DNA from: Sphingobacteriaceae bacterium
GTDB taxonomy: Bacteria; Bacteroidota; Bacteroidia; Sphingobacteriales; Sphingobacteriaceae
NCBI GenBank assembly: GCA_029266635.1
Contig: JAQSWM010000004.1
Coordinates: forward strand, 248,001-312,000
Reading direction: 5' to 3'
Length of the DNA stretch: 64,000 nt
Shown here: in pieces, positions 1 to 64,000 of the stretch
Layout of the letters: each line of letters starts with the position of its first letter
Numbering within the stretch: position 1 is the stretch's first letter
The notes under the pieces: model-generated
The model's input: only the letters and a program-made list of their open reading frames with translations
Told to the model about the DNA's origin: nothing
The model's database searches: none
Position numbers and translations under genes: made by a program

Positions 1-816
1 CAGATCCACAACCTGCATACAATGATCGTAGGCATCCTTTAAAAAAGTCTTGGTTTCGTCGCTCACCAAAGGCGATTCATTCCTGATCATGTCGTTGATC
101 TTATCCCGCTCAGGCCAGGCAGCCCGGCGCACCAGGATCATTGCACGTTTAATTTCCTGTGTTTTAAACATGATGCTTTTATCGGGTTTCCGATAGAGCA
201 ACTCTTCAATAATATCCAACTCATCGCCCATACGATAGATCAAGTGGAAATAGTTATCGATCACTACGTCCATAAGCGCATACATGATGTACGATGTTCC
301 GGCGGTGCGGATGGCACCTTTTCCCGCTTCCAAACGGGTGATCACGGGGCTTACGCACTCATTGTAGTTCTCCTGAAAGCTGATTAGAATATTTTTCATG
401 AGCAGGAACGACATCTGCTCGCTTTCTATTTCCAGATTATCGTTGATGTAGATCATCCGGCTAACGGCAAACATATAATCTCTGTACTCGTCAAGCTTTG
501 GCCGTTGATCAGTGCTTACAATATCTTCAAGCACCAGCTTGTGGATTTTGAACTCTTTCTCAATGAATTCGAGAAGTTCCAGGCTGCCTAAACCTCTGAT
601 GTCAATCCATCGCGTTAAACCCTGATGCTGTTTCAAGAGGCTGGCCAGCTCCGAAGCATTTTTCGCTTCCTCCGCAAAATAATCTTTCTGATTAAACGAA
701 TAGACGGTAATTCTGGGTTCCAGCGCATTCTCTGTAAGCTCTACAATCCCGGGACTTGAGCCCGGAATGGCATTCCTGCGTTTTGACTTAATGGTAATGC
801 GCTTGATTTTAGACAT
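1..816 (-). CDS. corA: CorA-family divalent cation transporter, 3' end outside window
   Basis: This is the N-terminal 272 residues of a CorA-type Mg2+/Co2+ channel of the inner membrane. The reading frame is open from the ATG at 816-814 to the window edge, so the C-terminal transmembrane helices and GMN motif are not visible. What is seen is the acidic alpha/beta cytoplasmic domain followed by long helices. Recognisable family segments are the WIDIRGL strand (about residues 70-76), the HKLVLEDIV stretch and the QRPKLDEY motif (about 104-111). The gene begins 6 bp after the stop of the WbqC-like gene and is probably co-transcribed with it. Family assignment is firm from the N-terminal domain; the actual ion cannot be read from it. 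Confidence 0.82.
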   Translation of the reverse strand, partial: MSKIKRITIKSKRRNAIPGSSPGIVELTENALEPRITVYSFNQKDYFAEEAKNASELASLLKQHQGLTRWIDIRGLGSLELLEFIEKEFKIHKLVLEDIVSTDQRPKLDEYRDYMFAVSRMIYINDNLEIESEQMSFLLMKNILISFQENYNECVSPVITRLEAGKGAIRTAGTSYIMYALMDVVIDNYFHLIYRMGDELDIIEELLYRKPDKSIMFKTQEIKRAMILVRRAAWPERDKINDMIRNESPLVSDETKTFLKDAYDHCMQVVDL

Positions 817-822
817 TCGGTT

Positions 823-1431
823 TTATAAATAGCTGATACTCTGCGGGCCTTGGCTGAACAACAAATCAATTACGCTTAAGTTCGGCAAAAAACCGGTTTG
901 GTGTTCAAACACCTGAAAATAGGGCTTTACTGAGCCGTGCGGTGGCTGTTTAGGATGAATGCTGTCGCGAAAATCCAGCGAATAATTCGCCGCTGGTTGA
1001 TATTCGTCGGTGTAGCCGTAGGTGATATTCAATTTCAGAAACTTCAGCAGGAGCGTAAACAACTCTTCGTTATAATCAAAAAGGAACTCCCACTTCTTCT
1101 CATAAAAAGGTGCAAGGTCATCCTCGTAAAATTCGAAATAAGCAGAACTTCTGTATGATGTTTGAAGGCTCATCCAATGAAGGCGCTGCCAGCGGAAATC
1201 GTAGCTGATGCGCACATCTTTCACTTTCGTGTGATTCTTCGAGCCCTTGATCACCGGAACGATCAGATCAAGTTTTCCATTTGGCGACTGTATGGTTGCC
1301 CGGTTGCGATAGGTCTGTTTAGGAAAATGCTCAAATTTCTCAAGAAGGATATCGTCTTTATGCCTGATGAGCTGAGTAAAGTATTCAACCGAAGGCAGGT
1401 AAAATAAAGGGAAAATTGCGCCTTTTTCCAT
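823..1431 (-). CDS. WbqC-like family protein
   Basis: This 202-residue protein resembles the WbqC-like family, which is often found near surface-polysaccharide or lipid-related genes and whose biochemical role is uncertain. The start at 1431 was chosen because the protein then begins MEKGAIFPLFYLPSVEYF, matching the usual beginning of the family (a short strand followed by PSxEYF or similar). A longer frame to 1494 would overlap the divergent glycosyltransferase. Further family-like features are a basic patch around QTYRNRATI and the VPVIKGS segment near the middle. No signal peptide or membrane segment is seen. It lies divergently from a GT2 transferase and upstream of corA. Function is not predicted beyond the family. 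Confidence 0.7.
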   Translation of the reverse strand: MEKGAIFPLFYLPSVEYFTQLIRHKDDILLEKFEHFPKQTYRNRATIQSPNGKLDLIVPVIKGSKNHTKVKDVRISYDFRWQRLHWMSLQTSYRSSAYFEFYEDDLAPFYEKKWEFLFDYNEELFTLLLKFLKLNITYGYTDEYQPAANYSLDFRDSIHPKQPPHGSVKPYFQVFEHQTGFLPNLSVIDLLFSQGPQSISYL

Positions 1432-1448
1432 GGTATGCTTTAAGTTTG
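1416..1448 (+). promoter_or_regulatory. Candidate promoter for the GT2 gene
   Basis: TAAGTTTG at 1441-1448 matches the Bacteroidota -7 element TAnnTTTG, and TTG at 1416-1418 lies 22 bases upstream, slightly longer than the usual 19-21. The element falls within the first codons of the divergent WbqC-like gene. It supports a glycosyltransferase start at 1458 rather than 1416. Confidence 0.35.
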
Positions 1449-1457
1449 CCGAAAGTA

Positions 1458-2492
1458 ATGATAAATACTCCCGCGAAGAATGGCGCCTGGCCAAAAGTTT
1501 CTGTAGTCATCCTGAACTGGAACGGCAGGCACTTACTGGAGGAATTTCTTCCTTCCGTTTTCGAATCCACTTATCCAAATTTGGAGATCGTTGTAGGCGA
1601 CAATGCATCCACTGATGAGTCACTGTCCTTTGTGCGGGAAAATTATCCCTCGGCAAAAACCATCCAAAATCATGAAAATTTAGGCTTCGCCGGAGGCTAC
1701 AACGAAGTATTAAAGCAGGTAAATGCCGATTACTTCGTATTACTCAACTCGGATGTTGAGGTTGAGACCGGGTGGATTGAGCCTGTAATCCAAATGATGG
1801 ATGCGGACAAAGCCATTGCTGCTGCCCAGCCCAAAATCCGCTGGTACAAGCAGAAGCACTTATTTGAATATGCAGGTGCGGCAGGAGGCTTTATTGATAA
1901 GTATGGTTATCCTTTCTGTCGCGGGCGGATATTTGATACTGTTGAAGCTGATGAAGGACAATATGATGATGAGACGGAGATCTTCTGGGCTTCGGGTGCA
2001 GCACTGTTTATACGCAGAAGCTGCTGGGAAGAAGCTAAAGGCTTAGATGCCGATTTCTTCGCCCACATGGAAGAAATAGACTTGTGCTGGCGGCTCAAAA
2101 ACCTGGGCTATAAAATTAAATATTGCCCTGGCTCTGTTGTTTATCACCTTGGTGCCGGAACGCTCAACGCTGAAAGTCCGCATAAAACCTATCTGAACTT
2201 CCGCAATAACCTGGCTATGCTGGCCAAGAATCTTCCTGCTGGGAAGGCATTCCGCGTGATCTTCATTCGCTTCTGGCTCGACTTCATCTCCCTGCTTCGC
2301 TTTGGCTTGCAGGGAAAGAGCAGCTCAGCGGCAGCCATAAGCAAAGCCCATACTCATTTCTTCAGAGATCTGCGGCGCAATCGCCGTAAGGCTGGTGAGG
2401 GTAATCCCAACTTCAACAATGCCGGCGTTTATAATAGCAGTATTGTGTGGGCGTATTTTGCGAAGGGGAAGAAAACGTTTTTGGAGTTGTAG
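1458..2492 (+). CDS. Family 2 glycosyltransferase (rhamnosyltransferase-like)
   Basis: This 344-residue cytoplasmic GT-A enzyme would transfer a sugar from a nucleotide-sugar onto a surface glycan. It starts with the classical GT2 strand VSVVILNWNG, followed by the nucleotide-binding GDNASTDES segment and the metal-binding LLNSDVE motif (about residue 100-106 of this start). The EIFWASGAALFIRR stretch and the HMEEIDLCWR acceptor-side motif are typical of WcaA/RfbF-like rhamnosyl- or related transferases. A C-terminal amphipathic and basic segment probably attaches it to the membrane. The start at 1458 was chosen over 1416 because the upstream 14 codons overlap the candidate promoter and the divergent gene. 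Donor and acceptor are unknown. Confidence 0.85.
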   Translation: MINTPAKNGAWPKVSVVILNWNGRHLLEEFLPSVFESTYPNLEIVVGDNASTDESLSFVRENYPSAKTIQNHENLGFAGGYNEVLKQVNADYFVLLNSDVEVETGWIEPVIQMMDADKAIAAAQPKIRWYKQKHLFEYAGAAGGFIDKYGYPFCRGRIFDTVEADEGQYDDETEIFWASGAALFIRRSCWEEAKGLDADFFAHMEEIDLCWRLKNLGYKIKYCPGSVVYHLGAGTLNAESPHKTYLNFRNNLAMLAKNLPAGKAFRVIFIRFWLDFISLLRFGLQGKSSSAAAISKAHTHFFRDLRRNRRKAGEGNPNFNNAGVYNSSIVWAYFAKGKKTFLEL

Positions 2493-2611
2493 CTCATCTC
2501 CGCTTAGAAACCCACACTCGTCATCCTTAACTCATTTTAACATTCTTTAACACTTCCCGGCTTAAACCATCTGGCGCAAATTCCCTCTATCCTACAAAAC
2601 GATACAGGAAT

Positions 2612-3394
2612 ATGAAAAAATCATTTTTAGGCGCTATTCTTTTTTTAGGATTAGCAACTGCAGTTTCAGCACAGGAGAATAAGCAAGGCGAGAAAAGGGA
2701 ACATAGTAAAGAGCGTGCGCAGGCAAGTCCTGAAGATCGGGCGCAGCACATGACTGATGCGCTTGCAAAAAGATTATCTCTTTCAGATGCTCAGAAAAAA
2801 CAGGTGTATGCTATAAATCTCGAGAATGCTCAGGCCATGGAAAAAGCTCATGCATCTTCCGACAAGTCAAAAGCCAGCAAGGAAGATTTCAGCAAGAGAG
2901 CTGAGGCTTACCGTGCAAACGAAGCAAAGATATTATCAGTTTTGAACGACAGCCAAAAAGCTGAGTACAACAAAATGAAAGCAGATCGTCCATCATTTGA
3001 CGGACGTAGAGGTGAAGGCGAGCACGGAAAAGATGATCGCAGGGGAAAAGATCAGGCTCAGCGCCCCGATCAGGGAAGAGAGCAATGGGCTCATACAACT
3101 CCGGAGCAAAGAGCACAGCGCATGACTGACGGGCTTAGCGAGAGGCTTAAGCTCTCAGACACCCAGAAAAAACAGGTTTATCAGATCAATCTGCAAGCTG
3201 CACAATCAATGTTAAACGCACGCCCACAAGGCGATCAGGCTAAACCAAGCAAAGAAGATTTCGCGAAAAGAACCGAAGCCTTCCGTGCAACAGAAGAAAA
3301 AATAATGGCTGTGCTTACTGATGCTCAGAAAGCAACATACAACCAAATGAAAGCAGAACGCGGGCAGCACATGCGCCAGCAATCTGGTAAGTAA
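2612..3394 (+). CDS. Secreted Spy/CpxP-like protein with two tandem DUF4890-type repeats
   Basis: This is a 260-residue exported protein with a clear signal peptide (residues 1-20, ending VSAQ). It holds two homologous helical units, about residues 40-125 and 165-255. Each begins with the pattern RAQHMTD or RAQRMTD, followed by LSDAQKKQVY/LSDTQKKQVY, and ends with an NEAKI-type helix and QKA-YN-MKA. These resemble the LTxxQ helices of Spy/CpxP periplasmic proteins and DUF4890, which respond to envelope stress. A charged linker rich in Arg, Asp and Gly (about 126-160) joins them. It has its own terminator and appears monocistronic. A chaperone-like or metal/stress-sensing role is inference only. 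Confidence 0.75.
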   Translation: MKKSFLGAILFLGLATAVSAQENKQGEKREHSKERAQASPEDRAQHMTDALAKRLSLSDAQKKQVYAINLENAQAMEKAHASSDKSKASKEDFSKRAEAYRANEAKILSVLNDSQKAEYNKMKADRPSFDGRRGEGEHGKDDRRGKDQAQRPDQGREQWAHTTPEQRAQRMTDGLSERLKLSDTQKKQVYQINLQAAQSMLNARPQGDQAKPSKEDFAKRTEAFRATEEKIMAVLTDAQKATYNQMKAERGQHMRQQSGK

Positions 3395-3437
3395 TTCCGA
3401 AAAGAATAGATTAGTTTTTAGGTTTGATTGGTAAGTT

Positions 3438-3463
3438 AAAGCGGCTGTAAAAGGCCGCTTTTC
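3438..3463 (+). terminator. Rho-independent terminator after the Spy/CpxP-like gene
   Basis: An 8-bp stem AAAGCGGC/GCCGCTTT (3438-3445 with 3454-3461) encloses an 8-base loop and is followed by a T-rich tract. It lies 43 bp after the stop at 3394. Confidence 0.8.
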
Positions 3464-3493
3464 TTGTTTTACTCACCCGTGCCGGTAAACAGT

Positions 3494-3736
3494 TTAAGCC
3501 TGTTTTTTAGAATGGTACGACTGCTCTAACTGGTATTTTTTAAACAAAGCAAAGCACTCATCCCTAATCTCCTGCGGCAGATCGCAATCATCTTTGAACT
3601 TAAAACGAAGCATTTGTTGTTCATCTTCAAAAAGCTCGTAATGATCCCGCAGCTGAGTTTTTTTAAGGTTGCGCCAATATTTAACCTCAATTACGGCTAA
3701 TTCTTTTAAAAAGCCTTCCCACTGAACTTGTGTCAT
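3494..3736 (-). CDS. Small conserved-looking protein of unknown function (80 aa)
   Basis: No family is recognised. The 80-residue product is soluble, charged and aromatic-rich, with a predicted helix-strand-helix feel: a YWRNLKK segment, an acidic FEDEQQ stretch, a basic FKFKDDCD strand and a C-terminal amphipathic helix ending in Lys/Gln. There is no signal peptide. It is supported as a real gene by a good Bacteroidota promoter just upstream (3763-3794) and by filling most of the space between a terminator and murF-alr. Two Cys residues (about 52 and 61) are too few to suggest a zinc site. Confidence 0.6.
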   Translation of the reverse strand: MTQVQWEGFLKELAVIEVKYWRNLKKTQLRDHYELFEDEQQMLRFKFKDDCDLPQEIRDECFALFKKYQLEQSYHSKKQA

Positions 3737-3762
3737 TTTTAACTGTACTACTTAAAATAATA

Positions 3763-3794
3763 CAAATATAAATCACCTATGGTTTTTCAAACAA
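3763..3794 (-). promoter_or_regulatory. Bacteroidota-type promoter for the 80-aa gene
   Basis: Read on the minus strand, TATATTTG (3770-3763) matches TAnnTTTG, and TTG (3794-3792) lies 21 bases upstream. The predicted transcript would start about 20 bases before the ATG at 3736. Confidence 0.5.
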
Positions 3795-3814
3795 GCGGGT
3801 ATTTTCACAAATTT

Positions 3815-3945
3815 TATGCGGAAAAGCACGGCTACTACTTTCTACAGCCGGTAGTCCCGTCATTCGCTCATACGTCTGCAGGCCTTAAGCGCAGGCTGGT
3901 ATCCGCTGCTGCCGGGTTTAGGAAAGGAAGCGCATCAGCTTAACG
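3815..3945. repeat. Possible interspersed intergenic repeat
   Basis: The 217-bp gap between the 80-aa gene and murF-alr has no plausible reading frame. About 130 bp of it is GC-richer than its surroundings and carries two direct GCAGGC words (about 3880-3905) around TTAAGCG. Its general look resembles intergenic sequence I associate with Pedobacter-like genomes, but this is memory of a pattern. No second copy was found in this window. Confidence 0.25.
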
Positions 3946-3953
3946 TGAACGCT

Positions 3954-6419
3954 TTACTCATAAAAATAAACCCGCTTCACACGTTGGGAAATTCCGGTTA
4001 AAACCTCGTACGGAATAGTGCCAATCTCCCTAGCAATATCCTCTACCCTTACCTGCTCATCAAATACAATTACTTCATCCCCTTCCGAAGCCCTTACGCC
4101 GGTGATGTCAAGCATGCACATGTCCATGCAAATGTTCCCGATGGTTGGCACCAGCTTACCGTTCACGATCATCTTGCCAACGCCATTTCCCAACCGGCGA
4201 CTGTAGCCATCTGCGTAACCAATCTTTACAGTTGCTATTTTGCCGCCGTTGGGCAAAACGCCTTTCCTGTTGTAACCAATTGTTTCGCCTGGCTGCAGGT
4301 TCTTGATCTGCGAAATACTTGTTTTAAGGGATGTCACTGTCTGTAACGGGGATTTTTCCTGGTAGGCACCATCGATCCCATACATGCCAATGCCAAGCCG
4401 TACCATATCAAACTGAGCCTCAGGCCAGCGGCTTATACCTGAAGTGTTTGACAGATGCCTGATGAACGGGTAGCCCAACGCTTCGGCCAGCTTCCCCGAC
4501 ATGCTTTCAAACGCACTGATCTGCTTCCGGCTAAAATCATCATCTGCGGGGTCTTCGCTCGCCACCATGTGCGAGAAGACGGATTTAATCTCCAAAACCG
4601 GGTTCGCCGTCAGCGATTCGATAAGCAGATCAATTTCCTCGGCCATAAATCCCAGGCGATGCATCCCGGTATCCAGCTTAATGTGGATAGGATATTTCTC
4701 AATTGCCTTAAACTTTAAAACTCCGGTAAATTCATCAAGGATCTTCTGGCTGTAGATTTCAGGCTCAAGTTTGTTTTCTGTAATTACATCGAATGCTGTT
4801 GAATCTGCATTCATCACCATAATTGGCAGAGTAATGCCGGTTTTGCGCAAAGCCACGCCTTCATCGGCGAAAGCCACCGCCAAATAATCGATCTTGTTGA
4901 ATTGCAGAAGGTTAGCAATCTCAAAACTTCCACTCCCATATGAGAAAGCTTTTACCATTGCCATCAGCTTTACGCCCGGTTTAAGCTGAGCTTTGTAAAA
5001 GTTCAGGTTGAACTCCAAGGCGTTCAGGTCAATGCTCAACACAGTTTCGTGCACCTTTTGGGCAAGAGCATGGCTGATGCGCTCAAACTCAAAAACACGT
5101 GCGCCTTTGAGCAGGATGGTTTCATTTGAAAGTTTTAGCTCATCTAAACCGGCCAGCAGCTCGTCTGTACTTTCAAAAAACTGTTTTTCTACATCAAACT
5201 TGTCGGCATGTAAGCTAATTTCCTTTCCTACGCCGATCAATCGTTCCACAGATTTATTTTCCAGCAACTCTGCCACTTGCTGATACACCTGCTCAGGCTG
5301 TTGGACTGAGCCGGGAATATCCGACAAGATCAGAGTATGCTTCACGTGCTGGTTTTGTTGCTTTAAGAAATCGAGGGCAATTGCAAGAGAGGATATATCA
5401 AGGCTGTAAGAATCGTCTATTATCGAGCAGTTATTGATACCATTTTTCAGCTCAAGCCGCATTTTAACGGCCGCAAGCTTTTCCAGCCTGTCATCTGCTG
5501 CATCCGGATCGTAACCCATTGCAAGCATTGTTGCCCAGCAGCAAATAGCATTCTCTACAGATGCATCATCCGTGAACGGTAGCGCACATTGCACATCTTC
5601 GGCATTGAAACGCCCCCGCACAAACTGATACTTCTCTTCCAGCACCTCGTCATCAATTATTTCCAGGTCGGCAGTTCCATGCTGATTCCAGGTAAACTTA
5701 CTTTCCCCGGGAATATCGTTTGGGTAACCTTCCAGATAATGAGGAGAGTAAATAAACAACTCCACATTTTTGAACAGCTTCAGCTTTTCTTCGATCTTCT
5801 TTTCTTTCGATTCAAAGCCGTCGCTATGAGCTTCGCCGATGTTGGTGAGGATGCCGATTGTGGGCTGAATGATCTCCTCCAAAGCTTCCATTTCGCCTTC
5901 GCGGGATATGCCCGTTTCGAAAATTGCAAGCTCGTGCTCCTCGTTCATCTGCCAAACCGAAAGCGGAACGCCTATTTGGGAATTATAGCTCTTGGGGCTT
6001 CGCACAATGTTCTTCTCGGGAGCAAGCAACTGGTAAAGCCATTCCTTTACGATTGTTTTGCCGTTGCTTCCGGTGATGGCAATTACAGGAATATCGAATT
6101 GTCGGCGATGGTGGGCTGCCAGCATCTGAAGAGCTTTCAGGACATCTTCTACTAACAGGAAATTTGCACCCGGGAAGGTGGATACGTCGAAAGTCGCTTT
6201 GCTGATAATAAAGTTGCGAATACCGGTTTTATATACGTCGGCAATAAACTCATGGCCATCCCTCCTTCCCTGCAAGGCAAAAAATAGCCCATACTGCATA
6301 TCCGCCAGCTTTCGGCTATCGGTACAAAGCGTACGAATACATAAATCAGGAAAAGCAATCGCTCCTGTGGATTTTACAATTTGAGCAACCTCGGTAATCG
6401 GGTATAACTTCTGGTTCAT
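3954..6419 (-). CDS. Bifunctional MurF ligase / alanine racemase
   Basis: This 821-residue fusion joins two peptidoglycan-precursor enzymes. The N-terminal half is UDP-MurNAc-tripeptide:D-Ala-D-Ala ligase (MurF), with the ATP-binding loop GSNGKT at 117-122 and the SYNSQIGVPLSV segment at 144-155. The C-terminal half (from about 458) is a PLP-dependent alanine racemase, with the PLP lysine K490 in MVKAFSYGSG and the catalytic tyrosine Y735 in IGYADGY (733-739). The arrangement supplies D-Ala at the enzyme that consumes D-Ala-D-Ala and is characteristic of Bacteroidota. The gene is divergent from recX with a 69-bp gap. In the MurF half the later residues that bind the acceptor are less conserved to the eye, but full length argues for activity. 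Confidence 0.92.
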   Translation of the reverse strand: MNQKLYPITEVAQIVKSTGAIAFPDLCIRTLCTDSRKLADMQYGLFFALQGRRDGHEFIADVYKTGIRNFIISKATFDVSTFPGANFLLVEDVLKALQMLAAHHRRQFDIPVIAITGSNGKTIVKEWLYQLLAPEKNIVRSPKSYNSQIGVPLSVWQMNEEHELAIFETGISREGEMEALEEIIQPTIGILTNIGEAHSDGFESKEKKIEEKLKLFKNVELFIYSPHYLEGYPNDIPGESKFTWNQHGTADLEIIDDEVLEEKYQFVRGRFNAEDVQCALPFTDDASVENAICCWATMLAMGYDPDAADDRLEKLAAVKMRLELKNGINNCSIIDDSYSLDISSLAIALDFLKQQNQHVKHTLILSDIPGSVQQPEQVYQQVAELLENKSVERLIGVGKEISLHADKFDVEKQFFESTDELLAGLDELKLSNETILLKGARVFEFERISHALAQKVHETVLSIDLNALEFNLNFYKAQLKPGVKLMAMVKAFSYGSGSFEIANLLQFNKIDYLAVAFADEGVALRKTGITLPIMVMNADSTAFDVITENKLEPEIYSQKILDEFTGVLKFKAIEKYPIHIKLDTGMHRLGFMAEEIDLLIESLTANPVLEIKSVFSHMVASEDPADDDFSRKQISAFESMSGKLAEALGYPFIRHLSNTSGISRWPEAQFDMVRLGIGMYGIDGAYQEKSPLQTVTSLKTSISQIKNLQPGETIGYNRKGVLPNGGKIATVKIGYADGYSRRLGNGVGKMIVNGKLVPTIGNICMDMCMLDITGVRASEGDEVIVFDEQVRVEDIAREIGTIPYEVLTGISQRVKRVYFYE

Positions 6420-6488
6420 CTGCTGCTAATGTCTATATTTTTTACTTCGGACGGGATTTTTTTCCGACTTTGATGGCTCTTACATAAC

Positions 6489-6962
6489 ATGGAAAAGCCC
6501 AAAAAGGTTATCGGCAAAACGCAGGCGCTGGCCAAACTGGAAAGTTATTGTGCTTACCAGGAGCGCTCGCAGCAGGAAGCCCGCGACAAACTCTATGAAT
6601 ATGGGCTTTACCCAAACGAAGTTGAAGAGACAATATCTGAACTGATCCAGAACAATTTCTTAAACGAAGAACGTTTTGCGATGGCTTACGCACAGGGAAA
6701 ATTCCGGATGAAGCATTGGGGGCGCATTAAGATCAAACAAGGATTAAAATTGAAGCGTGTGTCGGACAAACTCATCACAAAAGCCCTGAACAGCATTGAT
6801 GGCGATGATTACTTGAAATCGCTGCAATCCATTCTCACCAAAAAGGCAGCTCTTATCACAGAAAAACATCCGCAGAAGCGCAACTATAAACTGATGAGCT
6901 ATGCCCTGGGAAAAGGCTATGAACGGGACGTGGTTTGGGACGTTATCGGTCAGTTAGAATAA
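6489..6962 (+). CDS. recX: RecX family regulatory protein
   Basis: This 157-residue all-helical protein matches RecX, which modulates RecA filament growth in the cytoplasm. It has the three-helix repeat organisation: the first unit has ALAKLESYCAYQERSQQEAR (about 14-33), the second has the NFLNEERFAMAYA motif (about 56-68) with RMKHWGRIKI after it, and a third C-terminal repeat ends at KGYERDVVWDVI. Length is typical. recA is not adjacent, as is normal in this phylum. It is transcribed divergently from murF-alr. Start at 6489 is the first ATG that gives a normal-length family member. Confidence 0.85.
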   Translation: MEKPKKVIGKTQALAKLESYCAYQERSQQEARDKLYEYGLYPNEVEETISELIQNNFLNEERFAMAYAQGKFRMKHWGRIKIKQGLKLKRVSDKLITKALNSIDGDDYLKSLQSILTKKAALITEKHPQKRNYKLMSYALGKGYERDVVWDVIGQLE

Positions 6963-7000
6963 TCAAGTATTGTTCCACATCTAATGCGTATTTACCTCTG

Positions 7001-7030
7001 TTGCTTTCCATTAGCAGAAGTGTAACTTTG
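7001..7030 (+). promoter_or_regulatory. Bacteroidota-type promoter for the frameshifted receiver gene
   Basis: TTG at 7001-7003 is followed after 19 bases by TAACTTTG at 7023-7030, a full match to TAnnTTTG. Transcription would begin about 10 bases before the ATG at 7048. Confidence 0.55.
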
Positions 7031-7047
7031 ATTCAAAGGGAAAGATT

Positions 7048-7420
7048 ATGGGGAAAAGGGTATTGCTTATAGAAAGCGACAGTGATCTTGCGTCTGTTAT
7101 CCAGATGATTTTGGCAGACAGCGGTCTTGATGTGGTAAAAAGCACATTGGAAACGTATTTCAACGACGTTCAGGAATATGCGCCGGATGTGGTGATGTTA
7201 GACCAGTGGCGTGCCGGCAGCACTCTATGCCGGGCATCCAAAAAAAATCCTGCAACCCAAAACATTACGGTTTAAACTTACCTCTACACAGAGCAACCTG
7301 AAGCAAGTTGCTTCAAAGTGCAGGGCAGATGATGTGCTTGCAAAACCTTTCGATATAGACGAGCTTCAGTCTAAAGTGCTAAGATGTGCCGAAGTGCATT
7401 CGAGCACACTCCTCAACTAA
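7048..7420 (+). pseudogene. Single-domain response regulator broken by a one-base frameshift
   Basis: Two overlapping frames together make one receiver domain of about 123 residues. The first (7048-7275) carries strand 1 (RVLLIESDSD), and the phosphorylation region VVMLD, and stops at TAA right after QNITV. The second continues from about 7276 with KLTSTQSN, then DDVLAKPFD, which has the conserved Lys-Pro. Removing one T at 7272-7275 (GGTTTAAAC to GGTTAAAC) gives QNITVKLTSTQSN, a normal strand 4 and following loop. The usual PxMDG loop after the Asp is replaced by QWRAGS, so it was divergent even before the shift. It may be a true pseudogene, a sequencing error or, less likely, programmed +1 shifting. 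A good promoter precedes it. Confidence 0.7.
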
Positions 7421-7476
7421 TCAACAAAAGCTTAAACAATTATTCGTACACCGGCTTTCTTTGTAAACTGTTTTGA

Positions 7477-8307
7477 ATGGGAGCTGATGTCAGGAATAAA
7501 GTTATCGTAATTACGGGCGGCAGCTCTGGCATTGGTGCTGCGGCTGCACGTGCGCTTTGCCAGAGAGGCGCCAAGGTTATCATCACCGGGCGTTCTGAGG
7601 AAACAGAACGGCTGGCTGAGGAGATCGGCTGCAGCTACTATCTTGTTGATTATTCCAGCTTATCTGATGTTGAAAAATTCGCGAAATCCTTGATTGCGGA
7701 TTATCCCCAGATCGATGTTTTAGCAAACAATGTAGGGGGTATTATTGGAGAGCGGCGTGTCACAGCCGATGGGCAGGAGATGACCTTACAGATAAACCAT
7801 TTATCGGGTTTCCTCCTTACCTGGTTGCTCAAGGAACGGCTGGAGCAATCAAAAGGCATCGTGATAAATACCTCGAGCGTTGCCAACAATTTTGGAAAGC
7901 TGCGTTTTGACGATCTGGAAAGTGAACACAGCTACAAGGCAATGCAGGTTTATGGAACCGCCAAGCTCATGAATATCCTGCATGCTATGGAGATAAGCAA
8001 ACGCTTTAATGGTGTACAGGCGGCATCTTTCCATCCGGGAGTGGTAAGCACGGGCTTTGCACGGGAAGGAAAAGGGTTGATCAGATGGCTGTATGAAACG
8101 CCACTGAAAAACTTGTTCTTAATTCCGCCTGAACAGGGCGCCGACACATTGTTATGGTTGATTAACGGCAAATCCGGATCAGACTGGGCTCCGCGTGAAT
8201 ACTACTACAAAAGAAAGCCGGGGCGGAAAAACTCACAAGCCACAAGCGAAAACGCGGCACGGCTGTGGGAAGAATCGTGCAAATTGCTGAGCTTGCCCTT
8301 AAGCTAA
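7477..8307 (+). CDS. Short-chain dehydrogenase/reductase (retinol dehydrogenase-like)
   Basis: This 276-residue cytoplasmic enzyme is a classical SDR that uses NAD(P)H to reduce or oxidise a carbonyl/alcohol. The cofactor loop is TGGSSGIG at 13-20, the NNVGG motif is at 84-88 (NNAG in most relatives), and the catalytic set is N107, S133, Y159 and K163 (YGTAK). The Arg in TGRSEE after strand 2 favours NADP. The C-terminal part, with a FHPGVVSTGFAR segment and a loop carrying a WYETPLKN-like helix, is of the kind found in retinol/WW-domain oxidoreductase-like SDRs. The substrate is unknown. It lies between two receiver-domain remnants. Confidence 0.85.
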   Translation: MGADVRNKVIVITGGSSGIGAAAARALCQRGAKVIITGRSEETERLAEEIGCSYYLVDYSSLSDVEKFAKSLIADYPQIDVLANNVGGIIGERRVTADGQEMTLQINHLSGFLLTWLLKERLEQSKGIVINTSSVANNFGKLRFDDLESEHSYKAMQVYGTAKLMNILHAMEISKRFNGVQAASFHPGVVSTGFAREGKGLIRWLYETPLKNLFLIPPEQGADTLLWLINGKSGSDWAPREYYYKRKPGRKNSQATSENAARLWEESCKLLSLPLS

Positions 8308-8384
8308 ATGATTGCCGCAACTAATTTATACAGTCCTTTTCTCAACTTTAACTTCAATCTGAACAGTAATAAAACCAGCAAACT

Positions 8385-8651
8385 TTAACGCAGGTTTTGG
8401 AGCCTAGCTGCTGCAGGAGAAATGTGAGTTAGCACCTTTCTGAACAGCTCATCAGGCAAGAAAGGTTTAACCACTACATCATTTATCCCCGCCTCTTTGA
8501 TCTGGTCCTCTATTTCTTTAGGAAGGTTTGCTGTAAGCGCCACAATGGGAATTGAGATACCTTTTTCCCTCATCATTTTAGAAGCTTCGTATCCGTCCAT
8601 AACCGGCATGTGCAGAGCCATCAATACAAGCCTGTGCCTGAATATTGGCAC
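8385..8651 (-). pseudogene. C-terminal remnant of a response-regulator receiver domain
   Basis: About 85 residues match the C-terminal two thirds of a receiver domain of the kind found at the end of hybrid histidine kinases: MPVMDGYEASKMM, PIVALTAN and VVVKPFLPDEL. The N-terminal strand with the acidic pair is absent and an in-frame stop lies at 8670-8672, before any plausible start. The aspartate that should precede LHMPVMDG is alanine (LVLMALHMP), so the phospho-acceptor is lost. The only upstream start codon is a GTG at 8651. This is best read as debris of a deleted sensor gene. No kinase portion remains nearby. Confidence 0.7.
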
Positions 8652-8888
8652 AGAACTTTGATGAAAAAATTACCCCCGCTTACCTCAGTGCAGAGGCACC
8701 ACAAATTAATCTTTGAAATACACACATCAATTTACGGCCATCTTATTAGTATCACAAAAAAAATGCAAGTGTAAGAGCCTTATCCCGTATTAATTAGTAA
8801 AAAAATAGGTCATCAGGCACAAACCTTCCGCTGTATTTGTTGTTGTAAGAATACACTAAGGACCACCAGACCTTTAAAAAACATCTTT

Positions 8889-9728
8889 GTGAATTACATC
8901 GTAGCTTATACCCCCTTTTCGGAAGCGGGCGAGAAAGCAGCAGCGGCTGCTTACTACATTGCAAGGCAAGTTGGCGCAACTCTTTTATTGATTAATAAGG
9001 AAGATAACCGGCTGCGGGCAAAGAAATCCCTTGCTAGCTTAACAAGCGGAAGGGATATCCTGCTGGAAGATGTGCCTGAAGATCATCAGTTTTCTCCGGC
9101 TGAGTTTGTAGAGCTAATTTCCTCGGCTGAGTACGGAGACGATATTCCTGTGATGTGCATTAATAAAGATGGTCTTTCAGATCGCATTGGAGACGATAAA
9201 ATCTCAACAAGAGAGATTGGGCTGATCGTTTCCTATGTAAATGAACATAATTCCGGGTCGAATGTGGAAGAAGAGGAATTCTTCCGTCCATTGCTAAATA
9301 CCGGCTGCCCTATCCTCACCTTTGATGCCAAGCACAGCCTCGACACAATCCACAAAATCGGGTACATCACAGACATCAGGTATTGCGATATGGCAGTACT
9401 TAAACCCTTGATACAACTGTTCAGGCCGCTGAATGCAGAATGGATCATTATCCACGTTTCCGCATCGGGCTTACCCGATATCGAAAATGAATACGCCGAG
9501 AAGTTATTTACGAACGAAATATTGCCCCGGCTCAACTACAAAAAAGCGATCCTGATCAATTTATACGGAAAGGATATCATCAGCGATCTAAGAAACGTAT
9601 CGCGAGTTTTGAAGCCTGACATGATCGCTTTGCCAAGTAATAAATACTGGTGTTACGGCCGATTGTTCCCCGATTCTACAGAACAAAAGCCCAGCTACTC
9701 CCACACCCCTCTGCTGTTTGGCAGATAA
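8889..9728 (+). CDS. Divergent universal-stress-protein-like protein
   Basis: The 279-residue product looks like two UspA-type alpha/beta domains in tandem, both degenerate. The start MNYIVAYTPFSEAGEKAAA followed by YYIARQVGATLLLIN fits strand 1, helix 1 and strand 2 of Usp. The second half has strand segments AEWIIIHV and KKAILINLYG and ends with an LKPDMIALPS motif, like the last Usp strand. The usual ATP-binding G-x2-G-x9-G-S/T signature is not visible, so it probably does not bind ATP in the standard way. The start codon is GTG, chosen because the protein then begins exactly at Usp strand 1. Role unknown; a small stress or signalling protein is the family expectation. Confidence 0.6.
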   Translation: MNYIVAYTPFSEAGEKAAAAAYYIARQVGATLLLINKEDNRLRAKKSLASLTSGRDILLEDVPEDHQFSPAEFVELISSAEYGDDIPVMCINKDGLSDRIGDDKISTREIGLIVSYVNEHNSGSNVEEEEFFRPLLNTGCPILTFDAKHSLDTIHKIGYITDIRYCDMAVLKPLIQLFRPLNAEWIIIHVSASGLPDIENEYAEKLFTNEILPRLNYKKAILINLYGKDIISDLRNVSRVLKPDMIALPSNKYWCYGRLFPDSTEQKPSYSHTPLLFGR

Positions 9729-9746
9729 GCTTATCACAAATCAAAT

Positions 9747-9778
9747 AAAAAAGCCTCTTCCAAAAGAAGAGGCTTTTT
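9747..9778. terminator. Bidirectional Rho-independent terminator
   Basis: A 13-bp stem AAAAAGCCTCTTC/GAAGAGGCTTTTT with a 5-base loop (CAAAA, 9761-9765) lies between the convergent Usp-like and GH43 genes. The flanking A and T runs allow it to work on both strands. Confidence 0.85.
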
Positions 9779-9802
9779 CCGTAGGCCGATGCTTCAATTT
9801 TA

Positions 9803-10888
9803 CTAGTTAAAATATGGTGCAGCTTGGCTCACACCACGAGTTGGAGTACCTTCCAGATCGTTATTCCCGTTACGAAGGAATCCATCAACGCAAATAGCAC
9901 GGTCAGACCAGCTTTCAGCTGAAGTTGTTTTAATTCGATATACCATCCACATGTCGCCATGGTCATCTACTACGCGGTTAGGTGCTCCAGGTCCATACAA
10001 GCCCATTGAAGGATTTTGAGAGAATAATGGATTTTGTCCTGTTCCGGTACCTTCCGAAGGTTTTGTGAAAGGGCCTGTCGGCGAGCTTGACCAGGCGTAG
10101 CCAATTGCATACCGGGCTAAATGGCCACCTGACCCATTATACAGCATGTAATATCTTCTGGCTGTTGGAGCGTTCGGAGCATAGTACACTAATGGGTGTT
10201 CGATGTTTACGTTTTCCCAGGCTTGAGTTATGGTCAAAACTTGCTTATCAGTGCCTGAAACTTTATTCAGCCCATCAGCAGTAAGTTCTACACAACGTAG
10301 GTCAGGATTAGTGCCTGTGCCCACGTTCCGAGAGTAATACATATAAACCTTGTTGCTTACAGGATCTTTGAAAACCGATGGGTCAATACACGGAATATAA
10401 GTTCCGTCAGACTGTTGTTTAACCATCAGGCTGGAATTAACAACTGTGTATGGCCCGCCCGGTGAAGTGGAAGTTGCCACACCAATAGTTTTGTTCAAAG
10501 TGCCTTTGTTGGCTGTGAAGTAAAGATTATAGGTGCTGCCATATTTGTACGAACCAGCAGACCAATAGGATCCGGTGCTTGCAGTCAACAATGATGCAGT
10601 TTGTTTTGTCCAGTTGATCAGGTCTGTTGAATGATAGGCGAAATAATCATTGCCATCTGGGTACACAAGCCAGAATTTCCCGTCTGCCGCTCTGAACACC
10701 TGGGGGTCTTTTGGGTTTTGTGAAACTGGGATCACTGCGTTTTGGAACGTTGCTTTTACATTGCCAAACTGTTTGGAGTTTGCACCTGTTCCTGATTTCT
10801 CTGCAAGCTCGGTTCCGTTCTGTTTACAAGATGACGTTGCCAACAGCGAAAGGCACGCCGCGGCGAGCCAGAAAGTGTTTTTTTTCAT
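9803..10888 (-). CDS. GH43-like glycosidase lipoprotein
   Basis: This 361-residue protein is a lipoprotein (signal peptide with lipobox LATSSC, Cys21) carrying a five-bladed beta-propeller of the GH43/GH62 type. GH43 enzymes release arabinose or xylose, or cleave arabinan or galactan. Candidate catalytic residues are the base D61 in KDPQVF, the pKa-modulating D169 in IDPSVF and the acid E230 in NIEHPLVYY. Blade repeats such as GKFWLVYPD and VYMYYSRN are typical. Length fits a single catalytic domain without a carbohydrate-binding module. It stands alone, 18 kb from the sulfatase/xylose block, and has no neighbouring SusCD. Substrate cannot be assigned. Confidence 0.75.
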   Translation of the reverse strand: MKKNTFWLAAACLSLLATSSCKQNGTELAEKSGTGANSKQFGNVKATFQNAVIPVSQNPKDPQVFRAADGKFWLVYPDGNDYFAYHSTDLINWTKQTASLLTASTGSYWSAGSYKYGSTYNLYFTANKGTLNKTIGVATSTSPGGPYTVVNSSLMVKQQSDGTYIPCIDPSVFKDPVSNKVYMYYSRNVGTGTNPDLRCVELTADGLNKVSGTDKQVLTITQAWENVNIEHPLVYYAPNAPTARRYYMLYNGSGGHLARYAIGYAWSSSPTGPFTKPSEGTGTGQNPLFSQNPSMGLYGPGAPNRVVDDHGDMWMVYRIKTTSAESWSDRAICVDGFLRNGNNDLEGTPTRGVSQAAPYFN

Positions 10889-11245
10889 TGGTTGTTTTTT
10901 TAGGTTATTTGGTTTGTTGATGCACCTGAGAGCGGCCTATCGGTAAATGTATAACATCCAAGTTCGGAGTTTGCTTTGTAATAATTGTTGCCAATACTAT
11001 CATTTTCGTCGCGGCTGTTGAGGATGGCCGCAAACTTGAAAATTAGAGACAAACGAAGGCAAAAAGCCTCCCCAAATAAAATTCTGTTTGTACAATATAG
11101 AAACTGACTGACAGAATATTATGGTATTTACCTAAATGGTTTGTTAAGATTATCAGACATGATGCTTCCATTCTACTTTTCAAATAAATATTCCGCATTT
11201 ATTTAAAAGATTGACAGCTAAAAGAAAAACATCTACATTTGAAAC
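10889..11245. other. 357-bp divergent intergenic region
   Basis: No reading frame, RNA gene or riboswitch-like fold was recognised. The right end carries the promoter of the DUF6580 gene (11211-11241). No good minus-strand element was found for the GH43 gene. Confidence 0.5.
11211..11241 (+). promoter_or_regulatory. Strong Bacteroidota-type promoter, possibly giving a leaderless mRNA
   Basis: TTGACA at 11211-11216 and TACATTTG at 11234-11241 are separated by 20 bases (counted from TTG), an ideal TTG-N20-TAnnTTTG. The -7 element ends only 4 bases before the ATG at 11246, so transcription should start at or within a few bases of the start codon. Confidence 0.6.
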
Positions 11246-11782
11246 ATGATCGAACAAGTTAAATCTCCACGGTTTTTAACCCTCACTCTGCTGGTCTTAG
11301 CAGCGGCATGCACAAGGGCTCTTCCCCTGCTTATACCACATGTTTGGAATTTTACAGCAATTGGCGCTCTTGCAGTTTTTGCAGGCTCACAGTTCAAGAA
11401 CAGATACGCTGCGATGATCATGCCTTTAGCGGCAATGGCTTTATCTGATTTGTTTTTGGGACATGGTTTTATCAAGACTGTTTACGCGGGTTTTATTGTG
11501 ATGGTGCTTTGTGGCATGTTTATCAGAAATAAAGTAAGCGTAACAAACGTCGGCTTTGCTTCCATAGCGGGTGCATTGGCATTCTTCCTGATCACAAACT
11601 TCGCACTGCTATACTCTGAGGCTCAATACCCTCATACTTTGGGCGGCGTGATTACATCCTATGTGATGGCACTTCCTTTCTTAAGAAATATGCTTATCGG
11701 TGATGTGGTGTACGGAGCAATCCTTTTCGGAAGCTTCTATTATTTGCAGAAACGTTATCCATCCATTGCTTACAGTAAATAA
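11246..11782 (+). CDS. DUF6580-type integral membrane protein
   Basis: This 178-residue protein has five to six hydrophobic helices with short loops: about residues 10-28, 35-50, 55-70, 80-95, 105-122 and 145-168. The pattern PLLIPHVWNFTAIGALAVFAG near the start and the MALSDLFLG motif are what I associate with the DUF6580 family, whose shape recalls the small-molecule-binding S-components of ECF transporters. If so it would bind a vitamin or metal-chelate, but no ECF ATPase or EcfT gene is present here and no riboswitch was seen upstream. It is monocistronic, with its own promoter and a very strong terminator. Function remains open. Confidence 0.65.
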   Translation: MIEQVKSPRFLTLTLLVLAAACTRALPLLIPHVWNFTAIGALAVFAGSQFKNRYAAMIMPLAAMALSDLFLGHGFIKTVYAGFIVMVLCGMFIRNKVSVTNVGFASIAGALAFFLITNFALLYSEAQYPHTLGGVITSYVMALPFLRNMLIGDVVYGAILFGSFYYLQKRYPSIAYSK

Positions 11783-11791
11783 GAACTTTAT

Positions 11792-11837
11792 AGAAACATA
11801 AAAAAAGCCGGCACTAGCCGGCTTTTTTTATGTTTCT
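11792..11837. terminator. Perfect 21-bp bidirectional terminator
   Basis: The arms 11792-11812 and 11817-11837 are perfect reverse complements around the 4-base loop ACTA. The core is GCCGGC/GCCGGC flanked by seven A and seven T. It separates the convergent DUF6580 and sirtuin genes and should end transcription from both sides. Confidence 0.9.
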
Positions 11838-11842
11838 TTCCG

Positions 11843-12529
11843 CTATCTAGAAAGCAGTTCTTCAACAAGCATTGGCACACCTGCCGTTGCTCTTTCCGCA
11901 ATTACCCGCACGCCTGCTGTATCCAGTTCATGAGCCTTTGGGTCGATAACAATCTTTTCTGAGCCTTCGGGCGCAAACTCAACCAATCCCGCTGCCGGAT
12001 ACACCTGCAAAGAAGTTCCTATAATGATGAAGATATCTGCAGTGGCACACACCTCTGCCGCCTTCTCAATCATCGGCACCGGCTCCCCAAACCAAACCAC
12101 ATGCGGCCGTAGCTGAGAGCCTCTTTCGCACCGCTCTCCTATCTTCAACTCCCAGCCTGAAATGTCATACGTCAGCTTTGGATTCAGGCTCGACTGCGAT
12201 TTTGTTATAATCCTATGCAGGTGCAGGATATTGGACGATCCGGCACGCTCGTGCAGATCATCAACATTCTGGGTGATAACAGTTACATCATACTCCGCCT
12301 CAAGTTTCACTAAAGATAAATGAGCTTCATTCGGCTTTGCTTCAAGCACTGCCTTTCTGCGCATATTGTAGAAGTCCTGCACCATTTCAGGATTGCGCTG
12401 CCAGGCTTCGGGCGTGGCTACATCCTAAACACTATAGCCTTCCCACAGCCCGTCCGAATCCCGGAAGGTTTTCAGGCCGCTCTCCGCAGAGATACCAGCA
12501 CCGGTAAGGATGACGATGTTCCTTTTCAA
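11843..12529 (-). pseudogene. Sir2-family NAD-dependent protein deacylase interrupted by an in-frame TAG
   Basis: Reading through one TAG (12427-12425) gives a sirtuin of about 228 residues with the expected order. The NAD-binding [17 protein letters not shown] lies upstream of the stop, and DVATPEAW, QNVDDLHERAGS, the HLH catalytic-histidine region, VVWFGEPVP and IIGTSLQVYPAAGL lie after it. The frame is otherwise intact, so this is a single nonsense change (for example GAG to TAG in GYSV-x-DVATPEAW). The proposed start is TTG at 12529, two bases past the aldo/keto reductase stop, so the two would be coupled. The open part alone (12385-11843) lacks the NAD loop and should be inactive. The Gly that normally follows the catalytic His is Arg (HLHRII), and the zinc Cys are largely missing. 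Confidence 0.75.
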
Positions 12530-12530
12530 C

Positions 12531-13514
12531 CTACGACTCGATGACGGGTTTGTTTTGCAACACATCCTCCACTCTCTTCATCACTGCATCTGTAAGTCGC
12601 GGCAGCACTTCAAGTGCGTTTAAGTTTTCTCTAAGTTGCTCTGGTTTAGATGCGCCCAGGATCACGGTGCTCACATTAGGATTTTTGAGGCACCAGGCAA
12701 GAGCAAACTTTGGCATGCTGATGCCGGCCTCATCCGAAATAGTTTTGATCTCCTTTGCTTTCTGGATATTATCCTCAATCAGCATCTTATCTTTTAACCA
12801 GCCTAAGGTTTTGATGGCTGTGAAACGGGTATCTTTCGGATCTGCATCGTTGTATTTACCGGTTAATAAGCCGGATGCCAGCGGCGACCAAATTGTAGTT
12901 CCTAAGCCGTACTCGCTGAAAAGCAGCCTGTACTCTTTTTCAAGCTTATTTCTCTCCAGCATATTGTATTGCGGCTGCTCCATTGTTGGGCCAATGAGGT
13001 GGTTCTCCTTTGCTACCGCGATGGCTTGCATAATTTCGGCAGCACTCCATTCCGATGTTCCCCAGTACAAGATTTTTCCCTGTTGGATCAAGGTGTTCAT
13101 TGCCCAGACAGTTTCTTCGATAGGCGTGTTTGGGTCAGGACGGTGGCAGAAGTAAAGGTCGAGGTAATCCACCTGTAAACGCTTTATTGCAGCATTGCAA
13201 GCTTCTATCACATGCTTCCGCGATAAGCCGACGCGGTTAGGCCCCTTCTTTTCTGCCCCGAAAAAGACTTTGCTAGAAACAACGAAGGAGTCCCGGTCCC
13301 AGCCTTTGCTTTTCAGAATGTTGCCCATCACTATCTCCGACTTTCCGCCCGCATAGCCTTCAGCATTATCAAAAAAGTTGATTCCGTTATCGTAAGCAAT
13401 GGTCATCAACTCATCGGCAACACTGTCCTCAATTTGATTTCCGAAAGTGAGCCAGCTTCCCAATGAAAATGCGCTAAGCTGAAGTCCTGATTTTCCTAAT
13501 CTTCTGTATTCCAT
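12531..13514 (-). CDS. Aldo/keto reductase, Kv-beta-like (AKR6 type)
   Basis: This 327-residue TIM-barrel enzyme reduces aldehydes or ketones with NADPH in the cytoplasm. The catalytic tetrad is D49, Y54 (DNAEGY), K82 (VSSKVF) and H124 (FCHRPD). The N-terminal [21 protein letters not shown], the YWGTSEW segment and the [16 protein letters not shown] stretch are features of the potassium-channel beta-subunit-like subgroup. Near the C-terminus, [16 protein letters not shown] contacts the NADP adenosine-phosphate. The gene is directly followed by, and translationally abuts, the interrupted sirtuin gene. Substrate unknown. Confidence 0.88.
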
Positions 13515-13534
13515 AATTGTAAGTTTTTTATTTT

Positions 13535-13557
13535 GACTTCGAGTGCCTCAGCATGAC
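13535..13557. repeat. Degenerate copy of a short intergenic palindromic element
   Basis: Read on the minus strand this segment has the pattern GTCA-x-GCTGAG-n4-TCGAAG also present at 41266-41290. Both lie in intergenic DNA. The shape resembles REP-like palindromes seen in many Bacteroidota genomes. Confidence 0.4.
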
Positions 13558-13621
13558 CGACTCCTCAAAACCAACCCAAATATCTCCTTTAAGTTTCCGT
13601 GGTACGAGGCTTTAACAAAAC

Positions 13622-13651
13622 TTGACATAACTATTAAATTACCTAAATTGG
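13622..13651 (+). promoter_or_regulatory. Weak candidate promoter for smc
   Basis: TTG (13622-13624) and TAAATTGG (13644-13651) are 19 bases apart; the second differs from TAnnTTTG at one position. It would give a leader of about 40 bases. Confidence 0.25.
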
Positions 13652-13696
13652 GAGCTGATTAGTTTAGAAACTCCCCGTATTCTTCGGTTCAATTAG

Positions 13697-16600
13697 ATGC
13701 AGTTAACCCGGCTGGAAATCAAGGGCTTTAAGAGCTTTGGCGATAAAATCACCATTAACTTCAACGAAGGTGTGACAGCCATTGTTGGGCCAAATGGTTG
13801 CGGGAAATCAAACGTGGTGGACTCAATCCGCTGGGTTTTGGGCGAGCAGAGCACCCGTATGCTCCGGTCGGAGAAAATGGAAAACATCATTTTTAACGGA
13901 ACCAAATCCCGGAAGCCCGCCAATCTTGCTGAAGTATCCCTCACCTTCGACAACACTAAAAACATCCTGCCGACGGAGTTTTCGCACGTCACCATCACCC
14001 GCAAGCTTTATCGCACCGGCGAAAGCGAATACCGAATGAATGATGTGCAGTGCCGGCTGAAAGATATTACAGACCTATTTCTTGATACAGGCATCGGAGC
14101 CGACTCCTACTCCATCATCGAGCTAAAGATGATTGACGAGATCATTGCTAACAAAGAAAACTCCAGGAGAGCTTTATTTGAGGAAGCATCCGGCATATCA
14201 AAATACAAGCTTCGCAAAAAGCAAACCTTCAACAGGCTGAAAGATACAGAAGCCGATCTTGCCCGTGTGGAGGACCTGCTTTTCGAGATCGAGAAGAACC
14301 TGAAGACCTTAGAGAACCAGGCGAAGAAGGCAGAGCGATATTACCGTTTGAAAGATCGTTATAAGGAATTAAGCATCATGCTAGCTTCTTTCCGGATTAC
14401 AGGCTTTCGCGATTCGCTGGAAAAACTGAAAGCACAGGAACAATCTCAATCTGCCGATCGCACAGCGATCTCTGCCGAAATTGAGAAACTTGAGGCTGAA
14501 CTGCAACAACTAAAGTTGGAGAGCCTCAACAAAGAAAAGAACCTTTCTGTGCAGCAGAAAGCTACTAATGAGTTCACTGCAAAGATCCGGGCATACGAAA
14601 GCGAGAAGAAGCTAAAAAACGAACAGTTAAGGCATTTGCAGGAGAAGGAAAAGCGCCTGACAGATGAACTGGAAAAAGACAAGGGGCAGTACAACCACGT
14701 GCTTTACAATATCAAGCGACTTAGTGAGGAGCACATGCAGGAGAGCGAAAACCTGTCGCTCGTAAAATCCTCACTTGAAGAGAAGAAAGAGGAACTGGAT
14801 GAACTGCGTGTTCAGCAACAATCAGCGAAAGCGAAACTGGACCAGCTGGCACGTGAGGACAGTGACTTGCAGAACCAGGTTTACAAGCTGGAGAAAGAGA
14901 TCGCCATTCTGAACATCCAACGCGATGCCCTCCACCAGGAAAGCACCCGTAACGTAGCCGACACCGAATCGAAAGAAACGGAATTGAATGAGTTCAATAA
15001 AGCACTGGCCGAGCTGAGCAGCCGCCTGGAAACACGGCAGCAGGAATTTGCTGTGCTGCAAAAACTGGAAGAAGATCTCCAGGAACAATTGAGTGAGACT
15101 GAAGAGTTGCTGGCATCGCACAAAGAAGAGCTTAACAGCGAGAACCGCAGGTTAGATGCCAAGCAGAATGAATACAATCTCACAAAGTCGATGGTTGATA
15201 ATCTGGAAGGCTTTCCGGAGTCTATCCGTTTCCTGAAGAAGAATACTGATTGGGCAAAACAGGCTCCGCTCCTTTCGGATGTACTTTTTTGCAGGGAGGA
15301 ATATCGCATTGCGATAGAGAACTACCTGGAGCCCATTATGAACCATTACGTGGTGCAAAGCCGGGCTGATGCGGTGCAGGCTATCCGTTTGCTAGGCGAC
15401 TCTGCAAAGGGCCGGGCAAACTTTTTTATTTTAGACGCGGTCAGCAAACTGCCTCAACGCCCGGAGATAAAAGTAGGCAGCGAGAAGCTGTTGGCAGCGC
15501 TGGATGTGATTGAGGTCGACGCAAAATACCGTCCGGTGTGCGAGATGCTGTTGTATAATGTTTATCTGCTCGTGAGCGGCGAGGAAGAGGAACTTGATTC
15601 GGCTTTGCCGGATGAGCAGGTGGTAATACTGAGCAAGACAGGAAGGTTCTCAAAATCACGGACGGGAATGTCGGGTGGCTCTGTGGGTTTATTTGAAGGT
15701 AAGCGCATTGGACGGGCTAAGAACCTGGAGAATCTTGCGAAGGAGATCAAAGCATTGGAAAGCAGGATTACGACGCTCGGAAATGCTGTTCTGCAGGAAA
15801 CAGAAAAGCTGACCGTGTTGCGCAATTCGTCAAAAAAGCAGGAAATCGGGCAGCAACAGCAAGAGTTAAACCGGCTGCAGAATGAACTGGTAACGGTGAA
15901 AACCAAACAGGAACAATACACTGCATTTATACAGAATAGCCAGAACCGTAAGCAGGATATTGAGCAAAAGATAAGTTCTATTGCTGATGAATTATTGAAA
16001 TCTGAACCGCTTTTGGCTGAACTAAAAACTCAAAAGCAGATAAAAGCTACGGATGTAGTTCAACAGCAACAGGATTATACAGAACTGGCTGAACTTGTAA
16101 CAGTAAAATCCACCGCTTATAACCAAGAGAACATCCGCTTTCATCAGCAACAGAATAAGGTTTCAGGCATTGAAAAGGACCAGGAATATCGCGAAAGCCA
16201 GGAGCGCAGCCTGAGCGAACGCATCAGCAGCAATCAAAGTCAGCTTGAGATAACGCAAGCACAAATCATTGATACGCTGGCGCACTCCGATAACTCGGAT
16301 GAAGGTTTGCTTGAGATGTACAGCCAGAAAGAAGAGATGGAAAAAGGCTTGCAGGCAATGGAAGAGGATCATTATGCAACCCGCGGTAAAGTAACGGAAC
16401 TGGAAAACACCATCAGTGAACAAAGGCGCCGCAAGGAACAGGCTGAAACCATCGCCAACGAGATCCGGGAGCAAAAAAACAATCTTAAGATTGAGCTCAA
16501 CGCATTGAAGGAACGCCTTTCTGTTGAATTCTCAATTGACATCGCCGACCTGCTCGACACCGAAACTCCGGAGGGAGAAACTGAAAATGACCTGAAACAA

Positions 16601-17239
16601 AAAACAGATCAGATCAAGCGTCAACTGGATGAATTTGGAGCCATCAATCCCATGGCAATGGAAGCCTACAAGGAAATGGATGGGCGCTATACCTTTATCC
16701 AGAACCAAAAGAAAGATTTGGCTGAGGCAAAGGCTTCGCTGCTGGAAACCATCAAAGAAATTGATGATACTGCCCGCGAAAAGTTCATGCAGGCCTTTAC
16801 GGATGTGCGGGAGAACTTCATCCACGTGTTCAGGTCGCTGTTTAACGAAGAAGATAGCTGCGACCTTGTGCTCAGCGACCCGCAAAACCCGCTGGAGTCT
16901 GACATTGAGATCATGGCCCGTCCCAAAGGCAAGCGCCCGCTTTCCATTAATCAGCTTTCCGGAGGTGAAAAAACCCTTACCGCCACTGCCCTGCTCTTCT
17001 CGCTCTATCTGCTTAAACCTGCCCCTTTTTGCATTTTCGATGAGGTGGATGCACCACTGGATGATACCAACATTGATAAGTTCAATAACATCATCCGGAA
17101 GTTCTCAGACAAATCTCAGTTCATCATCGTATCGCATAACAAAAGGACGATCGCCAGCACCGATATTATTTATGGGGTAACGATGGTTGAGCAGGGAATT
17201 TCGAGGGTTGTGGCGGTGGATATGAGGGAAGTGGCTTAA
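13697..17239 (+). CDS. smc: Chromosome segregation ATPase SMC
   Basis: This 1180-residue protein is a full-length SMC, the ATP-driven DNA-organising subunit of condensin. The Walker A loop GPNGCGKS is at residues 31-38 and the Q-loop lies in VLGEQST. Two long coiled-coil arms (about 170-500 and 680-1020) flank a hinge with the FPESIRFL and NHYVVQSRADAV segments (about 505-670). The C-terminal head carries the ABC signature LSGGEKTLTATALLFS near 1088 and the Walker B FCIFDEVDAPLDD near 1115. Length and domain order are standard. No scpA or scpB lies next to it. It would act on the nucleoid during replication and segregation. Confidence 0.95.
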   Translation: MQLTRLEIKGFKSFGDKITINFNEGVTAIVGPNGCGKSNVVDSIRWVLGEQSTRMLRSEKMENIIFNGTKSRKPANLAEVSLTFDNTKNILPTEFSHVTITRKLYRTGESEYRMNDVQCRLKDITDLFLDTGIGADSYSIIELKMIDEIIANKENSRRALFEEASGISKYKLRKKQTFNRLKDTEADLARVEDLLFEIEKNLKTLENQAKKAERYYRLKDRYKELSIMLASFRITGFRDSLEKLKAQEQSQSADRTAISAEIEKLEAELQQLKLESLNKEKNLSVQQKATNEFTAKIRAYESEKKLKNEQLRHLQEKEKRLTDELEKDKGQYNHVLYNIKRLSEEHMQESENLSLVKSSLEEKKEELDELRVQQQSAKAKLDQLAREDSDLQNQVYKLEKEIAILNIQRDALHQESTRNVADTESKETELNEFNKALAELSSRLETRQQEFAVLQKLEEDLQEQLSETEELLASHKEELNSENRRLDAKQNEYNLTKSMVDNLEGFPESIRFLKKNTDWAKQAPLLSDVLFCREEYRIAIENYLEPIMNHYVVQSRADAVQAIRLLGDSAKGRANFFILDAVSKLPQRPEIKVGSEKLLAALDVIEVDAKYRPVCEMLLYNVYLLVSGEEEELDSALPDEQVVILSKTGRFSKSRTGMSGGSVGLFEGKRIGRAKNLENLAKEIKALESRITTLGNAVLQETEKLTVLRNSSKKQEIGQQQQELNRLQNELVTVKTKQEQYTAFIQNSQNRKQDIEQKISSIADELLKSEPLLAELKTQKQIKATDVVQQQQDYTELAELVTVKSTAYNQENIRFHQQQNKVSGIEKDQEYRESQERSLSERISSNQSQLEITQAQIIDTLAHSDNSDEGLLEMYSQKEEMEKGLQAMEEDHYATRGKVTELENTISEQRRRKEQAETIANEIREQKNNLKIELNALKERLSVEFSIDIADLLDTETPEGETENDLKQKTDQIKRQLDEFGAINPMAMEAYKEMDGRYTFIQNQKKDLAEAKASLLETIKEIDDTAREKFMQAFTDVRENFIHVFRSLFNEEDSCDLVLSDPQNPLESDIEIMARPKGKRPLSINQLSGGEKTLTATALLFSLYLLKPAPFCIFDEVDAPLDDTNIDKFNNIIRKFSDKSQFIIVSHNKRTIASTDIIYGVTMVEQGISRVVAVDMREVA

Positions 17240-17315
17240 CATATCTTCTTTCCGCTTATTTTATACCTTTACCGGCATCACAAATTTTGCACGTGCAATA
17301 GCCTTTAAATTCAGC

Positions 17316-18390
17316 ATGCAGGAAAAAACGGCTAAACACGCGGTCATAAACCCAACCAATTATGAGCAAATCGATACCATTCGTATTATCACGATTTGTT
17401 TCATCATTTGGGGACACAGCCTTCTTGGCTGGGAAAGGCAGGTGAATACAGGATTGTTCAACAGCTATCTGACCACTGTTGTGTATCAATCGGGCAAGAT
17501 TAGCACCGTTGTATTTTTCGTGGTTTCCGGTTTTCTTATCAGGAACAGGCTGAGCGATTATACGCTTGGAAGCTATTTTGTAGAACGGTTTCCAAAAGTC
17601 TATTTGCCGTGGATGCTGTTCATGGCTCTCTTTCTAGTCCTTGGGATTATCCAGCAAATGCCGACGTTGAGGTTGCTGCAAGAAAATAAGTTCCGTGAGA
17701 TCTTCGTAGATATTTATAATCTAATAGTCGGAATTCTCTTTTATACGTCGTATTGGTTTATTACAACGTATGCTGTGTCGATGGCGTTATTAGTCATCTT
17801 TCAAAAGCATTCAGAAAAGCTTTGGATGGGATGTCTTCTGGGTGCAATAACCCTTTTTTATGCGATAAACTTGTATTATCAGTGGGTTCCAGCCAACCAT
17901 GGCAAGGCGCTCTTTGGTTACGTTTTTTACATCTGGATAGGTTTTCAGATCAGAAAAAGGTTTGAACGTTTAAATGCCTTTTTGGAAAGTGCGCCATGGC
18001 TGGTGATGCTAACCATCCTTTTGATCCTATTTTTTCTGAGTTGCCTGGAAGGCCGCACACTATCCGCTTTGGGTTGTGTAGACCCGTATGCATCTAACAG
18101 GATTACAAATAGCCTTTTTTCAATAGTGCTCTTTGGCGCCTTGTTGAAGATGGGCAGTGTAAAATGGATGAATGACTTACAGCCGCGAAAGCTTGTATTC
18201 GGAGTATTTCTTCTGCACAATATCGTTGTTTTTGAGGGTAAGGCATTTGCAACAGCCTTCTTACCCGGATGTCTTTCAAATCATCTTTTTTCTTTTCATT
18301 ACGATTGTAACATTTGCTATCGCGAACGGAATAGCAAACTCCAGGTACAGATGGGTAATGGGACTGCAACGGCAGCTGGTTAAAACGTAG
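17316..18390 (+). pseudogene. Acyltransferase-3 family membrane protein with a 3' frameshift
   Basis: The frame from 17316 encodes an acyltransferase-3 type integral membrane protein with about ten hydrophobic helices. Near the start is YEQIDTIRIITICFIIWGHS, whose His belongs to the catalytic region of OafA/WecH-like O-acyltransferases, which acetylate or succinylate surface glycans. After FLLHNIVVFEGKAFATAF the frame turns into a polar, Cys-containing tail ending at 18383. The +1 frame instead continues YPDVFQIIFFLFITIVTFA, an excellent last membrane helix, and stops at 18390. One extra T at about 18259-18261 explains this. It may be a sequencing error, or a recent mutation that spoils the last helix. 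The upstream part is intact. Confidence 0.7.
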
Positions 18391-18443
18391 TCAAAGCTTA
18401 GAAACTTTCTGTAATACCAACCAACTACTTAGCTCAAATAATT

Positions 18444-19151
18444 TTACTTGGGAACGTGCACTTTTTGCTTCTTCCGCACAATCTGATAGCTCACACTTAT
18501 CATCATGTTGTTTTTGTCGTTGCTTCCCGCCAGGCTGTAATTGTAGTTATTCACCCAACCTGCTTGTAGCGTTACCGCAGGAGAAAACACATATCCCAAA
18601 GATGCAGAAGCCCTGTTGCGCTCAAAGTTAGGCTGGCGATTGTTCAGGAAGATCTCATCGTAAATTGAAAAGAACACAGTTCTTGGCACTACGGTGGCAT
18701 TGTTCAGCGGAACAGTTGCATTCAGGCGATATCTCAGCCTGTTTCGATACACCCTATTTACCCATCGTTGTTCCACCCGGTAGCGGTGTTCAAACTTAAT
18801 GCGGCTTAATTGCTGAGTAAACACCAGTTGTTCCCACACACGGTTCTCTGTACTGAGCGGATCTTGGCCAAAGTCGTTGATATTATAGGTTGTGTACCGC
18901 CCAGCACCCAACAGCACCGAGGCATTTGCGCTAAGGGCATAACCCGCCCCTGCCTTAAATTCGGTGTAAAAAGGTTTGCTGAAAAACACTTCATTAGTGC
19001 GAAGCTGTGCTTCAAAAAACCCACCGAAACGATGTTCCATATTGGTTGGCAGCACAATAGTAGCAACGGCTATAGTCCCGGTTTTGCGGGCCTGGCAATA
19101 TAACTTCACTGGAAAAAGAGAAAATGCTAAAACTATGAGGGTGCGGTACAT
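18444..19151 (-). CDS. DUF2490 outer-membrane-type protein
   Basis: This 235-residue exported protein belongs to the DUF2490 group, predicted small outer-membrane beta-barrels of Bacteroidota and relatives. The start at 19151 gives a clean signal peptide (MYRTLIVLAFSLFPVKLYC, cleaved near QARK); a longer frame to 19217 would run over the promoter. Alternating aromatic/polar strands are seen throughout, including FEHRYRVEQRWVN, RLRYRLNATVPL, and the family-like FFSIYDEIFLN and VTLQAGWVNNYNYS segments. The C-terminal strand ends in ISVSYQIV. A good promoter precedes it. Function is unknown; nothing nearby suggests a substrate. Confidence 0.78.
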   Translation of the reverse strand: MYRTLIVLAFSLFPVKLYCQARKTGTIAVATIVLPTNMEHRFGGFFEAQLRTNEVFFSKPFYTEFKAGAGYALSANASVLLGAGRYTTYNINDFGQDPLSTENRVWEQLVFTQQLSRIKFEHRYRVEQRWVNRVYRNRLRYRLNATVPLNNATVVPRTVFFSIYDEIFLNNRQPNFERNRASASLGYVFSPAVTLQAGWVNNYNYSLAGSNDKNNMMISVSYQIVRKKQKVHVPK

Positions 19152-19173
19152 GGCCTGGGCTTTAATGTCAAAA

Positions 19174-19206
19174 CAAATGTAAATAATAGTGGTTGGCTTT
19201 GACAAA
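19174..19206 (-). promoter_or_regulatory. Bacteroidota-type promoter for the DUF2490 gene
   Basis: On the minus strand TTTG (19206-19203) is followed after 21 bases by TACATTTG (19181-19174). Both elements match consensus. It fixes the DUF2490 start at 19151 rather than 19217. Confidence 0.6.
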
Positions 19207-19233
19207 TAAACGGACAAATTTATCCGTTTATTT
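19204..19233 (-). terminator. AU-rich stem-loop at the end of cvfB
   Basis: An 11-bp perfect inverted repeat AAATAAACGGA/TCCGTTTATTT (19204-19214 with 19223-19233) with an 8-base loop begins inside the cvfB stop codon. It overlaps the -33 element of the DUF2490 promoter, so termination and new initiation would meet here. Confidence 0.5.
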
Positions 19234-20065
19234 AATTATTAACCAGTCGGATCTCAAAATCAGAGATCTCAATTAATCTTTCCTTGTATAACATGCCTGA
19301 AATCTTCTTGAATGCCTTTTTGCTCATCTTCAGTTGTTCGTGGATCTCTTCTGGCGAGCTTTTATCGCCGAAAGGCAATACGCCTCCGCTCCTTTTCAAC
19401 AACTCGAGCAGTTCATCTTTTGAACCAAGGATAAAACCAAACCCCTGCTGGCGCAGAGTCAGGTCAATGAGGTTGCTGTCTTCTCTGATCTTTTTAACAT
19501 ATCCCGAACAGGTTTGGCCAACTTCCAGGTCTTCATAAACTTCATCGCGATAGAGCAGCCCGATATGCTTGTTGTTAATAATAGCGCTGTAGCCCAAATC
19601 GCTTATCTCACTGATCAAGAGGCTCACCTCCTCGCCCACTTCAAGCCCGACCGGGTCTCTATCAATGTGATCATCAAGCCAGGTTGTAGCGGTGAGCTTG
19701 CCGTCAATTTTATCGAGATAAACGTAAACTACGTAGCTTTTGCCCGCCATCAATGGTTGGCGTTGGTTCAGGGGAATGAAAATATCTTTGTCAATTCCAA
19801 GATCCAGGAATGCGCCATTGTCGGTTTTTGCCACAACTTTCAGGAAAGCAAAATCGCCGGCGCAGGCATGCGGACGTTTGGTGGTGGCAATTGTTTCGCC
19901 TTCTTTGTTCTGATACACAAAGACAAAAAGATCATCGCCAATTTCAACCGGCTTGGTTATCTGGTGTTCGGGAAGAAGCACCTCTTCCGTGCCATCGCTC
20001 AGGATTATGCCTTCTGCGGCAGTGCGGACCGCTTTAAGCGAATTGTAAGTACCGGCTTGTATCAT
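19232..20065 (-). CDS. cvfB: CvfB-like S1-domain RNA-binding protein
   Basis: This 277-residue cytoplasmic protein matches the CvfB/YitL family: S1-like OB folds followed by a winged-helix domain. The first S1-like units span about residues 1-145, with the GAFLDLGIDKDIFIPLNQ motif (about 84-101) that is diagnostic for the family; a further S1 unit covers about 145-215 (GYSAIINNKHIGLLYRDEVYEDL and VGQTCSGYVKKIREDS), and the C-terminal winged helix follows with HEQLKMSKKAFKKISGMLYKE. CvfB binds RNA and influences virulence factor expression in Staphylococcus; its role in Bacteroidota is not established. A TATCTTTG -7-like box lies only 4 bases upstream of the ATG (20077-20070), without a clear -33 element. 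Confidence 0.85.
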   Translation of the reverse strand: MIQAGTYNSLKAVRTAAEGIILSDGTEEVLLPEHQITKPVEIGDDLFVFVYQNKEGETIATTKRPHACAGDFAFLKVVAKTDNGAFLDLGIDKDIFIPLNQRQPLMAGKSYVVYVYLDKIDGKLTATTWLDDHIDRDPVGLEVGEEVSLLISEISDLGYSAIINNKHIGLLYRDEVYEDLEVGQTCSGYVKKIREDSNLIDLTLRQQGFGFILGSKDELLELLKRSGGVLPFGDKSSPEEIHEQLKMSKKAFKKISGMLYKERLIEISDFEIRLVNN

Positions 20066-20098
20066 CCGGCAAAGATAGAGCTTCTTTCTAAGATGAGG

Positions 20099-21301
20099 CT
20101 ACTGAGGAATCACGATCTCAAACTCAGCACCTTGGTTGGGACTGGAATGGATAGACATGGTCCCGTTCAGTGAGTCCACAAGATGCTTGACCAGTGCCAG
20201 TCCAAAGCCATAGCCCTTTTCACCACTAGTGCCTGACGTACTCGAAGCATCTCCGGAAAGGATGTAGCTAATCTTCTCGTCTGTTAAGCCTACGCCGGAA
20301 TCTTTGACGGAAATATGAAGCACTTGTGGCTGTTTGTCTACATCCAGATTTAGGTTCACCTCTACAAATCCACCAACAGGCGTGAATTTAATTGAATTGG
20401 ATATGAGGTTGCCCGTAATCTGCAACAGCTTATTTTTGGAAAGTGGGATGTTTTCAGTTTTTGCGCTTGTGCTGATTGAAAATTTAATATTCTTGTTAAT
20501 AGCCTGTGGACGGTACAATTTCTCAAGCTTTTCTTTAAATGTGGCGAGGCTGAGCTGATGGCTCATAAGCCCGGAATCCTTTTTCTCTACCTTATCGTCA
20601 GCCCTTAATATTTCATCAGCGAGCTCCAGGATAGAATTACCGCTTTTATAGATGAGGTTAAACACTTCCATAACTTCATCCATGTTTGTATCATTTCCTT
20701 CGCTGATCATCTGCGACAAGCCAATGATACCCCCGAGCGGGCTTCTTATGTCGTGTGCAACCTTCTTCTGAGCATCTCTCAACTCAATTAATTTACGCTT
20801 GAGTTCTTCGATAACCCTCAATGAACGCAGGCGGTTTACAATTTCATTCGCGATGATTTTTAGAAGTTCTATTTTCTCGGGATCAAGTTCCTTTTCTCCG
20901 CCATCAAGCACGCACAATGCGCCGAGGCTAAGGCCACTTCGGGTGCGGAGCGGAATTCCAAAATAGTACCTGAGCGACAGGTTTCCGGATACGTAGAACT
21001 TATCTTTAAACCGCTCATCCAGCCTCAGATCTTTCACTTCAAAGGGCTGGTCGTCTAACATGGTGTACTGGCACACGGAATCTTCACGAGGCATTTGTTC
21101 AAGGTCAAGCCCGAAGGAAGAAATTGACCACTGTGTGTAAGAATCTATCAGGTTCACCAGGGATATCTCGGTTCCGGCCACACGTGCAGCGAGGCGGGTG
21201 AGGTCCGTGAAATTGTTTTGCAGGTCTGAATAATCCAGATCCAGGTCTGCAAGAGCTGAGATCCGTTGTTCTTCGTTTGATGCGCTTACAATTAAGTCCA
21301 T
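20099..21301 (-). CDS. Soluble GAF-domain sensor histidine kinase
   Basis: This 400-residue protein is a cytoplasmic two-component kinase. An N-terminal GAF domain (about residues 1-160) carries the EDSVCQYTM and YYFGIPLRT segments common in GAF-kinases of this phylum. A HisKA helix follows with the phospho-accepting His at about 183 (VAHDIRSPLGG). The HATPase domain has the N box (TGNLISNSIKFTP), the G1 box (VKDSGVGLT) and the G2 box (GYGFGLALVK). The start at 21301 was chosen over 21388 because the upstream 29 residues form a lone hydrophobic stretch with no family counterpart and lie in the promoter region. There is no partner regulator next to it, so it is an orphan kinase. Confidence 0.82.
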   Translation of the reverse strand: MDLIVSASNEEQRISALADLDLDYSDLQNNFTDLTRLAARVAGTEISLVNLIDSYTQWSISSFGLDLEQMPREDSVCQYTMLDDQPFEVKDLRLDERFKDKFYVSGNLSLRYYFGIPLRTRSGLSLGALCVLDGGEKELDPEKIELLKIIANEIVNRLRSLRVIEELKRKLIELRDAQKKVAHDIRSPLGGIIGLSQMISEGNDTNMDEVMEVFNLIYKSGNSILELADEILRADDKVEKKDSGLMSHQLSLATFKEKLEKLYRPQAINKNIKFSISTSAKTENIPLSKNKLLQITGNLISNSIKFTPVGGFVEVNLNLDVDKQPQVLHISVKDSGVGLTDEKISYILSGDASSTSGTSGEKGYGFGLALVKHLVDSLNGTMSIHSSPNQGAEFEIVIPQ

Positions 21302-21439
21302 AAGTGAAAAAATCCAAACAGCAATACTAAACATTGAAAATGGCAAATGATACTTTATTGCATACCGAATGTTAATGTTTGTTAACAAATGCTGTAGCCA
21401 GGAAATTACTTATAGTTTAGCTTTACCTAAACCAAACTT

Positions 21440-24217
21440 ATGAGGACGTTTTTTTTCACGTCGGCACTCTGCTTTTTTTGCGTGCTCTCCTTTGCACAAA
21501 CACCTTACTCCATAAAAGGCCTGGTTGCTGATACAGCATCAAACATTAAGCTGCAGAATGCTACAGTGAGCGTGCTAAACGCAAAGGATTCAACTCTGTT
21601 TAAATTCACACGAGTAAATTCAGCAGGGACTTTCGGCATTGAAAATTTCAAGCCTGGCAACTTCATCTTACTGGTTACCTATCCCGATTACGTGGATTAT
21701 GTGGAGCATTTCAAACTTGACTCTACTGCAAAGACGCGTGACTTTGGTAAGCTGAATCTCTTTCTAAAATCCCGCCTTCTGGCAGATGTCATTGTAAAAG
21801 GAACCATTGCTGCCATAAAGATTAAAGGCGATACCACAGAGTTTAATGCCGCGGCTTACAAGATACAGCCGAATTCCAACGTGGAAGATCTGCTGAAACA
21901 GCTTCCGGGAATTCAGATCGATAAGGACGGCAAGATAACGGCGCAAGGGCAAACTGTTACAAAAGTGCTGGTAGATGGAGAGGAGTTTTTTGGCGATGAC
22001 CCTACCCTCGTAACCAAAAACCTCCGTGGCGACATGGTGGACAAGGTGCAGCTCTTTGATAAAAAAAGTGACCAGGCAACCTTCACGGGCATTGATGATG
22101 GCGAGAAAACCAAAACTTTGAACATCAAACTCAAGGAAGATAAGAAGAATGGCTATTTCGGGAAGGTAGATGCCGGGGGCTCAACTGACGATTACTTTCA
22201 GGGGCAAGGGATGTTCAATGCGTTTAAGGCGAAGAAGAAGTTTTCGGCATATGGCACTTCGGCAAACACGGGCAAGACGGGGCTGAGCTGGCAGGACAAC
22301 AATAAATACGGATCGTCAGAAGGTGTTCAGGTTGATGTCGGTGGAATTTATATCACGAACTCGGGCGATGATCTTGAATCCTGGGGCGGCAATTACAATG
22401 GCCAAGGCATTCCTCTTGCAAACACTGGCGGTATGCACTACGATGCCAGATGGAACAACGACAAGCAAACCATCAATAGTAACTACAAAATTGGTTCCCT
22501 GGGGGTAACGGGAACAAGTAATAACCAATATCAAAGCAATCTACCTACCGGGATATTAAATAGCAATTCTGACCGTGTTTCCGACAACTTCGTATTCAGA
22601 CAAAAGCTTGATGCCATGTATGAGATAAAACTCGATACAACATCTACCTTGAAGTTTACAGTCGATGGCACTTTGAAGAATACCCGCACAAATGAAAAAT
22701 ACCTGACGGGCACTTTTCGTGGCGATAATACAAGGCAAAACGAGGGCGGCCGGACTATAGACAATGATGGGAATCAACGGTTATTCAATGCAAGTGTGTT
22801 GTGGACAAAGAAACTAAAGAAACCCGGCCGCACACTATCGTGGAGCTTAACCGAGGCTATGAACGAAAACGACAGCAAGGGCTACCTGAATTCAAATACA
22901 AGTTTTTACAACACGCTTGGAAGCCTCGACAGCACCCGTTCAGTAAACCAATATAAAACATCAAACGTAAAAAGCAACCTCCTCAATTCGAACATTACCT
23001 ATACAGAGCCTATCACAAAGGCTCTTTCTGTAGTCTTCAACTATGGTATAAACGTAAATAACGGTGCCTCCGACTGGCAATCATTCAACCAGTCGGCATC
23101 CGGAGAATATGATCAGCTTGACGCCGCTTATAGCAACAATTTTGAGCTGAACCAGCTTTCCAACCAGGTTGGGGCAATTTTTAACTACAAGAAAAATAAA
23201 ACGATCATAAATGTAGGATCTAAAGTAACTGATGTGCATTTCAATCAACACGATGTCAATTCAAATAGCGACTTCAAAAGAAACTTCATCAACTGGTCGC
23301 CACAAGCTTCTTATCAGTATAAATTTTCGCAACAGAGGTCACTTCGCCTGGGATACAACGGCTATACCACTCAGCCAAACATCAATCAAATACAGCCGGT
23401 GAGGGTAAATACAGATCCGTTAAACATTACATTAGGCAATCCTGACCTCAGCCCCGCTTTTGGCAACCGCATTAATGCAAGTTACAGTTCTTACAAAGTG
23501 CTTAGCAGCGAAAACCTCAACTTTGGCGGATCGTATACTGTAACCTTTAATCAGATTGTAAGCAGCAGAACAATAGATGCGGGCGGCAAAAGCACCTATC
23601 AATCCATCAATCTTTCTGACAAGAAGCCCTTTGGATACAATGGATATATGTATTATGGGAAGAAGATCAAGAAGCTTGATTTCCTTGTCGGCCTGGAGGG
23701 AGGTGTATATGGAAGCACCTTCTACAGCTATGTGAACAACCTCCTAAATACACAGCAAAATTCCAATTATTACCTCAATTTGAATATGGGGAAGTACAAA
23801 GAGAAGAAGTATTCTTTCAATGCTTATTTTGGCCCCAACTTTAATAACAGCAGTTCTTCAATAAGCAAACAGCTCAATAATAACGGCGTTGGATGGGATG
23901 GCAATGGATCGTTAACTGTTTACCTTCCGGGCAAACTGGAAATCGGTACAACCGCAAATTACCAGCTTCGCAAAAAAACACAGGCATTTGACACTGACCT
24001 TGAACGCCTGATAATCAACAGCTCTCTTAGCAAAAAATTCCTCAAGAAGGAAAATCTAAAGCTGTCGGTATCCGGCAACGATCTGTTGAACCAGAACATT
24101 GGCATTAACCGAAGTGCTTTTAGCAGCAGCAGTTTCACAACAATTAAACGCTATTATTTACTCTCCCTCACCTGGGATTTTAATAAAATGGGCGGAACAC
24201 CACCCAAAACACCATAA
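21440..24217 (+). CDS. TonB-plug outer-membrane beta-barrel protein with CarboxypepD-like N-domain
   Basis: This 925-residue protein is an outer-membrane barrel of the OMP_b-brl_3 type. Order: signal peptide (1-19, ending SFAQ), a carboxypeptidase-regulatory-like beta-sandwich (about 23-110) and a plug-like domain (about 115-235) with the diagnostic VEDLLKQLPGIQID and KVLVDGEEFFGDDP motifs. A long barrel follows, finishing with the strand LLSLTWDFNKMG. It lacks a classic TonB box, as is usual for this family. The partner gene for a GLPGLI protein follows after one base. The pair is common in Bacteroidota, and its transported or secreted substrate is unknown. This is not a SusC gene and no SusD lies near. 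Confidence 0.85.
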   Translation: MRTFFFTSALCFFCVLSFAQTPYSIKGLVADTASNIKLQNATVSVLNAKDSTLFKFTRVNSAGTFGIENFKPGNFILLVTYPDYVDYVEHFKLDSTAKTRDFGKLNLFLKSRLLADVIVKGTIAAIKIKGDTTEFNAAAYKIQPNSNVEDLLKQLPGIQIDKDGKITAQGQTVTKVLVDGEEFFGDDPTLVTKNLRGDMVDKVQLFDKKSDQATFTGIDDGEKTKTLNIKLKEDKKNGYFGKVDAGGSTDDYFQGQGMFNAFKAKKKFSAYGTSANTGKTGLSWQDNNKYGSSEGVQVDVGGIYITNSGDDLESWGGNYNGQGIPLANTGGMHYDARWNNDKQTINSNYKIGSLGVTGTSNNQYQSNLPTGILNSNSDRVSDNFVFRQKLDAMYEIKLDTTSTLKFTVDGTLKNTRTNEKYLTGTFRGDNTRQNEGGRTIDNDGNQRLFNASVLWTKKLKKPGRTLSWSLTEAMNENDSKGYLNSNTSFYNTLGSLDSTRSVNQYKTSNVKSNLLNSNITYTEPITKALSVVFNYGINVNNGASDWQSFNQSASGEYDQLDAAYSNNFELNQLSNQVGAIFNYKKNKTIINVGSKVTDVHFNQHDVNSNSDFKRNFINWSPQASYQYKFSQQRSLRLGYNGYTTQPNINQIQPVRVNTDPLNITLGNPDLSPAFGNRINASYSSYKVLSSENLNFGGSYTVTFNQIVSSRTIDAGGKSTYQSINLSDKKPFGYNGYMYYGKKIKKLDFLVGLEGGVYGSTFYSYVNNLLNTQQNSNYYLNLNMGKYKEKKYSFNAYFGPNFNNSSSSISKQLNNNGVGWDGNGSLTVYLPGKLEIGTTANYQLRKKTQAFDTDLERLIINSSLSKKFLKKENLKLSVSGNDLLNQNIGINRSAFSSSSFTTIKRYYLLSLTWDFNKMGGTPPKTP

Positions 24218-24218
24218 C

Positions 24219-25001
24219 ATGAAATTCGCACAACTAATCCTCTCACTTTCAGGAATATTTATACTCACTGGCAATGTATCTGCGCAGCATGCCCGTTTCC
24301 CGACCAGCGGAGTAATTGAATTTGAAAAGAGCGTAAATATGCACGCCGTTATCAAAAAGGGAATTACAAAAGATAATGAAAGTTTCATGCAACAGGCGTT
24401 CGATCAGTATAAGAAGACTCAGCCTCAATTTCAGCTTTTGCAAAGCACGCTGACGTTTTCTAACAATAAGACGCTGTACAAACCTCAAGCAGTAGAAAAT
24501 GTGCAGCAGTCAGCCTTTTTTCGCAATGAGCCGGCGATTGCACAACCGAACATTATTTTAACCGATCTAACTTCTGGCACCAGCATCTGCCAGAAAACAA
24601 TTTACGACGAGATTTTTCTAGTGAGGGATAGTGTTAGAAAGATCACATGGAAGATAACAGATGAGACCCGCGACATTGCGGGTTATAACTGCCGCCGGGC
24701 AAACGCCATAATCATGGATTCTATTTATGTTGTAGCGTTTTACACAGATGAAATCCCGGTTTCTGGGGGTCCGGAAACGTTTACTGGATTGCCTGGCATG
24801 ATCTTGGGCGTAGCTCTGCCTCACGAAAACATGACCTGGTTTGCCAAACGCGTAATAGACAAACCTGTGCTGAGCAACGAGCTAGCGCCTCCCACAAAAG
24901 GCAAGCCCACAACAGTAGCCGGATTAAAGGAAACCATTAAAGCAGCTTTAAAAAGCTGGGGCAGTTACGCTCAATCTGCGTACAAGGCATTTCTCTTGTA
25001 G
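24219..25001 (+). CDS. GLPGLI family protein
   Basis: This 260-residue exported protein has the family signature GLPGMILGVALPHENMTWF (about residues 194-212 from this start). A signal peptide (MKFAQLILSLSGIFILTGNVSAQ) fixes the start at 24219; a longer frame from 24099 overlaps the upstream barrel gene. The protein begins with a GVIEFEKSVNMHAV strand, also typical. One base separates the stop of the TonB-plug gene and this ATG, so the two are translationally linked. GLPGLI proteins are small periplasmic or surface proteins of unknown function that almost always accompany such barrels. Confidence 0.85.
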   Translation: MKFAQLILSLSGIFILTGNVSAQHARFPTSGVIEFEKSVNMHAVIKKGITKDNESFMQQAFDQYKKTQPQFQLLQSTLTFSNNKTLYKPQAVENVQQSAFFRNEPAIAQPNIILTDLTSGTSICQKTIYDEIFLVRDSVRKITWKITDETRDIAGYNCRRANAIIMDSIYVVAFYTDEIPVSGGPETFTGLPGMILGVALPHENMTWFAKRVIDKPVLSNELAPPTKGKPTTVAGLKETIKAALKSWGSYAQSAYKAFLL

Positions 25002-25016
25002 TTTTAGTGTAGCACC

Positions 25017-25793
25017 TTATTTGTGAGAAAAGCTTTCTCTGTTATCAAACAAAAGAATATTTGACACAATCGCTATTGGATAAAAAAGTTGATAGTTAAA
25101 GATATTCTCCGGCAACTTTTGTCTCACCCAATTGTTGTCCAAGCGATCATATACCCTCGAAGAACCATAATAATTAAGGCTGTCTCTCGCTTCAGAATTG
25201 AAGGTAATCATATATTCCTTCTTCTTTGTTAAGAGATAATTAAGATCCAGAGCCGAAAAGTTGTGCAACTCCTCCCCCACCTTTAAAAATACGGGCTTTT
25301 CATCAATCAGGACATATGGCGATAATTGATGATGATCAGGTGCTGAATTGTAGTATGCCTTCATTATACTGTCCTGCTGGTGACGCACTTTACCTACACC
25401 CTGGTTGAAGCTCTTAGCCAAAGTATTAGGAGCATTGTAAGCAGGTGCATCTGTATCAAAATGAATAATTGTATTTCCTTGCCGTGTAGTGACGCCTCCC
25501 TTCACCGGCTGGTAGTATCGTTCTCTCATGACGTCAACTTCTCGCCAAATGGTATCCTGCTTTTCATATACATGTATGCCGGTTATCGCTGCAAAAAGCT
25601 GGAATTTAGGAAGATAGATATCTTTGCCTGTATGGTTAATGACTGAAGTAGTAAGCGCCAGCTCACCTATATTTCCGGTGTTCTCTTGATGCAGCAAATT
25701 TAGCCGCACCTCTATCGCTCCGGAACTTTCCTGCGCAGTTACAAAGCCGATTGATGTGCTTAAAAATAAAATGATGGTTAATGTTTTTTTCAT
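25017..25793 (-). CDS. Exported protein of unknown function (258 aa)
   Basis: No family is recognised. The product has a clear signal peptide (residues 1-20, MKKTLTIILFLSTSIGFVTA) and then a beta-rich domain starting with GAIEVRLNLL and LALTTSVINHTGKDIYLPK, which resembles an immunoglobulin-like strand pattern. The remainder is rich in Tyr, Asn and Asp with no transmembrane segment and only Lys/His-rich C-terminus. It is convergent with the GLPGLI gene (16 bp apart) and divergent from the MG2 gene. Periplasmic or surface location is inferred from the signal peptide alone. Confidence 0.6.
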   Translation of the reverse strand: MKKTLTIILFLSTSIGFVTAQESSGAIEVRLNLLHQENTGNIGELALTTSVINHTGKDIYLPKFQLFAAITGIHVYEKQDTIWREVDVMRERYYQPVKGGVTTRQGNTIIHFDTDAPAYNAPNTLAKSFNQGVGKVRHQQDSIMKAYYNSAPDHHQLSPYVLIDEKPVFLKVGEELHNFSALDLNYLLTKKKEYMITFNSEARDSLNYYGSSRVYDRLDNNWVRQKLPENIFNYQLFYPIAIVSNILLFDNRESFSHK

Positions 25794-26003
25794 TATACGG
25801 AGCTAAACAACCAAAAAATCGAAATAAGGACGCTTGGATGAAGTTATAAACTTTTCTAATAGCAAAACTTAGGCGTAATGTAGAAGTTAACAGCAAGTGA
25901 AAATAGCACATCCTCGCTAAAACCGTCAAAGAGCTTTACTGTAAACCATACGTTTTTATAAATTGCATCTTAAACGATACCAGCAACTTACTATTGATGG
26001 CCA

Positions 26004-28436
26004 ATGAAGAAGCAGATAACATTTTTTTCATGTATGGTTGCAACTGCGCTATTAGGCTTTGAAAATAACAATGAACTAGTTAAAAAACTACAAAATGCCT
26101 TATTTGCCTATAGCCAGGAACAGCCTACAACACTTCTTTACCTGCATGTAGACAAAAATGTATATATGCCTGGCGAAACCATCTGGTTCAAGGCATATCT
26201 TCCATCATCTTCACACCTTCAAAGTGATGCGCTTTTCGTTCGTTTGGTAAATGCGGCAAAAGAGATCGTCTTAGAAAAAGAATTCCCTGTTTATGATATA
26301 CGCTCGAACGGTGATATCACCCTCCCTGATTCATTAGAACAAGGTACGTATCAGCTGTATGCCTATACTGACAAAATGATGAATTTTGATCTTCATGATG
26401 CATTTTCGCAGCAGTTGAACGTCGTGGCAAATACAGGCACCCAACTTAGTTTGTCAGCTAAAGTTAGTGATACGGCTTCGCTCCAGCCCCAGAAAACCAC
26501 CCAGGTATTATGCACACTCACTCGCAACGGGAGAGCAGTTGAAAATGCAAAGGGGATATATACAATTTCTAAAGAGGATGGGCAAACGTTATCAAAAGGA
26601 AAATTGGTGACAGACGTGTTAGGCAATGCACACATCACGTTTGTTTATCCTGTTGTCAGCCAATTTGAAAGCCTGAACTTATCGGCACGATTTAGTAACG
26701 ATAATTCTGTAGCTGAAATCTTATTGAATTTACCTCCCCAACAGAAACAAATAAATATTGAAGCCTTCGCTGAAGGAGGCAGTTTAGTACAGGGTATAAC
26801 AGGTAAACTGTTAATTGAAGCAAAAGACAAACAAGGCCAACCACTTTCTGTGCCTGTTGTACTGAAAAAAGACGGGCTTAGCCTGGCTAAGATTACAACC
26901 AATCGCGAAGGAAAAGCCACTTTATCTTTTCTTCCCAATCAGATTGACGGCTACAGCCTTGTCGCTCTGCAAGGTGCAACAGAAGCAACCACACCGCTTC
27001 CTGTTTCTGTTCTCCATATCGGTTGGACGTTAACCATGAAGAATCTTGATAACAAGCCTACCGCGGTCATCCATAATCAAGGAATGCCTGATCATAGCCT
27101 TCTGGTTTTGCGGTCTCTACAGGAAATTGTCTGGAATAGAGAAATTAACGTTAAAAGCGGAGATTCGCTTATTGTAGCTCTTCCACATACCGATACGATA
27201 AAGCAAGTTCTCAGCGCCGCATTATTTAGCCTTAACAAAGAGCTGCTTGCCGAACGCCTGTTTCTTTCGCACAAACAAGAGAATTTTCACGTAGCGTTTG
27301 AATTAAGCAAAAAAGGATATGGGCAACGCGAAAAAGTAAAGGTTAACCTGAAAGTTACTGATGCTCATGGCAATCCTGTCATGAGCAATATCTCTGTAGC
27401 GGCTGTTTGCCAGAAAGCTTTAAACCAAAAAGTGTATAAAACTATTTTAAATGCGAGTTATGACATTCTAAACAAACCTAATGAGCGATATACAAGCTAC
27501 AATGACCAGGAAAAAGAATTCAATGATCTCCTAATTTCGAAGAATTGGTGGCACTATAGCTGGACGGATATTTTAGAGTATACGCCAAAAGGAAATATTA
27601 AGATTTTGAGCAATACTGCCGGCGTGTTTGGATATGTTAAGCCTAAAAAAGCTGGAAAACCCATCAAAATACAAAATCTGTTTCTATTTACATCCACCTC
27701 ACCCATAGTAATACCGGTCCAGCCTGACGGAAAATTCTCAATATTGCCATCGGACCTCTTAAGCCCTCAGAATAAATCCAATTATATCTTTATTAACGAT
27801 GAGTTTCGCGACTTGTATGATATTGAAATAGCTGATTATACAGGCGATGCAGATGCACGCATTACAAATTCTGGCCTACTAAGTAAACCGATTGAATACC
27901 TTACTGCAACAAAGCCGCCTTCACCTCCTCCTTTTACCGGTACAAGGATCTTAAAGGAGGTAAAAATAACGGCAAGGACGTCAGACGATAGCTTTACGTT
28001 CCACCAATTTGAAAAGATCGACCCCAAATACTGCAAGGATTATGTATGTCAATACAATGTACTGAATTGTACTGCCCATCCTCTCAGTCAAACACGGCCG
28101 GTGCTTGGGGAGAAATACTCATATCACGGTAGTGGAGGCTATGTTTATACCCACTGTATTGTATCTGATCCTGTACCAAGTAACAGTTTTATGATCAGGG
28201 CAATTGCCGTTGCTAAAGACTTCCCAACACTAGAGTATTTAAATCCACCGACAGGTATTCCTGAACTTCTATCTACAGCATATTGGAATCCGAACATCAA
28301 TACTGATAAAGCTGGCGAAGCATCATTCGAATTTTATACCTCCGATTTGAAAGGCTCTTTTAGGATAATTGTTCAGGGTTTGGAAGCTCTTTCTTTAAGG
28401 CCACTTTATGGAGAGATGTCATTTAGCGTGAATTGA
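26004..28436 (+). CDS. MG2-domain (alpha-2-macroglobulin-like) exported protein
   Basis: This 810-residue protein has a macroglobulin-2 beta-sandwich early on, with the characteristic LLYLHVDKNVYMPGETIWFK (about residues 44-63) followed by the GDITLPDSLEQGTYQLYAYT turn. More Ig-like modules follow (about 145-240, 250-340 and 435-520). A linker near 650 has LKEVKITAR, the motif that precedes TonB-plug domains in larger relatives, but here it leads into a short Cys-rich stretch (CKDYVCQYNVLNC ... THC) and a C-terminal strand domain (FEFYTSDLKGSFRIIVQG). The start region is only weakly signal-like (MKKQITFFSCMVATALLG). A surface or periplasmic role is likely; no proteinase-trapping thioester (CxEQ) is present. 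Confidence 0.7.
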   Translation: MKKQITFFSCMVATALLGFENNNELVKKLQNALFAYSQEQPTTLLYLHVDKNVYMPGETIWFKAYLPSSSHLQSDALFVRLVNAAKEIVLEKEFPVYDIRSNGDITLPDSLEQGTYQLYAYTDKMMNFDLHDAFSQQLNVVANTGTQLSLSAKVSDTASLQPQKTTQVLCTLTRNGRAVENAKGIYTISKEDGQTLSKGKLVTDVLGNAHITFVYPVVSQFESLNLSARFSNDNSVAEILLNLPPQQKQINIEAFAEGGSLVQGITGKLLIEAKDKQGQPLSVPVVLKKDGLSLAKITTNREGKATLSFLPNQIDGYSLVALQGATEATTPLPVSVLHIGWTLTMKNLDNKPTAVIHNQGMPDHSLLVLRSLQEIVWNREINVKSGDSLIVALPHTDTIKQVLSAALFSLNKELLAERLFLSHKQENFHVAFELSKKGYGQREKVKVNLKVTDAHGNPVMSNISVAAVCQKALNQKVYKTILNASYDILNKPNERYTSYNDQEKEFNDLLISKNWWHYSWTDILEYTPKGNIKILSNTAGVFGYVKPKKAGKPIKIQNLFLFTSTSPIVIPVQPDGKFSILPSDLLSPQNKSNYIFINDEFRDLYDIEIADYTGDADARITNSGLLSKPIEYLTATKPPSPPPFTGTRILKEVKITARTSDDSFTFHQFEKIDPKYCKDYVCQYNVLNCTAHPLSQTRPVLGEKYSYHGSGGYVYTHCIVSDPVPSNSFMIRAIAVAKDFPTLEYLNPPTGIPELLSTAYWNPNINTDKAGEASFEFYTSDLKGSFRIIVQGLEALSLRPLYGEMSFSVN

Positions 28437-28591
28437 TCCTGCTGCTTCGTGGTACTATCGTTTGGAATGTGAAAAGGTGCTACGAATTAGAAAATGCATT
28501 GGCTTTAACGTTTACCACTCATTATCAAACCTACTCCGCTACCTTAAGGCCTGGGTCGCAGGCTAAGGGAAGCTATCTTAAAGATACAACC

Positions 28592-30001
28592 TTAATCCCG
28601 GGCAGTATTTGATGCTCCCACCCTGATGCGCCACTCCTTCAAATCTTTGGAAAGCTCCGTCACTTTCTCAGGATATTTCGTATACAAATTCACCGTCTCA
28701 GAAGGATCGATTTTCAAATTAAAAAGCTCCGTAGAATTATCATCAAAATACTCAATCAGCTTCCAGTCGCCTTTTAAAATGCTTCCCGCTGATCTTCCGC
28801 CCAGAAAGTGGGGCTCCGCCAAAGGATAGTGCCAGTAAAACGTCCGTTCCGGCATTTTGTATTTGGGGCTCTGCAGCAGTTTAGCAAAAGAAAAACCATC
28901 TAACTTTTGGCTGTTGGGCTTAGCCATGGTTAGCTCCATAAAGGTTGGGTAGAAGTCGAGGTTGACTAATCTTGCTGTTTCTGTCCTGCTTTTTGCCGAA
29001 AACTGTGGATTGTAGACTATCATAGGCTCACGAACACCACCTTCGTACAACATGCTCTTCCCGCCACGCAAAGGCGCATTGGTAGTTATGCGTGTCTCGC
29101 CGCCGTTGTCGCTGGTAAAAATGATGATCGTGTTTTTATCCAGTCCGAGTTCCTTCAATTTCTTTTGGATCAGTCCCACACCTTCGTCTATTGAAAACAA
29201 CTGTGCCGCCAAGTGTGGGTTGTTGGTGGTTGCCCGCACATCTTCCGGCCAGTTTTTGTAGGGATCATTTCCTTTATTGTCGCCCGACACCGGGCTTTTT
29301 CCGGCGCCGGTTTTTTTTCTGAAGTGATCCACAAGCTCCGGCTTTCCGGTAGACCAGGTGTGAACGGCGTAATGGCTCAGATAAAGAAAGAAGGGCCTGG
29401 TTTTATTCCGGTCAATAAATTCCAGCGCTTCCAGGTTCTGCCGGTCGGTTAAAAACTCGTGTTCGACATTCATTTTCTTTGGAACGTCGAGATTGAACTG
29501 GTACGGATACCAGTATGGGCCAACGCTGATACCCTGGTTCTCGCTTATCAATACTTCCTGAAAGCCGTGCTTATCGGGCAGGGTTTCGTTGGGGGCACCA
29601 TTCTTTTTGTATCCCGACAGGTGCCATTTCCCCACAATGCCCGTATGATAGCCATTATCACGCATCATTTCTGCAAGAGTGTAATGAGCTGTATCCAGGT
29701 GATCAGCAGCTTTTGGCCTCAAATAGTCAATTATGCCAACCCTGGCCGGATACTGGCCCGTCATCAAAGCTGTCCTGTACGGCGAGCATACGGGAGCGGC
29801 TGCGTAGAAGTTGGTAAAACGTATCCCTTTCGACGCCAGCCTGTCGAGGTTCGGCGTTTCGTTAAACTTATTCCCATAGCATCCTAATTCCGAATAGCCA
29901 AGGTCGTCTGCCAGAATAAAAATGATGTTCGGCTTTGAAGCGTTTTGCGCTAAAACCAGTAAAGGGCAAAACACAAGCAATGAAAGGATTGCTTTTTTCA
30001 T
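28592..30001 (-). CDS. Secreted sulfatase, FGly type (CSPYR)
   Basis: This 469-residue S1-family sulfatase would remove sulfate esters from a glycan outside the cytoplasm. A signal peptide (1-19, ending VLAQ) precedes the catalytic alpha/beta domain. Metal ligands lie in FILADDLGY (D32, D33). The formylglycine cysteine is C72 in CSPYR, with LMTG after it, and KWHLSGY supplies the substrate-site Lys/His. FTSDNGGET holds the second metal pair. The C-terminal domain has the DWKLIEYFDDNSTELFNLK segment. The Cys form needs a sulfatase-modifying enzyme (an anSME in this phylum), which is not in the window. It is last of a three-sulfatase run (33050 to 28592), 15 bp after its neighbour. Confidence 0.92.
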   Translation of the reverse strand: MKKAILSLLVFCPLLVLAQNASKPNIIFILADDLGYSELGCYGNKFNETPNLDRLASKGIRFTNFYAAAPVCSPYRTALMTGQYPARVGIIDYLRPKAADHLDTAHYTLAEMMRDNGYHTGIVGKWHLSGYKKNGAPNETLPDKHGFQEVLISENQGISVGPYWYPYQFNLDVPKKMNVEHEFLTDRQNLEALEFIDRNKTRPFFLYLSHYAVHTWSTGKPELVDHFRKKTGAGKSPVSGDNKGNDPYKNWPEDVRATTNNPHLAAQLFSIDEGVGLIQKKLKELGLDKNTIIIFTSDNGGETRITTNAPLRGGKSMLYEGGVREPMIVYNPQFSAKSRTETARLVNLDFYPTFMELTMAKPNSQKLDGFSFAKLLQSPKYKMPERTFYWHYPLAEPHFLGGRSAGSILKGDWKLIEYFDDNSTELFNLKIDPSETVNLYTKYPEKVTELSKDLKEWRIRVGASNTARD

Positions 30002-30016
30002 CAGGTTGTGTCTGAA

Positions 30017-31624
30017 TTAATTTTTATACACCTGCTTTCTATTTCCTTTCGGAAGAACGTTGTGGCTGTTCGCCCAGGCTATCCAGTGCGCATCCAGATC
30101 CTTCACGATGTCCGCGTGCTGCGCTGCCACATTGAACTGTTCCGTCCTGTCAGAATCCAGATCGTAAAGTTCCCACTGTTTAGCATCTAACCGTTTAACT
30201 CCTTTCCACTTTCCGTGGCGAATGGCACAATTATCTTCATGTTCCCAATACATATAGTCGTGCTGTTCGCCCTTGCCATTCAGGAAAAGCGGTTTCATGC
30301 TGATGCCTTGGTTCGGGTAAATTGTATTTCCGTTATACACCTTCGGATATTTTGCTCCCGCGATATCCAAAACCGTCGGCATAATATCAATCAGGTAATG
30401 CGGCGTGGAATTAAATTTGCCCGCCTGTGACTTAATAACTCCCGGCCAATAGGCAATAAAAGGTGCAGACATTCCACCCTCATACGTTTCAATCTTGTAT
30501 CTTCTGAATGGCGTGTTAGAAACGTTAGCCCAACCCTTTCCGTACGATACCGCCCAAAATTTATCAGGGTTGTTAACCTCGCTCATCGGCTTTCCTCCAA
30601 GCTCCAGTCCCGGCTCGGCAGCAGCGCCGTTATCCGATAGGAACATAATGAACGTATTTTTCAGCTTTCCGCTGTCTTTGAGGCTCTTCACGAGCTTGCC
30701 CACATTATAATCAAGGCAATATACCTGTGCTGCATAAATCGCCATCCGGTAAGAAACATCCTTCTTCTCTTGTGCGGTCAGCTCATTCCATGGGCGCATA
30801 TCCTGTTTGGAAAGCCCCCATTCTTTTTTAACCAAACCCATCGCAAGCTGTTTTCTCCAGCGCTCCTGGCGCACAGAATCCCAGCCGATATCGTATTTGT
30901 GCATAAACTTGTCGATATCCGCTTGTTTAGCCTGAAGCGGCCAGTGCGGAGCGGTGTGCGCCAGGTACAGGAAAAAGGGTTTTGTATCTTTTTGTTCGTT
31001 GATGAACTTTATCGCATTGTCAGTATAGAAATCAGTGTCGTAGTAGCCTTTTGGAGCATCATAAACCGGAGGATTATTTCCGTAAACAATCCCACGGAGA
31101 GGAAAAGGCTTTAAATGGCTGGAACCGCCTGGCAATATACCTGTAAACTGCTCGAAACCACGTTGTAAAGGCCACCTGTCGGGAGTTGCCATGCCCACGT
31201 GCCATTTGCCGGTCATGTAGGTGTGGTAGCCCGATTGTTTAAGCACCTCGGCAATTGTTACGCAGTTTTTATTGAGATAGCCTTTGTAGCCATCAATGCC
31301 CCAGTCGCTTGCGGTCGGATTTTCAAGCTCCTCAGCCATATGTCCCACTCCCGTCTGGTGCGGGTGCAGGCCAGTAAGCAAGCTTGCTCTTGACGGGCAG
31401 CAGCGGGCGGTGTTGTAAAACTGCGAAAGTTTGATTCCCTGCGCTCCAAGCGCATCAATATTGGGTGTTGGAATTTCGCTGCCATAACAACCCAGGTCTG
31501 AATAGCCCATATCATCAGCAAGAATGATGATAATGTTAGGCTTCTGCTGACCTTTCTGAGCCGAAGCCAAATGCCAGGAAGCGGTTAAACCTAAAACAAG
31601 GCAAGCCCGGAGAATTGCTTTCAT
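30017..31624 (-). CDS. Secreted arylsulfatase, FGly type (CCPSR)
   Basis: A 535-residue S1 sulfatase with a signal peptide (1-22, ending ASAQ). Metal-binding D37/D38 lie in ILADDMGYSD. The maturation motif is RCCPSR, with C75 as the formylglycine precursor (C-x-P-S-R), then LLTG. KWHVG and FLSDNGAAAE are the other active-site segments. It resembles the longer arylsulfatase A-like enzymes with an insert before SDNG. The start at 31624 gives the signal peptide; a frame opening at 31729 overlaps the upstream gene. Its ATG lies two bases after the previous stop (TAGCATG), so it is translationally coupled to the next sulfatase. Substrate cannot be read from the sequence. Confidence 0.92.
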   Translation of the reverse strand: MKAILRACLVLGLTASWHLASAQKGQQKPNIIIILADDMGYSDLGCYGSEIPTPNIDALGAQGIKLSQFYNTARCCPSRASLLTGLHPHQTGVGHMAEELENPTASDWGIDGYKGYLNKNCVTIAEVLKQSGYHTYMTGKWHVGMATPDRWPLQRGFEQFTGILPGGSSHLKPFPLRGIVYGNNPPVYDAPKGYYDTDFYTDNAIKFINEQKDTKPFFLYLAHTAPHWPLQAKQADIDKFMHKYDIGWDSVRQERWRKQLAMGLVKKEWGLSKQDMRPWNELTAQEKKDVSYRMAIYAAQVYCLDYNVGKLVKSLKDSGKLKNTFIMFLSDNGAAAEPGLELGGKPMSEVNNPDKFWAVSYGKGWANVSNTPFRRYKIETYEGGMSAPFIAYWPGVIKSQAGKFNSTPHYLIDIMPTVLDIAGAKYPKVYNGNTIYPNQGISMKPLFLNGKGEQHDYMYWEHEDNCAIRHGKWKGVKRLDAKQWELYDLDSDRTEQFNVAAQHADIVKDLDAHWIAWANSHNVLPKGNRKQVYKN

Positions 31625-31625
31625 G

Positions 31626-33050
31626 CTATTTTTCTTTGGTGATGTGCCAGTCTTTCGGTGCTTTGAATTTACCCTTCGGACCTTTCGATAAAAGTTCCTT
31701 GGCTGCTTTGATGGTATCGTAAGGCGCAACTTCCTTTTTCAGCTTGTTGTACATCTCCAAATTAGCCGACTTCAAATTGTTCTTTTCGGAAAAATCCGGA
31801 GGAATATTGAACAACACATCGCCGTTCATCCCCATTTTCTTTATGCCTTTGTCTTCAATCAGCTTCCAGTCGCCATGGATGATAGCGCCGTGTCCGAGAT
31901 AAAACTCACGATCTATATTTTTCACCTTTCCACTCAACACCGGCCACATGCTTATGCCATCAAGCGGATTTTTTGCCGGAGTTTTTACACCGGCAATTTC
32001 TTTTAAGGTTGGGAAAACGTCTACGAACCCCATTACTTGATTGATATTGCCACCACCTACAAGCCCCGCGGCTGGCCACTTAATTACCGCCGGCGACCTT
32101 ACACCACCCTCCCATTCGTCAAACTTATATCCTCTAAGTATTCCGTGGGATGCTACGGCACCATTTCCGGCGGCACCGTTATCGCTATGGAAAAGAACAA
32201 GCGTATTCTTATCAACGCCCTGATCCTTTAGCGCTTTCATAATTTCGCCTACTCCCCTGTCGAGGGCTCTCACCATTGCAGCATAAGTTTGCTTTGGAGT
32301 ATTTCCATGTCCTCTGTCACCGCTTTCTGCGCTTTCGTCGCCTCCTTCTGTACCGTGGAAGCGTGGTTTAGACGGATCAAAGCCGACTGCTTTCAAATCC
32401 TCTTCAGTTGCCTGAAGCGGCCCGTGAGGCGCATTGTAGGCTACATACATCATAAAGGGAGCTTTATCCTTCGAGTATTTGCTAATACACTTTACGGCTT
32501 CGGCGGTCAGCAGGTTAGTTGAGTAACCTTTATCTTTCGACGGCAAATAATCGTTTTGCCAATCCACTTCGCCTTCGCGTTTATGGGTGAAGTAATCTAT
32601 TGCTCCATTTAAATGTCCGTAGAAGTGTGTGAAGCCACGGCGCATCGGGTGATATTGCAAGGTTTCGTGACCGAGGTGCCACTTCCCGATCAACGCACGG
32701 TTTTTATACCCGGCTTGCGCAAGCATCTGCGGTAAAAATTCTTCAGATGTGGGCACACCAAAATCGCTCCACGGTGGAATGGTAGCATCTCTGATCCCCA
32801 CTCTGTTTGGATAACGACCGGTCATCAAACCCGCCCTTGTTGGGGAACAGATCGGTGCAGTGTAGTAGCGGGTGAGGTTAACGCCCTCGCCGGCTAACTG
32901 ATCAATGTTTGGTGTTTTTATGGAACTTCCGTGATAGCCCACATCGCCCCATCCCAGATCGTCGGCAAGAATAATAATAATGTTAGGCTTCTTTGTTTGT
33001 CCGAAGCTGAACATGGGCAGCAGCAGCAAAAAGCAGATAAACTTTCTCAT
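31626..33050 (-). CDS. Secreted sulfatase, FGly type (CSPTR)
   Basis: This 474-residue S1 sulfatase has a signal peptide (1-18, ending FSFG) and the DD metal pair at 30-31 (LADDLGWGD). The active-site cysteine is C68 in ICSPTRAGLMTGRYP. KWHLGH, the HGPLQA loop and LFHSDNGAAG follow in the usual order. It is the first gene of a three-sulfatase run. On the minus strand, TACTTTTG at 33094-33087 could be its -7 promoter element, though no good -33 element was found. It lies 129 bp downstream of the large toroid-type protein. A putative C-terminal FKAPKDWHI tail is basic. Confidence 0.92.
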   Translation of the reverse strand: MRKFICFLLLLPMFSFGQTKKPNIIIILADDLGWGDVGYHGSSIKTPNIDQLAGEGVNLTRYYTAPICSPTRAGLMTGRYPNRVGIRDATIPPWSDFGVPTSEEFLPQMLAQAGYKNRALIGKWHLGHETLQYHPMRRGFTHFYGHLNGAIDYFTHKREGEVDWQNDYLPSKDKGYSTNLLTAEAVKCISKYSKDKAPFMMYVAYNAPHGPLQATEEDLKAVGFDPSKPRFHGTEGGDESAESGDRGHGNTPKQTYAAMVRALDRGVGEIMKALKDQGVDKNTLVLFHSDNGAAGNGAVASHGILRGYKFDEWEGGVRSPAVIKWPAAGLVGGGNINQVMGFVDVFPTLKEIAGVKTPAKNPLDGISMWPVLSGKVKNIDREFYLGHGAIIHGDWKLIEDKGIKKMGMNGDVLFNIPPDFSEKNNLKSANLEMYNKLKKEVAPYDTIKAAKELLSKGPKGKFKAPKDWHITKEK

Positions 33051-33179
33051 GAATAGTAAAATCTTGTAGGGTGTTTATAATTGACTCAAAAGTATTTTTT
33101 TAAGAGCAGCTGCACTAACACTTTTTGTGACAATACTGTTAAAGAAGCTTTTTTTTTGCGTTTTCTTCGGTACCGAAGG

Positions 33180-35408
33180 CTATTCGCTTTTCGATAACCT
33201 CTCATATAGTTTTTTGTCAAATTCTTCCAGTCCAAAGATTCCGTTCAGATGGCTCGTGCTCACCCAGGGAAGCCAGGCCCTGTGCATCCCGACACCACGG
33301 ATCGGGGCGAGGCTCCAATGTTCCTGCTGCCAGCCCGGACCTAAAAGGTCATACGTCCTTCCGGGAATTGCAAGCATCCCTTTTGTATTGTGCAACAATA
33401 TCCGGGCTACATCTTCATAATGCTTGTCTTTGCAGAGTACAGATAGCTTTGCGTACTCATCTACATCGAAACACATATAAGCATCTACAAGGGAATGTCC
33501 GGTGGATATCAATTGCAAGCCCACTGTTGATACGCCTTTTTTCCACTGCAGATCGTTGTCAGATTCATCTTCGGGCATGGGTATATTCCAGATGTACATC
33601 CACGTTTCAGCATAGTCTGCAGCCACTTTTGCCCGGTCAAGCCATTCTCTATTGCCGGTATAATTAAACAATTCAAGGTAAGCCTCTAACGACAAAGTTC
33701 CGGCCTCCTTATCAATCACATTCGGATTATCTACCGTCCCACCCACAAACAGAGCTTTGTACTGGCCGTTTTTCCAGCAAAACTCCCCTGCGCTGATTGC
33801 CGCATTTTTGTATTTGGCATCGGCGGTTAAGTCGGAAAGTAACAACAGATATGGTATCACTGTGTAGCTTGACTCGGGCGACGCATCGATAGTTCTTCCT
33901 GTCCCAGCTTCCCAAGCTCTCGGGAAACCACCGAAAGCACTTTGCTGAGGAAGCAGCCAGTCGCCAAAACTTTTTGCCCATGCAGTCCAGTCATCGTGTT
34001 TTACCCCGTCCGCTCTCTCCCGTTTAACGGCACGAAGCAACGACTTTAAATCATCCCCAAAAATGCGCAGGTAAATTCTACCGTCTTGCGGGCGGTTTAT
34101 CACAGGCTGTCCCGTATCCATATTAAAACCTTCTCCTGTTGGCGGAGAAAGTTTTAAAGTTTTAACAAAGGAATTGATCAGATTGTATCCTTGCTGCCGA
34201 TGCAATGAATCAAGTGGCGAGGTATGACGAGCAGCATCCTGTATAAGGAAATTTGCACTTTCCAGTGCCTTTCCGGTAAAGCCCATAGTTGAAGCTCTGT
34301 TGGGCGGTGCGGGTGAATTTACCGCGGGCGTAGCTTTGGGTATGCCTGACAAGCCATTGTGGGTTTCTACCCGTTCGCCGAGCATATCAATCAGGCTACG
34401 GCGGGCCGCCTCGATGTCCTGATAGTTTACCTGCGGTTTAAGCGTTGCCCAGGCCCAGCGCCAGGCGTTCCTGTAGTATTCAGGAAATTGTTCTTCTTTG
34501 CTTCCAAAACGGAAAGCAACTTCATACCGTTGCACATAGCCATCCTCAACCGGATTATACCTCCGGCGCCATTTGTTTAACTGCCCGCCCGGGTAAGTTT
34601 TGCCTTTATAAGTATAAGCGCCTTCGGTCCCCGGCCACATATATCCGTATTCGATATTGTTGTTTACCTCCTGCACCCCGAGCGAGCCGAACTTAAACTT
34701 TCCGTCTATAAGATCTTTAACTTCAAGGTCGCGGGAATCTTCACGGGTTGTAGCACCGTCGGGCGATGGATTGAGTACGGATACAGATGTGCCGTCTTTA
34801 TACTGTATTCCAAACAGCGGCGCTGGCAGCCGGTCTTCGCGGATCCAGGTAACAAGGCCGCTTTTCTTTCCGCCGATGGCTACTTCGGTCAGGTTATCTG
34901 TAGTACCGTAAATCATTCCGGGGACAAAATAATTTACATCTGCCCTGGTTTGCTTTTGCTGATTATTGAGCGTAATTGCAGATAGAAATCCATTGCCCGC
35001 TCTTGTGCCCGCCACATTCACGGTTCTCGATAAGCTAAGCACATTTTTATCTGTTTTCCACAGATCTGTAACTGTAAATGACACATCGCCGGAAATAATC
35101 ACGGCAGTGGCAGACACGCTTCCATGGTTCCTGCTGATGGCCTTATAACCATCCGACAAGTGGCTGATTTCATTTGCGCCTCTGTAAACCTCAACCTGAG
35201 CGGGGTTTTCCTGGTAAACGGAAGATAAGCCGGCTTTTTCTACAACTATGCCCCATTTATTTGTGTTTAACTTATTCAGCGATACTATTGCGCCCCCAGG
35301 CAATTTACCAATTATAACCTGAGCTGGCTGCTGTTGGGCATTGGCTGTAGAAACAGCAAGAAACAGCAACATCCCCCTAAACAACAAGGAATTAATTTTC
35401 GCACACAT
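33180..35408 (-). CDS. Large secreted protein with probable alpha/alpha-toroid glycosidase-like domain
   Basis: This 742-residue protein is not assigned to a family. It has a signal peptide (1-24, ending NAQ). The N-terminal half (25-300) is beta-rich, with FTVTDLWKTDKNVLSLSRTV and the RADVNYFVPGMIYG segments, as in a beta-sandwich that packs on a toroid. The C-terminal half (330-742) is helical. It has repeated helix pairs such as FPRAWEAGTGRTID, SYTVIPYLLLLS, EAGTLSLEAYLELF and RAKVAADYAETWMYIW, followed by WQQEHWSLAPIRGVG, and it is typical of six-hairpin or GH127/PL-like enzymes. Candidate catalytic acids are in the AGTLSLEAY and PMPEDESD regions. Position among four sulfatases suggests it cleaves the same sulfated glycan, but this is inference. 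Confidence 0.6.
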   Translation of the reverse strand: MCAKINSLLFRGMLLFLAVSTANAQQQPAQVIIGKLPGGAIVSLNKLNTNKWGIVVEKAGLSSVYQENPAQVEVYRGANEISHLSDGYKAISRNHGSVSATAVIISGDVSFTVTDLWKTDKNVLSLSRTVNVAGTRAGNGFLSAITLNNQQKQTRADVNYFVPGMIYGTTDNLTEVAIGGKKSGLVTWIREDRLPAPLFGIQYKDGTSVSVLNPSPDGATTREDSRDLEVKDLIDGKFKFGSLGVQEVNNNIEYGYMWPGTEGAYTYKGKTYPGGQLNKWRRRYNPVEDGYVQRYEVAFRFGSKEEQFPEYYRNAWRWAWATLKPQVNYQDIEAARRSLIDMLGERVETHNGLSGIPKATPAVNSPAPPNRASTMGFTGKALESANFLIQDAARHTSPLDSLHRQQGYNLINSFVKTLKLSPPTGEGFNMDTGQPVINRPQDGRIYLRIFGDDLKSLLRAVKRERADGVKHDDWTAWAKSFGDWLLPQQSAFGGFPRAWEAGTGRTIDASPESSYTVIPYLLLLSDLTADAKYKNAAISAGEFCWKNGQYKALFVGGTVDNPNVIDKEAGTLSLEAYLELFNYTGNREWLDRAKVAADYAETWMYIWNIPMPEDESDNDLQWKKGVSTVGLQLISTGHSLVDAYMCFDVDEYAKLSVLCKDKHYEDVARILLHNTKGMLAIPGRTYDLLGPGWQQEHWSLAPIRGVGMHRAWLPWVSTSHLNGIFGLEEFDKKLYERLSKSE

Positions 35409-35501
35409 AGAAACGGGTTAGTTATGCATTCGATAGTCTCGCAGTTCTGAAAGCATACTGCTTCAAGTGAATTGCTCTGTTTGATACTAAATTTGCACTG
35501 C

Positions 35502-36953
35502 CTATTTTTTATAAAAGGGGCTTGGCGCCGGCATCAAAGCTTTTGTTTCTTTCAGCCATTTGTCCAGCTCTCCGCGAAGCTTTTCAGCGATTGCCGAATT
35601 GGCAGCAATAACATTTTTCTTCTCGCCGATATCGTTCTTCACGTTGAACAGTTCCTCTATGTTAGCATCATACCACCGTATAAGTTTCCAGTCGCCGTTA
35701 AGCACCGCCGAACCTGGGGCGCCGCCCTGGTTACCGTAGTGCGGATAATGCCAGAAAATCGGGCGATGCTGCATTTTCTTTCCATTCAAAATCGGAACTA
35801 TACTTTGCCCGTCGAGATGCTGCTCTGGCATGAGCGGCTGTCCGGTCATTTGGAGCAAAGTGGGAAAGAAATCAGTGCTCACTACACTCTGTGTAGATAC
35901 TGTGCCCTTGCCCGTGTGTCCCGGCCAGCGGATGAGCAAGGGTTCGCGGATGCCGCCCTCATATAGCCAACCCTTTCCGGCCCGCAAAGGCAGATTTGAG
36001 GTAGGCTGGCCTTCAGCAGTGGACAAACCTCCGTTATCTGAAAAGAAAATGATGATTGTATTGTCGTAAATGCCTTCTTTCTTTAGCTGATCGATTACCC
36101 TTCCTACTCCATCGTCCATAGCTTCAACCATCGCGGCATAAACCGCACTGCTTTGCACTACACGAACTTTGCTCTGTCCTTCATCTTTAAATTCATCTGT
36201 TAGCCCAAGTCTTTTCCTTTTCTCCTCATATTTTTTAATCACTTCAGCTTTTGCCTCCTGTGGAATATGGACGGAATAGTTAGGCAGATAGGCAAAGAAA
36301 GGCTTGTCTTTATGTTCTGAAATGAACTTGCAAGCTTCGTTTGCTAAACGATCTGTCAGGAACTCGCCTTTAGGCCCATCCGGAAGCATTGGATTTGAAT
36401 ATGGTGAGAAGTAGCTTTTTGGATGCCCGGCTCTGAACCCACCTTTGTTAATGTCGAAGCCCTGGTTCTGCGGCCAGAATTCCTCTGTTTCGCCTAAGTG
36501 CCATTTACCGGCGAAAAACGTAGCATATCCCCCTTTTTTCAGTGCTTCCGCGATGGTCGTCTCCTCAAGAGCCAGGCGCTCGGTGTAAGGTGCAGGTAAG
36601 AGCTTTCGCTGAGCGCTGTTTTTAGATGTAGCTGTAATTTCATCCGGTTGAGGCGCACCGAAGAAATCGGTTGTATTGGTGCGCACGGGATATTTTCCAG
36701 TCATTATGCTTGCCCGCGTAGGCGAACAAACCGGACAGGCTGCATAGGCATTCTTAAAGATCATGGACTCCGCAGCCAGCTTTTTGATGTTCGGAGTTTC
36801 GTAAAAAGTTGTTCCGAATGGCTGTACGTCCGTCCAGCCCAGATCATCTATCAAAAAGAAGACAATGTTGGGTTGTTTGGCAGTTTCGGCATCTGCCTGT
36901 TGCAAGCTTAAACCTGCGGTTAACAGGAACAAGCCAAGTGCTTTTAGATTCAT
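35502..36953 (-). CDS. Secreted sulfatase, FGly type (CSPTR), near xylose genes
   Basis: This 483-residue S1 sulfatase has a signal peptide (1-22, ending ADA). Metal-binding D36/D37 lie in LIDDLGWTD. The formylglycine cysteine is C76 in CPVCSPTRASIMTG. KWHLGETEEFWPQNQGFD and FFSDNGGLST follow. It has a longer insert (about 90-120) than its three neighbours and a C-terminal DWKLIRWYDANIEELFNVK strand. The start at 36953 begins the signal peptide; the frame opens five codons earlier. It is separated by 93 bp from the toroid protein downstream and 134 bp from xylA upstream, so it may start a sulfatase operon. CSPTR rather than CSPSR is normal for this phylum. Confidence 0.92.
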   Translation of the reverse strand: MNLKALGLFLLTAGLSLQQADAETAKQPNIVFFLIDDLGWTDVQPFGTTFYETPNIKKLAAESMIFKNAYAACPVCSPTRASIMTGKYPVRTNTTDFFGAPQPDEITATSKNSAQRKLLPAPYTERLALEETTIAEALKKGGYATFFAGKWHLGETEEFWPQNQGFDINKGGFRAGHPKSYFSPYSNPMLPDGPKGEFLTDRLANEACKFISEHKDKPFFAYLPNYSVHIPQEAKAEVIKKYEEKRKRLGLTDEFKDEGQSKVRVVQSSAVYAAMVEAMDDGVGRVIDQLKKEGIYDNTIIIFFSDNGGLSTAEGQPTSNLPLRAGKGWLYEGGIREPLLIRWPGHTGKGTVSTQSVVSTDFFPTLLQMTGQPLMPEQHLDGQSIVPILNGKKMQHRPIFWHYPHYGNQGGAPGSAVLNGDWKLIRWYDANIEELFNVKNDIGEKKNVIAANSAIAEKLRGELDKWLKETKALMPAPSPFYKK

Positions 36954-37087
36954 TTTTTGCCGGAGCATTTAGGTTAGCACGATAGATCAGTCGTTGAAAA
37001 ATTGAGATCTCTAAATTACGCGGCAATTGCCCTACAAACCAAATGTGCAATCTATCAATTTGATTACGTTCTGGTGCCGGAGAGCCT

Positions 37088-38419
37088 TTAGATATATCGG
37101 TTTATCAAATTCTCCAGATACTCCTGCCTGCCGCTTCTCACTTCCGGCTCACCATTTTGCATTGCATATTGGCGAAGATCTTCCAGGCTCAATGAACCGT
37201 TCTCAAACTCTTTCCCTTTGCCGTTATCAAATGACGAATAACGTTCTTCCCTCACCTTCCTGTAATCTGATTTTTGCATGATGTTGTCGGCTGTTATAAG
37301 CGCACGGGCAAAAATGTCCATTCCGCCGATGTGGGCGTAGAACAAATCTTTAGCGTCCGTTGAGTTTCTGCGGATCTTCGCATCAAAGTTCACGCCTCCA
37401 CCCTGCAAGCCGCCAGCTTCCAGGATGATCAGCATTGCTTCGGTGATCTCGTTAATATCATTTGGGAACTGATCCGTGTCCCAGCCATTTTGATTATCTC
37501 CGCGGTTAGCGTCAATAGAGCCTAGCAAACCTGCATCTGCAGCTACCTGCAACTCGTGCTGGAATGTGTGCCCGGCGAGCGTAGCATGGTTCACTTCAAT
37601 GTTCAGTTTAAAATCATCGAGGAGTTTGTACTTCTGCAAAAACCCAATCACGGTTGCGCAGTCGTAATCATACTGATGTTTGGTGGGCTCGCAGGGTTTG
37701 GGCTCTATGAAAAAGGTGCCTTTAAAGCCGTTCTTGCGGGCATAGTCGCGGGCAGTGTGCAGGAATTGAGCAAAGTGCTCCTGCTCACGTTTCATATTGG
37801 TGTTCAACAAAGTTTGGTATCCTTCACGACCGCCCCAAAAAACATAGTTTTCTCCGCCAAGGGCGATGGTTGCATCCAAGGCGGCTTTCACCTGGGCGGC
37901 ACCGTGCGTCAGCACATGAAAGTCAGGGTTTGTGGATGCGCCATTCATATAGCGCAAATGAGAAAACAAGTTGGCTGTTCCCCAAAGCAGGTTTACCCCG
38001 CTTTGCTGCTGCTTGGTTTTAGCGTATTCAACCAAAGCTTGCAGGCGGCTCTCATTTTCCTGAATGTCGTTTCCATAATCAACCACATCCACATCGTGGA
38101 AACAGTAATAAGGCAAATTCAACTTGGTGATAAATTCAAAAGCCGCATCCATTTTATCTTTCGCACGCTCCACCGGATCAGGATTTTTATCCCATTCAAA
38201 GATGTGCGTTGGCCCGCCAAACGGATCGCTGCCATTGCCCACAAATGAATGCCAGTAAGCACAGGCAAACTTGAAATGCTCTTTCATGGATTTGCCGGCA
38301 ACGAGCCTATTTTCGTCATACCACCTGAATGCCATCGGATTATCCGATTCAATCCCTTCGAATTGTATCTGGCCTATGCCTTTAAAAAATTCCTTTTCGC
38401 CTGTAATTACGTTGCCCAT
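37088..38419 (-). CDS. xylA: Xylose isomerase
   Basis: This 443-residue cytoplasmic enzyme converts D-xylose to D-xylulose. It is a class II xylose isomerase by length. Conserved features are H108 in YYCFHDVD, the VFWGGREGY signature at 193-201, the [14 protein letters not shown] segment at 238-251 (metal-binding E239 and the catalytic-site Lys in KPCEP), and [10 protein letters not shown] at 275-284. DANRGD near 303-308 completes the metal site. The gene follows xylB by 5 bp in the same direction, forming the xylB-xylA operon. Upstream sulfatase genes on the same strand are 134 bp away and may or may not be co-transcribed. Confidence 0.95.
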
Positions 38420-38424
38420 TTTTA

Positions 38425-39906
38425 TTAATGTCTTGATGTTAGTTCTTTATTTAACTCTGTTTTCCAATCCTGGTACAGCTCTTCATATAGTTCATGCTGC
38501 TTTGGCTCGATCCTCTTTGCAGCAGACATGTGCGCAAAAACTTCATCAATACCGAAAGCTCCTGCTCCTATTCCGGCACCGATCGCTGCGCCCACGCTTC
38601 CATCGTTCTCAAATAATTCAACAGGAGTATTGCAGGCATTCACAAATGACTGGCAAAATACCTTACTTAAAAACATGTTTGCCTTTCCTGCCCGGATAAT
38701 CTGCGGGCTCATCCCGTTTTTCCGCATAATGTCGAGCCCGTAGCGGAATGCAAACGCAATCCCCTCCTGAGATGCCCGGAACACATGTGCCTGCGAATGT
38801 ATGTTCAGATCGATGTTCTTGAAGTGAGCACCGACAATTTTGTTATTCAGCATCCGCTCTGCGCCATTACCAAAAGGCAGCACGCGTAAGCCATCGCTTC
38901 CCGGCTTGATTGCAACAGCTTCCTCATTCATCCGCTTGTAATCAGGTGCCCCGGATAATGCCTTCACCCACTTATTCAAGATACCTACTCCATTGATGCA
39001 AAGCAAAACGCCAATGCGTTTCTCATTGCTGCTGTAATTTACATGAGCAAAGGAATTGATCCGCGAATCCTGATCGTAGATCAATTTATCGCTTACGCCG
39101 TAAATCACGCCCGAGGTTCCGGCTGTGGCAGCCACTTCACCGGGCTTGAGCACATTGAGGGATAAAGCGTTGTTCGGCTGGTCGCCGGATTTATACGTTA
39201 CCGAAATTCCTGCGGATAAGCCCAATAGTTCAGCAACTTCCGGCGAAAGCCTGCCGTGTTCTGAAAACACATCTTGAACTTTTGGAAGGAGCGTTTGGCT
39301 GAAACCAAAATGCTCCATCACATCCTTAGAAACAGCATCATTCACGAAATCCCAAAACACACCTTCCGACATTGCCGAGACTGAAGTTGTGATTTCGCCT
39401 GTAAGTTTCATCGCAATAAAATCGCCGGGAAGCATTGCTTTATCAGCTTTAGCGAAGACTTCAGGCTCATTATCCTTTACCCAACTGAGCTTGGAAGCGG
39501 TAAAGTTGCCGGGAGAATTCAGCATGTGCGAGAGGCTTTTTTCTTTTCCAATGGCATTGAAAGCATCATTGCCGATCTCCACCGCCCGGCTATCGCACCA
39601 GATAATGGAATTGCGCAAACAGTTCTGATCCTTGTCAACCAGCATGAGCCCGTGCATCTGGTAAGCGATGCCTATTGCAGAAATATCGGTTGAGTTATAT
39701 TTCCCAGAAGCGTGGCATTTCAGAATAGCTTGCTGAACCTGCTCCCACCACATCTCGGGGCGCTGCTCCGCCCATCCCGGTGCAGGGACAATGATTTCAG
39801 ATTCAGCCTCAGGAAACTGAACTGACGAAATGCACTTCCTTGTCTGTGAATCAACAACAGAAACCTTAACAGACGATGTCCCTACATCTATTCCTAATAA
39901 AAGCAT
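38425..39906 (-). CDS. xylB: Xylulokinase (FGGY family)
   Basis: This 493-residue carbohydrate kinase phosphorylates D-xylulose to xylulose 5-phosphate, which enters the pentose-phosphate pathway. The first phosphate-binding loop [11 protein letters not shown] is at residues 5-15. [12 protein letters not shown] (about 83-94) and WCDSRA (about 109-114) are substrate-side motifs, and the second ATP-binding [12 protein letters not shown] is near 261-272. The C-terminal [19 protein letters not shown] segment is typical of xylulokinases. It is the first gene of the xylBA operon. A near-perfect inverted repeat lies just upstream of the ATG. No transporter or AraC/LacI/ROK-type XylR gene is in the window. 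Confidence 0.93.
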
Positions 39907-39916
39907 TGTAAGCGGT

Positions 39917-39932
39917 TAGCGATGCATCGTTA
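39917..39932. promoter_or_regulatory. Candidate operator of the xylBA operon
   Basis: A 16-bp inverted repeat centred between 39924 and 39925 (TAgCGATG/CATCGtTA; 7 of 8 pairs match) lies 11-26 bases upstream of the xylB start. A second copy of the inner GATGCAT word follows at 39933-39939. The CG-containing dyad resembles sites of LacI-type regulators. Confidence 0.35.
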
Positions 39933-40066
39933 GATGCATTCAAAGATTTGCTAATTTGGGCAATCATTTGTTTACTTTCTTATCTAATTTACACACTTTT
40001 CAGGCAAACATTGCTTTCCCTCACAGTAAGGAAAAAGTTAATGTTAGCAAGAGAAATAAATCCTGC

Positions 40067-40096
40067 TTGTTCTCCAAAACAAATGTGTTAATTTTC
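40067..40096 (+). promoter_or_regulatory. Candidate promoter for the metallophosphoesterase gene
   Basis: TTG at 40067-40069 and TAATTTTC at 40089-40096 are 19 bases apart. The -7 box differs from TAnnTTTG in the last base. The leader to the ATG at 40117 would be about 14 bases. Confidence 0.4.
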
Positions 40097-40116
40097 AGAC
40101 ATCTTAAATCCATCAC

Positions 40117-41199
40117 ATGAACCTCTACTCCAAATTTAAGCTGATCTGCATAGCTGCATTAGTCGGCAATGCATTAAGCTGTACAACCACATCTATTTCC
40201 TCGCACTCAGATTTTGGAGTGAGCAAAGGCGATCAGGTAATCTCAATCGCTGTTCTGCCCGATACGCAATACTACACTCATGAGGTTCATGGCGGCAACA
40301 TGCAGATGTTTCACGATCAGATTGACTGGATCCGCAAGAACCGTAAAAATGAGAACATTGCTTATGTAGTGCATCTGGGCGATATCACCGACCGGAATGT
40401 GGATGAGGAATGGCTGCGTGCAAAAGATGCCATGTACAAGCTGGAAGAAGATAATATTCCTTACGGGATGGCAGTGGGCAATCACGACGAGGCTCCAAAC
40501 ATTACTTTTAAACAGGGCAATCCGAATACGCTTTACACCAAATACTTCGGAACGGAGCATTTTAAAAGCAAGCCCTGGTATGGCGGGCAACTCGAGGTAA
40601 ACGGCAACAGCGACAACCACTTCGACTTGTTCAGCGCCGGCGGACAAAAGTTCATAGCAGTTTACTTTGCTTATAACGAAGAGAACCGCCTTATCAAACA
40701 ACGTGATCTTGCATACGAGAAACGCGTGATGGCCTGGACGGATAGCATCCTGAACAAATACGCTGATCGGAAAGCCATTATGATCACGCACAGCATGCTT
40801 AACCGCACCAAAACCACCAAGAGCGAGGTGATGTATGGCACCGACCGCGAAGACGTGATGCCAACATTTACCAAGCAGGGCACTCAGATTTATAACATGG
40901 CAAAAAAGCACCCGAATGTTTTCCTGATGCTCGGTGGGCACATTGCCGGCGAGGGATTCAGGCGGGATGAGTACCAGGGAAATGTGATCAAGACTTACCT
41001 GGCTGATTATCAAAGTCGGCAGAGTGCGCCTTTCGGCGGAGAGAAGGACCGCAATGGCGGGAATGGCCTGATGCGGCTGATGCGCTTCAACCTGACTAAA
41101 CAAACGGTGAGCATTATCACCTTCGCACCTCGTGCCAGTGGAGAAATAATCAGGGAAGAAGACGGCGACAGCCAGTTTACAGAGCCGCTGTTCAGGTAA
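40117..41199 (+). CDS. Calcineurin-like metallophosphoesterase lipoprotein
   Basis: This 360-residue exported enzyme has a lipoprotein signal (1-21, lipobox region NALSC, Cys22). The dimetal phosphoesterase motifs are in order: D49 in LPDTQYY (with Gln where many relatives have His), D89 in HLGDITDR, GNHDEAPN at 121-128, ITHSMLN near 228, and GGHIAGEG near 273. These residues bind two metal ions and activate water to hydrolyse phosphomono- or diesters. DTQ in place of DxH is known in some exported members. The gene is divergent from xylB with 210 bp between them. Whether it belongs to the sugar locus functionally is unclear. Candidate substrates include nucleotides or phosphorylated glycans. 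Confidence 0.85.
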   Translation: MNLYSKFKLICIAALVGNALSCTTTSISSHSDFGVSKGDQVISIAVLPDTQYYTHEVHGGNMQMFHDQIDWIRKNRKNENIAYVVHLGDITDRNVDEEWLRAKDAMYKLEEDNIPYGMAVGNHDEAPNITFKQGNPNTLYTKYFGTEHFKSKPWYGGQLEVNGNSDNHFDLFSAGGQKFIAVYFAYNEENRLIKQRDLAYEKRVMAWTDSILNKYADRKAIMITHSMLNRTKTTKSEVMYGTDREDVMPTFTKQGTQIYNMAKKHPNVFLMLGGHIAGEGFRRDEYQGNVIKTYLADYQSRQSAPFGGEKDRNGGNGLMRLMRFNLTKQTVSIITFAPRASGEIIREEDGDSQFTEPLFR

Positions 41200-41497
41200 G
41201 AGGATTGGTTTATGTCTGGGAGGAGTTCGAGGGGTGGCTTCAGAGGATACCCCCTTGCCCGCGTTGTCAGGCTGAGCGGAATCGAAGCCTGTGCGTTAGA
41301 GCCAGTAAACTAGTTCTAATAGATAGAGCCAGTCCTTCTGCCTATGATTTTCATCTAAGACTTTACTTCCCGGTCCTAATGGGTACACCACTACTGTGCT
41401 CCATCACACCTCTGAGAAGGCACTACAATTTCATAATCCGAGCATTATTTTCGTTATGGCTTAGATTTTGCATGATTGGTTAAAACCAAGGAGGAAA
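41200..41497. other. 298-bp intergenic region
   Basis: No reliable gene is present; a 92-codon frame is judged spurious. It holds the repeat at 41266-41290 and, at its right end, an unusually strong Shine-Dalgarno sequence (AAGGAGG) before the DUF4476 gene. No clear TAnnTTTG element was found. Confidence 0.5.
41266..41290. repeat. Short intergenic palindromic element
   Basis: The arms AGGCT/AGCCT enclose GAGCGGAATCGA, and the segment reads GTCA-x-GCTGAG-n4-TCGAAG. The same pattern occurs, more degraded and in the other direction, at 13535-13557. Confidence 0.45.
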
Positions 41498-43156
41498 ATG
41501 AAAATGAAAGCAATAACTACGCTGCTCATCAGCGGCTTTGTGGCGTTGTCTGGAATTGCGAGCGCCAATACAGTAACCTTAATTTTTAAGGGGATCACTA
41601 AAAATACCAACAACTATCAGGTTTCACTTGATGGCAAGAACTATTATTCAAACACGAATACCCAGAGCGGACAAGTAACCATTGACAACTTACCCCTGGG
41701 CCGCCACACATTAAAAGTATACAAGCTGCGATACAACAGCACAAAATATAATGGGCGCACCAAGAATACGCTTGTTTATACAAAGGTTTTTGAACTCCGT
41801 CAGGGCTACGATATGAGCATCATCGTGCAGAATAATGGCAAAGTACTTTTTAGCGAAGATCAAGGTGAATTATCAGGCAGCGGAAATACTTCAGCTAATG
41901 GAATGAGTCTAAGCGCTTTTAACACGTTGGTACAAACGGTTGCAAACAGCAGATCCCAATCAACACGTGCAAATACTATTCAAAATGCCTTAGCCAATAG
42001 CGACAATTACTTCACTACAAATCAGGTGAGGCAATTGATTGTGATGGTGACATCTGAGAACAGTCGGCTTGCATTAGTTAAACTTGCGCACAACAGGGTA
42101 ACTGATCCGGCTAGCTTCAATACACTAATTGATTTATTCAAGAGCACTGCCTACCGTAATGAGTTTAACAACTACATGGCTTTAAACGGTGGGCAAACTG
42201 TCGGCAGTACCGGACAACAAATGTCTGATTATCAGTTCAACAGCCTTTTACAGAATGTTCGTGGCCAATGGGCGCAATCTGCTAAGGCTGAGACCGTACA
42301 TGAAGCGTTTGCAAACAACAATAACTATTTCACAACGGCTCAGGTCAGGGAACTGGTTACTATGGTTACTTCAGAGAGCGATCGATTGTCGCTTGTAAAA
42401 CTTGTTTACCGCGGAGTGGTTGACAAGCCTAATTTCGGGACCTTAGCAGATCTGTTTACCAGCACATACTACAGAAACCAATTCTATACCTATGCTGGCA
42501 TCACAGCACCTCCGGCTCAAACCGGCACAAACACCCAACTCTCCGCTTATCAGTTCAATAATTTAATTCAAACAGTTAAGAACCAATGGTCGCAATCATT
42601 GAAGGGGCAAACGATACACGATGCCTTTGCCAACAGCAACAACTATTTCACCACAGCGCAGATCAGGCAGTTGCTTGAGCTTATCACCTCAGAACCGGAT
42701 AGGTTACAGCTTGTTAAGCTAGCTTACAAACAAACAACTGACCAGGCAAATTTCAGTTCCCTGGCAGATATGTTTACCAGTACAACGTATCGTATTGAGT
42801 TTAACGATTATGTATATGCGCAGGGAGGAACCAACACCACAAACACAACTGTAAAAAGCCCAATGGCAAGTGCCGACTTTGATATGCTGGTGCTCGGCGT
42901 GCGTGCCAACCTGTTGCAGTTTCTAAAGGTTAGTAGCGAAACCAACATCTTCAACAATCAGAGCTATTATTTTACCACTGCACAAGTACGCGAGCTGATA
43001 TCGCTGATCAACTCCGAAAGCAGCAGGCTTGACCTTGCAAAACTCGCATACAAAACCGTAACGGATCGGGAGAACTATAGCCAATTAAATGACCTGTTCG
43101 AGAGTCAGGCAAACCGCGATGCATTCACAGCATACGTTCAGGCATATCGGGACTAA
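41498..43156 (+). CDS. Exported protein with four DUF4476 repeats
   Basis: This 552-residue protein has a signal peptide (about 1-24, ending IASA) and an N-terminal beta domain (about 26-105). That domain contains SGQVTIDNLPLGRHTLKVY, the small PEGA-like fold that often precedes DUF4476. Four helical repeats of about 95 residues follow. Each contains the words NNYFTT-xQ-xR-x-L (or similar), TSE-xxRL-xLVKLAY and a final Y-R-xx-F-xx-Y helix, at about 145-235, 240-325, 345-435 and 465-550. Repeats 2 and 3 are the most alike. Known DUF4476 proteins usually carry one or two copies, so four suggests recent tandem expansion. Function unknown. Start may instead be the ATG six bases later, which has better spacing from the Shine-Dalgarno. 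Confidence 0.75.
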   Translation: MKMKAITTLLISGFVALSGIASANTVTLIFKGITKNTNNYQVSLDGKNYYSNTNTQSGQVTIDNLPLGRHTLKVYKLRYNSTKYNGRTKNTLVYTKVFELRQGYDMSIIVQNNGKVLFSEDQGELSGSGNTSANGMSLSAFNTLVQTVANSRSQSTRANTIQNALANSDNYFTTNQVRQLIVMVTSENSRLALVKLAHNRVTDPASFNTLIDLFKSTAYRNEFNNYMALNGGQTVGSTGQQMSDYQFNSLLQNVRGQWAQSAKAETVHEAFANNNNYFTTAQVRELVTMVTSESDRLSLVKLVYRGVVDKPNFGTLADLFTSTYYRNQFYTYAGITAPPAQTGTNTQLSAYQFNNLIQTVKNQWSQSLKGQTIHDAFANSNNYFTTAQIRQLLELITSEPDRLQLVKLAYKQTTDQANFSSLADMFTSTTYRIEFNDYVYAQGGTNTTNTTVKSPMASADFDMLVLGVRANLLQFLKVSSETNIFNNQSYYFTTAQVRELISLINSESSRLDLAKLAYKTVTDRENYSQLNDLFESQANRDAFTAYVQAYRD

Positions 43157-43170
43157 AACCGATGGTGAAT

Positions 43171-43227
43171 AGCTGGCTCAATACTGTAATCCTAAGGGAT
43201 AGCAGCGTGTTGAGCCAGCTTTTTTTA
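43171..43227. terminator. Terminator between DUF4476 and M1 peptidase genes
   Basis: AGCTGGCTCAA (43171-43181) pairs with TTGAGCCAGCT (43210-43220) and is followed by seven T. A smaller inner hairpin (ATCC/GGAT) sits in the loop. Confidence 0.8.
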
Positions 43228-43311
43228 TTTAGGCTTGTTCAAGCAATACATTAAACTGCAATATTTAGCAGAAGCTAAGCTCTCAAATTTAACATTCTTA
43301 TCTCAATCCTT

Positions 43312-45267
43312 TCACGGCGTAACAACCAGCACATTATTTCCGGAATTTACATCCGGTAAACGCTTATCCGGATCTATTGATACAGACTTGATAGCTGATG
43401 TTGATGGATACCTGAATGTCCAGCTGGCATCGCGTTGCCAAACCTGTACAGGCAATTTCACCGTATCTGTTTTGCCATCGGTTCGAACGATTTGAACCGT
43501 AACGGGCATTGGAATCTCACCCTTATTCTCGATCGTGATCAAGGCGCCTTGAGCGGCATCATCTTTTACATACTTCACGGAGGTTACTGCCTGGTCGACT
43601 TTCCCGGCAGTAAAGAACCAGCCTTTCCAGAACCAGTTGAGGTCCTCTCCTGCCGCATTGTTCATAGACCGGAAGAAATCTGATGGCTGCGGATGTTTGA
43701 AAGCCCAATTCTTAATGTATTGGTTAAAAGCATAGTCGAACAGCTCAGGTCCGATCACTTCTGTCCGAAGAATATCCAGGCCGACTGCCGTTTTGTTGTA
43801 GTACAAACCATATTCGCTTAAGGAAATGGCTTCGGGCGGTGTCATCAGCGGATCGTTGTTTTTAATCAATGCCGGCACAATCGCCCGGGCAGGCCGGGTA
43901 GCGGCATTCCAATACTCCCCATTGTTGAACATCTGGGTGGCGTACTCATTAATGAAGGTATTAAAACCCTCATCCTGCCACATAAACTTCCGCTCGTTCG
44001 ATCCCACAATCATCGGGAACCAGTTATGCCCAATTTCATGTGTAACATCGCCCCAAAGCTGAGCCTTTTTAAAATTAGCAAGGCAAAAAATAATGCCGGG
44101 ATATTCCATCCCCAATGCCACCCCCGACACGTTGACTGCCGAGTTCCATGGATATTCAAAGTATTTCTGCGAATAGATTTCTATGCTGCGTTTCAGGTAT
44201 TCTGTAGACCGTCCCCACGCATCAATGCCAGCACTTTCAACCGGGTAAGCCGACATGGCGATGCCTTTTCTTCCGGAAGGAAGGTTTACCCTTGCCGCAT
44301 CCCAGATGAAAGCTTTGGATGCCGCCCACGCAATATCGCGACTGTTCAGCATCTTGAAGTGCCAGGTTAGGTTGGGAATTTTGGTGGGTCTGGTGCCGGG
44401 CTGCCGGATCTCTTCCGGGTTGATGATCATTACCGTTTTATCGCTGTTACGAGCTTGTGCCAATCTGCTGATCTGTTTGCTTGTGAGCACTTCTGTGGGA
44501 TTTTGCAGATCGCCGGAACCTACCACCACCATGTCTGATGGCGCTGTGATGTAGTAATCAAAGTTGCCATACTCAAGATAGAATTCACCAAGCCCCATAT
44601 AAGGCAAGGTGTTCCAGCCTTCGATGTCATCGTACACGCACATGCGAGGATACCATTGCGCAATTTCGTAAACATAGCCGTTCTTGGTATTCAGCCTGCC
44701 CATCCTGTCGGCACCGTAAACCGGGATAGCGAAGTTGTAATTTACCTTCACCTGTACCTTATCGCCTTTGGCACCGAGCGGGGTTTTCAGGCGCACCTGC
44801 ATACGAGCGTCTGAAAGTACCGGCTTTGCCGTGTAAGCGACTCCTTTGTAGATCACTGATACAGACGAAATATGGTAGCCACCGCGATTAAATCCTTTCA
44901 CATCAAACCGGTCGCCGGAGATTGGAGTGGTGGCAGCACCGCGGCTGTTAGGGTCAAACAAGTTCTGATCTAATTGCAGCCATAAATAATCGAGTTTATC
45001 CGGGCTGTTATTGGTGTAAGATATTAGCACCTGACCGGTAACCGAGGTGTCACGCTCGCTTAATGTAGCACGAATTTCATAGTCGGCACGGTTTTGCCAG
45101 TATTGCGGTCCGGGCTTTCCGCTCGACGAACGCATTTCGTTGGGAGGAAAGTCCCAGTTTACCGGACCGAAGAGTTCGCGGTGATTATACTTTAGCGTGT
45201 CGGCAGTTTGTGCAAAAGACGAAAGTGTGGCGCACAGGCAAGCTGCAATTACTGTAATCCTGAACAT
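43312..45267 (-). CDS. Exported M1-family zinc aminopeptidase
   Basis: This 651-residue metallopeptidase has a signal peptide (1-20, SSFAQ) and an N-terminal beta-saddle, then the thermolysin-like catalytic domain. The zinc motif is HEIGHNW at 410-416 with the third ligand E433 in [12 protein letters not shown]. The exopeptidase motif GMEYP (386-390) replaces the usual GAMEN, as in other Bacteroidota M1 members. The C-terminal portion contains the [21 protein letters not shown]-like stretch, placing it with periplasmic M1 enzymes that process peptides for nutrition. Its end is convergent with the DUF4476 gene across a terminator. It is probably periplasmic. Confidence 0.9.
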
Positions 45268-45576
45268 GGCAATGAGTTTATGATTTATTCAAAGAAATAT
45301 AACCGCTGAATTGTAGGCTTGTTTTACATGCTTATCAAGGCATGATAGCCATTCATCTCGGTATGCGGATATTGATCAGTACGTAGTAGTTGCTTGTTTC
45401 CTGGTTTTATGTTTGCCGCCTGACAGTGCTATGAGCCTAAAAAATGTACGTTGCCGGTATCGGAAATGTCGGTCGATTTCAAAAACGCCGTTTGTCAATT
45501 CGCAAGTCTAAAATTTTCGTAACTTCGTCGGTTCATGCAACTTAGGTTAGAGAAGAGCGTATATACAGGCCGTTAA
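45268..45576. other. 309-bp intergenic region upstream of the EPS locus
   Basis: This region separates the divergent M1 peptidase and the response regulator. TAACTTCG at 45520-45527 is a one-mismatch -7 candidate for the EPS operon, but its nearest TTTG is 25 bases upstream. No gene, RNA or large repeat was recognised. Confidence 0.4.
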
Positions 45577-45963
45577 GTGAAAAAACAAATACTAATTGTT
45601 GATGATGAGGTTAGCATTTTAAAACTGCTGACCTTTGTGCTCTCAAAGGAATATAACCTGGTGATCAAAAACAGCGGTGTTGAGGCAATTGCCTGGCTGG
45701 AAGAAGGAAATGATCCAGACATTGTCATCTCCGACTGGCACATGCCTTACTTCGACGGAAGTTCTTTCCTGCGAAATCTAAAAATAAGCGGCTATTACAG
45801 AGACACTCCGGTTATCCTCCTCTCAGGGGCAGATGACCTGGATGAAAAAGTTAGCAATCTGCCGTTCAAAGTAGATTGTTTTGTTCAAAAGCCATTTAAT
45901 CCAGAGGAGCTAAAAACATCTATTAATAGGGTACTCGAAGAATATGACGAAGCAGGCAATTAA
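45577..45963 (+). CDS. Single-domain response regulator
   Basis: This 128-residue protein is a complete receiver domain. The acidic pair is DDE near residue 10, the phospho-acceptor is the Asp in VISDWHMP (about 49), the switch Ser is in LLSGADD, and the conserved Lys is in VQKPF. There is no output domain, so it acts by protein contact. The start codon is GTG, which begins MKKQILIVDD. Its last codons overlap the next gene by 20 bp, a strong sign of coupled translation with a sugar transferase that itself begins with a receiver-like domain. No cognate kinase is adjacent. Confidence 0.85.
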   Translation: MKKQILIVDDEVSILKLLTFVLSKEYNLVIKNSGVEAIAWLEEGNDPDIVISDWHMPYFDGSSFLRNLKISGYYRDTPVILLSGADDLDEKVSNLPFKVDCFVQKPFNPEELKTSINRVLEEYDEAGN

Positions 45964-47038
45964 CCTTATTAAAAGGGGGACTACCGTCCACGTGAAAGTT
46001 GCCTATTCGGGCACCGCCCTGAAAGATGTGCTGGCAACTGAGCTCAGCAATAATTTTAGTATAGAATATACCGATACTTTAAGTGAGCTGGAGAATTATC
46101 TTAATGAGCAGTCGCTGTTAAGTATGCCCGATGTAATCCTGCTTGAAGCAGATGAAGACGGCGAATGCTTTCAGTACATTGAAAAATTCAACCACAACCC
46201 GCTTCTCCATGGCTTAATCATCGTTTTACTGTCTCCGCATAAGAACAAAGCATTTAAACTCAGGGCGCTCAAGCTGAAGGTACACGACTATTACACCTAT
46301 CCTTTCCCCTTGGAAGATTTGTGTGAGCGACTGGGCTTTCTCGTTAAGTTCAAGCTAATCAAACCGGGCTTGACAGACCTTTCCGCTCAAACTGATGTGG
46401 GTTATGATATTCCGTGGAGCAAGAGGATGTTTGACATAGTGTTTTCCGGCATTGCCCTGCTCTGCCTCACCCCTTTCTTTCTCCTGGTTGCCCTGCTCAT
46501 TCGTCTGGAATCAAAGGGGCAAGTTTTATACATCAGCAAGCGGGTTGGAGCCGGATATAAGATCTTCGACTTTTACAAATTCCGCTCTATGCGCACCGAT
46601 GCCGACAAAATGCTTCAGGATCTTTCTGCTTTGAACCAATATGCAAACGCGGAAGAAAACGAACGCGGCAAATCGGCTTTTGTGAAGATTCAAAACGATC
46701 CACGCATCACAAAGGTGGGTGCCTTCATCCGTAAAACCAGTATTGATGAATTGCCGCAGCTTTACAATGTTTTTATTGGCAATATGTCCATTGTAGGCAA
46801 TCGCCCACTGCCTCTGTATGAGGCAGAAATGCTGACGTCTAACGAGTGGTCTATGCGCTTTCTAGGCCCCGCCGGCTTAACTGGGTTGTGGCAAATCAGC
46901 AAACGTGGCAAGAAGGAAATGAGCGAACGCGAACGGAAAAGATTGGATAATTACTACGCCACCAGATATTCTTTCTGGCTCGATATGAAAATCATCCTCG
47001 GCACCATTCCGGCACTTCTTCAGAAGGAAAAAGTATAA
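45944..47038 (+). CDS. Undecaprenyl-phosphate sugar transferase with N-terminal pseudo-receiver domain
   Basis: The protein (364 residues) joins two parts. Residues about 15-130 fold like a receiver (strands VKVAYSG, PDVILLEAD and LIIVLLSP), but the phospho-acceptor Asp is Glu and the conserved Lys-Pro is Tyr-Pro, so it should not be phosphorylated. From about 157 it is a WcaJ/PglC-type priming transferase: a hydrophobic re-entrant or membrane helix (RMFDIVFSGIALLCLTPFF), KFRSMRTDAD, the catalytic SIDELPQLYN and GNMSIVGNRPLP. It would start repeat-unit assembly by placing a sugar-1-phosphate on undecaprenyl phosphate. It overlaps the preceding receiver gene and is convergent, 5 bp apart, with an OmpA gene. 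Confidence 0.85.
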   Translation: MTKQAINLIKRGTTVHVKVAYSGTALKDVLATELSNNFSIEYTDTLSELENYLNEQSLLSMPDVILLEADEDGECFQYIEKFNHNPLLHGLIIVLLSPHKNKAFKLRALKLKVHDYYTYPFPLEDLCERLGFLVKFKLIKPGLTDLSAQTDVGYDIPWSKRMFDIVFSGIALLCLTPFFLLVALLIRLESKGQVLYISKRVGAGYKIFDFYKFRSMRTDADKMLQDLSALNQYANAEENERGKSAFVKIQNDPRITKVGAFIRKTSIDELPQLYNVFIGNMSIVGNRPLPLYEAEMLTSNEWSMRFLGPAGLTGLWQISKRGKKEMSERERKRLDNYYATRYSFWLDMKIILGTIPALLQKEKV

Positions 47039-47043
47039 TCCCG

Positions 47044-49170
47044 TTATTTCTGCTTACAATCCAGCTGACTGAGGTTTACGTTATTCAGTATGATCTCGAA
47101 TTCGGTACGCCTGTTTAGCTGCTGATCTTCTTCCGAACAAGGAACACCATCGTAGCAATTATTCACCAGCCTTGTTTTGCCGTAATATTCAACCGTTATG
47201 CGGCTCGGCGAGATGCCCTTTGCCATCAGGTAACTTCTGGCAGAATTACCTCTTCTAAGTGATAAGCTCTTGTTGTACTCGGCTGAAGCCCGGCTGTCTG
47301 TGTGGCTGGCTGTGATGATATTAATCTCCGGATAGCGTTTCATCATATCGGCTACCTTGTCAAGCGTCTGCCGTGCCTCGGGGCGTATTTCGGATTTGTC
47401 GAGGGCATAGTAAATGTTTTCCACGAAGTACTTACGTTTCAGCGAATCGCAGTTGTTAAGCACCCATTGCTGATTACGATCGGCTTTGTTGAGGTACAAT
47501 GTAACGTTAAAAGTAGTGTCTGATTTAATGCCGACACTGCTCAGCAGTTTATTGGAGCTCAGGTAACCCTCCTTGTATCCTATAATTTCGTAGTCGGTTT
47601 CTTTGTTAAGGTTGACAGAAAACTGACCCCGGGGATTTGTGCTGATGGTGTCGATATACCCATCGTGGCGCAAATAAACATTCCCAGACATCACCGGCAA
47701 TTTTGTGGTAGCATCGATCAGAGTTCCCTTAAGTGCAACAATGTAGCTTTGGCGCTTGTAGCTGTATATGTCATCATTGCCTTCGCGGTTCGAGCTAAAA
47801 TAGCCACTTCGTCCGTCATTGCTACGGATGAAACCGAAATCATCTGCTGATGAGTTGAAAGGTGCGCCCAGGTTGCGGGGCGAATATTCAGGTTTTAAAT
47901 CTCTAAGTGTCACCTCAAAAATATCCAACCCGCCCAAACCAGCATATCCGGTAGATGAAAAGAAAAGTTTATCATCTTTATCCATATACGGGAACAACTC
48001 GTTGCCTTCTGTATTGATCCTGCCACCGAGATTCACGGGCCTCCCCCACTTCTGGTCTGTGGCGGTGCGCACGGAGTAGTAAAGATCGGTCCCGCCAAAG
48101 CCGCCGGGCATATCAGACACAAAGACCATAAACGTACCGTCTTTGCTGATGGAGGGATGGCCAGTGGAATATTCGTTGTTGTTAAACGGGTATTCTTCTA
48201 TTTTGTCCCAGTTATCGCCATCTGTTATGTAGATGTTCAACTTGTTAAAACCCTGCTCGCTTAACGCCGCTTTTCCGTTGTAAAAATTATTGCGTGTAAA
48301 GATGAGCGTGCCATCGGGCATTACCACGCCTGGCCCTTCATTCAGCTTTGAATTAACCTTCCCTTTTGCAGGATGCAGCTTATCCGAAGCGGACGAGTTC
48401 TGTATATCCTTTAAAATAGAAAAGTTGTACTGACCGGGAGTTGGGCTATCGTTGCTGGTTTGCTCCGTGTCGTCGTCATTGAAAACATATTCCTTGCTCT
48501 TCTTTTTGGAGGATGTATCAACCGACGTTTCCTCAATCTCGCTTAGTTTGTCGATGACATACAGGTCTGAAAACGGAGTTTGATCCCATTGGAAGACATT
48601 TTTCGTTAACTTATTTGTAAAACGATTGCTAACAAGCAGCAAACCTTCCTTGTAGTAGGCGGGCGAGTAATCTGAGGCGGGCGAATTGATATTGGTTTTG
48701 GCGATCTTCCATTCGCCTTTATCCTTTGAGAACACAGAGGGATCGGTTTTCACGAAAGAAGAAGCTCGCTTATCGGCTGGAACCATGCTAAGATATTTTC
48801 TGTACCACTGCTCCGATTCCTCATAGTGCTCATTGTTGGCAAGCGCTTCCGCATAGTACAATGCGTTTTCAGGTCTTAGCGGAACAGCTTTGCTTAACTT
48901 CTCGTACCAGTAAAGTGTTTGCTCATAATCCCGCAGATTGCGATAACTCCCTGCAATCAGCTCTTGTGCTTTTACATTAGCTGAATCCGCCTTCAACAAA
49001 GGCTTAAGCGCCTTTATGGCTGAAATAAACCTCAGCGACTGATATTCCTTTTCTGCTGTTTTTAAAAGCGCCTTGTTTTTCTGTTTATCCTGCGAAGAAG
49101 CGGAAGTGGAGAAAATGAGCAGCAAGGCTGCTGATAGCAGCAATACATTGATCCTGTTGGTCTGGCTCAT
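47044..49170 (-). CDS. TPR-PD40-OmpA family outer-membrane protein (PorE-like)
   Basis: This 708-residue protein has a signal peptide (about 1-27), a helical TPR-like region (about 30-140: AEKEYQSLRF, LYWYEKLSK) and a PD40/WD40-type beta-propeller (about 190-470). In the propeller, blades carry HPSISKDGTFMVFVSDM and NELFPYMDKDDKLFFSS. A CarboxypepD-regulatory-like domain (about 485-580) and a C-terminal OmpA peptidoglycan-binding domain (about 595-705) follow, the latter with ITASHTDSRAS and RRGNSARSYL. The same architecture is seen in T9SS-associated proteins. It is the last gene of an operon with PorP/SprF and a T9SS type B adhesin-like gene. It probably links the outer membrane to peptidoglycan. 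Confidence 0.82.
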   Translation of the reverse strand: MSQTNRINVLLLSAALLLIFSTSASSQDKQKNKALLKTAEKEYQSLRFISAIKALKPLLKADSANVKAQELIAGSYRNLRDYEQTLYWYEKLSKAVPLRPENALYYAEALANNEHYEESEQWYRKYLSMVPADKRASSFVKTDPSVFSKDKGEWKIAKTNINSPASDYSPAYYKEGLLLVSNRFTNKLTKNVFQWDQTPFSDLYVIDKLSEIEETSVDTSSKKKSKEYVFNDDDTEQTSNDSPTPGQYNFSILKDIQNSSASDKLHPAKGKVNSKLNEGPGVVMPDGTLIFTRNNFYNGKAALSEQGFNKLNIYITDGDNWDKIEEYPFNNNEYSTGHPSISKDGTFMVFVSDMPGGFGGTDLYYSVRTATDQKWGRPVNLGGRINTEGNELFPYMDKDDKLFFSSTGYAGLGGLDIFEVTLRDLKPEYSPRNLGAPFNSSADDFGFIRSNDGRSGYFSSNREGNDDIYSYKRQSYIVALKGTLIDATTKLPVMSGNVYLRHDGYIDTISTNPRGQFSVNLNKETDYEIIGYKEGYLSSNKLLSSVGIKSDTTFNVTLYLNKADRNQQWVLNNCDSLKRKYFVENIYYALDKSEIRPEARQTLDKVADMMKRYPEINIITASHTDSRASAEYNKSLSLRRGNSARSYLMAKGISPSRITVEYYGKTRLVNNCYDGVPCSEEDQQLNRRTEFEIILNNVNLSQLDCKQK

Positions 49171-49171
49171 C

Positions 49172-50089
49172 TTAAAAGTACCGTGGAGTTAAAATTTTGG
49201 CTTGCGACGAGCCGAATTCATAACGCAACATAATCTCGTGACTTCCTGTATTATAATTCTGAAGGCTTGTAATGCTCCGATCATATTGATAGCCAACGCG
49301 AATCTGGGAATTAACCTGGAGCTCCACCAGCCCTGAGATGTCAGCACTTGTACGATATTGTGCGCCAAGTGCCACGCGGTTCTTGATCCATAAAGTTCCG
49401 TTCAGATCAGCTTGCAGTGGAGCGCCCTGCACACCCTTGAAAAGCACCGAAGGTTTTAGCTGAAAATCTTCTGTGAGAGGGAAAACATATCCTGCGGCTA
49501 GGAATACATGTATATACTGCTTAGTGATTCCATTTTCTGTAGCTGATGGATTTATTTTGTTGCTAAAAAGCTCCGGCGAAGACAATCCCACATAAAATTT
49601 ATCAGAATTATAATAAACGCCTGCACCTGCATTAAACATTGTCTTTTGAATGTTATCCGTGAAGGCGACATCCATGGAAGTGCCGTAAGGATCTAAAGCA
49701 ACACCAGAATAGTTAGCCTTGAAATCGCTTAAGCTTCCCTGCAGCCCGAAAGACAAACTCCCCTTCTCCATCCGGATGCGATAGGCATAGCTTCCCACTA
49801 CACCGGTGGTGCTGGTAATGCCGAGCTTATCGCTGAAAAGCTGAAGCCCCAGACCTACTCTTTTATTGCTAATAGGTGCATCGATTGTAAATGTTGCTGT
49901 TTGTGGCGCACCTTCAATTCCCACCCACTGCTTGCGAAGCAAACCTGTTGCAGAAACCACATTTCTGCTCCCTGCGTAAGCCGGGTTAATAGCAAGCGTG
50001 TTGAACATGTACTGAGAGTACATGGCATCCTGCTGAGCGCTGGTTTCTAAAGCTGCCAGCAGTAAAATAGCGGTAATAATGCGTTTCAT
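49172..50089 (-). CDS. PorP/SprF family type IX secretion membrane protein
   Basis: This 305-residue outer-membrane barrel matches the PorP/SprF family, which assists secretion or surface attachment of a neighbouring T9SS type B protein. The signal peptide (1-17) is followed by the family start QQDAMYSQYMFNTLAINPAY (about 19-38), then GLLRKQWVGIEGAPQ and VGLGLQLFSDKLGI. The C-terminal strands include VGYQYDRSIT and HEIMLRYEFG. It lies one base after the stop of the upstream adhesin-like gene and one base before the OmpA gene, so all three are tightly linked. This pairing is a hallmark of type B cargo. Confidence 0.92.
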   Translation of the reverse strand: MKRIITAILLLAALETSAQQDAMYSQYMFNTLAINPAYAGSRNVVSATGLLRKQWVGIEGAPQTATFTIDAPISNKRVGLGLQLFSDKLGITSTTGVVGSYAYRIRMEKGSLSFGLQGSLSDFKANYSGVALDPYGTSMDVAFTDNIQKTMFNAGAGVYYNSDKFYVGLSSPELFSNKINPSATENGITKQYIHVFLAAGYVFPLTEDFQLKPSVLFKGVQGAPLQADLNGTLWIKNRVALGAQYRTSADISGLVELQVNSQIRVGYQYDRSITSLQNYNTGSHEIMLRYEFGSSQAKILTPRYF

Positions 50090-50090
50090 A

Positions 50091-52838
50091 TTATCTGTTT
50101 AGGGTGATGTGCCCTACGTATTTATCTTTATGGTCAATGATGATGATGTAGTAGTATGTCCCTTCAGGCACATCGTCGCCGAGCCTGATGCCTTCGGTAC
50201 ATTTACCAGCCCAGTCATTCTGGTAATCTGCCGATTTATACACACGGCTCCCCCACCTGTTGAAAATCTCTATTGAAACGTTCTTACCATAGGTGTTCCA
50301 GATCAGGAAGGTGTCGTTGGTATTGTCGTTATTCGGAGAAAAGCCTCCCGGGATAAACAATGGCTGGAATTTCAGCGTTACCGGTGTTGGCTCAAGTGGC
50401 GTGTTGTCTCCGGGCGTGAGTGGATCAGCCTTCAGTCCGTTGGTTGACTGATCAGTAACCTTAACGCCAATAGAATTTGTTCCTTCAGCAAAAGCTGTGT
50501 TTAAAAACAAGCCATCGCTGGTGGTGAGCGTAACATTAATGACTATTTCAATCTGCTCTGTTGTACCTGCCGCAATACTATTTCCAGGAAGCAACAACTC
50601 AGTAACGCTCATGCCGTTGTAGGCAGAGTTCACTTTTAAGATTCCTAATGCCCTGATGCTCTTAACTAGGATGTTTGAGCCTGCAAATGCCTTATTCAGA
50701 TCATCGGTAATGCTGACATTCTGCAATAAATCCTGCGCAAGGTTGGCAACTGTGAATACGTACTTGATATCATAGGTTCCATTTATCCCAATGGTGCTGC
50801 TTTCCACTGCTTTTGCCAAACCGATCTTAGATGGCTTGTTTACCGTGATAGTTACGGTAGCAATGTTTGATACCTGCCCTCTATCATCCTTAACTGTATA
50901 AGTGAAATTATCGGTCCCTGCCGAAAAGCCTGCAACTGGTGTGTAAGTAACCCTTCCGGTAATCGGATCAACAGACAAAATACCATTCAGCGGCTGCGAT
51001 ACTATGGTGACACTTGCCTTATTCACTGTGCCATCTGCATCTGTATCATTTGCCGTAACATCTACAGTAACAGATGCGCCGACTGCGGTGGAAGCATTAT
51101 CGTTTACTGCAACCGGCGGAGTATTTACCACAATGTTAACCGTAATCGGGTCAGATTCCAGACCGTCGGCGTTAAGCAAAGTGTAAGTAAAACTATCCGG
51201 GCCAAAATACCCGGTCGTAGGTGTGTAAGTTACTGTGCCGTCAGGATTTACAACCACAACACCGTGCAGCGGGTTGGTTTTCTTTACAACGCTTGATCCG
51301 GTTTTACTTGCATCATTGTCCTTTACAGGGATTATTGCTGCGGTATTAACTTTAGTAAGTGAGTTGTCGTTTGTTCCAACAGGTCGTACATCAACCGAAA
51401 CAGTTGCAGTGTTCGAAATAAGCCCGTTGCTGTTTTTGATAGTATATGTGAATACGTCTCTTCCGTGAAAACCAGTTGCCGGTGTATAAACCACCTTTCC
51501 TGTCGTAGGATCGTATGTTGTGGTGCCGTGCAAAGGAGGAGAAATAACAACGGTAGATAAGACCAGAGTGCCATCGCCACCGGTATCGTTCGCCGTTATA
51601 TCGATGTTAACAGCTGTTCCAGCCACTGTTGTAGCATTGTCGTTTGCAGCCTGTGGCTCAATGGTGTTGACTACCTGGATGGAAACCGTCGCAGTGTTCG
51701 ACTCTGCCCCTTCTGCATCTTTTATAGAATAAGTAAAGCTATCCGGACCAACGTATCCGGTTGTTGGCGTATAAAGCACATTCCCAGTTGCGGGGTTGAT
51801 AGTGAGCGTACCGTGCAGCGGATTCGATTTAATTACCAGGCTTGTGCGCTGGATAGTGGAATTGCCGTCGATGTCGGTATCATTTGCAATTACATCAATT
51901 AGCTTGGATGTATTTTTTAATGTCGATGCAGCATCATTCACCGCTACAGGAGGCGTATTTACGAAAGGGTTAATGCGCAGGTTTCTGATCTCGTGGAAGT
52001 TGTTTTGGTCGCCTGTGGATGATGAAATGCCGTACTTAAGAACCGACGGTGCTGCTTCCGGATAATAGTAATTGTCAATTACAGTGTACGTAACCGGAGT
52101 TGCGCCACCTGTCATGATCCGAACTGAAATATTGTAGCCACCTAGCGGGTTAGGCTTCATGTCTATAAATGCCTTCCTATACTCCGGGTCGCTTTGCAGC
52201 GGATGCCTTACAGTACCTCCTGTCATGTTAAAACCTAAGGGAAGAACTTCCTTGCTGGTTAGAAATTTGTAATTATCCGGTGTTAGAGCTGCCCCGTTGC
52301 CCTTGCCGCGAAGGGTTACAGACTGTGGGAAAAAGCCTGTGCCACCCTGCCTCCCCTCAATGGGGTTGGAAAAGTTTCCGTACTCATCAATACCTACTCC
52401 GAGATAGCCGTTGCTCACTCCGGGAGTGACCGGATTGGTGAGGTTGATCTGTGCATAGCCAAGCGAGCCGCCGAACCCTCCAATGTTAAAATTTGCTGTA
52501 GATGCGTCAAACAGGAAGAAGGCAATGCCATCCGCCCGGCTACCACCATAAGTAAAATATTCAAATTCGATCTTTAACCCGCTTGTAGAAGGGATGAGCA
52601 CATTGCTATAAACGAAACCTGTTTGGTTGCGGTTGTTATTTGTAAGGCGAAGGTATCCGTTCCCATCTGTATCTCCCACCTGGGCGCTGCCGGCTGTAAG
52701 AAATGCGGTTGGAGATCCTCCAAAAATGACTCCCGGAGCTGTTGTATGTGTAAAACTTTCGAAATAGGTGAACTGAGCCTTGGCCTGTTGAAAGCCTATT
52801 AACAACAACAGAAGTAAGTAACGCGTGCTTTTTATCAT
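50091..52838 (-). CDS. L-type lectin / four Ig-like repeats / T9SS type B (CHU_C) surface protein
   Basis: The protein (915 residues) has a signal peptide (1-21) and an N-terminal legume-lectin-like sandwich (about 22-290; DGIAFFLFDAS and GSLGYAQ are typical L-type lectin segments). Four cadherin/Ig-like repeats span about 297-670. Each begins like PVAVNDNAS or an equivalent and contains NPLHGT-type, DP-TG-VTYTP and F-YT-KD strands. A DUF11-like domain (about 672-815; VFTVANLAQDLLQNVSITDDL) precedes the C-terminal CHU_C/gliding-type sorting domain (GGFSPNNDNTNDTF, IEIFNRWG and WAGKC). It is likely exported by T9SS and attached or released at the cell surface with its PorP partner. Sugar binding is inferred from the lectin fold. 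Confidence 0.85.
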   Translation of the reverse strand: MIKSTRYLLLLLLIGFQQAKAQFTYFESFTHTTAPGVIFGGSPTAFLTAGSAQVGDTDGNGYLRLTNNNRNQTGFVYSNVLIPSTSGLKIEFEYFTYGGSRADGIAFFLFDASTANFNIGGFGGSLGYAQINLTNPVTPGVSNGYLGVGIDEYGNFSNPIEGRQGGTGFFPQSVTLRGKGNGAALTPDNYKFLTSKEVLPLGFNMTGGTVRHPLQSDPEYRKAFIDMKPNPLGGYNISVRIMTGGATPVTYTVIDNYYYPEAAPSVLKYGISSSTGDQNNFHEIRNLRINPFVNTPPVAVNDAASTLKNTSKLIDVIANDTDIDGNSTIQRTSLVIKSNPLHGTLTINPATGNVLYTPTTGYVGPDSFTYSIKDAEGAESNTATVSIQVVNTIEPQAANDNATTVAGTAVNIDITANDTGGDGTLVLSTVVISPPLHGTTTYDPTTGKVVYTPATGFHGRDVFTYTIKNSNGLISNTATVSVDVRPVGTNDNSLTKVNTAAIIPVKDNDASKTGSSVVKKTNPLHGVVVVNPDGTVTYTPTTGYFGPDSFTYTLLNADGLESDPITVNIVVNTPPVAVNDNASTAVGASVTVDVTANDTDADGTVNKASVTIVSQPLNGILSVDPITGRVTYTPVAGFSAGTDNFTYTVKDDRGQVSNIATVTITVNKPSKIGLAKAVESSTIGINGTYDIKYVFTVANLAQDLLQNVSITDDLNKAFAGSNILVKSIRALGILKVNSAYNGMSVTELLLPGNSIAAGTTEQIEIVINVTLTTSDGLFLNTAFAEGTNSIGVKVTDQSTNGLKADPLTPGDNTPLEPTPVTLKFQPLFIPGGFSPNNDNTNDTFLIWNTYGKNVSIEIFNRWGSRVYKSADYQNDWAGKCTEGIRLGDDVPEGTYYYIIIIDHKDKYVGHITLNR

Positions 52839-53228
52839 AATACTATGTCCGGCGATTTGACATGGTGAAATAAAGTGCTGTACGCCGGCAACTCATCGGC
52901 GTGTTTATACCAAATATTAAACCAGCAGGAACGTGTCGTTTTTTAAACTTTTCAAAAGTAGCCCATTCATGTCCATTTCACGATAATTCATGCTGTGTGC
53001 ATCCGAATGTGGCATGCTCCGCTTTTGGGCGTTTTTAAGCTGCCGATATTTTACTACTCACATGGGGAAATATATTCCACAATGCCGCGTTTTGCAAGCG
53101 GGCAAAATATGCCATCAGTTAAGCTCTGTGCGGCTTTTGTAATTTGGCATAATAATCTATATTAGGCTGCAGGATTGGGGAACCTGCAATACTTGCAATA
53201 CACGCCTGCATACCTTGTTTATAAGTTG
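52839..53228. other. 390-bp divergent intergenic region
   Basis: No gene is supported. On the minus strand TACTTTTG (52960-52953) could be a -7 element for the lectin operon, with a leader over 100 bases. On the plus strand no convincing promoter for the TolC-like gene was found; TAATTTGG near 53140 lacks a -33 element. Confidence 0.4.
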
Positions 53229-53903
53229 ATGAGTAAAACTTTCTTTATTGTTCTGTTAAGCGTTCTTTCGTTTGCTAAAGCTTCGCATGCTCAAGATAGT
53301 ATGATTCCTGATGTTTCATACCTGTTTATTGAAAAGCTGATAGCTACTGCAAAAGAGAATTATCCAAGAGTAAAATCCTACGCAGAGCGTACCAAGATTG
53401 CAAAAGGAAATGTTACCAAGCAGCAGCTATCCTGGCTTGACCCTCTTTCTTTTTCATACTTTTATCAGCCAAACACCGCCCTGAACATTGTGACACCTAA
53501 CATATTTAGCGGGTATCAGATTGGACTAAACCTTAACGTTGGGACTTTACTTCGCAAACCTCTGGACATCAAAGAATCAAAACAGGAAGTTAAAATAGCA
53601 GAAAACGACGAGGCTGAATATAACGGGCTTATTGAGCAGGAAGTTAAAAGCCGCTATTTTGCCTACATACAGCAATTAAGTATGGTTAAGCTTTATACAA
53701 AGAGCCTTCAGGATGCCCAAGGGCTGCTTGCCAGCACAAAGAATAAATTTGAACGTGGAGAAACAACCGTGGATGTTTACAGCCAAATGCTTATGTCTGT
53801 AAATACTACCACACAGGCTAAGATTTCTGCAGAAGCGGGGCTGCTAACCGCAAAAGCATCGCTCGAAGAGCTACTTTTTAAAAAACTAGAAGAGGTTAAA
53901 TAA
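53229..53903 (+). CDS. Short TolC-like outer-membrane efflux protein of the EPS locus
   Basis: This 224-residue exported protein has one TolC repeat: signal peptide (about 1-20, ASHA), a first helix with YPRVKSYAERTKIAKGNVTKQ, a beta segment (LDPLSFSYFYQP ... IFSGYQIGLNLNVGTLL), and a second helical hairpin (KSRYFAYIQQLSMVKLY ... KFERGETTVDVYSQM). Canonical TolC/OEP proteins have two such halves and about 420-470 residues, so this is a half-size form that would need to oligomerise differently. The start at 53229 was preferred to 53175 because it directly begins the signal peptide. It is 3 bp upstream of the Wzz/Wzc-like gene and probably replaces the usual Wza export pore. Confidence 0.7.
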   Translation: MSKTFFIVLLSVLSFAKASHAQDSMIPDVSYLFIEKLIATAKENYPRVKSYAERTKIAKGNVTKQQLSWLDPLSFSYFYQPNTALNIVTPNIFSGYQIGLNLNVGTLLRKPLDIKESKQEVKIAENDEAEYNGLIEQEVKSRYFAYIQQLSMVKLYTKSLQDAQGLLASTKNKFERGETTVDVYSQMLMSVNTTTQAKISAEAGLLTAKASLEELLFKKLEEVK

Positions 53904-53906
53904 GAG

Positions 53907-56108
53907 ATGGAAGAAATAAAGCAATATTTTCAGCTGCTATTCCGCAACCGATATATATTGGTGCTGGTGCCCATAATCACATTGGTGATTACCTACTTTC
54001 TAGTCAGAAACCTTCCCGATGAATACCAGTCGCAGGCACAGATTGCAACCGGTATTGTTGATGAAACTAAAAGCAACATTTCCGGCGAGAGTTCCCAGGG
54101 TGAGTCGGACATTAACCGCGAGTTCAGCAACCTGATCGAGATGATGAAGATGAAAAAGATCATCGATCAGGTATCCTACAAGCTAATCCTTCACGACCTG
54201 GTTTCTCCACGGCCTTTCAGAAGTTACAGCACCGAAATCAAAGAGTTAACTCCGGCAGAAAAGAAAAATGCTATTGAAGTATTTAGTTACAAATACAACC
54301 GGAAAGAAGGGTTAAATCTGTGGGATAAGGAGCAGAAAGAGCTTTATTCTTTGTTGCGGTCAATGAAGTACGATGAGGAATCTATCCGCACAAACCTCAA
54401 TATTTTCCGGGCCGATGTCAGCGATTTTATCAACGTACAGTACTCATCTGAGAGTTCTGAGCTTTCAGCCTTTGTTCCGAATACTCTTAGCAGCGAGTTT
54501 GTTGATTATTATACAATTCTGGTAAAGGAAAACCAACGCAAGTCAGTTAATTATCTCGACAGCCTTTTAAAGCAGAAGAACGATATTCTGAACGAGCGTG
54601 TGGCAGAACTTCGTTCTTACAAGATAAATAATCGGGTACTGAACCTTGCCGAGCAGTCGAAGCAGATGTATGCAAACATTGGCGATTATGAAAATAAACT
54701 TCAGGAAACTGAAAAACAGATTATAGCCAACCGCGGTGCCATTGCCGAAATAGATGCTAAGTTTGATCCAAAAGATCGCAGGTATTACGAAACTGTACTC
54801 CAGCCCATTAACCAGGAAATTGCCCAATCTAAGGAAGAATTAAAAAGGCTTACCGACAGGTATATCGCAAACGACTTTGATGAAGCAACACGTGCTTCGA
54901 TGGATTCTTTGCAGAGTATCATCAAAAACAAAATTGCCGATGCCGATGATAAATACATCACCAATCCATTAAACACGAAACTAAACCTGTTGCAACAGAA
55001 ACTAAGTTTGCAGGTGGAGCAGGATATTGCGACTTATAGCCTTGGCTCCCTCCGCAAACAATTAGCAGTTTTAAATGGGCGGTTTGACCGTATGGTTCCT
55101 TTTGAAGCGGTAATCCAGTCCTACGAGCGTAAAATTGATATCGCCAGCAACGAATATCTTGATTTGCTGAATCAATACAACCGCACAAGCATGGAATCGG
55201 GCTTTTCTATAAAGCTCCGCCTGGTGCAGATGGCAATGCCCGGGCTTCAGCAACCATCAAACAAAATGCTAAAAGTAATACTGAGCGGTATTATCAGCTT
55301 TGTATTTTGTCTTGCCGTTTTCTTTGTGATTTTCTTCCTCGACAATCGTGTACGTGTGTCGAGAGATTTAGCCATCAGCACGCAAATCCCGGTACTTGGT
55401 TATCTTAATAAGGTAAATACAAGTTCGCTCGATCTGAAGGAAATCTGGAAAGACATGAACAGCACTCCCGGCATGAAAGAGTTTAAAAAGCAACTTCGTT
55501 CTACTCGTTATGAAGTAGCCCGTGAGCTTGTTCAAGGCTCAAAAAGAGGTCAGATCCTAGCAGTTACCAGTATCAATTCCGGAGAAGGAAAAACGTTGAT
55601 TTCCGCCTGTGTTGCCTATGCTTATGTGATGGTTGGCAAAAAAGTGCTGCTGATTGACGGCAACTTCGACAATCCTACCCTCACCTCTAACTCGGATGCG
55701 AAATCGTATGTGGAGCAGTACCTAAAAACAGGAAATATGGGCGAGGCTAACTTCACCTCCGGCATCATGGTGTTAGGAAATGCAGGCGGTGACAAGTCTT
55801 TGCTTGAGATAACAGATGAAGACACTATTCGCAGCCGTTTTGAATCGCTGAGATCGCAGTTTGATGTAGTTATCGTAGAAGCCCCGCCGCTTGAAGCACT
55901 GAACAAAGCAAAAGAATGGATCACATTCTCTGATAAAACACTAAGCGTATTTGAGGCGGATCAGTCGATTGACGCACCTAAGAAACAGCACATTAACTAT
56001 CTGAAAAGCTTAAACGGAAAGTTCATTGGCTGGGTACTAAACAAAGTTCAGATTGATGCCCCTGCTGCCGAAAGAGAACTCAACCTGGAAAGAGCGATAG
56101 AGGTATAG
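53907..56108 (+). CDS. Wzz/Wzc-like polysaccharide co-polymerase with degenerate kinase domain
   Basis: This 733-residue inner-membrane protein has the Wzz topology: TM1 (about 17-35), a large coiled-coil periplasmic part (about 60-440), then TM2 (about 452-475) and a cytoplasmic BY-kinase-like domain. The Walker A SGEGKT is at 558-563. Walker A-prime is altered to LLIDGNFDNP (normally LLIDADLRRP), Walker B is VIVEAPP instead of VIIDTPP, and the C-terminal tyrosine cluster that is autophosphorylated in Wzc is absent (the end is ERAIEV). It should still bind nucleotide perhaps, but regulation by tyrosine phosphorylation is unlikely. It controls polymer length and export with the short TolC gene before it. 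Confidence 0.82.
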   Translation: MEEIKQYFQLLFRNRYILVLVPIITLVITYFLVRNLPDEYQSQAQIATGIVDETKSNISGESSQGESDINREFSNLIEMMKMKKIIDQVSYKLILHDLVSPRPFRSYSTEIKELTPAEKKNAIEVFSYKYNRKEGLNLWDKEQKELYSLLRSMKYDEESIRTNLNIFRADVSDFINVQYSSESSELSAFVPNTLSSEFVDYYTILVKENQRKSVNYLDSLLKQKNDILNERVAELRSYKINNRVLNLAEQSKQMYANIGDYENKLQETEKQIIANRGAIAEIDAKFDPKDRRYYETVLQPINQEIAQSKEELKRLTDRYIANDFDEATRASMDSLQSIIKNKIADADDKYITNPLNTKLNLLQQKLSLQVEQDIATYSLGSLRKQLAVLNGRFDRMVPFEAVIQSYERKIDIASNEYLDLLNQYNRTSMESGFSIKLRLVQMAMPGLQQPSNKMLKVILSGIISFVFCLAVFFVIFFLDNRVRVSRDLAISTQIPVLGYLNKVNTSSLDLKEIWKDMNSTPGMKEFKKQLRSTRYEVARELVQGSKRGQILAVTSINSGEGKTLISACVAYAYVMVGKKVLLIDGNFDNPTLTSNSDAKSYVEQYLKTGNMGEANFTSGIMVLGNAGGDKSLLEITDEDTIRSRFESLRSQFDVVIVEAPPLEALNKAKEWITFSDKTLSVFEADQSIDAPKKQHINYLKSLNGKFIGWVLNKVQIDAPAAERELNLERAIEV

Positions 56109-56109
56109 C

Positions 56110-57282
56110 ATGAGCTACATTGCCGGTTTCCTTCAGTTCATTATCGGGTATCACCTGGTATTTCCAATAATCTTGTTTGTGTTCTACAGGTTAAGCCGTA
56201 AACCTGCGCTCACATTCGCGGTAGCAAAGGAAAATGATTACGCGATTATAGTAACAGCGTACGAAGAAACGCATTCGCTGCCTGCAGTTGTAAATTCTTT
56301 ATTGGCTCTTGACTATCGAAATTACCTCATTTATGTAGTTGCTGATAAATGCGATATTTCAAACCTGCATTTTAATAGCGAGAAGGTGGTTTTATTGCGG
56401 CCTGAAGAAGCACTATCAGGGAATACCCGCTCACATTTTTATGCCATTTCCCATTTCAAACGGGCGCACACCTACCTGACAATTATTGACAGCGACAACC
56501 TCGCTCATCCCTCCTACCTCAAGGAGATTGATGTCTATTTCAACGCAGGTTTTAAGGCTGTGCAGGGTGTTCGCGAAGCAAAAAATCTGGATACAACATA
56601 CGCCTGCCTCGATGCCGCCCGGGACATTTACTATCATTTTTACGATGGTAAAGTATTGTTTAACGCAGGCTCGTCGGCTACACTTGCGGGCTCAGGCATG
56701 GCATTTACAACTGAGCTCTACAAAGAGTGCCTCGGCTCCCGAGATGTGAGTGGCGCAGGATTCGATAAGGTATTGCAGGCAGAGATAGTGGGCAGAGGCT
56801 TGCGGATTGCATTTGCAGAAAAAGCAATTGTTTTTGATGAAAAAACCTCTCACGCCGATCAGTTAGTTAATCAGCGCTCCCGCTGGATAAATACCTGGTT
56901 TAAATATTTCTCTTTTGGTTTTTCAATGATCTTCAAAGGCATCAGGAACTTTGACCGAAATCAGTTTTTATTTGGTGCCGTTCTGTTGAGGCCACCTTTA
57001 TTTATTTTCCTGGTACTATCGGTTATTTGCCTGGTTCTAACTGCTTGGTTTGCGCCGATGGTTGCCTTGGTATGGCTGATCGGGCTTATGGCATTTGTGG
57101 GTGGCTTTGGGCTCGCACTTCGAAACTCGGATACAAACGAGCAGATTTACAAATCGCTGGTAAACATTCCCAAGTTTATGTTCCTGCAGATTATCTCTTT
57201 GTTTAATGCTCACAGGGCAAATTCAAGATCGGTTGCTACCAAACATTATCATGTTGAGATTACCAAATCGGAGGTTAAATAG
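56110..57282 (+). CDS. Processive-type family 2 glycosyltransferase
   Basis: This 390-residue membrane glycosyltransferase starts with a membrane helix (about 5-26). Its GT-A domain has VTAYEE at the start, YVVADKCD, and the DXD motif IDSDN (about 120). The QRSRW sequence (about 256) is the Q-x-x-R-W acceptor/processivity signature of cellulose/hyaluronan/NodC-type enzymes. Two to three further membrane helices follow (about 285-345). The gene is one base after the Wzz/Wzc-like stop (TAGCATG). It might polymerise or extend the EPS chain; the sugar is unknown. A single-sugar transferase role is also possible. Confidence 0.82.
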   Translation: MSYIAGFLQFIIGYHLVFPIILFVFYRLSRKPALTFAVAKENDYAIIVTAYEETHSLPAVVNSLLALDYRNYLIYVVADKCDISNLHFNSEKVVLLRPEEALSGNTRSHFYAISHFKRAHTYLTIIDSDNLAHPSYLKEIDVYFNAGFKAVQGVREAKNLDTTYACLDAARDIYYHFYDGKVLFNAGSSATLAGSGMAFTTELYKECLGSRDVSGAGFDKVLQAEIVGRGLRIAFAEKAIVFDEKTSHADQLVNQRSRWINTWFKYFSFGFSMIFKGIRNFDRNQFLFGAVLLRPPLFIFLVLSVICLVLTAWFAPMVALVWLIGLMAFVGGFGLALRNSDTNEQIYKSLVNIPKFMFLQIISLFNAHRANSRSVATKHYHVEITKSEVK

Positions 57283-57284
57283 CA

Positions 57285-57431
57285 ATGCGGGTAGATCCGG
57301 AAATTAAAACATCTGAAGAGCTTACAGACGAACCTGGCTTAAGCCGTTTTGACAATATTAAGCAGAATCTTGCCATTGCCTTCACGGTAGTGGTGCTTTG
57401 CTATTTTTTCATATACGCACTGTTTCTTTAA
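57285..57431 (+). CDS. 48-residue single-span membrane protein
   Basis: This small frame begins 2 bases after the GT2 stop and ends in TAATG, so its TAA overlaps the ATG of the following Wzy-like gene. The product has a charged, acidic N-terminus (RVDPEIKTSEELTDEPG) and a C-terminal membrane helix rich in Val, Phe and Leu (AIAFTVVVLCYFFIYALFL). No family is recognised. The tight spacing on both sides and the clear membrane segment support a real gene. It may stabilise or regulate the neighbouring GT2 or Wzy, by analogy with other small membrane partners. A downstream function is unproven. Confidence 0.65.
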   Translation: MRVDPEIKTSEELTDEPGLSRFDNIKQNLAIAFTVVVLCYFFIYALFL

Positions 57432-58900
57432 TGGCGATAGAATTATCTTTAAGGGGCCTGGATAAGCGAAAATTAGCAGCCGTAGTTTTTGTGGGCTTGC
57501 TTATTGTTTCTGTTTTATCGGCTTTAGCGGTTAAAACTTTAGGAACCACTATAGGGATACTTATACTTGGGCTCACGGTTGGCTTGCCTGTGGCTTTTGG
57601 TGTTGTGGTTTACCCGCGTTTCGGCATTATCGTATTGCTTATCTCCGCATATCTGATCATGTGGTTTTACAACATGATCACCATTGACTTCCCTCTCGGA
57701 ACCTTGATGGACGCAATGGAAGCCATCCTGATCATTGGTTTTTTCCTGCAACAGCGTACGAAGCCAAATTGGGCTATTTTTAAGAATCCGGTTACGGTGC
57801 TGATCCTCATCTGGATCGGATATAACCTGCTTGAGTTCTTTAATCCGATGGCAGAATCACGTTTAGCCTGGGTTTACACCATCCGTTCTGTTGCCGTGGT
57901 GATGCTGATGTATTTTGTGTTCAGCTATCACATCCGGACGCTTGAGTTCATCAAGCTAATTATAAAAATCTGGTTAGCACTCTCACTGTTCGGAGCTCTT
58001 TATGCTTTCAAGCAGGAGCATTTCGGCTTTTTTGAATATGAGCAAAAAAGGTTAGATGCCAATCCATTGCTCCAGAACCTCCTGTACATCAATGGCCATT
58101 GGCGCAAATCGTCCATTTTCGCTGAGCCGGTGACTTTTTCTTACAACATGGTGATGAGCACAATCCTGTGCCTCTGCCTGATGTGGGGACCGACTTCGAT
58201 GGGCAAAAAGATCATTCTCGGTACAATGGCTGCTTTCTTTATGCTCGTGATGCTTTACTCAGGTACACGTGGCGCTTACGTGCTTCTGCCCGCTGCTTTG
58301 ATTCTATTCGCGATACTTACACTGAATACAAAAACGATCGGCATAGCTGCGGTGGCCGGCATTTTCTTTTTGTTCCTGATAAATGTGCCGACTTCTAACG
58401 TGAACCTTGCCCGCTTTCAAACAGCGTTCAAGCCATCGCAGGATGCATCATACAATGTGAGGAAAACAAACCGGCAACGTATTCAGCCGTACATCCGTTC
58501 GCACCCCATCGGCGGTGGACTGGGATCTACGGGTGTGTGGGGAGTTAAATTTGCTCCGAATTCATACCTGGCCAAATTCCCCCCTGATAGTGGATTTATG
58601 CGGGTTGCCGTTGAGCTGGGCTGGATTGGCTTGCTGATTTTATGCGCTCTTATCTTTGTGGTTCTAAAGACCGGAATCGAGAATTTCTTTAAGATTCGAA
58701 ATCCCGAACTGAAAAGTTATTGTCTGGCTATGTTGCTGATGCTTTTCGCCGTCATTGTGGGAAACCTTCCTCAGGAAGCGCTGGTACAATTCCCAACTAA
58801 CATCTACTTTTACCTCATGATTGCAATGATCAATATATTGCTGCGCCTCGACAGAGCTGAACCCGAGCAGCCTGAAGAGAAGTATATTCTGGGTATGTAG
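57431..58900 (+). CDS. Wzy/O-antigen ligase-like polymerase
   Basis: This 489-residue inner-membrane protein has about twelve hydrophobic segments and the long periplasmic loop expected for O-antigen ligase/polymerase family members. The start at 57431 was chosen over 57398 because it overlaps the previous stop in TAATG and begins MAIELSLRG. The loop carries basic residues (NVRKTNRQRIQPYIRSHP) and the GGGLGSTGVWG segment typical of the Wzy_C region, and ends with SGFMRVAVELGWIG, the usual motif. It would join repeat units or ligate polymer to an acceptor. No other Wzy candidate is in the window, so it is probably the polymerase for this locus. Confidence 0.82.
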   Translation: MAIELSLRGLDKRKLAAVVFVGLLIVSVLSALAVKTLGTTIGILILGLTVGLPVAFGVVVYPRFGIIVLLISAYLIMWFYNMITIDFPLGTLMDAMEAILIIGFFLQQRTKPNWAIFKNPVTVLILIWIGYNLLEFFNPMAESRLAWVYTIRSVAVVMLMYFVFSYHIRTLEFIKLIIKIWLALSLFGALYAFKQEHFGFFEYEQKRLDANPLLQNLLYINGHWRKSSIFAEPVTFSYNMVMSTILCLCLMWGPTSMGKKIILGTMAAFFMLVMLYSGTRGAYVLLPAALILFAILTLNTKTIGIAAVAGIFFLFLINVPTSNVNLARFQTAFKPSQDASYNVRKTNRQRIQPYIRSHPIGGGLGSTGVWGVKFAPNSYLAKFPPDSGFMRVAVELGWIGLLILCALIFVVLKTGIENFFKIRNPELKSYCLAMLLMLFAVIVGNLPQEALVQFPTNIYFYLMIAMINILLRLDRAEPEQPEEKYILGM

Positions 58901-58910
58901 GCCTTAAACA

Positions 58911-60116
58911 ATGCTCAGAGGCAAAACAATTTTCATCTTAGGAACCGCCAAGTTTGATGCTCCGTATCAATCCACCAGCTTTACCATAGCTCAGCATCTG
59001 GCAAAGGATAACACCGTTTATTATGTGGATTATCCTTTTACCTGGAAGGATTATTTTAAGTACAAAGGCACAGCTGAGTTTAAAATACGGCAGCCATATT
59101 TCCCCTCTTCTTCTGATGGGATAATGCCCACCAAAACACCGGGATTATCCATCGTGATAACGCCACCCTTGCTGCCCATCAATTTCTTGCCTGAAGGACA
59201 ACTATACCGGAAGCTGCTTAAATGGAATGAGGGGTTGATTGTTAAGCGTATTGAAAAGGTTTTAAAGTCTCGACAGATCTCGGACTACATTTACATCAAT
59301 TCCTTTAACTTTCATTATCCTGATATCGCTGATAAGCTAAATCCCGTACTCACAGTTTATCACTGCGTGGACCCGTTGATTGTTGATTACGATAAAAAGC
59401 ACGGACAGATATCAGAAGCAAAACTGGTAAAGAACAGCGACCTGGTGGTATGTACCAGCAAGCAGTTGTACGAGGAGAAAAAGCCGCTGAATCCGGCAAC
59501 ATATTTTATCCCCAACGCTGCTGACATCACACACAGCAGCAAGGCACTTGATCCGGCTCTTCCTGTTCACGCAAGCCTCGCAAACATCCCGAAACCCCTC
59601 ATAGGGTATTTTGGCAACATTGAACGAAGAATTGATTTCGATTTGCTGAAAGAAGTCATCACCAACAATACAGATAAAAGCTTTGTGTTTGCCGGTCCTA
59701 CCGTTCCAGAGTATATCCCCGAATGGTTTTTTAACACGCCTAATATCCACCTCACCGGCCGCCTTCCCTACTCAGAAATGCCTGCCATGATCAAGGGCTT
59801 TGATGTAGCGATGATCCCATTTAAGAAAGATGAGGTGAGCCGTACCATTTTCCCGCTTAAATTATTTGAATATTTAGGAGCTGGCAAGCCCGTAGTCGCC
59901 ACTGATTTTAATTTAGATTTAGTGGATTTTACTTACGATATTGTGCTTTATTGCAGTGATGCTAAGTCGTTTTCCGAGGCAATCCGCAATGCCTTGAAAG
60001 AAGCTGAAATGATGATTGGTAAACGAGTTGAAATAGCTAAAGAAAATACCTGGGACAAGAGAGCAGCGGAATTTTCGGCACTTCTTGAATCAAACCTGGC
60101 AAAATCCAAAAAATAA
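58911..60116 (+). CDS. GT-B fold glycosyltransferase (GT1/GT4-like)
   Basis: This 401-residue cytoplasmic enzyme has the two Rossmann domains of GT-B transferases. The N-domain begins with GKTIFILGTAKFDAPYQSTSF; the C-domain contains the donor-site SRTIFPLKLFEYLGAGKPVVATDF (about 305-328), with the helix-loop that binds the nucleotide diphosphate. KPLIGYFGNIERRID is the strand-turn at the start of domain two. This resembles TuaH-like teichuronic-acid transferases. Gap to the previous gene is 10 bp. The sugar and linkage are unknown. It probably adds one residue to the EPS repeat unit. Confidence 0.82.
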   Translation: MLRGKTIFILGTAKFDAPYQSTSFTIAQHLAKDNTVYYVDYPFTWKDYFKYKGTAEFKIRQPYFPSSSDGIMPTKTPGLSIVITPPLLPINFLPEGQLYRKLLKWNEGLIVKRIEKVLKSRQISDYIYINSFNFHYPDIADKLNPVLTVYHCVDPLIVDYDKKHGQISEAKLVKNSDLVVCTSKQLYEEKKPLNPATYFIPNAADITHSSKALDPALPVHASLANIPKPLIGYFGNIERRIDFDLLKEVITNNTDKSFVFAGPTVPEYIPEWFFNTPNIHLTGRLPYSEMPAMIKGFDVAMIPFKKDEVSRTIFPLKLFEYLGAGKPVVATDFNLDLVDFTYDIVLYCSDAKSFSEAIRNALKEAEMMIGKRVEIAKENTWDKRAAEFSALLESNLAKSKK

Positions 60117-60128
60117 CTACTTGCCTTC

Positions 60129-61229
60129 ATGGTAAAAGTCTTTTTCGACCATCAGAAATTTACAACTCAGAAATACGGAGGCATTAGCCGGTACTTTGCT
60201 AACATCATCAATCAGATAAAGCTTGAGAAAGATTTTTCTTACCTCATGGGAGTTCTTTATTCACGCAACCATTACATCAAAGGCGAGCGCCAGCCATTGA
60301 ATAATGCTGTCGGCAACACTTTGCTGCAGTCCACTTACGGAACAAAAGCGTTTAAGGTCAACCAGGCATACTGCAACTACCTGTTAAAGAAAAACGAGTT
60401 CGACGTTTTCCACCCAACTTATTACGATCCCTATTTTTTTGGCAAATTAAAGAAGCCACTTGTTACCACTATACACGATATGACGCACGAGCGGCTGCCA
60501 GAGTATTTCTGGGGATTGGATCCGCTGAGCCGCAATAAACGACTGAACATAGAATATTGCGACCACATCATTGCGATTTCAGAAACCACCAAAAAAGACC
60601 TGCTTAAATATTCTGATGTGGATGAGAGCAAAGTGAGTGTAATCTATCATGGCATAGACCTCGACGAGCCTTTCCGCACCTTCCCTGTTGCTAACCTGCC
60701 CGAAAACTATCTTTTGTTTGTAGGTGACAGGAGTGGCTACAAAAATTTCTACCTGTTTCTGGATGCATTTAAGCATCTTTCAGACAAATATCCTGACATC
60801 AAAACAGTGCTCACCGGCGGTGGTGGATTGTGCGTTGCAGAACTGGAGTACATCAACCACTTCCGCTTACAGGACAAAATCATGCACGTGAATGTGAGCG
60901 ATGAAGAGCTGAACTTTCTGTATCAAAATGCAATGGCTTTTGTTTACCCTTCGCTACATGAAGGCTTTGGCTTGCCTATCCTGGAGGCTTTTAAGGCACA
61001 ATGCCCAATTATTTTGAGCGACACAGATTGCTTCCGCGAGATCGGAGCAGACGCTGCAGTTTATTTTGAAGCACGGCGTGCCGACAGCCTCTTTGAGGTG
61101 GTGCAAAAACTCATCAGCAGTTCGGATGAAAGGAAACGGCTTGTGGCTAAAGGCTCAGAGCGGTTGCTTGATTTTCCGCTTTCAAAATCGATGGCAGAAA
61201 CGCTGGAGGTTTATCAGAAACTCGCTTAA
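60129..61229 (+). CDS. GT4-family glycosyltransferase
   Basis: This 366-residue GT-B enzyme has the standard GT4 layout: acceptor-domain motif KYGGISRYFANI (about 15-26), middle HDMTHERLPEYF, and the C-terminal E-x7-E site PSLHEGFGLPILEAFKAQCPI (about 278-297), which binds the donor phosphate. It starts 12 bp after the previous transferase. Its end overlaps the convergent fucosyltransferase gene by 4 bases (61226-61229), a compact tail-to-tail arrangement. GT4 mannosyl- or rhamnosyltransferases of EPS loci are the closest general match. Donor unknown. Confidence 0.88.
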   Translation: MVKVFFDHQKFTTQKYGGISRYFANIINQIKLEKDFSYLMGVLYSRNHYIKGERQPLNNAVGNTLLQSTYGTKAFKVNQAYCNYLLKKNEFDVFHPTYYDPYFFGKLKKPLVTTIHDMTHERLPEYFWGLDPLSRNKRLNIEYCDHIIAISETTKKDLLKYSDVDESKVSVIYHGIDLDEPFRTFPVANLPENYLLFVGDRSGYKNFYLFLDAFKHLSDKYPDIKTVLTGGGGLCVAELEYINHFRLQDKIMHVNVSDEELNFLYQNAMAFVYPSLHEGFGLPILEAFKAQCPIILSDTDCFREIGADAAVYFEARRADSLFEVVQKLISSSDERKRLVAKGSERLLDFPLSKSMAETLEVYQKLA

Positions 61230-62044
61230 GCTGTTTGGGGAAACACATCCCGCCACTCGAACTTGTCCGTCATCACGCCACGTGGGTGCTCCCGCCCCAC
61301 GGTAAAGCCCATCCAATTTTTCGGAGCAAGAACTTGTTGATCTTTTTGGCTTAGATAACATGCCCACCACGCAAAGCTGCTGTTAGAGATGATTGCAACA
61401 TCGGCATTATTGATCAGCTGAAAATCAGTAATTTCATCATTAGATGAAAAGATATAGTTCGGTTTTTCCTCAAATACCGAGCGCACGTGCTGCATGTCAT
61501 CGCTCACAAAGAAGACAGTATAATCGCTTAGGTTTTTTACCGATTCAAGCTGCCTTTTGAAGTACTCCATCGGCAAAGAAATATCACGTTTGCCGTAATT
61601 CATGTAATCGGTGCGACGGATGTGAACCGTTATCGTTTTATTGTTCCTGAATATTTCGCCAAATCCCTTGTCGAACTTGTCTGTATATTGCTTTTTTAAG
61701 CTGATCTGTGGTTTTTCACTCAGTTGCCTGTAATACCAGTCTGTTTGAAAGTAGCCATTTATGATGGTGCCGTCTTCGGCTTCAATGTGCCTGGGCGCAA
61801 CAAAATTCTGAACGTAAATCTGCTTAAACTTCAGGATGTGCGGAATGGCACGCGTTAAAACCGAATAAATTTTCGAACCTAAGAACCAACCGTACTGCCC
61901 CAGGTCGAAATACTTGGTGAGGTAGGCGTGGTGCGGATTCGGGATAAAAACTAGCTTGTTCTTATTCCGCGATTTCAGGTACAGGAAGAATACAAATTGA
62001 AACAACTGATTGCCTAACCTTCCTTTGAACGTTACTCCTACCAT
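61226..62044 (-). CDS. Alpha-1,2-fucosyltransferase (GT11)
   Basis: This 272-residue protein matches GT11 alpha-1,2-fucosyltransferases, which move L-fucose from GDP-fucose to galactose or a related acceptor. The GRLGNQLFQF start (8-17), HIRRTDY at 141-147 (the HxRRxD donor-binding motif) and the NNADVAIISNSSFAWWA segment near 215 are diagnostic. Length is typical for bacterial members. It is on the minus strand with the flippase (4 bp apart) and an unknown gene. This indicates that the locus makes a fucosylated polymer. No GDP-fucose synthesis genes (gmd, fcl) lie in the window. Confidence 0.88.
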   Translation of the reverse strand: MVGVTFKGRLGNQLFQFVFFLYLKSRNKNKLVFIPNPHHAYLTKYFDLGQYGWFLGSKIYSVLTRAIPHILKFKQIYVQNFVAPRHIEAEDGTIINGYFQTDWYYRQLSEKPQISLKKQYTDKFDKGFGEIFRNNKTITVHIRRTDYMNYGKRDISLPMEYFKRQLESVKNLSDYTVFFVSDDMQHVRSVFEEKPNYIFSSNDEITDFQLINNADVAIISNSSFAWWACYLSQKDQQVLAPKNWMGFTVGREHPRGVMTDKFEWRDVFPQTA

Positions 62045-62048
62045 CTGA

Positions 62049-63389
62049 TTAGCTGCTTTTTTGTCTTAACGGTACCAAATACTTCGTGTAAAATTCTGGG
62101 TAAAACTTCCAGGCATACACAAGCGTATTCCCAATATTTACGTTCAGTTCACGCCTTAAAATAATTTGGGCAATTGCAAATCCTACCACGTTTGAACACA
62201 GCGTGGCGTATGCTGCTCCCATCACTCCCCATTCCTTAATGAAGAAATAATTCAGCCCTAGATTGAGGCTTGCGGTGACTAAAACTATATAGAACGTTGT
62301 TTTTGTTTTGCCGATTGAATCAAGAATAGTACCGAACTGCCGCCCATATGGAATGAGCAAGCAATAAAGAAGCGTGATATGGAGCAAGGGAATGCTGCTC
62401 TCATATTTTGGTGCTAGAATGCCAATCACAAATCCTGCAAAGAAATATAAAAAGATCACGCCGGGAATGAGCAGAGCAAGGATTGTCCCTACTGATTTTT
62501 CGTACAGGTACTTGACCGCATCTCTTCCTTCGGTTTCAATCCGCTTTGCGCTTTGAGGAAAAACTATTGCTGCAACCGCACTGGTCGGCACGTCAATCAG
62601 ATTAGTGATCCTTACGGCGATGTTGAACTCTGCAGCAGAAGCAGGGCTGAGCATCGAGCCGAGCATCCATTGGTCAATCGTGCCTGAAAGGATGGAGCTT
62701 ACAGATGTTCCAAAGCCATATTTGCCGTAATTGAACAATTTCTTGATCCATTCGGGAAAGATTTTCCGGCTAAAAACAAAATCACGCTTTACGTAAATCC
62801 AGGAAGTTAATAAGCTGAGCAAAGCGCTGAGTATGAAAACATACATCAGGTGAATTAGGGATACTTCAATCCCGATCACAAAGCAGATAAACAGATAAAG
62901 GAAAAATACACCCTGCCGCACCACTGATATCACGAAAACTCCCTGAAACCGGAAGTTTGCCTGCTCAATAGAAACAAAATTGTTGATGAACCCGGTTGTA
63001 ATAAAAACGATCGGATACAGGAAGATGATGGGCAACAGCTCCGGGGTGCGCCATGATTCAGTTAATAGATGCCCGAAGAGGTAAATCAGCAACATACAAA
63101 TACCCGACAGCGAAAGCGAGATTATAAAAGATGATGTAATAATCCGTGGCTTATCCTCGTCAGACGCTGCAGGTAAGAATCGTACCAGGGCATTTTGCAC
63201 CAATCCTCCCCGAATTGTTTCCATGATGCCTGTGATGCCCATAAACAGAATCCACGCACCGTATTCATGCTTACTTAAAACTCTTACCAGAATGTAGAAA
63301 CCTGCCAGGTTAAAGAATGTACCGGAAAAATTCTGCAGGATATTGATAATGCCCGATTTGAGCCAGTAATTGTCTTTCGCCTTCTCCAT
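62049..63389 (-). CDS. Oligosaccharide flippase (Wzx-like)
   Basis: This 446-residue inner-membrane protein has about twelve to fourteen hydrophobic helices and no large soluble domain, as in polysaccharide flippases of the MOP superfamily. GIINILQNFSGTFFNLAGFY and the LVRVLSKHEYGAWILF motif at the N-terminus are typical. The C-terminus has the ALRQFGTILDSIG-like loop and a helix with LNLGLNYFFI. It would move lipid-linked repeat units to the periplasmic side. It is between the fucosyltransferase and the unrecognised gene, all on the minus strand. Confidence 0.88.
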   Translation of the reverse strand: MEKAKDNYWLKSGIINILQNFSGTFFNLAGFYILVRVLSKHEYGAWILFMGITGIMETIRGGLVQNALVRFLPAASDEDKPRIITSSFIISLSLSGICMLLIYLFGHLLTESWRTPELLPIIFLYPIVFITTGFINNFVSIEQANFRFQGVFVISVVRQGVFFLYLFICFVIGIEVSLIHLMYVFILSALLSLLTSWIYVKRDFVFSRKIFPEWIKKLFNYGKYGFGTSVSSILSGTIDQWMLGSMLSPASAAEFNIAVRITNLIDVPTSAVAAIVFPQSAKRIETEGRDAVKYLYEKSVGTILALLIPGVIFLYFFAGFVIGILAPKYESSIPLLHITLLYCLLIPYGRQFGTILDSIGKTKTTFYIVLVTASLNLGLNYFFIKEWGVMGAAYATLCSNVVGFAIAQIILRRELNVNIGNTLVYAWKFYPEFYTKYLVPLRQKSS

Positions 63390-63404
63390 CAGCCGGCTAT
63401 GCTG

Positions 63405-64000
63405 CTAATAATGTTGTTCAACATAGCTTTTTACCTCATCTTCCGTTTTGGCGTGCAATATCTTAGCACCCGACAATTTCGGATATAGCTTATGATAACA
63501 GCCAAAGTGGTGTTCTGGCCCTTTTTTAGAAAGTATCAGGTTTGTTCCCCCGAAATAACTTGCCAACGCAGCGGTGCCTCCGTGTATGGAGATAAACTTT
63601 TCAGCATTCGAATACACCATTAGCTGTAAATGATTGAAGTTCTTTGCGCCTGCCTTGTTTTCTTTAAAGATATCTTCCATCAACAAAACCTCGGGATGGG
63701 TTTTCTCCAGCCAGTCAAACTCATTCAAATCGTAGACATCACTGTTATCCATCGTGATGTTTTGGGGCTTGGGACGATTGTATATAATGGTGTACTTATC
63801 CTTTAGCCGGCTGATCATAAAATCGAGCACTTCGATGCTGTAAAAGCTGAGCGGTGGCCCATCCCACTCCATATTATAGCGGTTGGCAATTATCAGCAAG
63901 GGCTTATCATAGACATACAAATCATTTTTGTAAGTCTCCTTTAGCGGCACCGGGGCCCATTTGCTCATGTCATAATCATGGCTGTAAAGAACCCGGGGAA
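63405..64000 (-). CDS. Unrecognised EPS-locus protein, 5' end outside window
   Basis: The frame is open to the right edge: upstream of the ATG at 63968 it continues PRVLYSHDYD with no stop, so the true start is probably beyond 64000. The visible 197 residues contain a strand DKPLLIIANRYN, the acidic DNSDVYDLNEFDW stretch, and a C-terminal half with ISIHGGTAALASYFGGTNLIL, a glycine-rich loop that resembles the donor-side region of GT-B transferases, then GPEHHFGCYHKLY. No membrane segment is seen. It sits 15 bp upstream of the flippase in the same direction. A glycosyltransferase role is possible but not established. Confidence 0.6.
   Translation of the reverse strand, partial: PRVLYSHDYDMSKWAPVPLKETYKNDLYVYDKPLLIIANRYNMEWDGPPLSFYSIEVLDFMISRLKDKYTIIYNRPKPQNITMDNSDVYDLNEFDWLEKTHPEVLLMEDIFKENKAGAKNFNHLQLMVYSNAEKFISIHGGTAALASYFGGTNLILSKKGPEHHFGCYHKLYPKLSGAKILHAKTEDEVKSYVEQHY

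Follow-up and report, generated by a model that had tools for sequence, protein, structure and literature searches.

The PL27 L-rhamnose-alpha-1,4-D-glucuronate lyase BACCELL_00875 (5no8; 669 aa) consists of an N-terminal beta-sandwich followed by an (alpha/alpha)6 domain, according to the part of PMC8377490 that gives its architecture. GH94 phosphorylases (1v7v and others) are likewise built of a sandwich plus a toroid, and GH127 beta-L-arabinofuranosidases combine both domains in the reverse order. The zinc site of GH127 has conserved cysteines, and the toroidal GH76 alpha-mannanases have a catalytic Asp-Asp pair. The uronate dehydratases BcGDH (former GH154) and P29_PDnc are described, in the relevant parts of PMC12269599 and PMC8511951, as PUL enzymes that assist exo-enzymes, and the BcGDH site is presented in PMC12269599 as mostly Tyr, Arg, Asn and aromatic residues with one Glu.

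Here, we analysed a protein encoded in a 64,000-nucleotide stretch of a Sphingobacteriaceae genome (the window), which resembles the PL27 lyase in length and domain order. We give a probability of about 0.5 to the reading that this protein represents an uncharacterised two-domain family and would act as an exo-glycoside hydrolase, removing a pentose-containing non-reducing-end unit after desulfation of the glycan.

The gene and its gene run

The ORF lies at 33180..35408 of the window on the minus strand and encodes 742 aa from an ATG start with no internal stop. It is a single copy in its own genome (3.6 Mb, 18 contigs). Conservation at 40-70% identity across several phyla shows that the ORF did not arise by chance; the 742-residue protein of an earlier note, made from the sequence alone, thus proved real. 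Its N-terminus is signal-like in sequence and hydrophobicity, with a hydrophobic stretch from residue 8 followed by ANA and QQ, giving a putative signal sequence of residues 1-24 (35337..35408, minus strand; cleavage between ANA and QQ placed by eye), in line with the secretion claimed in that note.

The same-strand order is xylB-xylA-sulfatase-ORF-sulfatase-sulfatase-sulfatase, all on the minus strand, confirming the previously described setting among four sulfatases next to xylose genes. The xylulokinase-type FGGY kinase xylB (38425..39906) had TIGR01312 as its best match (E 2e-93, under the cut-off) and xylulose kinase 2itm as its best solved relative, and the xylose isomerase xylA (37088..38419) matched TIGR02630 above the cut-off (E 2e-201). 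Since xylA is the sole TIGR02630 match in the genome assembly, the sugar set free could well be D-xylose. The four sulfatases matched PF00884 with E values of 2.8e-62 to 8.6e-57: one of 488 aa next upstream of the ORF (35502..36968; E 1.9e-58; 93-bp gap), one of 474 aa next downstream (31626..33050), one of about 544 aa (30017..31651) and one of 469 aa (28592..30001).

Gaps of 5 bp separate xylB from xylA, 118 bp xylA from the first sulfatase, and 93 and 129 bp the ORF from its flanking genes, and the last three sulfatases follow one another with a short overlap and then 15 bp. Strand and spacing suggest that the run from xylB to the last sulfatase forms one operon; we read it from these two features because promoter and terminator scans yielded fewer sites than shuffles and gave no signal support. 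Across the 28.6-39.9 kb block, domain scanning detected no further GH or PL domain. The 26.0-45.3 kb stretch of the window showed no SusC/SusD, and no GH43 gene lay within 22 kb of the ORF. The sole GH43 match in the window is a gene at 9803-10888, 22 kb off the ORF.

Predicted fold and family relations

Two AlphaFold2 models, built from 8 and 10 sequences (pLDDT 71.8 and 76.3; pTM 0.78 and 0.81), placed strands in residues 30-302 and then 13 helices of at least 12 residues at 308-730, plus a short last helix, the helical half being composed of a linker helix and twelve toroid helices. By these models, the protein is predicted to be a beta-sandwich (about residues 28-305; 34494..35327, minus strand) followed by an (alpha/alpha)6 toroid (about residues 328-739; 33192..34427, minus strand; also from VIA-align), which bore out the sandwich and paired helices that had been read from the sequence.

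The Foldseek search with a predicted model that the earlier note had proposed returned carbohydrate enzymes as best whole-chain matches, namely GH94 1v7v (E 5.2e-10) and then PL27 5no8 (prob 1.00, E 4.8e-8), at 8-11% identity and with low TM-scores (0.26-0.45). The GH94 match, at about 11% identity (TM 0.27/0.26), was not accompanied by any GH94 match among PDB sequences for the window protein or the 21-member family profile at E up to 10, and the window protein further differs in its signal-like start.

The PL27 match (8% identity, TM 0.41/0.45) bears on the main rival reading, a beta-eliminating lyase or uronate dehydratase forming an unsaturated uronate, either PL27-like, taking a cap off C4 of glucuronate, or P29_PDnc/BcGDH-like, taking water off. 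Xylans and algal glycans can bear 4-linked or 4-O-methyl glucuronate, which would provide such an enzyme with a substrate, and BACCELL_00875 is among the first two distinct whole-chain Foldseek families with the same domain order. Secreted dehydratases of this kind are also known from the relevant parts of PMC12269599 and PMC8511951. However, the 21-member profile reached BACCELL_00875 at an insignificant E of 0.56 over 72 residues, its best value, no rhamnose-glucuronate context was seen for the window protein, and no sequence link to BcGDH or P29_PDnc was found. Sequence gave no support to membership in PL27 or GH154, and we regard a lyase or dehydratase as unlikely.

In VIA-align, residues 328-737 aligned with known toroids at Z 25.4 to 21.2, led by cellobiose 2-epimerases and their relatives (Z 25.4, rmsd 3.3-3.5, about 340 residues), with GH76 at Z 21-23 and GH88 at Z of about 21-22; BcGDH-type structures were absent among the 50 matches listed, which form a non-exhaustive set. 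The top scores, the resemblance of the toroid to cellobiose 2-epimerase and YihS, and weak PF07221 matches in 5 of the 21 members (best E 0.0015) would suit an enzyme that epimerises or isomerises sugars or sugar ends. Such an enzyme is nevertheless most improbable given the signal-like start in most members, the extra N-domain, the identity of just 8-12% and the drop of merely 2-4 Z units to GH76 and GH88; moreover, the N-acylglucosamine 2-epimerase family has catalytic histidines, whereas no histidine is invariant across the 21 members. The common toroid fold by itself does not reveal the reaction or function.

Sequence searches were consistent with a family that lacks a name. Pfam returned nothing above chance for the window protein (best E 0.1, an RNA polymerase subunit), and NCBIfam and PDB sequences gave no match. 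Against the PDB, the 21-member profile produced only short matches to GH76, one pectate lyase and LanC-type toroids, and no solved relative was found with it beyond these general helix-barrel matches; with GH76 5agd (E 1.1e-6 over 72 residues), just the helix region near the catalytic Asp-Asp pair aligned. Members scanned singly matched PF03663 (GH76) weakly in 14/21 (best E 1.2e-7) and PF07944 (GH127) weakly in 14/21 (best E 1.4e-7), two relatives scoring 19.6 and 22.8 bits against a GH127 cut-off of 24.9. The window protein stayed below both Pfam cut-offs, with neither match at E up to 10. These weak matches could stem from a shared helix-pair barrel, and it is this pattern, together with the toroid, that the protein has in common with GH76. 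With respect to GH127, the order of domains is reversed, the catalytic domain coming first in the GH127 of locus L068 and the sandwich first in the window protein, and GH127 neighbours keep a CC pair, whereas no cysteine is invariant among the columns of 8 or 21 members.

One match under 0.001, with no useful name, was obtained in the BFVD viral structures, no relative was detected in viral contigs, and no description of the family was found in the open PMC papers searched. As far as Pfam, NCBIfam, the PDB and these papers extend, the family is new at family level, as had been supposed from the sequence, and it may have an existing CAZy number.

A conserved charged face on the toroid

In an alignment of 21 members with 19-70% identity to the window protein, the charged residues R448, D560, D566, E568 and D642 are invariant (21/21), and E191, D192, E262, R497 and K567 are nearly so, E191 and D192 being kept in at least 90% of members. 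All seven conserved charged residues of the toroid, together with 13 of the 15 polar or aromatic residues conserved there, lie in the six loops on one face, which account for 51% of the residues of the toroid (P 0.005; helix borders taken from the model, with the first turn of the next helix counted as loop). D560, D566 and E568 belong to the signature loop GGTxDNPxxxDKEA (residues 556-569; 33702..33743, minus strand), and the a9-a10 loop (residues 603-642; 33483..33602, minus strand) holds the invariant W603 and D642 and the nearly invariant W607. A loop of the N-domain, PGxxY...REDRxxxP (residues 163-197; 34818..34922, minus strand), with Y167, E191 and D192 nearly invariant, is proposed to cap the active site, and E191/D192 could reach the conserved face, a placement of low confidence in the model (pLDDT under 50 at residues 166-193). 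The same confidence level applies to residues 561-565, 633-643 and 677-709, which together with 166-193 are the loops that would form the site.

This arrangement fits carboxylate catalysis, but it could instead be a metal site. GH15-type toroids bear an acid in the a5-a6 loop; no acid is invariant there among the 21 members, a point against the favoured reading. Toroid and sandwich domains can also bind glycans without cutting them, and no activity is known for the family, so a non-catalytic glycan-binding or scaffold protein was considered; six conserved carboxylates and the position of all conserved toroid charges on one face make this reading quite improbable. Neither result that the earlier note had named as refuting, assignment to a known non-catalytic family or lack of an acidic active-site cleft in the model, was found, and the protein has an acid-rich conserved face. 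The face also speaks against a dehydratase, being rich in carboxylates where the BcGDH site, in the part of PMC12269599 that describes it, has a single Glu.

Gene company of relatives and proposed role

Close relatives were found at seven loci in the genome scan, on one Deinococcus plasmid and in further genomes. With centre genomes included in the draws and a cut of E below 1e-100, they occurred in 3/395 genomes of a phylum draw (G000, G371, G014), 4/240 of a draw centred on the Verrucomicrobiota genus Ereboglobus, 2/199 of a Planctomycetes-centred draw and 2/121 of the window's own family, and from these low counts the family is rare and patchy. The plasmid scan yielded six records with a match, one of them close. 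Weak genome matches (E above 1e-25), mostly covering 70-250 toroid residues, were not counted as members and may reflect only shared helix patterns. In the tree, a branch at 99/99 sets apart a more distant group, comprising relatives from Catenovulum (L018), Bacteroides (L019), Segatella (L020) and Streptomyces (L021) and the L004 paralogue, the Streptomyces row being very long.

Several individual loci were also observed. Within the taxonomic family to which the window belongs, one relative (L070, G872) has one in-frame TGA and is perhaps a pseudogene. In a MAG labelled Magnetospirillum (L008, 9700-17100), the family gene is in pieces, 83% identical to that of L066 (G487, from the Verrucomicrobiota-centred draw) and shares its neighbour types, which may reflect contamination or transfer. 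A Planctomycete MAG with 93 sulfatase matches carries two tandem family copies of 73% mutual identity (L003, 9860-14427).

We compared the neighbourhoods of 14 close-type loci, which came from 13 genomes or records. A GH43 gene lay within 7 kb in 8/14 loci, against 0.48 expected at random places under a model that ignores gene clustering. A ninth locus (L007) was detected by direct scan only, bringing the total to 9/14 and indicating that the genome scans are non-exhaustive; GH43 was not found nearby in the other 5/14. Because five of the nine (L005, L007, L008, L064 and L066) form one clade with one related GH43 type, the number of independent GH43 events is about five. In L064 (9184-14226), a 1680-aa protein joins the family domain to a GH43 domain and then a BNR-like stretch. 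The best PDB match of two GH43 partners (7.6e-62 and 1e-28) was 3akf, deposited as a secreted alpha L-arabinofuranosidase II, which we take to be an exo-1,5-arabinofuranosidase. GH127 is a neighbour of the family gene in L002 and L068, and L023 has the order GH95, GH43 with CBM6, GH27-like, GH3, ORF. In gene direction, L067 encodes a GH51-like protein, the ORF, an esterase (SASA), GH10 and a second GH51-like protein, with GH10 two genes off the ORF, and the tandem copies of L003 stand beside a pentonate-type dehydratase (ILVD/EDD), an FAD enzyme and a symporter. The GH127, GH43 and GH51 company points to L-arabinose, and GH10 together with xylAB to xylose.

The distant Streptomyces relative (L021, 8510-20489) lies beside two GH28 genes, a RuBisCO-like protein and a four-carbon acid sugar kinase. 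Such genes occur in apiose use, so some members of the distant group may be enzymes of pectin side chains.

The neighbourhoods bear on two of the rival readings. An endo-acting depolymerase of a sulfated polymer would suit the finding that the block has no second GH- or PL-like candidate, and in this respect the earlier note, which had called the protein the only candidate depolymerase, was correct for 28.6-39.9 kb. The term depolymerase itself was not supported, since the relatives keep company with exo-type side-chain enzymes of arabinofuranosidase families, L067 has a separate GH10 backbone enzyme, and the Deinococcus member, which adjoins a sugar ABC transporter, has no signal sequence; an endo mode is therefore distinctly unlikely. 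The same Deinococcus gene suggests small oligosaccharides as the substrate.

As to a lyase, the gene of the distant relative from Bacteroides finegoldii (L019) immediately follows an annotated GH88 gene, the arrangement expected of a lyase or dehydratase and its partner. Around the 14 close-type loci, in contrast, the search revealed no GH88 gene proper up to a distance of 10 kb. GH88 partnership was rejected as a sign of a lyase; the near matches in the same stretches turned out to be the family's own protein (G400) and a GH127 (G780). The enzyme-like reading of the earlier note, glycoside hydrolase or lyase, is kept, with a glycoside hydrolase favoured on these data as the more probable of the two.

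The sulfate link comes from the nearest sister (70% identity; L002, contig 299 of G395), which resides in the order sugar transporter, M24 peptidase, ORF, sulfatase, GH127, two sulfatases, SusC, SusD, sulfatase. Among the four sulfatases of L002, two match those at 31626..33050 and 30017..31651 of the window at 79% and 68% identity, and the 79%-identical one adjoins the sister ORF inside the SusC/SusD locus. The best counterparts of the remaining L002 genes among the compared stretches of contig C16, in the window's own genome, are a GH127 (62%), two sulfatases (63% and 58%), SusC (34%) and SusD (29%), and the GH127 and sulfatases are likely orthologues of the L002 genes. Since C16 holds these counterparts, the window's genome, which has 54 sulfatase matches, appears to divide the L002-type set between two sites; the window sulfatase at 28592..30001 is 67% identical to one of the C16 island. 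That island (G000 contig C16, about 289700-338100; L086-L089) contains GH43s, GH127, SusC/SusD and at least ten sulfatases. Among the genes scanned, most other close-type loci have no sulfatase next door, which makes desulfation a matter of the local setting rather than of the family's core.

In summary, we infer carboxylate catalysis, exo action, a pentose substrate and the following order of steps for the favoured glycoside hydrolase. The neighbouring sulfatases would first take sulfate off the glycan, and the exported window protein would then hydrolyse a terminal L-arabinose- or D-xylose-containing unit in exo fashion, with D560, D566, E568 and D642 as candidate catalytic carboxylates together with E191/D192 of the N-domain loop. 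Its partners would be the four sulfatases and probably a GH127/GH43/SusC-SusD set from another part of the genome, and the pentose thus released would be passed to xylA-xylB of the same gene run. The most likely substrates are arabinose- or xylose-bearing units of sulfated plant or algal sugars. More tentatively, and with some doubt, the protein may belong to an unnamed GH family, with members in Bacteroidota, Verrucomicrobiota, Planctomycetota and Deinococcota, that has a catalytic set undescribed for sandwich-plus-toroid enzymes (D560/D566/E568 with D642, closed by the E191-D192 loop). In that case it would remove a pentose cap at a step between the sulfatases and the arabinofuranosidases in the breakdown of sulfated arabinans or xylans.

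Algae contain sulfated glycans rich in pentoses, and to our knowledge the enzymes acting between sulfatases and known arabinofuranosidases are poorly mapped. A family with no Pfam or NCBIfam name that resides near GH43, GH51, GH10 and GH127 is a candidate for a missing step in the breakdown of both sulfated and plain arabinan or xylan, and a short list of candidate residues is now available for testing.
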